Positions 1 through 37,185 of a stretch of DNA of 37,185 nt are shown here, one piece after another. Every line of letters begins with the position of its first letter. Within the stretch, counting starts at the first letter, position 1. The stretch comes from Clostridia bacterium (GTDB lineage Bacteria > Bacillota > Clostridia > Christensenellales > Borkfalkiaceae): contig JAJPXK010000089.1 in NCBI GenBank assembly GCA_021205485.1, forward strand, positions 1-37,185. The letters run 5' to 3'. Position numbers and translations under genes: made by a program. Under the pieces are notes generated by a model. That model was not told the DNA's origin. It made no database searches and saw nothing but the letters and a program-made list of their open reading frames with translations.

Positions 1-205
1 CTTACGCCCTCACGCAGAATGACAGGAAAAAGGCTCCCCTGATAGAGAAGCCCGTCTCCCTTGTCATCCTGAGCGGAGGGCGTAAGCCCGCAGTCGAAGG
101 ACCCCGCGGGAACCCGCGACCAGCAACAGCAGGGGCCTCCCTTGCCTTCCCCTTGAGGGTAGCGTAGCATACATAGTAGAAGGTGGCGGCGTAGCCGTCG
201 GATGA
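1..205. repeat. Composite dispersed repeat (CATCCTGAGCGGAGGGC...GAAGGA module plus GTAGCGTAGCATAC module) abutting the next gene
   Basis: gtcatcctgagcggagggcgtaagcccgcagtcgaaggaccccgcgggaacccgcgacc is nearly identical to 24661-24719 and 26221-26279; gtagcgtagcatac is shared with about 16270 and, inverted, about 22105. Confidence 0.8.
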
Positions 206-215
206 GGATTTTGAT

Positions 216-686
216 ATGAAATTCAAAAAACTATTGGCGGCGTTATTCGCCGTAGCGGCGATGTTCTGCGTATCGGCGTTATCCGCCTGCGACAACAGCG
301 TGGCAGGCAAAACGTATAGCTACAGCTATTCGGCCGTCAACGTGTCGGAGTACGAGGGGGATAGTTCGCATTATCCTACAGACGAGAGACTTGCTCAGTA
401 TGAAGAAAAATTCTCGTCGCTCTACTTTGCTTTTAACGAAGACGACACTTTTGAGGCTTGCTACCTCGGCGGTTTGTCGCAGACGCCTTATGTTCTGGAA
501 GGCTGGTACAGAGAAGGCTCTGACGAAGAAGGGGATTATGTAAAAGTTTACGACTCTGAGAATTTTTATAATATTGACTTCGGCAGTTACCGTTTATACA
601 AAGAAGGTTCTTCTTTGCGCATGCCGTACGGATACTATAGCAGTTCTGACGGAACCATTTACATAGAAGTTTACTTCAAAGCTTAA
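216..686 (+). CDS. Predicted secreted lipoprotein, unknown function
   Basis: ORF with signal peptide and lipobox LSAC (MKFKKLLAALFAVAAMFCVSALSACDN); hairpin terminator downstream. Confidence 0.75.
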   Translation: MKFKKLLAALFAVAAMFCVSALSACDNSVAGKTYSYSYSAVNVSEYEGDSSHYPTDERLAQYEEKFSSLYFAFNEDDTFEACYLGGLSQTPYVLEGWYREGSDEEGDYVKVYDSENFYNIDFGSYRLYKEGSSLRMPYGYYSSSDGTIYIEVYFKA

Positions 687-704
687 CCGAATACACAACG
701 CATA

Positions 705-738
705 CCCCCGAACGGCGACAGCCGTCCGGGGATTTTTT
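705..738 (+). terminator. Rho-independent terminator
   Basis: cccccgaacggcgacagccgtccggggattttttat: GC-rich stem plus T-run; same hairpin recurs at 2863-2890. Confidence 0.85.
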
Positions 739-770
739 ATATTGATACAATAAAACTTATCATATTTTTC

Positions 771-799
771 TTGACATTTATTCGGATAAGTGTTATATT
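771..799 (+). promoter_or_regulatory. Sigma-A promoter of the tetR-MATE operon
   Basis: TTGACA (771-776), 17-bp spacer, TATATT (794-799). Confidence 0.8.
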
Positions 800-806
800 C
801 TTCATT

Positions 807-823
807 ACCGACCGACAGTCGGT
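807..823. promoter_or_regulatory. Putative TetR-family operator
   Basis: Inverted repeat ACCGAC-cgaca-GTCGGT just downstream of the -10, before the regulator start codon. Confidence 0.7.
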
Positions 824-841
824 TTATAATATGGAGGACTT

Positions 842-1462
842 ATGAGAGTTGTAAAAGAGGCAGAAGTAAGAAAGAGTGAAATATTGGATATAGCCGAACA
901 GCTTTTTAATACAAAAGGCTACGCCGATACGTCTATCAGCGACATTTTAGAGCGGTCTGGCATAGCGCGCGGAACGCTTTACTACCATTTTGCAAGTAAA
1001 GAGGATATTTTAAACGCTGTGGTGGAGAGGAACCTCGGTTCCCTCGCGGAGGAAATGCAAAAGATAGCCGACAGCGATTTGAGCGTATTCGACAAGTATT
1101 ACAAAATTATCGGGATACAGATGAATCAAGGTTCAGTAACAGAGGTGCTGCACAATATTGAAAACGCGCAGTTCCATCAAAAGAGTTTTTCGCTCGGACT
1201 CGCGAAGTTTGCCCCCGTCTATTGTCAGGTAATCGAGGAAGGTATTAAACGGGGTGTATTCCATACCGGATATCCCCGCGAAACGGCGGAACTGCTGCTT
1301 TGCGCCTCGCGCATAACCGACCCCGGTATTTTTACCTGGACCAAAGAGCAGCTTTCGGAAAAAAATGAGGCCTATATATGCCTTTTAGAGAGGGCTTTAG
1401 GTACTGAAAAGGGATATTTTTTGCCCTTTTTGCCGCTTTTAAATAAACAGGAACAGAGGTGA
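842..1462 (+). CDS. TetR/AcrR family transcriptional regulator
   Basis: N-terminal HTH typical of TetR (ILDIAEQLFNTKGYADTSISDILERSGIARGTLYYHFASKEDIL). Confidence 0.93.
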   Translation: MRVVKEAEVRKSEILDIAEQLFNTKGYADTSISDILERSGIARGTLYYHFASKEDILNAVVERNLGSLAEEMQKIADSDLSVFDKYYKIIGIQMNQGSVTEVLHNIENAQFHQKSFSLGLAKFAPVYCQVIEEGIKRGVFHTGYPRETAELLLCASRITDPGIFTWTKEQLSEKNEAYICLLERALGTEKGYFLPFLPLLNKQEQR

Positions 1463-2856
1463 CTAAAAAATTAATGACGCAAGCTAAGATAAAACAAAAA
1501 AGTTCGCTCACTCAAGGGAAAATTTTCGGCCCTTTAATGAAGTTTATGCTGCCCGTCTTCTGCGCTACCTTTTTACAGGCGATGTACGCCGCCGTGGACT
1601 TGGTTGTTATAGGGCAGTTTGTAGAGGACGTAAACGCCAGCTCGGCTGTAGGCACGGGCGGTATGATTATGACCCTGATTACATACGTAATTCAAGGTTT
1701 GACTACCGGTATAACAGTAACCCTTGGCAGATATATCGGCGCGAAAGACAGAGAGGGCGCAACCCGAACGGTAGGCTCGGCAATCTGTATATTTGCCGTT
1801 TTAGCGGTAATTCTTACTGTAATTATGGAAGTAGGGGCCCCCTTTTTTGCGCAGTGGATGAACGCGCCCGATGTTGAACAGACGACGTTATATCTCCGCA
1901 TTTGCGGCGGCGGACTTATATTTGTAACCGCCTATAACGGCATAAGCGGACTATTTAAGGGCATAGGTAACTCTAATTTGCCTCTTGTGTTCGTCGGTAT
2001 TGCCTGTGTTGTAAATATCGGACTTGACTTATTGCTCGTCATCGTTGCAAAGCTCGGAGTCGCGGGCGTTGCTGTCGCAACAATTTCAGCGCAGGCGGTA
2101 AGCGTTGTACTTTCATTAATTATTCTTGCCCGCAAAAAACTGCCGTTTGACGTAAAATTTAAATTTATACGTTTCAATAAGGGGCAGACAAAGTCTATAC
2201 TTTTAGCGGGTATTCCCCTTGCTTGCCGGGACTTTTTGACAAACTTCTCGTTTGTAGTTATCAATTCTGTAGCCAACAAACTTGGCGGCGACCCTACACA
2301 GTGGGAATTTATTGCCGCAGGCTATGCGGTAGACAATAAACTTACCGCCTTTATGATGGCGCTTCCCGTCGCTTTTTTACAGACAATGTCGGTATTTACC
2401 GCACAGAACGTCGGTGCTAAACAACCAAAAAGAATTAAAAAAGGGCTTATATATATGATTTTTGCCGCTATAGTCGGCGGCATCCTGCTGGCTTCTTTAT
2501 GTGTATTTGGCGGTAGCGCTATATCAAGTATTTTCACTTCTAACGAGAAAAGCATTGAATATGCGGCGCTATACTTAAAAGGCTACGCGGCGGACGCGTT
2601 AATCGCCTGTCTGCTGCTCATGATAATGGGCTATTTCAACGGGCAGGGACATACTACCTTTTCAATGGTACAGGGTCTTATAGGCGCTTTCTGCGTGCGT
2701 ATTCCGATTATTCTTATTATATCCAATATGGCGGACGCGACGCTCTTTCAGATTGGTTTTTTCGGCGCGTTCGGTACATACGCGCAGCTTATAATTTGTA
2801 TCTGCTTCTTCTTTATTTTCAGAAAGAAAGACAATAAAAAGTTTCAGGTCGATTAA
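1459..2856 (+). CDS. MATE family multidrug efflux transporter
   Basis: Multi-TM 465 aa protein with MATE features (FMLPVFCATFLQAMYAAVDLVVIGQF); GTG start overlaps the tetR stop. Confidence 0.9.
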   Translation: MTKKLMTQAKIKQKSSLTQGKIFGPLMKFMLPVFCATFLQAMYAAVDLVVIGQFVEDVNASSAVGTGGMIMTLITYVIQGLTTGITVTLGRYIGAKDREGATRTVGSAICIFAVLAVILTVIMEVGAPFFAQWMNAPDVEQTTLYLRICGGGLIFVTAYNGISGLFKGIGNSNLPLVFVGIACVVNIGLDLLLVIVAKLGVAGVAVATISAQAVSVVLSLIILARKKLPFDVKFKFIRFNKGQTKSILLAGIPLACRDFLTNFSFVVINSVANKLGGDPTQWEFIAAGYAVDNKLTAFMMALPVAFLQTMSVFTAQNVGAKQPKRIKKGLIYMIFAAIVGGILLASLCVFGGSAISSIFTSNEKSIEYAALYLKGYAADALIACLLLMIMGYFNGQGHTTFSMVQGLIGAFCVRIPIILIISNMADATLFQIGFFGAFGTYAQLIICICFFFIFRKKDNKKFQVD

Positions 2857-2862
2857 CGTATC

Positions 2863-2890
2863 CCCGAACGGCGACAGCCGTCCGGGGATT
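2863..2890 (+). terminator. Rho-independent terminator
   Basis: atccccgaacggcgacagccgtccggggatt hairpin, nearly identical to that at 705-738. Confidence 0.75.
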
Positions 2891-3021
2891 AAATTTTTCT
2901 TAAATTTCACAGAAAAATTTTTTTAGAAAAGCCTGAATTTCGCGTAAAAAGTGTTAATTTTTAACAAAACGAGGTAAAAATTTTCCTTGAAACGGGTATA
3001 AGAAAATATTATACATAAATT

Positions 3022-3102
3022 CGTCGGCCAAAGAACCCTCTTTTGCGGCTCAAAATTTAAATTGCAATATTTTGTAGGCTCCACAAAATATTGTTTAATT
3101 TT
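3022..3102 (+). ncRNA. Predicted small RNA
   Basis: TTGAAA (2987-2992), 17 bp, TATACA (3010-3015) promoter, then hairpin CAATATTTTGT-aggctcc-ACAAAATATTG (3065-3093) with tttaatttt; no ORF. Confidence 0.4.
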
Positions 3103-3238
3103 ACATATTTTCGTCAATATATAGGGCGTTTCCGCCGTTTAGAAAGCAGGGCCATTCAATCCGCTAAAAAAGTACTTAAAACGGGGCAAAAACGGCAAAA
3201 AAATGCTTAAAATCGCAAAAAAAAGTTAATTCAAACGC

Positions 3239-3267
3239 TTGACTTGTCGTTTTAATTATTATATAAT
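3239..3267 (+). promoter_or_regulatory. Promoter of the S10 operon
   Basis: TTGACT (3239-3244), 17 bp, TATAAT (3262-3267). Confidence 0.85.
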
Positions 3268-3408
3268 AGTCGAGCGTGTTCAAAAGAGTGCGTATGGGAA
3301 GAGGCGTAAAGTTACTGCAAAATCCGTCCTGAAGCCGACGGAACAGATAATTTCCGCTGACAAATGTCGGGGCCTGACCCCGGCGACTAACCGTGGCTTA
3401 TTTTTATT

Positions 3409-3432
3409 ACGCCAAAAGTTTGGTGTTTTTTT
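3409..3432 (+). terminator. Possible attenuator in the rpsJ leader
   Basis: acGCCAAAagTTTGGtGttttttt: short stem plus 7-T run within the leader, upstream of the rpsJ RBS. Confidence 0.5.
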
Positions 3433-3512
3433 ATTGAAAAAAGCGCGATACACACGGGTAAGTTGACACGTTTCAAAATTCATTTCTTGTTAGTATAAAA
3501 AGGAGAATAAAA

Positions 3513-3812
3513 ATGGCAGGACAAAAAATCAGAATCAAACTTGCGGCATACGATCACGAGCTTGTAGACCTCGCAGCTTCGCGTATAGTGGAGACTATGA
3601 AAAAGAGCGGGGCTAAAATTTCAGGGCCCATACCCCTTCCTACCGAAAGGGAGATAGTAACCATCCTTCGCTGCCCTCACAAATACAAGGACAGCCGCGA
3701 ACAGTTCGAACAGCGCACCTATAAGAGGATTATAGACATATACACCCCTAACGCGAAGCTTTTAGACACCGTTCACCTTCCCGCGGGCGTAGACATCAAA
3801 ATCAAGCTGTAA
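3513..3812 (+). CDS. rpsJ: 30S ribosomal protein S10
   Basis: [45 protein letters not shown]. Confidence 0.98.
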
Positions 3813-3859
3813 TCCGCCATATACCATATAATATATATAAGCAAATTAAGGACGGCTAT

Positions 3860-3968
3860 AGGGCTTCCCCTTGAGGGGAAGCTGTCAACAAAGTTGACTG
3901 ATGAGGTGGATTTGTAAACACCTCAACCACCGCAAGCGGTCCCCCTTCCCCTCAAGGGGAATGCTGAA
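3860..3968. repeat. Palindromic dispersed repeat (between rpsJ and rplC)
   Basis: cttccccttgaggggaagctgtcaacaaagttgactgatgagg...accgcaagcggtcccccttcccctcaagggga. Confidence 0.85.
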
Positions 3969-4063
3969 CAGTTATTTAATACTCTACACCTTTTCGGCGA
4001 CGCGTAGGCGGCGGGACGTAAAGGAGCGGTATTTTCAATAAATAAAACGGAGGAACTTTATCA

Positions 4064-4693
4064 ATGAATAAAGCAATCATCGGCCGTAAAGCTGGAATGA
4101 CTCAGATATTTACGGCGGAGGGCAAGGTTATACCCGTAACCGTAATAGAAGCGGGCCCCTGCCCCGTAGTGCAAATCAAAACTGTTGAAAAAGACGGCTA
4201 CGCCGCTTTAAAGCTCGGTTTTGACGAAACGGACGAAAAGAGCCTTAACAAGCCCGAACTCGGCCAGTTTAAAAAGGCCGGCGTAAAGCCCTGCAAAGTG
4301 CTTAAGGAATTCAGGCTTGCAGACCTTTCTTCCTACAGCGTAGGCGGAGAAGTCAAGGCCGACGTATTCGCCGCAGGCGACAAAGTAGACGTTCACGGCG
4401 TATCCAAAGGCCACGGCTTTTCGGGCGTTATCAAAAGATGGAACCAGCACAGGCTGAAGGAAACGCACGGCGTAGGCCCCGTTCACAGGGAACCCGGTTC
4501 AATGGGCGCGAACAGCTCCCCTTCAAGGGTATTTAAAAATAAACGCCTCCCCGGCCAGTACGGCGTGGAACACGTTACCGTTCAGAACCTTGAAATCGTA
4601 AGAGTAGACGTTGCAAGAAATTGCATTCTGATTAAGGGATCCGTACCCGGACCCGAGGGCAGCGTCGTAACTATTAACGACACCGTTAAATAA
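4064..4693 (+). CDS. rplC: 50S ribosomal protein L3
   Basis: [16 protein letters not shown]...[43 protein letters not shown]. Confidence 0.98.
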
Positions 4694-4707
4694 GGAGGAC
4701 GAGAGAT

Positions 4708-5334
4708 ATGCCCAGCGTAAAAGTATATAAGATGGACGGCACCGAAGCCGGAACCATGGAATTAAACGAAAGCGTGTTCGGCGCGGAGTACAACGAAGCG
4801 CTCATACACCAGGCGGTAGTCACCCGCCTTGCAAACGAGAGACAGGGCACAAAGTCCACGCTCACCCGTACGGAAGTAAGGGGCGGCGGACGCAAACCCT
4901 GGAGGCAGAAGGGAACGGGCAATGCCCGCCAGGGCTCTATAAGGGCTCCTCAGTGGGTAAAAGGCGGCGTTGTGTTCGCCCCTAAGAGCCGCGACTTTTC
5001 CAAGGATATGAACAAAAAGGCCAAGGCTGCGGCGCTTGTATCCGCCCTTTCAAAGAAGGTTGCCGACGGCGAACTTGTGGTAGTCGAAGCCCTTTCCGTT
5101 GAAAACGGCAAAACCAAAGAGATGGTCGCCTTCAAAAAGGCGTTAAACCTTGACAAATCGGCCGTTGTCGTAATGGATAACGACGATATAAAGGTAATCC
5201 GCGCCGCTCAGAACATACAAAAGCTTACAACTCTTCCCGTAGAACAGATCTCTACGTACGAAGTAGTCGCAAACGACAAAGTAGTTCTCACCAAAGAAGC
5301 GGTTAAAAGAATCGAGGAGGTCTACGGTAAATAA
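4708..5334 (+). CDS. rplD: 50S ribosomal protein L4
   Basis: [36 protein letters not shown]. Confidence 0.98.
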
Positions 5335-5624
5335 TGTTAGCTGAAGATATCATCATCAAACCCCTGCTTACAGAAAAGGGTTACGACGGTATAGCCGACA
5401 AGAAGTACACCTTCATCGTTGCAAAGTCGGCAAACAAGACTGAAATTAAGATTGCCGTTGAAAAGCTGTTCGACGTTCAGGTGCAGAGCGTGAACACCGT
5501 AAGCTGCAAAGGCAAACTTAAGAGAATGGGAAGAAGCCAGGGATACGCGCCCGATTACAAAAAGGCTGTGGTACAGCTCAAGGCCGATTCCAAAGCGATA
5601 GAGTTCTTTAACTCACTGTCATAA
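5334..5624 (+). CDS. rplW: 50S ribosomal protein L23
   Basis: [12 protein letters not shown]...[32 protein letters not shown]; operon position. Confidence 0.97.
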
Positions 5625-5636
5625 GGAGGTTGTAAC

Positions 5637-6464
5637 ATGGCAATCAAGAGATATAAGCCTACTTCGCCCGCCCGCCGTTTTATGACGGTAAGCACTTACA
5701 GCGAGCTTACGGGCGATAAACCCGAAAGAAGCCTCCTGCACGACAAGCGCAAGACCGGCGGCAGAAACAACATGGGCAGGATTACCGTGCGTCACATCGG
5801 CGGCGGCAACAAGACCAAATACAGAATAATAGATTTCAAACGCAATAAAGACGGCATCCCCGCCACCGTAAAGAGCATTCAGTACGACCCTAACCGTTCG
5901 GCTCACATAGCCCTTTTGGTTTACGCCGACGGCGAAAAGAGGTATATCCTCGCCCCCGTAGGTTTAAACGTAGGCGACAAAGTGGTTTCGGGCAAAGGCG
6001 CCGACATAAAAGCGGGCAACACTCTTCTTCTTGAAGACATCCCCGTAGGTACCGTCGTTCACGCGATAGAGATGCAGCCCGGAAGGGGCGCACAGATAGC
6101 CCGCGCGGCAGGCATTTCCGCTCAGATAATGGCAAAGGAAGGCGCTTACGCCACCATAAAGATGCCTTCGGGCGAAATGCGTCTCATTCCCGTCAAATGC
6201 AGGGCTACGATAGGCCAGGTAGGCAACCTCGAGCACGAGATCGTTCACCTCGGCAAAGCCGGCAAGACGAGATACCTCGGCGTAAGGCCTACCGTCCGCG
6301 GTTCAGTCATGAACCCTAACGATCACCCTCACGGCGGCGGCGAAGGCAAGAGCCCCGTAGGCCACGCAGGCCCTATGACCCCTTGGGGCAAGCCTGCTTT
6401 AGGTTACAAGACAAGAAAGAAGAAGAACACTTCTTCCAAGTTCATATTAAAGAGAATAAATTAA
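5637..6464 (+). CDS. rplB: 50S ribosomal protein L2
   Basis: [18 protein letters not shown]-like motif ([24 protein letters not shown]) and [23 protein letters not shown]. Confidence 0.99.
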
Positions 6465-6477
6465 GGAGGAATAGAAA

Positions 6478-6750
6478 ATGTCAAGAAGCGTTAAAAAAGG
6501 ACCTTACGTCGAAGCCCGTCTGTTGTCCCGCATAGAGGCAATGAACGCCGCAGGCGAAAAGAAAGTTCTTAAAACATGGTCAAGGGCAAGCACAATATTC
6601 CCCCAGATGGTCGGCCACACGATAGCTGTGTACGACGGCAGGAAGCACGTTCCCGTGTATATAACCGAAGATATGGTAGGCTGCAAGCTCGGCGAGTTTG
6701 CCCCTACCCGCACTTTCAAAGGACACGCGGCCAAGACGACCAAGAAGTAA
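6478..6750 (+). CDS. rpsS: 30S ribosomal protein S19
   Basis: [16 protein letters not shown]...[36 protein letters not shown]. Confidence 0.98.
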
Positions 6751-6762
6751 GGAGAATGAATT

Positions 6763-7152
6763 ATGGCAAGCAATACAAATAAAAAAGCTGAAAGAATTGC
6801 CGCAAATAAGGACAGACGCCCTTACGCTACGGCAAAATATATAAGAATTTCCCCTTACAAAGTAAGGACGGTTCTTGCCCTTATCAGGGGTAAGAGCGTA
6901 GAAGAAGCCGAGGCCATACTTACCTATTGCAGCAAGGGCGGCAGCGAAGAAGTCAAAAAGGTTCTTCTCTCCGCGGCGGCTAATGCGGAACACAACAACG
7001 GCATGGACAGGGGCGACCTTTTCGTCGCCGAAGCCTATGCGGACGGCGGTCCTCACCTTAAGAGAATGCAGCCCGTATCCAAAGGACGCGGCAGGGCGAT
7101 CTTAAAGAGAACGAGCCACATCACCGTTATCCTTGACGCGAAGAATATTTAA
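6763..7152 (+). CDS. rplV: 50S ribosomal protein L22
   Basis: AKYIRISPYKVRTVLALIRGKSVEEAEAIL...KGRGRAILKRTSHITVIL. Confidence 0.98.
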   Translation: MASNTNKKAERIAANKDRRPYATAKYIRISPYKVRTVLALIRGKSVEEAEAILTYCSKGGSEEVKKVLLSAAANAEHNNGMDRGDLFVAEAYADGGPHLKRMQPVSKGRGRAILKRTSHITVILDAKNI

Positions 7153-7164
7153 GGAGAGTAAAGT

Positions 7165-7833
7165 ATGGGACAGAAAGTTAATCCTCACGGTTTAAGAGTA
7201 GGCGTAATTTCCTCATGGGACACACAGTGGTACGCCGATAAAAAGGATTTCGCTAAATTCATAAAGGAAGATAACGTTATCCGCAAATTCCTTAAAAAGA
7301 AGTATTACGACGCGGCGATAAGCAAAATTACCATCGTAAGGGCCGCAAATAAAGTAGAAGTAAGCATCTACACCGGCCGCCCCGGCGTGCTTATCGGCAA
7401 GCAGGGTTCTGAGATAGAGGTCATCAAAAAGGACCTTTCCAAACTCACAAAGGGCAAAGTCGTAATTATAAACGTTAAAAAGATAGACAAGGTAGACCAG
7501 GACGCGCAGCTTGTGGCCGAAGCGGTAGCCGCTCAGCTTGAAAAGCGCGTATCTTACAGAAGGGCTGTAAAACAGCAGATATCCAAAGTTTCGAAGACAG
7601 GCGTCAAGGGCGTTAAAATCACCGTCAGCGGCAGATTGGACGGCAGGGAAATCGCGGGCAGCGAAAGCTACCACGACGGTTCCATTCCCCTTCAGACCAT
7701 TCGCGCGGATATAGACTACGGCTTTGCTGAAGCTCACACCACGTTCGGCGTACTCGGCGTTAAATGCTGGATATACAAGGGCGAAGTTATAGGCTCCAGA
7801 AAGCTTATGATCTCAGACGGAGGCGAAGAATAA
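7165..7833 (+). CDS. rpsC: 30S ribosomal protein S3
   Basis: [15 protein letters not shown]...[17 protein letters not shown] domain. Confidence 0.98.
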
Positions 7834-7834
7834 A

Positions 7835-8278
7835 ATGTTAATCCCTAAGAGAGTTAAAAGAAGAAGACAGCACCGCGGCAGAATGAAGGGCAGGGCGCAG
7901 AAAGGCAACATAGTCGCCTACGGCGAGTATGGTTTAGTCGCCGAAGAATGCGCGTGGATAACCTCTAACCAGATAGAGGCGGCCCGTATCGCGATGACAA
8001 GGTTTATAAAGAGGGGCGGCAAGGTCTGGATAGACATATTCCCTCACAAACCCGTTACAAAGAAGCCCGCCGACACCCGTATGGGCAGCGGCAAGGGCGC
8101 CGTAGAATACTGGGTAGCCGTAGTTAAACCCGGCAGGGTTATGTTCGAAATGGCGGGCGTACCCGAAGAAGTGGCAAGGGAAGCTATGCGTCTTGCCAGC
8201 CACAAACTGCCTATAAAGTGCAAGTTTGTCAAGAAGGAGTCGGCTGTTGCCGAAGGCGGTGAAGCGAATGAAGGCTAA
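7835..8278 (+). CDS. rplP: 50S ribosomal protein L16
   Basis: [25 protein letters not shown]...[20 protein letters not shown]. Confidence 0.98.
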
Positions 8279-8462
8279 AGAAATAGTAAATCTTACAGAT
8301 GCGGAACTCGACGCGAGGCTGAAGGAGCTTAAAACCGAGCTTTTCAATCTTCGTTTCCGCCATGCGAGCGGCCAGCTTGACAACCCTATGCAGATAAAAC
8401 TCGTAAAAAAGGATATCGCAAGGGTAAACACCGTTATAAGGCAGAGGCAGCTTAAGGGTTAA
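8268..8462 (+). CDS. rpmC: 50S ribosomal protein L29
   Basis: [40 protein letters not shown]; start refined from ORF track 8226 to ATG 8268 (overlaps rplP by 11 nt). Confidence 0.96.
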
Positions 8463-8473
8463 GGAGATTTTTT

Positions 8474-8731
8474 ATGGAAAGAACGACGCTCAGGAAAGAA
8501 AGAGTAGGGCTTGTAGTTTCCGACAAGATGGATAAGACGGTTGTAGTAGCCATCACCGAAAAGAGCAAGCACCCCCTGTATAAAAAGACAATTACCAAGA
8601 CCACGAAGTTCAAGGCTCACGACGAAAACAACGAGTGCGGCGTTGGCGACAAGGTAAGGATAGTAGAAACAAGGAAGCTCTCCAAAGACAAAAACTGGAG
8701 GGTGGCCGAAATTATAGAAAAGGCTAAATAA
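8474..8731 (+). CDS. rpsQ: 30S ribosomal protein S17
   Basis: [34 protein letters not shown]. Confidence 0.97.
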
Positions 8732-8784
8732 TAGTCTTTTCGCAAACAATCACTTTGCACGACTGTTTTTTTAGTCGCAAAAGT

Positions 8785-8895
8785 CCCTTGCATTCCCCCT
8801 GCGGGGGAAGGGGGGACCGCTCGCGGTGGATGAGGGGATAATAAAGCCCTCATCAGTCAACTTCGTTGACAGCTTCTCCCCGAGGGAAGCCGATA
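8785..8895. repeat. Palindromic dispersed repeat (between rpsQ and rplN)
   Basis: attccccctgcgggggaaggggggaccgctcgcggtggatgagggg...cccctcatcagtcaacttcgttgacagcttctccccgaggg-like unit. Confidence 0.85.
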
Positions 8896-9018
8896 ATGCG
8901 GCAAATTTGCCGGACAGTCCTCTGCAAAAGTTACCGACGATTATAGTAAAACATGATATTTTGGCTATATATCGGGGGTAACGGTTGTTGTAAGTAACAT
9001 AAATCAAGGAGAATTTAT

Positions 9019-9387
9019 ATGATACAACCCCAGACAAGGCTCAAAGCCGCCGACAACAGCGGCGCTAAAGAGCTTATGTGCATAAAGGTGCTTGGCGGTA
9101 GTTTTCGTAAAACGGGCAACATCGGCGACGTTATAGTATGCTCGGTTAAAACGGCTACGCCCGGCGGCGGCGTTAAAAAGGGCGAAGTCGTTAAGGCGGT
9201 TATCGTCCGCACCACAAAGGGCATCAGGCGCGACGACGGCACATATATCAGATTTGACGACAACGCGGCGGTTATTATCGGCCAGAATAAGGAGCCTAAG
9301 GGCACCCGTATTTTTGGACCGATCGCAAGGGAACTCAGGGAAAAGAATTATATGAAGATAATTTCCCTCGCTCCCGAAGTGCTTTAA
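9019..9387 (+). CDS. rplN: 50S ribosomal protein L14
   Basis: [28 protein letters not shown]...[14 protein letters not shown]. Confidence 0.98.
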
Positions 9388-9404
9388 GGAGAGGTATTTA
9401 AGCT

Positions 9405-9833
9405 ATGAACGTAAAATTGAATGATAATGTTCTGGTTATCACCGGTAAGTATGCGGGCAAGCAGGGCAAGGTAATCGCCACTTCTCCCAAGGCCGGCAAG
9501 GTAACCGTACAGGGCATAAACATACAGCACAAAACGCAGAAAGCTAAACGCGGCAACGACGTTTCTAAAATAGTTGACGTAGAAGGCGCCATAGACGTAT
9601 CAAACGTAATGGTAATCTGCCCCGCCTGCGACAAGGCTACAAGGGTAAAGAGCGGGCTTTCTGACGGCAAACGCGTACGCGTGTGCGGCAAATGCGGCGC
9701 GGTGTTAGACACCGCTTACGCAGGCAAGAAAGGCAAGGCCGCGGCCAAAGAAGAGCCTAAAAAGCGTACCAGAAAACGCGCTGCGAAGGCCGAAGCCGCA
9801 GCCGAAGAAAAGACCGAGGACAAGGCAGAATAA
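9405..9833 (+). CDS. rplX: 50S ribosomal protein L24 with long charged C-terminal tail
   Basis: KOW motif VLVITGKYAGKQGKVIA; CPACDKATRVKSG...RVCGKCG; K/A/E-rich tail. Confidence 0.96.
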   Translation: MNVKLNDNVLVITGKYAGKQGKVIATSPKAGKVTVQGINIQHKTQKAKRGNDVSKIVDVEGAIDVSNVMVICPACDKATRVKSGLSDGKRVRVCGKCGAVLDTAYAGKKGKAAAKEEPKKRTRKRAAKAEAAAEEKTEDKAE

Positions 9834-9848
9834 GGCAGGAGAACGAAT

Positions 9849-10406
9849 ATGGCAGAGAAAGAATATAAAAGCAGAGTGGCTAAACAGTATGCCGAAGAAG
9901 TCGTACCTTACCTTACTAAAAAATTCGGCTATACCAATGTAATGCAGGTACCTAAGCTCGTAAAAATAGTTATAAACACGGGCCTCGGCGACATTAAGGA
10001 CAACGCTAAGTCCATCCAGATAACTCAGAACGAAATAAAGCAGATAACCGGCCAGCAGCCTATTTTAACAAAGGCTAAAAAGTCCGTCGCAAACTTCAAA
10101 GTCCGCGAGGGAATGACGGTCGGCATCAAAGTAACCTTGCGCGGCAAGAGGATGTTCGATTTCTACGACAAACTCATATCTATCGCTCTTCCCCGCGTGC
10201 GCGACTTCCGCGGCGTCCCCGCAGACAGTTTCGACGGCAGGGGCAACTACTGCATGGGGCTTAAGGAACAGCTTATATTCCCCGAAATCCAGTACGACCA
10301 GGTAGAAAAGATACGCGGCATGGACGTGTGCATAGTAACTACCGCTAAGACCGACGAGGAAGCGAGAGAGCTTTTAAGGGCTATGGGAATGCCCTTCAAG
10401 AGGTAA
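9849..10406 (+). CDS. rplE: 50S ribosomal protein L5
   Basis: [19 protein letters not shown]...[10 protein letters not shown]...FPEIQYDQV. Confidence 0.98.
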
Positions 10407-10418
10407 GGAGATAAAGGT

Positions 10419-10604
10419 ATGGCAAAGAAGTCAATGATAAATAAGCAGCAAAGGCCTGCAAAATATTCAACAAGGGCATATACAAGGTGTTCCATCTGCG
10501 GAAGGCCTCACGCAGTGCTTCGCAAGTACGGCGTGTGCCGTATATGTTTCAGAGAGCTCGCTTACAAAGGGGAGATCCCCGGCGTAAAGAAGTCGAGCTG
10601 GTAA
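10419..10604 (+). CDS. rpsN: 30S ribosomal protein S14, type Z (zinc ribbon)
   Basis: 61 aa; [38 protein letters not shown]. Confidence 0.97.
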
Positions 10605-10616
10605 GGAGGTAAAAAG

Positions 10617-11009
10617 ATGACCGATCCTATAGCAGATATGCTCACTCGCATCAGGAATGCGATGATGGTAAATAAAGAAACGGTGGAAATTCCCTCCTCC
10701 AACATGAAAAAGGCGATCGCGGACATTATGCTCAAAGAGGGCTATGTTTCCGACGTAAAGCTGGTAGAAGACGGCTACAACGGCAAACTCGTTATAACCT
10801 TAAAGTATATCGGCAAAAACAAGCCCGTAATAAACGCCCTTAAAAGGGCGTCTAAACCTGGCCTCCGCCTTTATACCGACGTAGAAAATATGCCTAGGGT
10901 TATGAACGGCATGGGTATCGCCATACTGTCCACCAACAAGGGCGTTATGACCAACAAGCAGGCAAAGGCCGAAAACGTAGGCGGCGAAGTGCTCTGCTAC
11001 ATCTGGTAA
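10617..11009 (+). CDS. rpsH: 30S ribosomal protein S8
   Basis: MTDPIADMLTRIRNAMMVNKETVEIPSSNMKKAIADIMLKEGYV. Confidence 0.98.
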   Translation: MTDPIADMLTRIRNAMMVNKETVEIPSSNMKKAIADIMLKEGYVSDVKLVEDGYNGKLVITLKYIGKNKPVINALKRASKPGLRLYTDVENMPRVMNGMGIAILSTNKGVMTNKQAKAENVGGEVLCYIW

Positions 11010-11022
11010 GGAGGTAACAGGT

Positions 11023-11571
11023 ATGTCAAGAATAGGTAAAATGCCTGTAACTATCCCCGCAGGCGTAACCGTAAATTTCGACGGCTCAGTCGTAACCGTA
11101 AAGGGCGCCAAGGGCACCCTTACGCAGGAAATTGTCGGCGATATCAACGTTAAGGTAGAAGGAGGAGAAGTTCTTGTAGAAAAGAAGAACGATTCCGCCG
11201 AACTCGACGCAAAACACGGCCTTTACAGGGCGCTTATCCACAACATGGTAGTAGGCGTGTCCGAAGGCTATACAAAAAAACTCAAAGTAAACGGCGTAGG
11301 CTGGAAGGTAGCCAAACAGGGCAACAAAGTTGTTCTCAACGTAGGCTTTTCTCACCCCGTAGACTTTGCAGAACCCGCAGGCATCAAGCTTGAATGCCCT
11401 ACCGCCAACGAAATTGTTGTTTCGGGCATAGACAAGACGCTTGTAGGCCAGGTTGCCGCAGATATCCGCGGCATAAGAGTTCCCGAACCTTACCACGGCT
11501 ACGGCATCGCTTACAGCGACGAAGTAATCGAACGCAAGGAAGGCAAGACGGGAGGCAAGGGCAAGAAGTAA
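11023..11571 (+). CDS. rplF: 50S ribosomal protein L6
   Basis: MSRIGKMPVTIPAGVTV...IRVPEPYHGYGIAYSDEVIERKEGKTGGKGKK. Confidence 0.98.
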   Translation: MSRIGKMPVTIPAGVTVNFDGSVVTVKGAKGTLTQEIVGDINVKVEGGEVLVEKKNDSAELDAKHGLYRALIHNMVVGVSEGYTKKLKVNGVGWKVAKQGNKVVLNVGFSHPVDFAEPAGIKLECPTANEIVVSGIDKTLVGQVAADIRGIRVPEPYHGYGIAYSDEVIERKEGKTGGKGKK

Positions 11572-11661
11572 TTTTCGGCGTAACCGCTTACATAGCGGGT
11601 TTAATCTTACGGCGAAAGGAGATACCGCTTTTGCGGTTAATTGCTCAAAGGAGATTTTATA

Positions 11662-12030
11662 ATGATTAATATGATTGATAAGAACACCGAGCGTAAACGC
11701 CGCCATGAGCGCGTGAGGAAAAAGATTTCCGGTACGGCCGAAACTCCCCGTTTTGACGTGTACAGGAGCCTCAACCACATTTACGTTCAGGTTATAGACG
11801 ACGTAAAAGGCGTTACGTTAGTTTCCGCGTCTACGGTAGAAAAGGATGTCAAGGCTCAGGTTGCCGACCTTTCCAAGACGGAAGCTGCTAAAATTGTAGG
11901 CAAAGTTGCGGCTGAAAGGGCCTTAGAAAAGGGCATCAAGACAGTCGTATTCGACAGGGGCGGTTATCTGTACACCGGAAGGGTGCAGGCTGTCGCCGAC
12001 GGCGCAAGGGAAGCCGGACTTGAATTTTAA
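11662..12030 (+). CDS. rplR: 50S ribosomal protein L18
   Basis: [37 protein letters not shown]; start refined to ATG 11662 after aaggag. Confidence 0.96.
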
Positions 12031-12041
12031 GGAGCGCGGAA

Positions 12042-12578
12042 ATGGAAGAAAAGAAAGAAAGATCTTCAAGAAGGGAATCAAGGTTCAAAAGGGCTGAGGA
12101 CGACGGGCTTGTTAAAAAGCTTATACAGGTCAACAGGGTGTCCAAAACCGTTAAAGGCGGCAGGAATATGCGTTTCGCCGCGTTCGTCGTTGTAGGCGAC
12201 GGCAAAGGCAACATAGGCTGCGGCATGGGCAAGGCCAAAGAGGTTCCCGAAGCTATTGAAAAGGCTACGGCTCAGGCGAAGAAGAATATGTTTAAGGTTA
12301 ACCTTAAAGGTACTTCTATCCCTCACGGCATTATAGGCGTATACGGCAGAGGCAAAGTTTTGATGATGCCCGCCGCCGAAGGTACCGGCGTTATCGCCGG
12401 CGGCCCCGTCCGCGCCGTTATGGAAGCCGCAGGCATAAAAGATATACGTACAAAGTCGCATGGCACCAACAACCCTATCAACTGCGTAAAGGCGGCTATA
12501 GAGGGGCTTAAGGGCCTTAAATCGGCAGAGCAGATCGCTGCGGCCCGCGGCAAGTCCGTAGAAGAAATTACAGGCTAA
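12042..12578 (+). CDS. rpsE: 30S ribosomal protein S5
   Basis: [43 protein letters not shown]. Confidence 0.98.
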
Positions 12579-12593
12579 ACGGAGGGCTTTAAA

Positions 12594-12767
12594 ATGATAA
12601 AGGTTACTTTAATTAAAAGTCCGAGCAACGAAGTCAAGTCAGTAAAGGCTACTGTTGCGGCGCTCGGCCTTAAAAAGATCCGTTCTACCAAAACCTTTGA
12701 AGAAACACCCGCCAATATGGGTCAGATAAACAAGGTTGCGTATCTTTTAAAGGTAGAAAAGGTTTAA
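12594..12767 (+). CDS. rpmD: 50S ribosomal protein L30 (57 aa, below the ORF-track length cutoff)
   Basis: ATG 12594 to TAA 12767: MIKVTLIKSPSNEVKSVKATVAALGLKKIRSTKTFEETPANMGQINKVAYLLKVEKV; between rpsE and rplO. Confidence 0.95.
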   Translation: MIKVTLIKSPSNEVKSVKATVAALGLKKIRSTKTFEETPANMGQINKVAYLLKVEKV

Positions 12768-12777
12768 GGAGTAAGTT

Positions 12778-13236
12778 ATGAGAATAGATACATTATCCCC
12801 CGCAGAGGGTTCTGTAATCGCTCCGAAAAGGCTCGGCAGGGGCATAGGCTCCGGCACGGGCAAGACGAGCGGCAAGGGTCACAAAGGTCAATGGGCCCGT
12901 TCGGGCGGCGGCGTGCGCCCCGGCTTCGAAGGCGGCCAGATGCCCCTCGCGAGAAGGATTCCTAAGCGCGGTTTCCACAATAAGTGGGCTACAAGCTACG
13001 TTATAGTAAATCTTTCGCAGCTTGCCGACGTGCCTGCAGGCACTCAGGTAGATTACGATTATGTTGTTTCAAATAAACTTGCGAAATTCGTAAAGAACAA
13101 TTCCGGCCTTAAAGTGCTCGGCGGCGGCGAAATAAAGGTTGCTTTAACCGTAAAGGCTGCTAAATTTTCTGAGTCCGCGAAAGCTGCCATAGAAAAGGCG
13201 GGCGGCAAAGCTGTTACAGAGGGCGCAGCGGAATAG
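12778..13236 (+). CDS. rplO: 50S ribosomal protein L15
   Basis: [50 protein letters not shown]. Confidence 0.98.
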
Positions 13237-13286
13237 TTCTCAAACAAATTTGTTAAGCGGCGGCTTCGCCGTGAAAGAGGTTCAAT

Positions 13287-14657
13287 ATGTTTGAAACAAT
13301 AAAAAATTGTTTTAAGGTAAAGGAAATCCGCAAGAAGATATGGATAACCCTTTTGCTTCTGCTGATTTTCCGTTTAGGGTGTTATATCCCCGTGCCCGGC
13401 ATAATCGTCAGCGAGTTTTCCAGCGCGATATCAAAATATTCGTTCCTGGAACTTATGTCGGCTATAACGGGCGACTCGCTTTCCAACGCGACGCTGTTTG
13501 CGTTAGGCATAAGCCCCTATATCAACGCGACCATTATTATCCAGCTTCTTACGGTAGGCATTCCCGCCTTAGAGCGTCTGTCTAAACAGGGCGAAGAAGG
13601 CAGAAAAAAGATATCGCAGATAACCCGTTACGTTACCATAGCCCTCGCGATAGCGCAGGCTATAGGCATTATTATAAACATAGGCGTGCAGGGCGACGCC
13701 ATCAACACCCTTATGTTCGGCGGCGACGGCAGCGGAGCCGAGGGCAGCGGCATTATTAACGATACCGCGGCGCTGGTTATCGCTTGCATATTCCTTGTGG
13801 TTGTATACACTGCGGGCGCCATGCTCGTTATGTTCATAGGCGAACGCATTACAGAGTACGGCATCGGCAACGGCATATCGCTTATAATCTTCGTAGGCAT
13901 CATATCCACCGCAGGCATTACCATCGTAGATAAATTCGCCGATCTTTTCGGCGGTAACATGGACGCGTTATGGGAACTTCTCATATTCGTGCTGTTGACC
14001 ATTGTGGAGTTTGCCGCGATAGTAACGGTAGACCTGTCTGAGCGACGGATTCCCGTGCAGTACGCGAAGCAGGTGAAGGGCAGAAGAATGTACGGCGGCC
14101 AGTCGTCGGTAATCCCTATAAGGATATCGGGCGGCGGCGTTATGCCTCTTATCTTCGCATTCGCGATAATAAGCTTCCCTTCGATGCTCGCAAGCCTGTT
14201 CTGGCCCGGTTCGTCCTTTGAAACGGGCGTTACCGAATGGTTCTCGGGCAGCGGCGCGTGGTACGGCCAGCTAATTTATATGGTTGTGTTGTGCCTTCTT
14301 ATATTCGCCTTCTCGTTCTTCTACGCTTCGATGCAGTTCAACCCCGAAGATGTATCCAAGACCATACAGCAGAACGGCGGCTTTATACAGGGCATCCGCC
14401 CGGGCAAACCTACCGCGGATTACTTGAAAAAGATAAACAACAGAATAACGCTTTTCGGCGCCATATATCTGTCGCTCGTCGCGTTTGTGCCTTCGATTTT
14501 AGGCATAGTGCTTTCGGCGATCGGCGTAGAAGACACCACGCTTTTAAGCGTATTCTCTACAACAGGTATACTTATCGTCGTATCTGTCGCTCTCGAGCTT
14601 GAAAAGCAGATGCAGTCGCAGTTGATGATGAAGAATTACAAAGGATTCTTGAAGTAA
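13287..14657 (+). CDS. secY: Protein translocase subunit SecY
   Basis: RLGCYIPVPGI; YINATIIIQLL; ITEYGIGNGISLIIFVGI; 10-TM pattern. Confidence 0.98.
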   Translation: MFETIKNCFKVKEIRKKIWITLLLLLIFRLGCYIPVPGIIVSEFSSAISKYSFLELMSAITGDSLSNATLFALGISPYINATIIIQLLTVGIPALERLSKQGEEGRKKISQITRYVTIALAIAQAIGIIINIGVQGDAINTLMFGGDGSGAEGSGIINDTAALVIACIFLVVVYTAGAMLVMFIGERITEYGIGNGISLIIFVGIISTAGITIVDKFADLFGGNMDALWELLIFVLLTIVEFAAIVTVDLSERRIPVQYAKQVKGRRMYGGQSSVIPIRISGGGVMPLIFAFAIISFPSMLASLFWPGSSFETGVTEWFSGSGAWYGQLIYMVVLCLLIFAFSFFYASMQFNPEDVSKTIQQNGGFIQGIRPGKPTADYLKKINNRITLFGAIYLSLVAFVPSILGIVLSAIGVEDTTLLSVFSTTGILIVVSVALELEKQMQSQLMMKNYKGFLK

Positions 14658-14667
14658 ATCCTTTAAG

Positions 14668-14815
14668 CCTTCCCCTTGAGGGGAAGCCTATGCAAGGCTC
14701 CCCTATTAGGGGAGCTGTCCGAAAGGACTGAGGGGTTTAAACCCTTCCACCGCAAGCGGTCCCCCTCCCCTAACAGGGGAGGCTAAAGATGGCAAGCGGT
14801 TTCCAAGGGGAAGCC
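14668..14815. repeat. Nested palindromic dispersed repeats (between secY and adk)
   Basis: outer ccttccccttgaggggaagcc...; inner ggctcccctattaggggagctgtccgaaaggactgaggggttt...ccaccgcaagcggtccccctcccctaacaggggaggct. Confidence 0.85.
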
Positions 14816-14853
14816 TGTAATAATGCAATATATCGCAAGGGGGATTCAATCAG

Positions 14854-15492
14854 ATGAATATAGTGCTTTTAGGCGCGCCTGGCGCCGGCAAAGGAACGCA
14901 GGCGAGCAAGCTTGAACAAAAATACAATCTTTTGCATATCTCTACGGGCGATATATTCAGGGCTAACATAAAGGGCGGCACGCCTATCGGCAAGCTCGCC
15001 AAAAGTTATATAGACGCAGGGCAGCTCGTCCCCGACGAGGTTACCTGCGACATAGTCAAGGACAGACTTACCTGGCAGGACGCCGCAAACGGCTATATGC
15101 TCGACGGCTTCCCCCGCAATCTGTTCCAGGCAGAAAAACTCGATGAGTTCGCTCATATAGATTTGTGCGTAAATATATCGGTGGAATTTTCCCTCCTTAT
15201 GGACAGGATTTGCGGCAGACGCGTATGCAGTTGCGGCGAAAGCTACCATATATCCACTCTCGGCGGCAGAACTACCTGCGCAAAATGCGGCCAGCCCCTC
15301 TACCAGAGGGCGGACGACAATCCCGAGACGGTGCAGGCCCGTTTAAATACTTATAACACGCAGACGGCCCCTTTGATAGACTACTACAAAAAGCAGGGCA
15401 AGCTGGTTACCGTTGTAAGCGGAGAGGGTTCCCCCGACGAAGTGTTTGTACAGATTTGTAAAGAAATAGACAATTTCAAGGCGCAACAATGA
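14854..15492 (+). CDS. adk: Adenylate kinase (zinc-binding LID)
   Basis: VLLGAPGAGKGTQASKLEQKY; DGFPRN; CGESYH...CAKCGQPLYQR. Confidence 0.97.
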   Translation: MNIVLLGAPGAGKGTQASKLEQKYNLLHISTGDIFRANIKGGTPIGKLAKSYIDAGQLVPDEVTCDIVKDRLTWQDAANGYMLDGFPRNLFQAEKLDEFAHIDLCVNISVEFSLLMDRICGRRVCSCGESYHISTLGGRTTCAKCGQPLYQRADDNPETVQARLNTYNTQTAPLIDYYKKQGKLVTVVSGEGSPDEVFVQICKEIDNFKAQQ

Positions 15493-16238
15493 TTCACATT
15501 AAGTCGGCTGAAGAAATTGAAAAAATGCGAGACGCCTGTAAAGTGGTAAGGGATACCCTGCTGTTCGTAGGCGACCGCATAAAGGCGGGAATGACCACCA
15601 AAGAGGTAGACGATCTGGTCTACAGGTACATAACTTCCTGCGGGGCAATCCCGTCGGAGTTAGGGTACGAGGGCTATCCCGCGTCAAGCTGTGTGTCGGT
15701 AAACGACGTTGTTGTTCACGGCATACCGTCCGACGATAAAATAATAATGGACGGCGACATTGTAAGCGTAGACATCACCGCCGAAAAGAACGGCTACAAC
15801 GGCGACGCCGCGAGGACGTTTTTAATCGGCAACGTATCGGAAGAAAAACGCAAGCTTGTAAAAGTCACCGAAGAATGCTTTTTTAAAGCTTTGGAGGGCT
15901 TGCAGGACGGAACGCCACTCTACGATATAGGCTACGCCGTACAGACTCACGCCGAATCGCATGGCTACGGGGTTGTGAAGGCCCTTACGGGCCACGGGAT
16001 AGGCAGAGATATGCACGAAGACCCCGCCGTGCCAAACTTTGGCAGAAAGGGTACGGGCGTAAGGCTTAAAGCCGGCATGACCATCTGCATAGAGCCTATG
16101 ATAACCCTCGGTACGTGGAAAGTCTGGCAGGACGCCAAGGACGGCTGGACGGTACGCACGAACGACGGCAAGCCCGCCGCTCACTACGAAAACACCGTGC
16201 TTATCACCAAAACCGGCACAGAAATATTGACACTGTAA
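15489..16238 (+). CDS. map: Type I methionine aminopeptidase
   Basis: SVNDVVVHGIP; DIVSVDITAEKNGYNGDAARTF; ALTGHGIGRDMHEDPAVPNFG; CIEPM. Confidence 0.97.
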   Translation: MIHIKSAEEIEKMRDACKVVRDTLLFVGDRIKAGMTTKEVDDLVYRYITSCGAIPSELGYEGYPASSCVSVNDVVVHGIPSDDKIIMDGDIVSVDITAEKNGYNGDAARTFLIGNVSEEKRKLVKVTEECFFKALEGLQDGTPLYDIGYAVQTHAESHGYGVVKALTGHGIGRDMHEDPAVPNFGRKGTGVRLKAGMTICIEPMITLGTWKVWQDAKDGWTVRTNDGKPAAHYENTVLITKTGTEILTL

Positions 16239-16251
16239 TTTGTATAGCAAC

Positions 16252-16368
16252 AGAGCCTCCACTATTAGGGTAGCGTAGCATACACAGTAGAGGGGGACCG
16301 CTTGCGGTGGAGGGGTTTGAACCCCTCAGTCCTTTCGGACAGCTCCCCTAATAAGGGAGCCTATAATA
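16252..16368. repeat. Palindromic dispersed repeat with GTAGCGTAGCATAC module (between map and the KOW gene)
   Basis: gcctccactattagggtagcgtagcatacacagtagagggggaccgcttgcggtggaggggtttgaacccctcagtcctttcggacagctcccctaataagggagcc. Confidence 0.85.
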
Positions 16369-16418
16369 AGGCAAACATTTAAAATTTCTCATACATAGTA
16401 TTGCATGAGCAGGTTTTT

Positions 16419-16718
16419 ATGAAAAAAATTCAACCCGTTGTCGGCGGAGTATGCAAAAGCACTCAGGGCCGCGACGCAGGAAAATTTTATCTGATAAAAG
16501 AAGTGTTGCCGAACGGTTACGTTCTGGCGGTGGACGGCGACTGCAAAAAGCTCGCCTCGCCAAAGCGTAAAAGCGTAAAACATCTTCATCTTCTGCCCGA
16601 AAAGGCCGACGCTATAGCCGAAAAACTTGCGGCGGGGGCGAGGGTGTTTGACAGCGAAGTGTATTCGGCGCTCAAAAAGTATAACGCGGCGAACGAAACG
16701 CCTGCCGCGGAAGAATAA
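16419..16718 (+). CDS. KOW-like / L14e-type RNA-binding protein
   Basis: [60 protein letters not shown]; located between map and infA; start refined from 16401. Confidence 0.75.
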
Positions 16719-16732
16719 TATCGGAGGAAACG

Positions 16733-16954
16733 ATGTCGAAAAACGACCTTATTGAAGCCGAGGGAAAGGTAATAGAGTGCCTTCCTAACGCCAATTTCAA
16801 AGTCCAGTTGGCTAACGGCCACGTGATTGACGCCTATATTTCGGGCAAGCTCAGAATGAATTACATTCGCATCATAGAAGGCGATACCGTAAAGATTGAA
16901 ATGAGCCCTTACGACCTGAAAAGGGGCAGAATCACCTGGCGCAGCAAATCGTAA
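16733..16954 (+). CDS. infA: Translation initiation factor IF-1
   Basis: [70 protein letters not shown]. Confidence 0.98.
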
Positions 16955-17058
16955 GAATCCGTTTATCGCGTAATTGCAACAGCAATTCGCGGCTTATTCT
17001 AAAAATAATAATGAGTTTTTGGCGTCACTGCGTTATGCCAAAAACCCCTAAATTTTAG

Positions 17059-17213
17059 GTAAAAGGGTGAATTTTTCGTATTATATAAATACGTACGCCC
17101 TTAAAAATACAAAAAAGAGGGAAAATAACAATCGGAGTAAAACGGAGATTGGTTGTTCCCTGAAAATCACGGCAAATGTTTTTGCACAGCAATGCAAAAA
17201 GATTTGCGTGAAT
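17059..17213 (+). ncRNA. Structured element copy A (three stem-loops) in the rpmJ leader
   Basis: ggtaaaagggtgaatttttcgtattatataaatacgtacgcccttaaaaatac...; near match to the reverse complement of 30127-30282, with compensatory changes in the stems. Confidence 0.65.
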
Positions 17214-17233
17214 ATCTTCTAAGGAGTTTAATT

Positions 17234-17350
17234 ATGAAAGTAAGACCTTCAGTAAAGCCTATGTGCGACAAATGTAAGATAATTAAAAGAAACGGCAAAG
17301 TAATGGTTATCTGTTCCAAAAACAAGAGCCACAAACAGCGCCAGGGCTGA
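17234..17350 (+). CDS. rpmJ: 50S ribosomal protein L36
   Basis: [38 protein letters not shown]; start refined from ORF track 17153. Confidence 0.97.
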
Positions 17351-17546
17351 TTGCCTGCTTTAATGCGGGCACAGAAAGCCTTATTTTCTCAGGCGTTTTT
17401 GCCTTGCTATAGGCTATTTACGCCCTGAATACAAAACTAATTTCGTATAAATCCGTCTGTAAACCATTCCAAAATTCAGGCGGCGTATACGGTTCATATA
17501 CAAAAACATTATAATTTACGTAAAATTAACGGAGGAATCAAATCGT

Positions 17547-17921
17547 ATGGCACGTATTGCCGGTGTAGATTTACCCAGAGAGAAGAGGGTAGAGATAGGT
17601 CTTACCTATATCTACGGCATAGGGTTAAAAACTTCACAGCAGATCCTCGCGGCGACGGGCATTAATCCCGATACACGCGTTAAGGATTTAGACGAGCAGG
17701 ATATATCCAAGCTCAGGGAATATATCGATCATAACGTAAGAGTGGAAGGCGAACTTCGCACCGAAGTTTCCCTTAACATCAAAAGACTTATGGAGATCGG
17801 ATGCTATCGCGGCATCAGGCACAGAAAGGGGCTTCCCGTCCGCGGACAGTCCACTAAAAGAAACGCGAGGACAAGAAAGGGTCCCCGCCGCACAGTCGCC
17901 AAGAAGAAGGGCGCTAAGTAA
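17547..17921 (+). CDS. rpsM: 30S ribosomal protein S13
   Basis: [26 protein letters not shown]...[32 protein letters not shown]. Confidence 0.98.
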
Positions 17922-17942
17922 TTGAAGGAGGAACTTTTATAA

Positions 17943-18341
17943 ATGGCAACTCAAAAAAGGGCTACCGCTTCAAGGAAGCGCAAAGAGCTTAAAAAGGTTG
18001 ATAAAGGTCAGGTTCATATCCAGGCGTCCTTCAATAACACTCTTGTTACTGTAACAGATATGCAGGGCAACGCCATAGCATGGTCGTCGGCAGGCAGCTT
18101 AAGCTACAAGGGCAGCAGAAAGGGAACGCCGTTCGCAGCGCAGATGGCTTGCGAAGCAGCGGTTAAGGCAGCTAAAGAACACGGGCTCCGCTCGGTGGAA
18201 GTTTACGTTAAAGGTCCCGGCGCGGGCAGAGAATCGGCAATAAGGGCTATCGCCGCGTGCGATGTGGAAATCACGCTTATTTCCGACGTTTCGCCTATAC
18301 CTCACAACGGGTGCAGACCCCCTAAACGCCGCAGAGTCTAA
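17943..18341 (+). CDS. rpsK: 30S ribosomal protein S11
   Basis: [46 protein letters not shown]. Confidence 0.98.
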
Positions 18342-18363
18342 TAGAAGGAGTGAATGAATTAAT

Positions 18364-18987
18364 ATGGCTACTTACAGAGAAGCAAAGTGCCGCCTTTGCA
18401 GAAGGGAAGGCGGAAAGCTCTTTTTAAAGGGCGACAAATGTTATACAGGCAAGTGCCCGTTTGAAAAAAGGCCCGTAGCTCCCGGCCAGCACGGCGTATC
18501 CCGCAAAAAGGTATCCGAATACGGCCAGCAGCTTCGCGAAAAGCAGAAGGTTAAGAGGATTTACGGCGTACAGGAAGGCCAGTTCCGCGAATATTACGAA
18601 AAAGCCGACAGAATGAAGGGCATCACAGGTGAAAATATGCTCTCCCTTCTTGAAAGAAGGCTTGACAACGTAGTATACCGCCTTGGAATAGGCGTATCCC
18701 GCGCTCAGGCGAGGCAGCTTGTAAACCACGGCCATTTTACCGTAAACGGCAAAAAGGTCAATATCCCCTCATACACCGTTAAAAAGGGCGACGTTATCGC
18801 CGTTAAAGAGGGCAAAGAGGGCAACAAATTCTTTACGGAGTTAAAGTCAGCCAAGGCGGGTACAACCCCTAAGTGGCTGGAATTCAATCTTGAAAAGCTC
18901 GAGGGCAAGGTTGTTGAACTGCCTGCAAGAGAGGATATCGACAGCCAGATCGCAGAGCATATGATTGTCGAACTGTACTCCAAGTAA
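18364..18987 (+). CDS. rpsD: 30S ribosomal protein S4 (zinc-binding type)
   Basis: [37 protein letters not shown]4 domain [31 protein letters not shown]. Confidence 0.98.
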
Positions 18988-19009
18988 TTAAATTAAAGGA
19001 GGTAGTAAT

Positions 19010-19963
19010 ATGATCGAAATGGATATGCCCAAAATCGACGTTACGGAAAGCGAAGACCAGTCGTACGCGAAGGTCGTAGTTGAACCGCTCGAAAAGGGTT
19101 TCGGTCTTACAATAGGCAACTGCCTTAGAAGAATACTTCTGTCAGCTCTCCCCGGAGCGGCTGCGCAGGGGATAAGATTTTTAGACGGCAGCGTAAAGCA
19201 CGAATTTTCGGCTGTTGCCGGCGTTAAGGAAGACGTAACTGAGATCATCCTTAACTTAAAAAGCCTCGCAATCAAGACTAAAATTACCGATAAAGACTAC
19301 GTTAAAGTTGTTCACCTTTATAAGGAAGGCCCCGCAGACGTCAAGGCCAGCGATATAGAGCAGGACGCCGAGATAGAAATCATCAACGGCGACCAGCACA
19401 TATGCACGGTTGACGCGGGCGCCAAGATAGATATGGAAATCACAATAGGCAGGGGCAGGGGCTACAAAGGCGCAGACCATACCCGCACCGAGCTTATAGA
19501 TTACATCCCTATAGATTCTATCTATACCCCCGTTAAAAAGGTAAATTACAACGTAGAAAACACGCGCGTAGGCCAGAATACCGACTACGACAAGCTTGTT
19601 TTAGAGGTGTGGACCAACGGAGCGTTCAGCGCCAAAGAGATTGTATCTTTAGCCGCCAAGATAATGCAGGACCACATAAGCCTTTTCGTAAACCTTTCGG
19701 ATACGATAAAGGGCATGGACATACTTGTAAAGAACGAGGACGACAAGCAGCAGCAGGTTCTCGCCATGGCGATAGAAGAAATGGACCTTTCTGTCCGTTC
19801 GTACAACTGCTTAAAACGCGCAAACATACACACAGTAGAAGATCTTACGAGAAAGACGGAAGACGAGATGTTAAAGGTCCGCAACCTCGGCAGGAAATCT
19901 CTTGACGAAGTAATATTAAAGCTCCAGTCTTACGGACTTTCACTCGCTAACAAGGAGGACTAA
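19010..19963 (+). CDS. rpoA: DNA-directed RNA polymerase subunit alpha
   Basis: [35 protein letters not shown]; alpha-[22 protein letters not shown]. Confidence 0.98.
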
Positions 19964-19968
19964 TTAAA

Positions 19969-20475
19969 ATGCCCGGTAAATTAGGAAGAAATACCAAGCA
20001 GAGAATGGCAATACTCAGAAATCAGGCTTCTGAACTTCTGTGGTACGGCAGAATACAGACCACGGCGGCGAGAGCGAAGGAGCTTCAACCCTATGTGGAA
20101 AAAATAATAACCAAGGCCGTAAAAGTTTACGACCTTAACGAAGAAGTGGACGTTGTAACCACCGACAAAAAGGGCAAGGAAGTTACGGTTAAAACCATTA
20201 AGGATTCACCCGAAAAACTTGCCGCGCGCCGCGACATTATGTCTAAGCTCCGCGACTTGCAGGAAGTAAAGGCTTTCAATGAAAAGAAGTCAGAATTCAA
20301 GGCAAGGACAAAGGACGTACAGCATCCCCTTATGGAAAAACTCTTCAACGAAATCGCGCCTAAATATGCGCAGAGGGCTGAAGTGAGCGGTCAGGGCGGC
20401 GGATATACCCGCATCTACCTTTTAGGCGCCCGCCGCGGCGACGCCGCAGAAGAAGCCATTATAGAGCTTGTTTAA
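19969..20475 (+). CDS. rplQ: 50S ribosomal protein L17, with internal insertion
   Basis: MPGKLGRNTKQRMAILRNQASELLWYGRIQTTAARAKEL...GGGYTRIYLLGARRGDAAEEAIIELV. Confidence 0.97.
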   Translation: MPGKLGRNTKQRMAILRNQASELLWYGRIQTTAARAKELQPYVEKIITKAVKVYDLNEEVDVVTTDKKGKEVTVKTIKDSPEKLAARRDIMSKLRDLQEVKAFNEKKSEFKARTKDVQHPLMEKLFNEIAPKYAQRAEVSGQGGGYTRIYLLGARRGDAAEEAIIELV

Positions 20476-20496
20476 GGCGTAACTTAAAAAACAAAC

Positions 20497-20529
20497 AAAT
20501 ACCCTGTAACAATTTGTTACAGGGTATTT
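20497..20529 (+). terminator. Terminator of the ribosomal superoperon
   Basis: aaataccctgtaacaa-t-ttgttacagggtattt near-perfect hairpin directly after rplQ. Confidence 0.85.
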
Positions 20530-20756
20530 CGGCGTTCTGTAAATTATTGGTTAATCGCATAATATATGCGTGGCAATTTAAAAAAATTATGTTAATTGGT
20601 AAAGCCGTTTGTATTCATTTTCGGTTATATAATTTGCCGCCGTGTTAATACTTTAACACGGCGGCAAAAAAAACTAATTCTTAGGATGGGTGTGCATAAT
20701 ATTATTTACCGATAAAGCCTGATAAAATTCAGTTTATCAGAATTTAATAAATTTAA

Positions 20757-21143
20757 TCAATGGTATACAGGGTAGGGATTAGGTTTGCAAAGGATAGTTA
20801 TTATATCAATTATCCAGCCTATTCCGCATAAACCAATCGTACATAAATATAGGATTCCTAAGCCGATTTTTCCTTCATAAAATTTATGTCCGCCTATATA
20901 TCCTAAAAATAAGCATATTATAAACGATATCCACTTGTTTATGTAACGAACACCGCCCCCGCCTACGGCGGCCGCTGCCGCAGAAGCCGACGATGATGAC
21001 GATGAGTTTGCAACGTTGTTGATAACTAATTGAGAATTTTCATTTTTTAGCTGTTCTACTTGTCTGCCGCATTTCGGACAAATCACGGCGTCCATAGAGA
21101 TTTTTTCGCCGCAGTATTTGCAAAACTTTAATTCTTCTTCCAT
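20757..21143 (-). CDS. Zinc-ribbon TM2-domain membrane protein
   Basis: CKYCGEKISMDAVICPKCGRQ zinc ribbon; FLGYIGGHKFYEGKIGLGILYLCTIGLCGIGWIIDIITIL TM2 domain. Confidence 0.88.
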   Translation of the reverse strand: MEEELKFCKYCGEKISMDAVICPKCGRQVEQLKNENSQLVINNVANSSSSSSASAAAAAVGGGGVRYINKWISFIICLFLGYIGGHKFYEGKIGLGILYLCTIGLCGIGWIIDIITILCKPNPYPVYH

Positions 21144-21174
21144 AATTTCCTCCTGATTGTTAACTTATGTGTAT

Positions 21175-21203
21175 ATTATAAACCGTAAAAATTACGGTGT
21201 CAA
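21175..21203 (-). promoter_or_regulatory. Promoter of the TM2 gene with operator in the spacer
   Basis: Minus strand TTGACA (21203-21198), 17 bp, TATAAT (21180-21175); spacer contains ACCGTAA-aaa-TTACGGT (21182-21198). Confidence 0.8.
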
Positions 21204-21210
21204 GTATTTT

Positions 21211-21231
21211 CCGTATTTTTTACGGTAAAAT
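21211..21231 (+). promoter_or_regulatory. Second operator half-site pair (CCGTA-N5-TACGG) next to the XRE gene -10 (TAAAAT 21226-21231)
   Basis: Same CCGTA/TACGG arms as the 21182-21198 palindrome. Confidence 0.6.
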
Positions 21232-21238
21232 TAAATTA

Positions 21239-21442
21239 ATGGATTTCAAAGAACGTTTAAAAGATTTGCGTACAGAAAGCAAAATGACGCAAAAGCAGCT
21301 TGCTCAAAAAATTAATGTGACAGATGATTGTATATATTTCTGGGAAAAGGGTCGCAGCGAACCGTCTATAAGCCAGATTATTGAGCTTGCGGATTTATTT
21401 GAAGTCAGTTGCGACTATTTGCTTGGAAAATCTGAATATTAA
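21239..21442 (+). CDS. XRE-family HTH transcriptional regulator
   Basis: MDFKERLKDLRTESKMTQKQLAQKINVTDDCIYFWEKGRSEPSISQIIELADLFEVSCDYLLG; start refined from 21197 to ATG 21239. Confidence 0.9.
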   Translation: MDFKERLKDLRTESKMTQKQLAQKINVTDDCIYFWEKGRSEPSISQIIELADLFEVSCDYLLGKSEY

Positions 21443-21465
21443 AGATAATTTAAGCAATTAACCTT

Positions 21466-21675
21466 ATGGAAAATTTATTTTGTGAAAGATTAAAAGAATT
21501 GCGTAAAGAAAAAGGCTTAGGGCAGACGCGCCTCGCCGAACTATGCGGCGTAAGCAACGGCATAATAAGCTTATGGGAAAACGGCATGAGGGAACCTACT
21601 ATGAGCAACCTCATAAAGCTTGCAAAAATTTTTGAGGTCTCGATAGACTACCTCGTCGGTCTCTCCGAATTTTGA
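21466..21675 (+). CDS. XRE-family HTH transcriptional regulator
   Basis: MENLFCERLKELRKEKGLGQTRLAELCGVSNGIISLWENGMREPTMSNLIKLAKIFEVSIDYLVG. Confidence 0.9.
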   Translation: MENLFCERLKELRKEKGLGQTRLAELCGVSNGIISLWENGMREPTMSNLIKLAKIFEVSIDYLVGLSEF

Positions 21676-21724
21676 AACAAACTTAAAAAATAAGACTTGC
21701 CGCCCGCAAGGCGAAGCCTTGTCC

Positions 21725-21844
21725 CTGTCATCCTGAGCGGAATGGAGCAAAGCGGAATGAAGCCGAAGGATCCGCTTGATGGAATGAAAGCGGTATGAAG
21801 GGGATCTTCGGCTTCGCCCTGACGGGCTACGCTCAGAATGACAG
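21725..21844. repeat. MITE-like element with terminal inverted repeats
   Basis: CTGTCATCCTGAGCG (21725-21739) and CGCTCAGAATGACAG (21830-21844), 14/15 inverted match. Confidence 0.75.
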
Positions 21845-21849
21845 GAGAG

Positions 21850-22135
21850 GCTCCCCTATTAGGGGAGCTGTCGCGTTAGTGACTGAGGGGTTCTTGTAAC
21901 GCCAAAAGCCTCCGTCATTGCGAGCGGTTTCTACCGCGTGGCAATCCCGCGAGTACTCGCGATCGGCAGGCAGGTCGGCCGAAAAGTTGTTTAAAAATAA
22001 TAATGTTTTGATGGAATGAAAGCGGTCGGAAGGAGATTCTTCGGCTTCGTTTTGCATCATATAATCTGTAAACCCCTCAGGCCTTACGGCCGGCTCTACT
22101 GTGTATGCTACGCTACCCTAATAGGGGAGCCCTTT
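21850..22135. repeat. Palindromic dispersed repeat interrupted by a ~167-bp second repeat
   Basis: ggctcccctattaggggagctgtcgcgttagtgactgaggggttcttgtaa / (insert) / tgtaaacccctcaggccttacggccggctctactgtgtatgctacgctaccctaataggggagcc. Confidence 0.75.
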
Positions 22136-22244
22136 TGTCATCTTGCGTGAGGGAAAGCAAGCGCCGCAATGTAATCTTTAAATTTTCAGTCATAAACGGC
22201 CCTTCGCGTCCATAAAATAGACTATTAAAATTTAAGGAGATTTT

Positions 22245-22493
22245 ATGAACGATATAATAAGATCGGTAAACGGACTGCCGCTTATCGTAAAGCTGTTGCT
22301 GTGCATACCGTGCATAGAGATTGTTTACGGCGTATGCCGCGTAATAAACGGAGCCGCTAAAAACGATGTGTTATGGATAATCCTCGGCATACTCACTATA
22401 ATCCCCGGGGCGTGTTTTATGTGGATAATTGACCTTGTCTGGATACTCTGCAAAGGGCACGCATTTCTGTTAGGTGAGACATATTTAGGGTAA
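22245..22493 (+). CDS. Small two-TM membrane protein (paralog 1)
   Basis: 82 aa hydrophobic; SD aaggag; 3' half strongly similar to 22603-22851. Confidence 0.75.
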   Translation: MNDIIRSVNGLPLIVKLLLCIPCIEIVYGVCRVINGAAKNDVLWIILGILTIIPGACFMWIIDLVWILCKGHAFLLGETYLG

Positions 22494-22523
22494 AGTGTTG
22501 CATTTGTTGTTTATAACATAATT

Positions 22524-22560
22524 TTTATTGACATAAAATTTTTCTGGTGATAGAATATAC
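22524..22560 (+). promoter_or_regulatory. Promoter of paralog 2
   Basis: TTGACA, 17 bp (taaaatttttctggtga), TAGAAT. Confidence 0.75.
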
Positions 22561-22602
22561 TTGCAACATTAGTTGAAATTTTCAAAGGAGAAATTAAAGG
22601 AA

Positions 22603-22851
22603 ATGAAAAGCTTTATCAACACCGTAAACGGTTTACCCCTTATCGTAAAAGTACTTCTCTGCATCCCCTGCATAGAAATCTTCTACAGCGTCTGCCGCGT
22701 AATTAACGGAGCCGCTAAAAACGATATTTTGTGGATAGTTCTCGGCATACTCACCATAATCCCCGGTGCTGCGTTTATGTGGATCGTAGACCTCATCTGG
22801 GTTCTTTGGAAGGGCCACGCATTCCTTCTCGGCGACACATATTTAGGTTAA
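22603..22851 (+). CDS. Small two-TM membrane protein (paralog 2)
   Basis: MKSFINTVNGLPLIVKVLLCIPCIEIFYSVCRVINGAAKNDILWIVLGILTIIPGAAFMWIVDLIWVLWKGHAFLLGDTYLG; start refined from 22573. Confidence 0.8.
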   Translation: MKSFINTVNGLPLIVKVLLCIPCIEIFYSVCRVINGAAKNDILWIVLGILTIIPGAAFMWIVDLIWVLWKGHAFLLGDTYLG

Positions 22852-22870
22852 GCCGTATTAAGGAATTTTA

Positions 22871-22929
22871 TTGACACAGTTAAATAATTATGTTAAAATA
22901 GATTTGCAATTAAGTTTGCAAATCTATTT
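22871..22929 (+). promoter_or_regulatory. Promoter followed by a perfect 14-bp palindrome at the transcription start
   Basis: TTGACA (22871-22876), 17 bp, TAAAAT (22894-22899); AAATAGATTTGCAA-ttaagt-TTGCAAATCTATTT (22896-22929), then T-run. Confidence 0.8.
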
Positions 22930-22949
22930 TTTCTTAGGAGAAACTACCA

Positions 22950-23165
22950 ATGGCAAAGAAAGGCGATTATTTTGGTCTTAGTTGGATCGTTAGCCTTATA
23001 CTTGCAATCATCCCCGTAACATCGTGGATTTGCGGTATAGTTACTAAGGTTCAGGAAAAACACTACATTTCTGCGATCGTACGTATATTCTTCGGCTTCA
23101 ATATCATCTGGATACTGGACCTGATATTCATGATCTGCACAAAACACATTTTCCCTATTATCTAA
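22950..23165 (+). CDS. Small membrane protein, distant member of the same group
   Basis: 71 aa; FFGFNIIWILDLIFMICTKH resembles the WIxDLxWIL segment of the paralogs. Confidence 0.7.
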   Translation: MAKKGDYFGLSWIVSLILAIIPVTSWICGIVTKVQEKHYISAIVRIFFGFNIIWILDLIFMICTKHIFPII

Positions 23166-23173
23166 AAAAGGAA

Positions 23174-23207
23174 AAAACGCCGTCTGCGGTTCCGCAGACG
23201 GCGTTTT
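23174..23207. terminator. Bidirectional terminator between convergent genes
   Basis: aaaacgccgtctgcgg-tt-ccgcagacggcgtttt, 16-bp perfect stem. Confidence 0.9.
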
Positions 23208-23235
23208 GCTGTTATGCTATTTAAAATTTTTATGG

Positions 23236-23763
23236 TTATACCGTAACCCTGTCATATTCCTCGCCGTCAAGCGATTTAAAGGTGAATGTGCGGTCTTCGT
23301 AAACAATATATCCGCGCCCGCTGCCCTCCTTAGGCAGCGAGAGAGACCCGGGGTTGAGGTGCAGATAGCCTATATTTTCTATTACGGGTACGTGCGTGTG
23401 CCCCGTGATATATACGTCTTTTTCGCCTAAAGGGGGTACGTCCCTGTGCCCGTGCGAAATGTAGATATTTACGCCGCCGTCGCATATCAGGCCGTACTCG
23501 CAGAGTACGGGGAAGGGCAGCACCGCCTGGTCTACTTCGGCCTCGCAGTTGCCGCGCACGCATATAATTTTGTCCTTATACTTTGTAAGAAGGGCGGTTA
23601 CCTCTTTAGGCGCGTATTCTTCTGGCAGGTCGTTCCTCGGCCCGTGGTAGAGTATATCGCCTAAAAGCACTATTTTTTCCGCCTTTTCCCGTTCAAAGGC
23701 CTCAAGCATAAGGCGGCAGTATTTTGCCGAGCCGTGCAGGTCGGATGCGATAAATAATTTCAT
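23236..23763 (-). CDS. YfcE/MJ0936-family metallophosphoesterase
   Basis: SDLHGS; LLGDILYHGPRN; VRGNCEAEVD; ISHGHRD; TGHTHVP; NPGSLSLPK. Confidence 0.92.
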   Translation of the reverse strand: MKLFIASDLHGSAKYCRLMLEAFEREKAEKIVLLGDILYHGPRNDLPEEYAPKEVTALLTKYKDKIICVRGNCEAEVDQAVLPFPVLCEYGLICDGGVNIYISHGHRDVPPLGEKDVYITGHTHVPVIENIGYLHLNPGSLSLPKEGSGRGYIVYEDRTFTFKSLDGEEYDRVTV

Positions 23764-24545
23764 AAAAGCTCCTTAATTTTTGTTATTACGCCGTTTTCGG
23801 CGTTGGAAGGTATTATATTTGGCACAAGCCTTTTAAGCTCGGGGAAGCCGTTCGCCGTGACGTAGCCGCGCCCGCTCGCCTGAAGCATTTCAAGGTCGTT
23901 CATATGGTCGCCGAAGGCTACGCTCTGGCTTTTGGCTATGTTCAAATGGCTTAAAAGGGCGTTTAACGCCTCGCCCTTGTTGGCGGTCGCTACAGATACG
24001 TCCAGCCAGTCGAAGCCCGAAACTTTCGTCCTCAACCCCTTGATGCGGGGGATAAGCACGTTTGCGGCGTGTTCGGCAGCGGGCTGCTTGTCCCATACCG
24101 AGATTTTCAGTATTGTTTCCCGCCTCGCCACTTCGTTTAAGTCGTCAACTTTTTCCGCCCGGGAATAGCTTTTGTACAGAACGTCGATAAATTGCTCGTC
24201 GCCGCTTTCGTAGTAGGCGCAGTCCGTTCCGCTTAAAAGAGGATACAGACCCTGTTCGCTCCGTATTATGTCCAGAGCGTACAAAAGACCGTCCGCGGGC
24301 GTAGGGTTGATGTAAATTACTTTGCCCTTATGCCAGCATAGCCCTCCGTTTTCCGCGATGATGGCGATTTCGTCCAGTACGGGGGCGAACAGCAGTTCAA
24401 GGTTAGGCAATTGCCTGCCGCTCGCGGGCACAAAGATTACGCCGTCTTCGCTCATTTTTTTAATGAGGGGGAAGGTCTCCTCAGGCATTATTTTAGACGG
24501 GGGAAGCAGAGTTCCGTCAAGGTCGCAGGCGATAAGTTTAATCAT
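23760..24545 (-). CDS. Cof-type HAD-superfamily hydrolase
   Basis: IACDLDGTLLPP; SGRQLPNLELLF; NKGEALNALL; AFGDHMNDLEML; overlaps the downstream gene by 4 nt. Confidence 0.93.
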   Translation of the reverse strand: MIKLIACDLDGTLLPPSKIMPEETFPLIKKMSEDGVIFVPASGRQLPNLELLFAPVLDEIAIIAENGGLCWHKGKVIYINPTPADGLLYALDIIRSEQGLYPLLSGTDCAYYESGDEQFIDVLYKSYSRAEKVDDLNEVARRETILKISVWDKQPAAEHAANVLIPRIKGLRTKVSGFDWLDVSVATANKGEALNALLSHLNIAKSQSVAFGDHMNDLEMLQASGRGYVTANGFPELKRLVPNIIPSNAENGVITKIKELL

Positions 24546-24551
24546 ATCTAT

Positions 24552-24580
24552 ATAATAGCAAAGTTAAAGCGATATGTCAA
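24552..24580 (-). promoter_or_regulatory. Promoter of the HAD-YfcE operon, abutting the start codon
   Basis: Minus strand TTGACA (24580-24575), 17 bp, TATTAT (24557-24552); ATG begins 6 nt further. Confidence 0.8.
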
Positions 24581-24627
24581 ACCAAGCGGCAAGCCATTTG
24601 CCCCCTCCCGCAGAAAGGCAGTAAAAG

Positions 24628-24767
24628 CCTCCATTATTAGGGGAGCCTTAAGTCTTTTTTGTCATCCTGAGCGGAGGGCGATAGCCCGAAGTCGAAGGAT
24701 CCCGCGGGAACCCGCGACCTGCACAGCAGGACGGCCGAAAAGCCGTTTTAAAATAATACGTTAAAAT
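24628..24767. repeat. Composite dispersed repeat, left copy flanking the sigma cassette
   Basis: 59-nt core gtcatcctgagcggagggcgatagcccgaagtcgaaggatcccgcgggaacccgcgacc identical to 26221-26279; shared tail aaaataatacgttaaaat. Confidence 0.85.
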
Positions 24768-24896
24768 TCGCGGTACAGATTTCAAAGAAAATTTTGCCGC
24801 AGGGTTTAGAAAGCATATAAAAAGTTTTCAGAATTTTTCTGTAAAGATGCGGCCGACGGCATTTAAAATCGTACTTATAAGTGAAGGGGGTTAATT

Positions 24897-25457
24897 ATGG
24901 ATGACTTACAAATCATTGCGTTATATAATGCACGCGATTCGGCCGCGGTTCGTGAGACCGACGCCAAATACGGACATTTATGCTATACGGTCGCGGACGA
25001 TATTCTGCATTGCAAAGAAGATAACGAAGAATGTGTCAACGATACATATCTTACCGCCTGGAACACTATTCCTCCCGAAAAACCTGTCTATTTTTCGGCT
25101 TATTTGTGTCGCATTACTAGAAATTTATCGTTGAAAAAATATGAACATATGCATGCGAAAAAAAGAAATAAAGATGTTGATGTTTCTTTATCTGAACTTA
25201 ATGATATGATTATGGACAAAGACATATTTAAAGAAGTTGAGGATAGAGAACTCGGCGAGGAGATCAGCCGTTTCCTTCGCGCTTTGCCTGAGACGGAGCG
25301 AAATGTTTTTATAAGAAAATATGTGCTGTTTCATTCGGTTAAATCTATTTCCGCAGATTTCTCTTTTTCTAAAAGCAAAGTAAAATCAATGCTCGCAAGA
25401 ACAAGGAAAAAGCTTGCAGAGCATCTCAAAAGATATTATGGAGGATATTATGAATAA
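24897..25457 (+). CDS. Sigma-70 family (ECF-like) RNA polymerase sigma factor
   Basis: Region 2 (ECVNDTYLTAWNTIPPEKPVYFSAYLCRITRNLSLKKYE) and region 4 (LPETERNVFIRKYVLFHSVKSISADFSFSKSKVKSMLARTRKKL). Confidence 0.9.
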   Translation: MDDLQIIALYNARDSAAVRETDAKYGHLCYTVADDILHCKEDNEECVNDTYLTAWNTIPPEKPVYFSAYLCRITRNLSLKKYEHMHAKKRNKDVDVSLSELNDMIMDKDIFKEVEDRELGEEISRFLRALPETERNVFIRKYVLFHSVKSISADFSFSKSKVKSMLARTRKKLAEHLKRYYGGYYE

Positions 25458-26163
25458 GATTTCTATAGCTTTAAATTATATTGACGACGATTTGATTTTT
25501 GCCGCATTGGAAACAACTTCAAAATTTAAAAAGGTCCAAACGTCAGGCAGCCGGATAAATGTAGAACAACGGCAATCCCCTCGTTTAAAGGGGAGCGGAA
25601 TAAAAGTTAAGGCGATCGGCGGCGCCGCCGCCGCTTTGATTGCATGCGCCGCTTTCGCTGTTTGCGTTGTCGTCGCTTTGACGGGGAATGAAGCGGTTGA
25701 CATTTATCGTTTGGATAAAGAAGAAAAAATTCTCGGTTCTTTCGCTGAAATACAAGAGTACTATCCCGATAATGAAGTAAATCTTTCGGCGTTATCTTTT
25801 AACAATATGCAAATAGGGCTGTATTATGAAAATGACAGCGATTGGCGGAACAGCGAAAACTGGTATTCTTTGGTTTTCAGCGGCTACGGCGAAGCCGTAA
25901 ACGCCGATAATGTGACGGAAAGTTACACTGTTTACTGTTTGTTTACTGGTACCGTAGACGATTGGAAAGTAAGTATGGCCTTTGATAACAACACGCAATA
26001 TTTAACTATTGGCGGCGTAGAGGCGCAGACGTCGTACCTGGCGACAGTTGAATGCAGCTATGCGATTTTTGAAAAGAACGGCGTCGTTTATGACATTCGT
26101 GTGCAATCCGGCGATACTACCAACGAGGATTTAATGGAAGTTCTTGAACTGTTGTTGAATTAA
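25450..26163 (+). CDS. Single-TM membrane protein, putative anti-sigma partner
   Basis: ATG at 25450 overlaps the sigma gene by 8 nt; one TM segment (GGAAAALIACAAFAVCVVVAL) then extracytoplasmic domain. Confidence 0.65.
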   Translation: MNKISIALNYIDDDLIFAALETTSKFKKVQTSGSRINVEQRQSPRLKGSGIKVKAIGGAAAALIACAAFAVCVVVALTGNEAVDIYRLDKEEKILGSFAEIQEYYPDNEVNLSALSFNNMQIGLYYENDSDWRNSENWYSLVFSGYGEAVNADNVTESYTVYCLFTGTVDDWKVSMAFDNNTQYLTIGGVEAQTSYLATVECSYAIFEKNGVVYDIRVQSGDTTNEDLMEVLELLLN

Positions 26164-26187
26164 AAATTATTTAATTACAGCATTATT

Positions 26188-26328
26188 GCCTCCCCTATTA
26201 GGGGAGCCTTAAGCCTTTTCTGTCATCCTGAGCGGAGGGCGATAGCCCGAAGTCGAAGGATCCCGCGGGAACCCGCGACCAGAATACCACGTCGGCGTGC
26301 AAGCCGTTTAAAAATAATACGTTAAAAT
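26188..26328. repeat. Composite dispersed repeat, right copy flanking the sigma cassette
   Basis: Direct repeat of 24628-24767. Confidence 0.85.
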
Positions 26329-26361
26329 AAGGCAAAATTCTTTACCTTATAAAAATAAATG

Positions 26362-26571
26362 TCAGTCAATGTCAAAAAGTTCGTTAGGCGTTATGTTGTA
26401 CAGCGCGCAGAGAGTAAGTATCTGGTCGTAGTTGAGTTCAAATTTTCCCGTTTCAAAACGGCTGTACTGCTGTTGTACCATATTCAGCTTTGCGGCAGCT
26501 TCGCTCTGCGTAAGGCCGCAGTACTTTCTCGCTTCTTTTAAATTTTTTCCTATTCTTTGCGCCGTATTCAT
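26362..26571 (-). CDS. XRE-family HTH transcriptional regulator
   Basis: MNTAQRIGKNLKEARKYCGLTQSEAAAKLNMVQQQYSRFETGKFELNYDQILTLCALYNITPNELF. Confidence 0.9.
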   Translation of the reverse strand: MNTAQRIGKNLKEARKYCGLTQSEAAAKLNMVQQQYSRFETGKFELNYDQILTLCALYNITPNELFDID

Positions 26572-26606
26572 ATATAAAATTTATAACAGTTTGTGTTGTA
26601 AATTTC

Positions 26607-26635
26607 TTGACATACAGCATTTTATGTTGTAAAAT
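26607..26635 (+). promoter_or_regulatory. Divergent promoter with no ORF downstream
   Basis: TTGACA (26607-26612), 17 bp, TAAAAT (26630-26635); TGTTGTAAA direct repeats at 26594 and 26625 could be XRE sites. Confidence 0.7.
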
Positions 26636-26641
26636 AAAATC

Positions 26642-26708
26642 ACTAATTACAATATCTGCCGTAAAATAAGGCAAAACGGAAGCGGAGCAAATTTTTGCTC
26701 CGCTTTTA
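26642..26708 (+). ncRNA. Predicted ~67-nt small RNA
   Basis: Lies between the 26607 promoter and hairpin AAGCGGAGCAAA-tt-TTTGCTCCGCTT-tt (26680-26707). Confidence 0.4.
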
Positions 26709-26711
26709 CCT

Positions 26712-27734
26712 TTAAATTATCATTTTGAATATCGTAAGTTTGCCTTTTCGCTGGCTGGCGCCCTCGTTTATGCCTTCGCGCATAACGGCGGGGGGAGAGT
26801 AGTCCGAAAGTATCTCCTTTTCAAAGCTGTCAAGCTTTACCGCCTCGTGCAGCATAAGGTTTACGGCGGTGTCTATATAGCCGTAGCCGCTTATCACGCT
26901 TAAAAGCGTAGTGCTTTTATCCACCAGCTCGCCCGAGGGGATATTGAAGTTTATCGGGGCGAAGCCGCCTAATATCGCCACTTTGTTGTAGCCTAAAACG
27001 CGGATGGCGAGGGAAGGGTCCAGCCTCGAGCAGGTAGTGTACACGCTGCCGTCGCACATATGGCCGCTGGTTACTTCCTTGATATGCTCCAAAAGGTCGT
27101 CGTCGGCTTTAAAGGTATATTCTATCCCGCTGTTTTTAGCCCTTTCAAGCGAGGCGGGGTTGTTGTCTACAAGTATAGGTATAAGTTTATGGAACTGCAG
27201 AAGCTGCGCTATTACGATGCCCGCGTGGTTTCCGCCGATTACGGCTACGTACTGGCCCGCCGAAAGGTCCAGCTTGTCGTAAATCCTCTCGCCTAAGGCT
27301 ACCGTCTCTATGCTCAGGGCCTGTATATCGCCTACCGAGTCGGGTATCTGCGCCACTTCGTTGTATTTGCACACTACAAAGTCGCGCAAAAAGCCGTCAA
27401 AGTCCTTGCCGGCCACTTGTATAGACGTACAGTTGGCCGTCTTGCCCGTCCTGCAGTTGAGGCACACGCCGCAGCTTCTCACGGGTTTTAAGCATACCCG
27501 CATATTCTTTTCCAGGCCGTAGCAGGCGGGGCCGCACTCCACAATGCGGCCTATGGCGAATCTTCCTATGGTTTTAGGGTAATTAGCTTTCAGCTCGCCC
27601 GAGAATAAAAGGGAGTCGTAGGTAGACACCATAAGGTGCGTCACCCTTACCTTTACTTCGTCTGGTTTTATCGCATTTTCCTGTCGGGGTTCGTTTACAA
27701 GATTGTAGGGGCCCCTTAAAATCCAGTTATCCAT
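26712..27734 (-). CDS. Medium-chain dehydrogenase/reductase (zinc-MDR) homolog with atypical catalytic site
   Basis: Structural-zinc motif CGVCLNCRTGKTANC; Rossmann segment VAVIGGNHAGIVIAQLLQ; canonical GHE and catalytic Cys not present. Confidence 0.85.
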   Translation of the reverse strand: MDNWILRGPYNLVNEPRQENAIKPDEVKVRVTHLMVSTYDSLLFSGELKANYPKTIGRFAIGRIVECGPACYGLEKNMRVCLKPVRSCGVCLNCRTGKTANCTSIQVAGKDFDGFLRDFVVCKYNEVAQIPDSVGDIQALSIETVALGERIYDKLDLSAGQYVAVIGGNHAGIVIAQLLQFHKLIPILVDNNPASLERAKNSGIEYTFKADDDLLEHIKEVTSGHMCDGSVYTTCSRLDPSLAIRVLGYNKVAILGGFAPINFNIPSGELVDKSTTLLSVISGYGYIDTAVNLMLHEAVKLDSFEKEILSDYSPPAVMREGINEGASQRKGKLTIFKMII

Positions 27735-27743
27735 ATTAATTTC

Positions 27744-27772
27744 ATTATACTCGCAAATTTAATTTAAGGCAA
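27744..27772 (-). promoter_or_regulatory. Promoter of the MDR gene, abutting the start codon
   Basis: Minus strand TTGCCT (27772-27767), 17 bp, TATAAT (27749-27744); ATG 9 nt further. Confidence 0.7.
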
Positions 27773-27995
27773 CTAAAAATCAAAGGCAATACCGCTCAAT
27801 AATCAAAATAAGAGAAAAGACTTTGCCTTTAACTTTAAGTTTTTCAGGCGGAGGCGGCAAAATTAAGGGCGGAAGAAGAAAATAATTGCGGTAAGGGCAA
27901 AAAAATTTTTAAGGCCGCCGTAAAATAATTGACTTAACGGCAAAAAATGATATATAATAACCATTGCATAGAAGAAAATACAGCGAGGTGAGATT

Positions 27996-28199
27996 ATGAA
28001 GCCCGATATACATCCCGAATATCATGAAGTAACGGTTGTATGCGCCTGCGGAGCGACGTTTACTACGGGAACGACAAAAAAGGTAGACACGCTTAAAGTG
28101 GATATCTGCAATAAATGCCATCCCTTCTTTACAGGCAAACAGAAGCTTGTCGATACAGGCGGCCGTGTAGACAAATTCAAGAAAAGATACAATATTTAA
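27996..28199 (+). CDS. rpmE: 50S ribosomal protein L31 (zinc-binding type)
   Basis: [27 protein letters not shown]...[31 protein letters not shown]. Confidence 0.97.
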
Positions 28200-28210
28200 G
28201 GTAGAGCAGG

Positions 28211-28243
28211 CGGCGCCAAAGTTTTTGGCGCCGAATTTGTTTT
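28211..28243 (+). terminator. Rho-independent terminator after rpmE
   Basis: cggcgccaaa-gtt-tttggcgccg then aatttgtttt. Confidence 0.8.
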
Positions 28244-28298
28244 ACGGACGTAATACTGAAGCGGCGTTTATTTAAACCCGATTGAGATAAAGACCGAT

Positions 28299-30122
28299 AT
28301 GTCAGAGAAAAAGAAAAAAACAAAAACAAAACGCTCGAGCATAGGCGGGCAGGCGGTGCTCGAAGGGGTTATGATGATGGGGTCAACCTGTATGGCTACG
28401 GCCGTACGCGACCCCGAAGGCGAAATCCAGGTAGAGGCCAGACGCATCAACAGGTCGCCTAAAACGGCGAAGGCCTGCAAAATCCCCTTTGTAAGAGGAA
28501 TCGTAAACATGTTCGGCAGCCTTGTAAGGGGCACGGGCGCTCTTATGCGTTCGGCCGAGGTTTACGGCGACGAAGAGGAGGCGGGCAACCTTGAAAAAGT
28601 GCTCGCGGAAAAATTCAAAATAAATCTTATGAGCGTGGTCAGCGTCGTGTCCGTCTGTTTAGGCGTCGCGCTGGCCGTGGCCCTGTTCCTTGTTTTGCCT
28701 AACCTTATCGTAAGCGGGCTTAAATCGCTTTTCCCTTCCCTTACGGGCTCTGTATGGGAATATATAATTTTAGGCGTCATCAAACTTGTCATATACTTTG
28801 CGTACCTCGGAATTATCCTTTTATTAAAGGATATCCGCAGGCTGTATATGTACCACGGCGCCGAACACAAGACCATTACCTGCTACGAAAAGGGGCTTGA
28901 GCTTACCCCCGAAAACGCGAGGGGCTGTTCCCGTCTGCATTCCCGCTGCGGAACGTCCTTCCTGTTTATCGTGCTCGCGATAAACATTTTAATAATTTCG
29001 CTTGTAAACTGGGGCCTCGGCGTGGCTGAAATAGAGAGCAATCTTCTGCAGTTTCTTGCGAAATTAGGTATAGAGATTGTGCTGTTGCCTGTAATTACAG
29101 GCGTCTCTTACGAGATTTTAAAATTTTTGGCAAAGTTTGACAACTGGTTTGTAAATATCTTCAAGGCCCCCGGTTACTTTATGCAGAAGGTGTTCACCAC
29201 AAGGGAACCTACCGACGATATGCTTGAAGTCGCCATCGCGGCGTTCAAAAAGGCGCTTGAGATGGACGCCGACCCCGACATGGAGGAGACGGAGTTTGTC
29301 ACGGGCGGAATGCTTACGCAAAAACTCAAGGCCACAAAGGAAAAATTTGCGAAAAAGGACATAGACGAAAGCGACGCCGAGTGGATTTACTCGCTCGTTC
29401 TCGATATACCCCGCAGCGAACTGACCTCTGAACGGATCATATCCCCCGCCGAAGTCAAGGCTGTAAAAGAGATTGTGGATAAACGGCTTACGGGCAGGCC
29501 GCTGTGGTATATAATAGGCGACGTAGACTTCTGCGGCTGTAAAATAAAGGTGGACGAGAGGGTGCTTATTCCCCGCCCCGAAACCGAACAGCTCGCCGAT
29601 ATCGCCATAAAGACGGTGGAAGAGGGCGACAAAGTGCTTGATATGTGCACGGGAAGCGGCTGCATAGCCATAGCTATGGCCAAGGGCTGCGCCGGCAAGC
29701 ACATTTCGGTCACCGCGGCGGACGTGTCTGACGCGGCTCTGATGGTCGCCAGGCAAAACGCTGTTGATAACGAGGCTGTGGTACACTTTGTACAGTCAGA
29801 CTTGTTTGACGGCGTCCGCGGCAGGTTCAACGTAATAGTGTGCAATCCCCCGTATATAAAAAGTTCGGATATCCATACGCTGCAGAAAGAGGTGAGGGAC
29901 TACGAGCCCCGCATAGCCCTTGACGGCGGCGACGACGGGCTGGATATTTACAGGAGCATAGCCAAGGTTATAAACAGGTATATCGCCCGCGGAGGCATGC
30001 TTATACTTGAATGCGGTGAGGGCCAGGCGGACGAGATTTTAAAGATATTCTCCCGCCGCGACTACGCGATGGTGATAAAGGACCTCTACGGCGTAGACAG
30101 GTTTTTGAAGATAGCATTTTAA
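28299..30122 (+). CDS. prmC: DUF1385 membrane protein fused to peptide chain release factor N5-glutamine methyltransferase (PrmC)
   Basis: N-terminal DUF1385 (IGGQAVLEGVMMMG; MYHGAEHKTITCYEKG; RLHSRCGTSFLFIV) and C-terminal PrmC (LIPRPETEQLAD; VLDMCTGSGCIAIAMA; VIVCNPPYI) in one uninterrupted 607-aa ORF. Confidence 0.93.
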   Translation: MSEKKKKTKTKRSSIGGQAVLEGVMMMGSTCMATAVRDPEGEIQVEARRINRSPKTAKACKIPFVRGIVNMFGSLVRGTGALMRSAEVYGDEEEAGNLEKVLAEKFKINLMSVVSVVSVCLGVALAVALFLVLPNLIVSGLKSLFPSLTGSVWEYIILGVIKLVIYFAYLGIILLLKDIRRLYMYHGAEHKTITCYEKGLELTPENARGCSRLHSRCGTSFLFIVLAINILIISLVNWGLGVAEIESNLLQFLAKLGIEIVLLPVITGVSYEILKFLAKFDNWFVNIFKAPGYFMQKVFTTREPTDDMLEVAIAAFKKALEMDADPDMEETEFVTGGMLTQKLKATKEKFAKKDIDESDAEWIYSLVLDIPRSELTSERIISPAEVKAVKEIVDKRLTGRPLWYIIGDVDFCGCKIKVDERVLIPRPETEQLADIAIKTVEEGDKVLDMCTGSGCIAIAMAKGCAGKHISVTAADVSDAALMVARQNAVDNEAVVHFVQSDLFDGVRGRFNVIVCNPPYIKSSDIHTLQKEVRDYEPRIALDGGDDGLDIYRSIAKVINRYIARGGMLILECGEGQADEILKIFSRRDYAMVIKDLYGVDRFLKIAF

Positions 30123-30126
30123 AGGT

Positions 30127-30282
30127 TCACGAATTTGTTTTTCGGTTGCTGCCGAAAAACAAATTCCGTGATTTGAGGGGAAAACCATTCTCGGTACAAA
30201 GTACCTGCGGATGTTTTTCCCCTCTTTTTCGTATTTTTAAGGGCGTACGTATTATATAATACGAAAAATTCACCCTTTTACC
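30127..30282 (-). ncRNA. Structured element copy B (three stem-loops), opposite orientation to copy A
   Basis: Reverse complement ggtaaaagggtgaatttttcgtattatataatacgtacgcccttaaaaatacgaaaaagagggg... matches 17059-17213; hairpins with compensatory changes. Confidence 0.65.
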
Positions 30283-30305
30283 TTCTTTATGTAAATAACC
30301 ATAAC

Positions 30306-30395
30306 TTGCCTTCCCCCTCGGGGGAAGGTGTTTTTATTTCCGCAAAACGGAATAAAAACGGATGAGGGGTTTTTACGCCTCATCGCGCGCGAGCC
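30306..30395. repeat. Partial palindromic repeat unit upstream of prfA
   Basis: ccttccccctcgggggaagg...cggatgaggggtttttacgcctcatc. Confidence 0.6.
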
Positions 30396-30406
30396 TTTCA
30401 AGCGTG

Positions 30407-30436
30407 TTGACAGGCTTTCGGCTTTTGTGGTATACT
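30407..30436 (+). promoter_or_regulatory. prfA promoter, abutting the start codon
   Basis: TTGACA (30407-30412), 18 bp, TATACT (30431-30436); ATG at 30444, no Shine-Dalgarno. Confidence 0.8.
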
Positions 30437-30443
30437 GTCGCAT

Positions 30444-31517
30444 ATGGATATTGCAAAGTCACAAAAATTACAGGAAATTTACGAAAAATACCTCGCTCTT
30501 TCGGATAAAATGGCGGAGCCCGAAATAATCGCCGACAGCGAGCTGTGGACCAAGCTCGCGAAGGAACAGGCCGAACTTTCTGACACGGCGTTAAAGTACG
30601 GCGAGTACCGCAAGGCCTACGGCGATTTAGAGAACACCCGCAAGGCCTGCGGCGAGGAGACTGACGGGGATATGAAACTTCTTCTTGAAGAAGAGGAGCA
30701 GGCTTTAAAGGAAAAACTTTCCTCTATAGAGGAAGAACTTAAAATTTTGCTTTTGCCTAAGGATAAAAACGACGACCGCGACTGCATTATGGAAATCCGC
30801 GCGGGGGCGGGCGGCGAGGAAGCGGCGCTGTTTGCGGCCTCTTTGTACCGTATGTATACGGGCTACTGCGAAAAGCACCGCCTTAAAATAGAGGAGGTGG
30901 ATATAAACTCTACCGAACTCGGCGGCGTAAAGGAAGTAGTTCTTAATATAAGCGGCAAAGGGGCGTACAAGCTGTTAAAATTCGAAAGCGGCGTACATCG
31001 CGTGCAACGCGTGCCCGAAACCGAGTCGCAGGGACGCGTGCATACCTCTACGGCGACGGTGGCGGTTATGCCCGAGGCCGAGGACGTGGAAGTTGAAATC
31101 AGGGACGAGGATATAAGGGTAGACGTATACCGTTCGTCGGGCGCCGGCGGGCAGAAGGTAAACAAGACCGAAACGGCCATCCGCATCACGCACTTCCCTA
31201 CGGGCATTGTTGTAACTTGCCAGGACGAACGCAGCCAGCTTAAAAATAAGGACAAGGCATTTAAAGTTCTCCGCTCAAGGCTTTACGATTATTACAACTC
31301 CCGCAGCCAGTCAGAATACGACAGCCGACGCAAAAGCTTGGTAGGCACAGGCGACCGCAGCGAGCGTATCCGCACCTACAACTTCCCTCAGGGCAGGGTT
31401 ACAGACCACAGGATAGGCTATTCGCTGTTCTCTATAGAAAGTTTTATGGCGGGCGACATTGACGAAATGGTAGAGGCCCTGGCTGTAGCCGAACGCGAAC
31501 GCCAGCTCGCCGAGTGA
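30444..31517 (+). CDS. prfA: Peptide chain release factor 1
   Basis: [64 protein letters not shown]. Confidence 0.97.
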
Positions 31518-31623
31518 AATTATAATGTAATTAAAATTTGGTAATTGTTTTTAAAATCAGTCTTTAAGTCCTAATATATAGTCCGCGTTCTTCATACTAT
31601 TAAATTATAACTGTCAGGCCATT

Positions 31624-31652
31624 AAAAAATGCCGCGGGAATCCCTCGCGGCA
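31624..31652 (-). terminator. Terminator of the DtxR-like gene
   Basis: Minus strand TGCCGCGAGGGATTCCCGCGGCATTTTTT. Confidence 0.85.
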
Positions 31653-31666
31653 TAATTTTGCCTTTT

Positions 31667-32029
31667 TTATTGTTTTTCTAAAAACTCTATAATTTTGTTA
31701 TAAGTTTCTTCAGACAGAATGTGTTCCATTTCGCAGGCGTCGGCGTCGGCGTTTTCCTCCGATACTCCAAGCTTTTTCAAAAATTTTTTAAGCGTGCAGT
31801 GGCGCGCGTAAATTTCTTCCGCGTATTTTTTCCCGCTTTCGGTAAGGTAGATGTGCATGCCTTCAGACGTGATATACCCCTGCGCGGCCAAAAGTTTTAC
31901 CGCCTTTTGCACGGCGGGCTGAGATACGTTTACCGCCCTCGCAACGTCTATTTTATGTACAAACTCCTGCTTTTGCGATAAAATCAGTATAGTTTCAAGA
32001 TAATCTTCTGTCGATTGGTTGTGTTTCAT
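31667..32029 (-). CDS. DtxR/MntR-family metal-dependent regulator
   Basis: MKHNQSTEDYLETILILSQKQEFVHKIDVARAVNVSQPAVQKAVKLLAAQGYITSEGMHIYLTESGKKYAEEIYARH; start refined to ATG 32029 because the 32047 ATG lies within the promoter. Confidence 0.9.
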   Translation of the reverse strand: MKHNQSTEDYLETILILSQKQEFVHKIDVARAVNVSQPAVQKAVKLLAAQGYITSEGMHIYLTESGKKYAEEIYARHCTLKKFLKKLGVSEENADADACEMEHILSEETYNKIIEFLEKQ

Positions 32030-32038
32030 AGTATTTTT

Positions 32039-32067
32039 ATTATACATTAATTTATCTTAAATGTCAA
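32039..32067 (-). promoter_or_regulatory. Promoter of the DtxR-like gene
   Basis: Minus strand TTGACA (32067-32062), 17 bp, TATAAT (32044-32039); ATG 9 nt further. Confidence 0.85.
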
Positions 32068-32160
32068 CCCCCGTTTTTTTGCAATAAATTTATGCAAATT
32101 TGTGTAAAAATGATAGGCTTTAACATTACTGAAATTTTTTTAACTTAGGCTTATTTTTAG

Positions 32161-32189
32161 TTGACAAATTAAACGTCGGTTAATATGAT
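32161..32189 (+). promoter_or_regulatory. feo operon promoter
   Basis: TTGACA (32161-32166), 17 bp, TATGAT (32184-32189). Confidence 0.8.
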
Positions 32190-32195
32190 ATACTT

Positions 32196-32296
32196 GTAAA
32201 AGCTGAACTGAGGTTAATTTTTGTAAGGTAAATTTAGCCTCGGCGGCGGCAGAGGGAAACAAAAAACCTTACCCCTCTGTATAAACGGAGAAAAAT
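32196..32296 (+). ncRNA. Structured 5' leader of feoA with potential kissing-loop interaction
   Basis: Hairpin 1 GAGGTTAA/TTAGCCTC (32210-32241) and hairpin 2 CAGAGGG/CCCTCTG (32250-32279); loops contain GTAAGGT (32223-32229) and ACCTTAC (32266-32272). Confidence 0.5.
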
Positions 32297-32518
32297 ATGC
32301 CTTTGGCAATAGCGCCTACCGACGTAGAGGTAGAGGTAAAAAGAATTTCGGCTGACGAAAAGGTAAAAAAGCACCTTCAGGAAATAGGAATTATCGCAGG
32401 CTCGCGACTTACGGTAATATCCTCTGACGGAGGCAACGTAATCTTAGTGGTAAAGGAAGGCAGGCTTTGCCTTGACAGAGTGCTTGCCTCTAAAATTACG
32501 GTGGCTATCGCCGCCTGA
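32297..32518 (+). CDS. feoA: FeoA family protein
   Basis: SH3-like FeoA pattern (LQEIGIIAGSRLTVISSDGGNVILVVKEGRLCLDRVLASKI); precedes second feoA and feoB. Confidence 0.85.
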   Translation: MPLAIAPTDVEVEVKRISADEKVKKHLQEIGIIAGSRLTVISSDGGNVILVVKEGRLCLDRVLASKITVAIAA

Positions 32519-32521
32519 TGC

Positions 32522-32648
32522 GGAAATATCCCTTGAGGATAAATTAGTATACTCAGTAGAAAGTATCCTGAAGGGGGTGAGGTGTTTTCGGATAATATTA
32601 CACCTCATCAGTCACTTGCGTGACAGCTTCCCCTCAAGGGGAAGCCTG
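32522..32648. repeat. Palindromic dispersed repeat between the two feoA genes
   Basis: cccttgagga...agtatactcagtagaaagtatcctgaagggggtgaggtg...cacctcatcagtcacttgcgtgacagcttcccctcaaggggaagcc. Confidence 0.85.
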
Positions 32649-32694
32649 AACTTTTTATCTAAAAAAGTAAAAAAATTAAAGGAGAATATAGATA

Positions 32695-32928
32695 ATGAGC
32701 AATCTGCTTTGCGATTTTACCGTAGGACAAAGCGGTAAAATCAAAGCCGTGCTTGGCGAGGGACGCATAAGAAGGCGTCTCTTCGATATGGGCGTAACCC
32801 CCGGGGCTGAAGTTACCATGGTAAAAAAAGCTCCCTTAGGCGACCCTATCGAAGTAACCATCCGCGGGTACCAGCTTACGCTCCGCAAGGACGAGGCTAA
32901 GTGTGTAGAAATGGAGGCGGTTAAATGA
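32695..32928 (+). CDS. feoA: FeoA family protein
   Basis: IRRRLFDMGVTPGAEVTMVKKAPLGDPIEVTIRGYQLTLRKDEAKCVEME. Confidence 0.92.
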   Translation: MSNLLCDFTVGQSGKIKAVLGEGRIRRRLFDMGVTPGAEVTMVKKAPLGDPIEVTIRGYQLTLRKDEAKCVEMEAVK

Positions 32929-35234
32929 GAACTTTCGCTTTGGCGGGCAACCCTAACTGCGGCAAGACGACGCTGTTTAACGCCCTCACGGGTTCCACCG
33001 CGCACGTAGGCAACTGGCCTGGCGTCACGGTAGATAAAAAGGAAGGCGTATACAAAGGCGGCTCCGAAAAGGTGAACATAGTTGACCTTCCCGGCATCTA
33101 TTCGCTTTCGCCGTACACCCCCGAAGAGGTAATCGCCCGTAACTTTATTTTAGACGAAGCCCCCGACGGCATAATAAACATTGTAGACGCCACCAACTTA
33201 GAGCGTAACCTTTATCTTACCACACAGCTTTTAGAGATGGACGTTCCCGTAATCATCGCCCTCAACATGATGGACGAAGTGGAAAAGAAGGGCGACAAGA
33301 TAGACGTAAAAGAGCTTGAGGATAAGATAGGCGTACCCGTTGTATCCATATGCGCTTTAAAGAACAATGGTATAAAGGAACTTATGGAAAGGGCGGTCAG
33401 CATGCCCGAAACCCGCAAGGGCAAGACCATAGTGCAGGGCAATATTTCGGGCGCGATAGAAAAGGCCGAAAGCTTTTACGCCGCCAAGGAAGTTACCTCG
33501 CCTACATTCCACGCTATGAAGCTGCTCGAAAACGACGAGCTTGAAGTGGATAAAAAGGAAAACGCCAATCTTTTGGCTGAAATTTCGGCAGAATACGGCG
33601 AGGACTTAGAGGCAGTCATAGCCGACGAGAGATATAAATACATATCGGCGCACTTTACAGTCGCTAAAAAGAAGAGTACAGACAAAGCCGTACTTACCAA
33701 GTCCGACAAGATTGACAAGGTGCTTACGCATAAAATATGGTCTATTCCTATATTCCTTGTAATATTGTTCGCGATATTCCACCTTACATTCTCAGAAAAT
33801 CTGTTGTATTTAAACGGTTTCGGCGACGGCTGGATGCTCTCGCTTGAAGATTTAGGCATAGAAGGCGGCCTCGCGACGTTTGTAGGCATCTTCTATGACG
33901 GTACCGTTTACTCGCCGGGCGTAATACTGTTCAACGTTATGGACGTTATTACATCGCTTATAGGCGACGGGTTATCGCTTGCGTTAGAATCGGCCCCCGA
34001 TTGGGCCAACGGCCTTGTGGTAGACGCCGTGTGGGGCGGTATCGCGGCCGTGCTCAGCTTTGTGCCTCAGATACTCGTTCTGTTCGCGTTCTTCTCTATT
34101 TTGGAAGATACGGGCTACATGGCGAGGGTTGCGTTTATACTTGACAGAATTTTCCGCAGGTTCGGGCTTTCGGGCAGGGCGTTCATGCCTATGATTATGG
34201 GCTTCGGCTGCAGCATACCCGCTATGATAAACACCCGTACGCTCGCAGACGATAAAGAGAGAACGGCGACGATAAGGGTAATACCTTTCTTCAGTTGCGG
34301 CGCAAAACTCCCTATACTTACCGCAGTTGCGGGAACATTATGCGGAAGCGCATATCTTGATACGGCTATATCTATAGGCATGGGGGCTGAAACCCTTACA
34401 TACCTTATGTACCTTGTAGGCATAATTGTGGCCATTGTTGCGGTAATATTTATGCGCAACACCTCGATGAAGGGAGCTACGCCCCCATTTATTATGGAAT
34501 TGCCCGCATACCACGCCCCCGGGTTCAAAAATCTGTGCCTGCACGTATGGGATAAATTAAAGCACTACGTCAAAAAGGCGTTCACGATTATATTCGTATC
34601 CACGGTTATAATCTGGTTCCTTTCTTCCTTCGATTGGTCATGGACCTGGACGGACGACATCGGCTCGAGCATACTCGGCAGCATCGGCAAACTTATCCAG
34701 CCTATATTTACCCCTCTCGGCTTTGGCTCACAGCTCGGCAAGGAGGCAGGCTGGGTATTCGCGGTCGCAGCCATTACGGGACTTATCGCAAAGGAAAACG
34801 TTATCGCGACATTCGGCGCCTTGGCCGTCGCTGTGGGGAAAGCCGTTGAAGGCATCGAGTCTGAAGACGGCATAGAGGAAGTCGCAACGATGATAAACGC
34901 CATAAGGGAGAGCAATCCCGGCCTCACAGATTTGCAGATAGTGGCCGCTATGATATCGTTCATAGTATTCAATATGACGACAATCCCCTGCTTCGCGGCC
35001 TGCGCTACGGCGAGGGCGGAGCTTCCTAAGGGCAAGTTCAAGTGGACGGTGCTGTTCTGGCTTGCAACAAGCTACATAGCGTCCTGCGTAATCTACACTT
35101 CGATAGCGTGGGCTTGGTGCATACCTATCTGGCTTGTTTTGTTCGCGGGAATAGGCGTGTTGATATACTTCAACAACAAGGGCAAGCTTGAAAAAGTTAA
35201 GTTCTGGAAAAATTTAAAGAAGAATAAGGCTTAA
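32925..35234 (+). CDS. feoB: Ferrous iron transport protein B
   Basis: G domain ALAGNPNCGKTTLFNALTGSTAHVGNWPGVTVDKKEG; membrane domain GFGCSIPAMINTRTL. Confidence 0.97.
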   Translation: MRTFALAGNPNCGKTTLFNALTGSTAHVGNWPGVTVDKKEGVYKGGSEKVNIVDLPGIYSLSPYTPEEVIARNFILDEAPDGIINIVDATNLERNLYLTTQLLEMDVPVIIALNMMDEVEKKGDKIDVKELEDKIGVPVVSICALKNNGIKELMERAVSMPETRKGKTIVQGNISGAIEKAESFYAAKEVTSPTFHAMKLLENDELEVDKKENANLLAEISAEYGEDLEAVIADERYKYISAHFTVAKKKSTDKAVLTKSDKIDKVLTHKIWSIPIFLVILFAIFHLTFSENLLYLNGFGDGWMLSLEDLGIEGGLATFVGIFYDGTVYSPGVILFNVMDVITSLIGDGLSLALESAPDWANGLVVDAVWGGIAAVLSFVPQILVLFAFFSILEDTGYMARVAFILDRIFRRFGLSGRAFMPMIMGFGCSIPAMINTRTLADDKERTATIRVIPFFSCGAKLPILTAVAGTLCGSAYLDTAISIGMGAETLTYLMYLVGIIVAIVAVIFMRNTSMKGATPPFIMELPAYHAPGFKNLCLHVWDKLKHYVKKAFTIIFVSTVIIWFLSSFDWSWTWTDDIGSSILGSIGKLIQPIFTPLGFGSQLGKEAGWVFAVAAITGLIAKENVIATFGALAVAVGKAVEGIESEDGIEEVATMINAIRESNPGLTDLQIVAAMISFIVFNMTTIPCFAACATARAELPKGKFKWTVLFWLATSYIASCVIYTSIAWAWCIPIWLVLFAGIGVLIYFNNKGKLEKVKFWKNLKKNKA

Positions 35235-35275
35235 TCGGGCTTGCGGTAGCATAAAATATTTCAGGAGGCGACGTT

Positions 35276-35464
35276 ATGAAAATAGTCGCGTGGATTATCT
35301 TGATAGCAGTAGGAATACTTTTTGTCGCGTGCCTCGCCTATCTGATTTACAAAAAAGTGACGGGCAAAGGAGGCGGCTGCGACGGTTGCGGCGGAAACTG
35401 CGCAGGCTGTTCGCATTGCACGCAATGCCGACCGCCCGAAAAACCTTCCGATAAGGAAAATTAA
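35276..35464 (+). CDS. FeoB-associated Cys-rich membrane protein
   Basis: One TM then GGGCDGCGGNCAGCSHCTQC; directly after feoB. Confidence 0.85.
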   Translation: MKIVAWIILIAVGILFVACLAYLIYKKVTGKGGGCDGCGGNCAGCSHCTQCRPPEKPSDKEN

Positions 35465-35501
35465 GAACAAGCATTCATTAAAACTCCTAATAAATACGTT
35501 T

Positions 35502-35541
35502 AAACTGAAGCTGCGGGCTTTGCCCGCAGCTTCAGTTTTTG
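35502..35541 (+). terminator. Rho-independent terminator of the feo operon
   Basis: aaactgaagctgcgggc-ttt-gcccgcagcttcagttttt. Confidence 0.9.
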
Positions 35542-35741
35542 AGTAAAGAAAGAGGAATAACTTGGCCTTCCGCGCGCGCTCGCGAGATCCTTCGGCTTCA
35601 TTTCGCTTTGATTTATTCCGCTCAGGATGACGGATGATGAACGCCAACCCCTTGCCGGTAATCGCGGAGTATGCATTTTTTTTGCAAAAGTTTGCAATAT
35701 TATACAAAAATTGCAAAGAAAAAAAATTTTTATTCATACGT

Positions 35742-35770
35742 TTGTCAAAATGATTTAATTTATGTATAAT
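35742..35770 (+). promoter_or_regulatory. Promoter of the aminotransferase gene
   Basis: TTGTCA (35742-35747), 17 bp, TATAAT (35765-35770). Confidence 0.75.
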
Positions 35771-35830
35771 TGAATAGAAAACGAAAAATAGGTTAAAAAT
35801 TAACCTGAAGCTAAGCGAGGATGTGCTGTT

Positions 35831-37039
35831 ATGTCTAAAATTTCAAGCAGAGTATCTACAATATCGCCCTCTATGACTCTCGCTATGTCCGCAAAAGCTG
35901 CGGAACTTAAAGCGGCGGGGGAGAAGGTAATATCTTTCGGCGTAGGCGAACCCGACTTCAATACGCCCGAACACATTGTACAGGCCGCCAAAGACGCTCT
36001 GGACGCGGGCCACACAAAGTATGTCGCGGCCGCGGGGCTTCCCGCCCTTAAAAAGGCCGTGTGCAAAAAGCTAAAAAACGACAACGGGCTTGATTACAAA
36101 CCCTCGCAGATAGTAATATCCAACGGCGCCAAGCACTCTATATTCAACGCCGTATTCGCCACGGTAAACCCCGGCGACGAGGTAATAATACCCGTTCCCT
36201 ACTGGCTAACCTATCCCGAGGTGGTAAAGTGCTGCGGCGGCACGCCTGTATACGTATATTCCTCCCGCGAGAGCGGCTTTAAAGTTACCGCCAAGCAGAT
36301 AGAAAGCGCCGTTACGCCTAAAACCAAGATGCTTATCTTCAACACGCCCTGCAACCCTACGGGCGCCGTGTATACAGAAGAGGAGATCCGTTCCATAGCG
36401 GCGGTGTGCGAAAAGCATGACATACTCGTCTTATCCGACGAAATTTACGAAAAACTCATTTACGGCGATTTCAAACACTTCTCTATAGCGGCTGTTTCGC
36501 CTAAGATGAAGGAGCTTACAATAGTAATAAACGGCGTTTCCAAGTCGTACGCCATGACGGGCTGGAGGCTTGGCTACCTCGCCGCCGCGGACGACATCGC
36601 AAAGGCCATATCGTCTTTCCAGAGCCACGCCACGTCCAACGTAAACACAATGACGCAGTACGCGACCATCGCCGCGCTGGAGGGCCCTACGCAACCTATG
36701 GAAGAGATGGTAAAGGCTTTCGGCGAGAGGCGCGACAGAATGATCGCCATTTTAGAGGATATGAAGGCCCTCGGCCTTGACTACGTAAAACCCGACGGGG
36801 CGTTCTACGTAATGCTGATATGTGACAAGTTCTACGGCAAGTGGTACGACGGCAACCGCATATCGGGCAGCATGGATATGGCAAACCTGCTTTTAACGTA
36901 CGAAAAAGTAGCCTTAACCCCCGGCGCATGCTTCGGCGACGATACCTGCGTAAGGCTTTCGTACGCCCTCTCGTTAGAGGAAATGGAGGAGGGTTTGGCC
37001 CGCATAGCCGACTTCGTAAAGGGAATCAAAGATAATTAA
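35831..37039 (+). CDS. Class I/II pyridoxal-phosphate aminotransferase, aspartate aminotransferase type
   Basis: FGVGEPDFNTPEHI; FNTPCNPTGAVYTEEE; LSDEIYEKLIYGD; NGVSKSYAMTGWRLGY. Confidence 0.95.
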   Translation: MSKISSRVSTISPSMTLAMSAKAAELKAAGEKVISFGVGEPDFNTPEHIVQAAKDALDAGHTKYVAAAGLPALKKAVCKKLKNDNGLDYKPSQIVISNGAKHSIFNAVFATVNPGDEVIIPVPYWLTYPEVVKCCGGTPVYVYSSRESGFKVTAKQIESAVTPKTKMLIFNTPCNPTGAVYTEEEIRSIAAVCEKHDILVLSDEIYEKLIYGDFKHFSIAAVSPKMKELTIVINGVSKSYAMTGWRLGYLAAADDIAKAISSFQSHATSNVNTMTQYATIAALEGPTQPMEEMVKAFGERRDRMIAILEDMKALGLDYVKPDGAFYVMLICDKFYGKWYDGNRISGSMDMANLLLTYEKVALTPGACFGDDTCVRLSYALSLEEMEEGLARIADFVKGIKDN

Positions 37040-37123
37040 GTCTTTTCCTTTCCGCATAATAAGTGAGTCTTTGGAAGACTGAAAAAATAAAAACATAAAA
37101 ATTTAATAAAATTTTAAGAAATG

Positions 37124-37185
37124 TATTGAAATTCCTTCTGTTTCTTGGTAAAATAGATTACACCGCAATAAATTGGAACAGGAGG
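37124..37185 (+). promoter_or_regulatory. Promoter and SD of a gene beginning beyond the window
   Basis: ttgaaa-17-taaaat followed by aggagg at the window end. Confidence 0.55.

Follow-up and report, generated by a model that had tools for sequence, protein, structure and literature searches.

A probable new family of mosaic palindromic DNA repeats interspersed between genes in a genus of uncultured Clostridia

In a 37,185-nucleotide stretch of a Clostridia bacterium genome (the window, which here means the whole stretch analysed), an earlier note made from the letters alone had described two divergent copies of an element of about 155 nt, with three stem-loops in which bases had changed and pairing had been kept. 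The question raised by this locus is what such an element is and whether its folding matters as RNA or as DNA. The proposed match was borne out by a search of the genome containing the window, in which positions 17059-17213 (+ strand, copy A) aligned end to end with the reverse complement of 30127-30282 (- strand, copy B) with 79% identity and an E value of 2e-30. The two copies are thus on opposite strands, and their folds are very stable (z -6.7 and -8.4 against 200 dinucleotide-preserving shuffles). No Rfam covariance model scored above its gathering threshold anywhere in the window, and a permissive Rfam scan of the element and eight loci with diverse copies gave only sub-threshold matches (e.g. 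mir-2778 at 19 of 86 bits). This agrees with the earlier view that the element is undescribed, and we found no description of the repeat family in the open-access literature.

Both copies are real, but the extent of about 155 nt was too short and many copies in the genome had been missed. The alignment of copies shows that the whole of copy A corresponds to 16967-17211, running 5' through a linker and two further hairpins to about 16967. The parts of both copies, including matches to R1, a covariance model of the element core (positive at E <= 0.01), and their neighbours are as follows.

16733..16954, + strand: infA, the neighbour upstream of copy A
16967..16991, + strand: H1, which opens copy A on its 5' side as a short hairpin resembling P5 (CGCG.AATTGC.aaca.GCAATT.CGCG)
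16995..17014, + strand: A+T-rich 5' linker TTCTAAAAATAATAATGA, corresponding to TTTTAAAATAATTAACG in relatives
17015..17045, + strand: P2 hairpin, GTTTTTGGC...GCCAAAAAC, with paired changes among copies
17054..17213, + strand: core of copy A, R1 match of 168.9 bits
17072..17116, + strand: P3 hairpin with the conserved loop TATATAAT..GT..GCCCTTAA, arms 17072-17081 with 17107-17116
17117..17161, + strand: P4 hairpin, the variable domain (GAGGG...CAATC...GATTG...CCCTG)
17167..17211, + strand: P5, the 3' terminal hairpin (TCACG...CAGCAA...CGTGA) with a one-base bulge, also found alone
17234..17350, + strand: rpmJ, the neighbour downstream of copy A, with its start codon 22 nt past P5
28299..30122, + strand: ORF with a C-terminal PrmC-like part (named from its sequence), left neighbour of copy B and convergent with the element
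30125..30286, - strand: core of copy B, R1 match of 162.4 bits, without recognisable H1 or P2
30127..30171, - strand: P5 of copy B, which faces the prmC-like ORF from 4 nt beyond its stop codon
30225..30268, - strand: P3 of copy B

The ORF at 28299-30122 (607 aa) seems to combine part of a membrane protein, DUF1385-like by eye, with a PrmC-like methyltransferase, and could be a genuine fusion.

Not all the stems first proposed withstood comparison. The supposedly conserved stem 1 (AAGGGTG/CGCCCTT) was only 69% paired in ten copies, with no both-sided pair change, against 99% for P3, which replaces it; a pseudoknot reading of stem 1 fared no better (4.65 bp versus 4.64 bp for mismatched partners). 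P3 was also 99% paired in 42 copies, and in the ten copies 5 of its 10 pairs had changed on both sides; some copies carry the allele TTTTTCGTAT/ATACGAAAAA, for instance, where others have TTGCGGGCAT/ATGCCCGCAA. Its loop (window 17082-17106) is the best-conserved part of the element genus-wide; the same stretch includes a perfect TATAAT, with no -35 box at the proper distance. The former stem 2, now P4, is a real hairpin that is swapped for a longer domain in some copies (long forms in loci L007 and L043), and the former stem 3, now P5, shows, as described, a CAGCAA loop and a one-base bulge in both copies, with the TGCA/CGG swaps of pairs between them. H1 was present at the matching place in L002, L003, L006 and L017 and diverged in L004, with paired changes across copies. 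On inspection of aligned copies, the hairpin foot reads AAAATCACG...CGTGAAC.

The 155-base element and its partner are two copies of many in the genome and not a single non-coding RNA locus. When this genome (2.0 Mb) and related Clostridia were searched with the covariance model, as the earlier note had suggested, R1 matched at about 19 places here, copies A and B among them; fragments of the element occur in the genome as well. Full-length copies occupy the infA-rpmJ (copy A), rpsL-rpsG, rpmG-secE and dnaK-dnaJ intervals, the region upstream of rpsL and further places, the gene names being read from the sequences. Within the genus, 41 of the 61 genomes sampled were positive, with a maximum of 36 copies, these counts being lower bounds. 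In the order, 121 genomes yielded two positives, this genome and a congener; the 119 others gave no convincing R1 match, apart from a single borderline one (E 0.001). When 85,462 species genomes were scanned for the P3-loop pattern, it turned up in 53 stretches, every one from a genome with the label of uncultured Clostridia or of a similar metagenome-assembled genome (one "uncultured bacterium", several "Clostridiales"); viral contigs had no match to this pattern, and no homologues of the element were found in phage and plasmid collections.

Comparison of these copies disclosed a modular architecture. The unit of the relatives measures about 190-200 bp, with TTTTAAAATAATTAACG at one end and CGTGAAC at the other, and at least three interiors occur between the constant 5' linker/P2 and 3' P5 ends: a minimal one, in which P5 follows a P2-like hairpin whose internal loop is GCAAG...GTTAAGC; the P3-P4 core, as in the window; and a long domain with GAGATGAG...GGTG(A/C)CCGA. 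Among related genomes, variants with the core and minimal variants have the 5' linker in common. Units in variable combination, as in BOX-type modularity, are found here as core, long, minimal and solo-P5 forms. In relatives the linker and P5 ends are no inverted repeats of one another; copies of this genome that have H1 carry similar short sequences at their start and end. The long copies hold at the P4 position a second structured domain, ATTTCTC[stem]GAGATGAG[stem]GGTG(A/C)CCGA[stem]GAGA, which in relatives also occurs separately from the core. Its sites are:

L007, 1370-1590, - strand: GAGATGAG domain
L043, - strand: GAGATGAG domain
L083, 10-175: GAGATGAG domain
L052, 850-990, - strand: GAGATGAG domain
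L053, 1-120, - strand: GAGATGAG domain

A tandem form was seen in L103 (1109-1830), where four element units with a period of 196 adjoin a gene for a CobW-like protein. Of these units, 1 and 3 have one P3 in common and 2 and 4 another, and P5 is common to 1, 2 and 4. The array is not a case of CRISPR-like variation but a dimer that has been duplicated, with hairpins exchanged between units.

The copies lie close to gene boundaries. By simple open-frame gene calls, 21 of the 38 copies with a located P5 faced a stop codon (median 5 nt), 10 lay just before a start and 7 were elsewhere. Most copies in this genome are in sense orientation upstream of genes, which hinted at an orientation rule that fails genus-wide, where both orientations are common. 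No gene recurred beside the copies among the 341 ORFs of the 53 loci.

Presence and absence at orthologous sites were also found. In the nearest relative (G068), copies of the element precede metK and occupy a second site; both places are empty in this genome, and other element sites are common to the two. The copies have probably spread as mobile DNA, although G068 is only about 80-85% identical and some absences could also be losses. The infA-rpmJ spacer measures 279 nt here and 20-46 nt in many relatives; in several species P5 lies just ahead of the rpmJ ribosome-binding site with quite different sequence upstream, and in G068 it is there without the core. P5 can persist, then, while the remaining element is gained or lost.

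Other sequences were also noticed. Both genomes have ahead of metK a conserved leader with a terminator (L134, about 1560-1700, and L118), which is probably a SAM-sensing riboswitch, and in G068 the repeat sits between this terminator and the metK ribosome-binding site. A third kind of interspersed repeat, marked by GATGAGG and by palindromes of CCTTCCCCC/GGGGGAAGG, occupies window positions 8780-8900 and 30308-30385; the former is in the rpsQ-rplN spacer, where G068 has an element copy instead. A dispersed repeat unrelated to the element (..GATTGCCACG..ATCTAAGCC..) is found at window 21930-22002 (- strand) and at more than 15 other places of the genome.

On the basis of repetition, modularity, solo P5 hairpins, tandem arrays, presence/absence, pairing-preserving stems, conserved loops and gene-end positions, we believe that the element is probably a new, genus-specific family of non-autonomous, mosaic, interspersed palindromic DNA repeats of the BOX/REP kind. 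In such a family, the constant A+T-rich 5' linker with P2 and the 3' P5 would frame a variable interior, and copies would spread as mobile DNA, their hairpins forming in single-stranded or extruded DNA and being recognised by a trans-acting enzyme. Perfect complementarity of the stem arms would probably be maintained in the DNA itself, through hairpin selection, through template switching in replication, or through both. Where copies are co-transcribed (A and others between operon genes), the mRNA will contain hairpins too, a probable side effect.

That pairing is kept through paired changes, as claimed from two copies, is upheld in many more homologues. In an alignment of 42 R1 matches (A5), 97% of the cells were paired and 34 of 39 pairs had both-sided changes, with a covariation score of 0.593 against 0.146 in shuffled alignments; when partners were slid, the score did not exceed 0.13. 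The earlier note would have been contradicted by a known Rfam family or by homologues without covariation, and neither was encountered. Because the 42-match alignment leans toward the model, we used copies picked by the P3 loop alone as a pairing-independent set. In 49 of these 55 all ten P3 pairs were formed, versus 2.6% when arms were exchanged between copies, the copies being related (23 distinct 5' arms) and the counts those of non-independent events. The P3 pairs in this set were 535 Watson-Crick, no G-T and two A-C, and those of the whole core in the 42-sequence alignment were 1306 Watson-Crick, 19 G-T and 12 A-C.

Such a pattern fits selection on DNA hairpins, and also a rewriting of arms by template switching, a process described for RNA hairpins and reported to generate stems and keep them paired without passing through G-U (PMC8794818). 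Moreover, whole-stem alleles recur and are combined differently among copies and within the tandem array, and these recurrent alleles, including the swapped hairpins of L103, point to an exchange of whole hairpins. Paired changes could be mainly a mutational by-product of template switching or hairpin exchange, in a fold of little function. However, the loops, the position of the bulge and the P2-P3-P5 order are conserved over dozens of species-level genomes, so that neutral rewriting alone is insufficient and we regard this explanation as unlikely.

A structured RNA, whether a cis-acting leader, an intercistronic element or a processed small RNA that protects or regulates the downstream mRNA, would account for the strong covariation and the conserved loops, for the many copies of this genome in sense just upstream of housekeeping genes such as rpmJ, rpsL, secE and dnaJ, and for the recurrence of P5 ahead of rpmJ in several species. 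Constraint at the RNA level is expected to tolerate G-U pairs and to be strand-asymmetric. This is what SRP RNA, our control from 24 genomes of the same genus, displayed as to G-U, with 94 such pairs in 744 cells (13%) and one A-C, and 22 of 168 at its variable pairs. In contrast, G-U was almost absent from the element (Fisher p < 1e-14 for the difference, a value that assumes independence) and G-T was about equal to A-C, where a structured RNA would have the former in excess. Since the stems are neither G-U-tolerant nor strand-asymmetric, the DNA side of the earlier suggestion of selection on an "RNA or single-stranded DNA hairpin" is favoured and its RNA side disfavoured; Watson-Crick-only change points to DNA hairpins more than to folded RNA. 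In addition, P5 faces stops twice as often as it precedes starts, both orientations are common, the adjoining genes are unrelated and Rfam has no match, all of which makes a structured RNA improbable.

If the element is a mobile palindromic DNA repeat, a mobilising enzyme is to be sought, and no matching autonomous partner was found when genomes of the genus were screened for Y1, integron integrase and RVT_1. A Y1 (RAYT-type) transposase reading hairpins at both ends, as for an IS200/IS605-type relative or a REP, would be in keeping with hairpins near both ends, with an A+T-rich 5' junction and with the lack of clear terminal inverted repeats or target-site duplication; as to the latter, in 16 copies, the ends of which are known only to within a few bases, words shared between the flanks were no longer than in shuffled pairs. 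Nevertheless, Y1_Tnp was detected in only 19 of the 61 genomes, was rarer in element-rich ones and was missing in 12 of the 16 with at least 10 copies. Similar hairpins were not seen at the ends of this genome's own IS200-like Y1, and on inspection of aligned copies the foot of the hairpin bore neither a GTAG nor a CGTC tag. Mobilisation by Y1 is therefore disfavoured, and we hold it to be very unlikely. Reverse transcriptase, as in a group II intron or retron derivative, is not associated either, since RVT_1 is missing in many element-rich genomes (G002, G006, G016, G030, G034, G067, G076 and G078). An integron-like attC site, that is, a folded single-strand recombination site directly after a stop codon, would suit the bulged hairpins with freely varying stems and the P5 hairpins 1-7 nt from stops in many copies, but it is hardly credible given that many copies instead precede start codons, that no GTTRRRY core sites were seen by eye and that an integron integrase above the TIGR02249 cut-off was present in 0 of 61 genomes, the weak matches being ordinary tyrosine recombinases.

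Mobilisation may depend on a common function of the host or of an IS, on an enzyme since lost, or on one outside the sample. More tentatively, the palindromic repeats could represent a new class of bacterial mobile DNA, with ends read as single-strand hairpins by structure and loop and not by stem sequence, moved by a recombinase other than a Y1 transposase, integron integrase or reverse transcriptase and delivered beside gene boundaries. In either case, this is an abundant, uncatalogued repeat family within ribosomal and other essential operons of a large genus of uncultured gut bacteria. Its textbook covariation, nearly free of G-U intermediates, means that RNA-discovery pipelines can mistake DNA palindromes for structured RNAs, and it provides a natural system for testing how the complementarity of palindrome arms is maintained.

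Among known systems, the element shares conserved structure and covariation with the structured non-coding RNAs of Rfam, but it is G-U-poor and matches no family. With non-autonomous IS200/IS605-type elements it shares hairpins near the ends, no target duplication and no clear terminal inverted repeats, but most element-rich genomes lack the Y1 transposase. REP/BIME/REPIN and the GTAG/CGTC families are likewise short palindromes found solo, in tandem and in mosaics near gene ends, the CGTC families also lacking a dedicated transposase (PMC3733652, PMC3116915), whereas the element is larger, multi-hairpin, without a RAYT partner and with TCACG...CGTGA ends. The BOX/RUP/SPRITE repeats of Streptococcus pneumoniae are, like it, small, modular, strongly folded, gene-adjacent, lineage-restricted and enzyme-less, and SPRITE also lies near gene 3' ends (PMC3049150). 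For BOX, both target-site duplications and terminal inverted repeats are on record (PMC3049150), neither of which is clearly seen in the element, whose stems vary freely around conserved loops and whose sequence and lineage set it apart by description. What is unusual is the presence of conserved loops on freely changing, Watson-Crick-only stems together with a missing mobiliser. By the features tested, the element is outside the families of BOX/RUP/SPRITE and the REP-type palindromes, which are nevertheless what it functions most like.

Follow-up and report, generated by a model that had tools for sequence, protein, structure and literature searches.

The leader of the feoA1-feoA2-feoB mRNA in this Clostridia bacterium probably contains a real, previously uncatalogued RNA element. 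Comparison of three sister species shows, at the level of sequence, that two adjacent hairpins have been kept by selection and that the loop of each carries an invariant 7-mer, the complement of the one in the other loop. Here, the leader is described from the window (the whole 37,185-nt stretch of DNA that was analyzed; its genome is designated G000), together with its counterparts in the sister species G068 and G069, the candidate repressor operator that it overlaps, and its possible roles.

The feoA locus and its leader

The features of the locus are listed in Table 1. The leader is followed by feoA1 (start codon ATG at 32297), feoA2, and feoB, in that order, which form an Fe2+ importer operon, and a metal-dependent repressor gene of the DtxR family lies divergent to it; a protein search gave only one match in the whole genome. 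This gene is preceded by its own perfect promoter (TTGACA-17-TATAAT, 32067 to 32039, − strand), and with translation from MKHNQS (32029), as in one relative (G002), its mRNA would be nearly leaderless. Between feoA1 and feoA2 (32597 to 32650) there is a short interspersed repeat with a palindromic end, CAGCTTCCCCTCAAGGGGAAG, which resembles REP/MITE-type elements and has nine more matches in the same genome, several in G036, and a single weak one each in G010 and G054. Elsewhere in the window, a single 607-amino-acid open reading frame (28299 to 30122) resembles, as read from its sequence only, a fusion of a DUF1385-type membrane protein and a PrmC-type methyltransferase.

Table 1. Positions in the window of the feoA leader elements, candidate operator boxes, and neighboring genes
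Feature	Position	Strand	Details
DtxR/IdeR/MntR-family metal-dependent repressor gene	31667–32047	−	Pfam PF01325 and PF02742; divergent from feoA
Candidate DtxR-type box 1, TTAACTTAGGCTTA	32140–32153		13.2 bits, genus motif; upstream of −35
feoA promoter, TTGACA-17-TATGAT	32161–32189	+	11/12 consensus match
Candidate DtxR-type box, TAAACGTCGGTTAA	32170–32183		12.6 bits; in promoter spacer between −35 and −10
Hairpin 1	32202–32247	+	MFE in all three species; 14 pairs
Hairpin 1, P0: GCTG/CGGC	32202–32205/32244–32247	+
Candidate DtxR-type box, TGAACTGAGGTTAA	32204–32217		14.8 bits; just downstream of −10
Hairpin 1, P1: CTGAGGTTAA/TTAGCCTCGG	32208–32217/32234–32243	+
Loop 7-mer 1, GTAAGGT	32223–32229	+	Invariant in three species
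Hairpin 2	32249–32280	+	GCAGAGGG (32249–32256)/CCCTCTGT (32273–32280)
Loop 7-mer 2, ACCTTAC	32266–32272	+	Invariant in three species
Shine-Dalgarno sequence, ACGGAG	32285–32290	+	Left open by fold
feoA1	32297–32518	+	PF04023
feoA2	32695–32928	+	PF04023
feoB	32925–35234	+	PF02421, PF07670, PF07664

RNA energies were calculated with ViennaRNA for pseudoknot-free structures, and the transcription start site was predicted. An earlier note on this DNA had described two hairpins whose 16-nt loops contain complementary 7-mers, placed between the promoter and the feoA Shine-Dalgarno sequence; its coordinates are correct to the base and its placement is confirmed. The core stem that it gave for hairpin 1 (GAGGTTAA, 32210 to 32217, with TTAGCCTC, 32234 to 32241; 16-nt loop) stands, but the hairpin is longer than described once P0 and P1 are counted together. 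The core of hairpin 2 is CAGAGGG (32250 to 32256) paired with CCCTCTG (32273 to 32279), again with a 16-nt loop. GTAAGGT and ACCTTAC are perfect reverse complements; GTAAGGT is unpaired in the MFE structure and mostly unpaired in the ensemble, and the two complementary loops are both predicted to be mostly unpaired. Hairpin 1 starts about 6 nt past the predicted 5′ end of the transcript.

Taken from a single sequence alone, the two-hairpin observation is weak evidence. The folding z-score of the G000 leader (−2.3) is only mildly unusual, and when the sequence was scanned for neighboring hairpins of 7 bp whose loops hold complementary 7-mers, the chance expectation, estimated on this window only, was 0.1 per strand-window. 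The same scan found one other such pair on the + strand (22328 to 22395) and one on the − strand, both likely due to chance. It is the comparative evidence across species that makes the leader element more than a chance arrangement.

Comparison of sister species and null tests

The earlier note had proposed co-conservation of the loop 7-mers in related leaders as a check, and the 7-mers are indeed kept in G068 and G069, but the element is missing from the other 74 of the 77 feoA1 leaders collected from the genus. FeoA1 is 96 and 97% identical in G068 and G069, respectively, and 81% identical in the next relative. Four-fold degenerate sites in feoA1 differ at 46 to 49% (about 48%) among the three species, so unconstrained sequence has been well turned over; ACCTTACC is kept in a segment whose surroundings have largely changed.

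In each of the three leaders, the MFE structure is made up of these two hairpins, and their loops hold the 7-mers. Standard pairs occupy 62 of the 64 stem pair cells in this comparison of three leaders of shared ancestry, on which tests are not fully independent, and P1 has one mispair each in G068 and G069. The covariation that had been suggested as a second check is found in both stems, with two-sided changes (order, G000/G069/G068) at P0.2 (CG/CG/UA) and P1.4 (AU/UG/CG) in hairpin 1 and at P2.3 (AU/GC/GC) and P2.5 (AU/CG/CG) in hairpin 2. Hairpin 2 has 8, 6, and 8 pairs, and the 7-mers are 36, 38, and 35 nt apart, in G000, G069, and G068, respectively; the variable spacing suits an RNA and not a phased DNA site. 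Loop sizes range from 16 to 23 nt, with a 7-bp complement, and in all three species the end of hairpin 2 is 15 to 17 nt from the ATG and the Shine-Dalgarno sequence is 76 to 100% unpaired in the ensemble. Hairpin 2 of G068 contains a run of nine C residues just after ACCTTA (L179, − strand, near 1494 to 1502), possibly a length-variable tract.

Complementary-loop hairpins are thus kept together in homologous leaders of three species, the pattern by which a kissing loop would be recognized, and to that extent the earlier note's proposal of two hairpins with complementary loops in the feoA leader is borne out, with selection acting on them as RNA. The loop 7-mers are identical in all three species and give zero covariation for the kissing pairs; because they never vary, we infer the loop pairing itself. 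The loops would kiss through a 7-bp helix that stacks on the 3′ strand of hairpin 2, an arrangement that the position of ACCTTAC allows, since it lies directly 5′ of the hairpin 2 3′ arm in two species (it is 6 nt away in G068).

Two nulls were applied to the architecture. When everything between and after the 7-mers was shuffled, with the operator and the 7-mers kept, both hairpins with comparable stems and looped-out 7-mers arose in a fraction of 0.0005 to 0.006 of shuffles for G000 and G069 and 0.0005 to 0.036 for G068. When G000 was mutated at random at 20 of its 45 free arm positions, about the number that separates it from G069, the architecture survived in about 0.003 (0.3%). That the likeness of the three leaders is residual homology without function is therefore very improbable: the single-sequence expectation given above and the restriction to three sister lineages speak for it, but the nulls rarely reproduce the architecture, the stem changes are compensatory, and ACCTTACC is conserved amid turned-over sequence.

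A covariance model (R1) trained on G000 and G068 recovers G069 with a score of 56.6 bits (E value, 1.4e-11). Over 93 genus genomes it found nothing else above noise, and over 396 genomes of the order nothing credible; the extra matches in the genus and order genomes were at noise level (E, 0.007 to 0.09 per genome). No Rfam 15 family matched in the window at its gathering score, and only chance-level matches appeared there, or in the sister leaders, at an E value of ≤10. Longer genus leaders were searched for the same architecture with other loop sequences, and none had a loop-loop match of more than 3 nt except for a 6-nt A/T match in an unrelated 309-nt leader. A match to GGTTAATTTTTGTAAGGT on a viral contig lies inside a phage-like open reading frame, without the second 7-mer, and was judged to be due to chance. 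In a limited literature search, mostly at the level of titles and abstracts, no feoA leader RNA or intramolecular kissing leader of this kind was found.

The loops may instead be targets of a partner in trans (a small RNA, an RNA-binding protein, or a second leader copy by loop-loop dimerization), with no kiss in cis. Invariant loop 7-mers on changing stems are typical of recognition loops, but trans recognition does not require that two invariant loops be exact complements of each other, and GTAAGGT-N20-50-ACCTTAC, in a search for both 7-mers together, has a single occurrence per genome in the three species, at feoA only. We regard such a partner as unlikely.

Candidate operator boxes and probable iron control

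The palindrome TTAACY-NN-RGTTAA is present in 74 of the 77 genus feoA leaders, with at least two copies in 68 (expectation, 0.03 per shuffled leader); three boxes are found in relatives such as G002, G030, and G061. The locus has both features of a DtxR-regulated promoter, a divergent gene of the DtxR family and palindromic boxes conserved at the promoter, and the association of boxes with the divergent gene is genus-wide. Iron control of the operon is therefore most simply transcriptional, and the divergent DtxR-type repressor, by its position, probably supplies the iron response by acting on the candidate boxes.

The right half of the box at 32204 to 32217 is GAGGTTAA, the 5′ arm of hairpin 1, so that this arm is conserved for a DNA reason. 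That half of a DtxR-type operator found across the genus forms this arm had escaped the earlier note. The overlap lends something to the idea that the whole feature acts at the DNA level only, as an extended operator or the site of another regulator with incidental RNA folding, and inverted 7-mers could serve as protein half-sites. The 7-mers were accordingly scored as extra repressor boxes and rejected, as their windows score only −4 to −14 bits, far under the box motif. With the 3-nt variation in spacing between the 7-mers and the covariation of the stem arms also against it, we consider a purely DNA-level feature improbable.

Possible roles of the leader RNA

The switch to a nested GTAAGGT/ACCTTAC stem that the earlier note envisaged is disfavored. 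Such a stem would disrupt both hairpins, leaving the hairpin 2 3′ arm free to cover the Shine-Dalgarno sequence. CTCTGT can pair with ACGGAG in this genome, but G069 lacks that pairing and G068 has only a weak form of it, and the nested form is less stable than the two hairpins by 7.1, 9.5, and 5.8 kcal/mol in G000, G069, and G068, respectively. Since the nested stem is costly and Shine-Dalgarno capture is possible only in G000, the proposed switch is not a conserved function, and we give it hardly any credence.

A metal-sensing riboswitch would have Fe2+ or Mn2+ stabilize the kissing complex and alter access to the nearby Shine-Dalgarno sequence. The leader sits before an Fe2+ importer, its loop residues are invariant, and kissing loops in general bind divalent ions. 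Nevertheless, there is no conserved expression platform (the Shine-Dalgarno sequence is open in the MFE structure, its capture is restricted to one species, and the leader has no terminator), the distribution is very narrow, and no known metal riboswitch in Rfam matches, so that we hold this explanation to be unlikely. In its specific form, a very small metal-responsive RNA whose Fe2+- or Mn2+-stabilized kissing complex adjusts translation where DtxR controls the promoter and the operator half-site also serves as an aptamer arm, it is likewise unlikely. The NiCo (czcD) riboswitch, which is reported to respond to Fe2+ and Co2+ and forms a four-helix junction with conserved junction residues, likewise occupies a 5′ untranslated region with a metal-related gene downstream, but the feoA leader lacks an Rfam match even at the permissive E value; the earlier note was right to set the two apart.

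The most economical reading is a 5′ module that stabilizes the mRNA and sets its translation. We think there is about an even chance that the element is a lineage-specific, nonswitching kissing-hairpin module of the 5′ untranslated region, which sets stability or translation of the feoA1-feoA2-feoB mRNA. A DtxR-type repressor on two or three promoter boxes would give the iron response; once transcription had begun, a rigid kissing pair would form in the nascent RNA only a few nucleotides from its predicted start, where it would shield the mRNA 5′ end and keep the leader off the Shine-Dalgarno sequence. The module would thereby raise or fix mRNA half-life and translation efficiency, with no switching of its own. 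As the operator half-site fixes the sequence of the hairpin 1 5′ arm, the 3′ arm would have followed that arm in evolution. Against a module of this kind, the feo operon works without the element elsewhere in the genus (74 leaders).

Stem-loops at the 5′ terminus stabilize mRNAs with leaders of the ompA and ermC type. The feoA leader resembles these in having structure a few nucleotides from the predicted 5′ end and an open Shine-Dalgarno sequence, and differs in the complementarity of its loops and in the overlap of a hairpin arm with a repressor operator. With the L2-L3 kissing loops of purine riboswitches, RNAI/RNAII, and TAR/TAR*, it would share two hairpins locked by loop-loop pairing; unlike them, it has no visible three-way junction or ligand pocket and has 16- to 23-nt loops with a 7-bp complement, and it would act in cis on one short leader. 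DtxR/IdeR-controlled feo promoters similarly have a divergent DtxR-family gene and palindromic boxes at the feoA promoter, but the candidate box here reads TTAACY-NN-RGTTAA, and three species have the RNA element as an additional layer.

In one small clade of an uncultured genus of gut Clostridia, which appears to have gained it, the element forms a structured, uncatalogued leader on the operon for an Fe2+ importer. If it does sense metal, it would rank as unusually small for a riboswitch of that kind. The half-site of a protein operator and a stem of the RNA occupy the same bases, and the leader may thus offer a compact case of an RNA layer added atop repressor control, in which the operator constrains one helix arm and the other arm follows.
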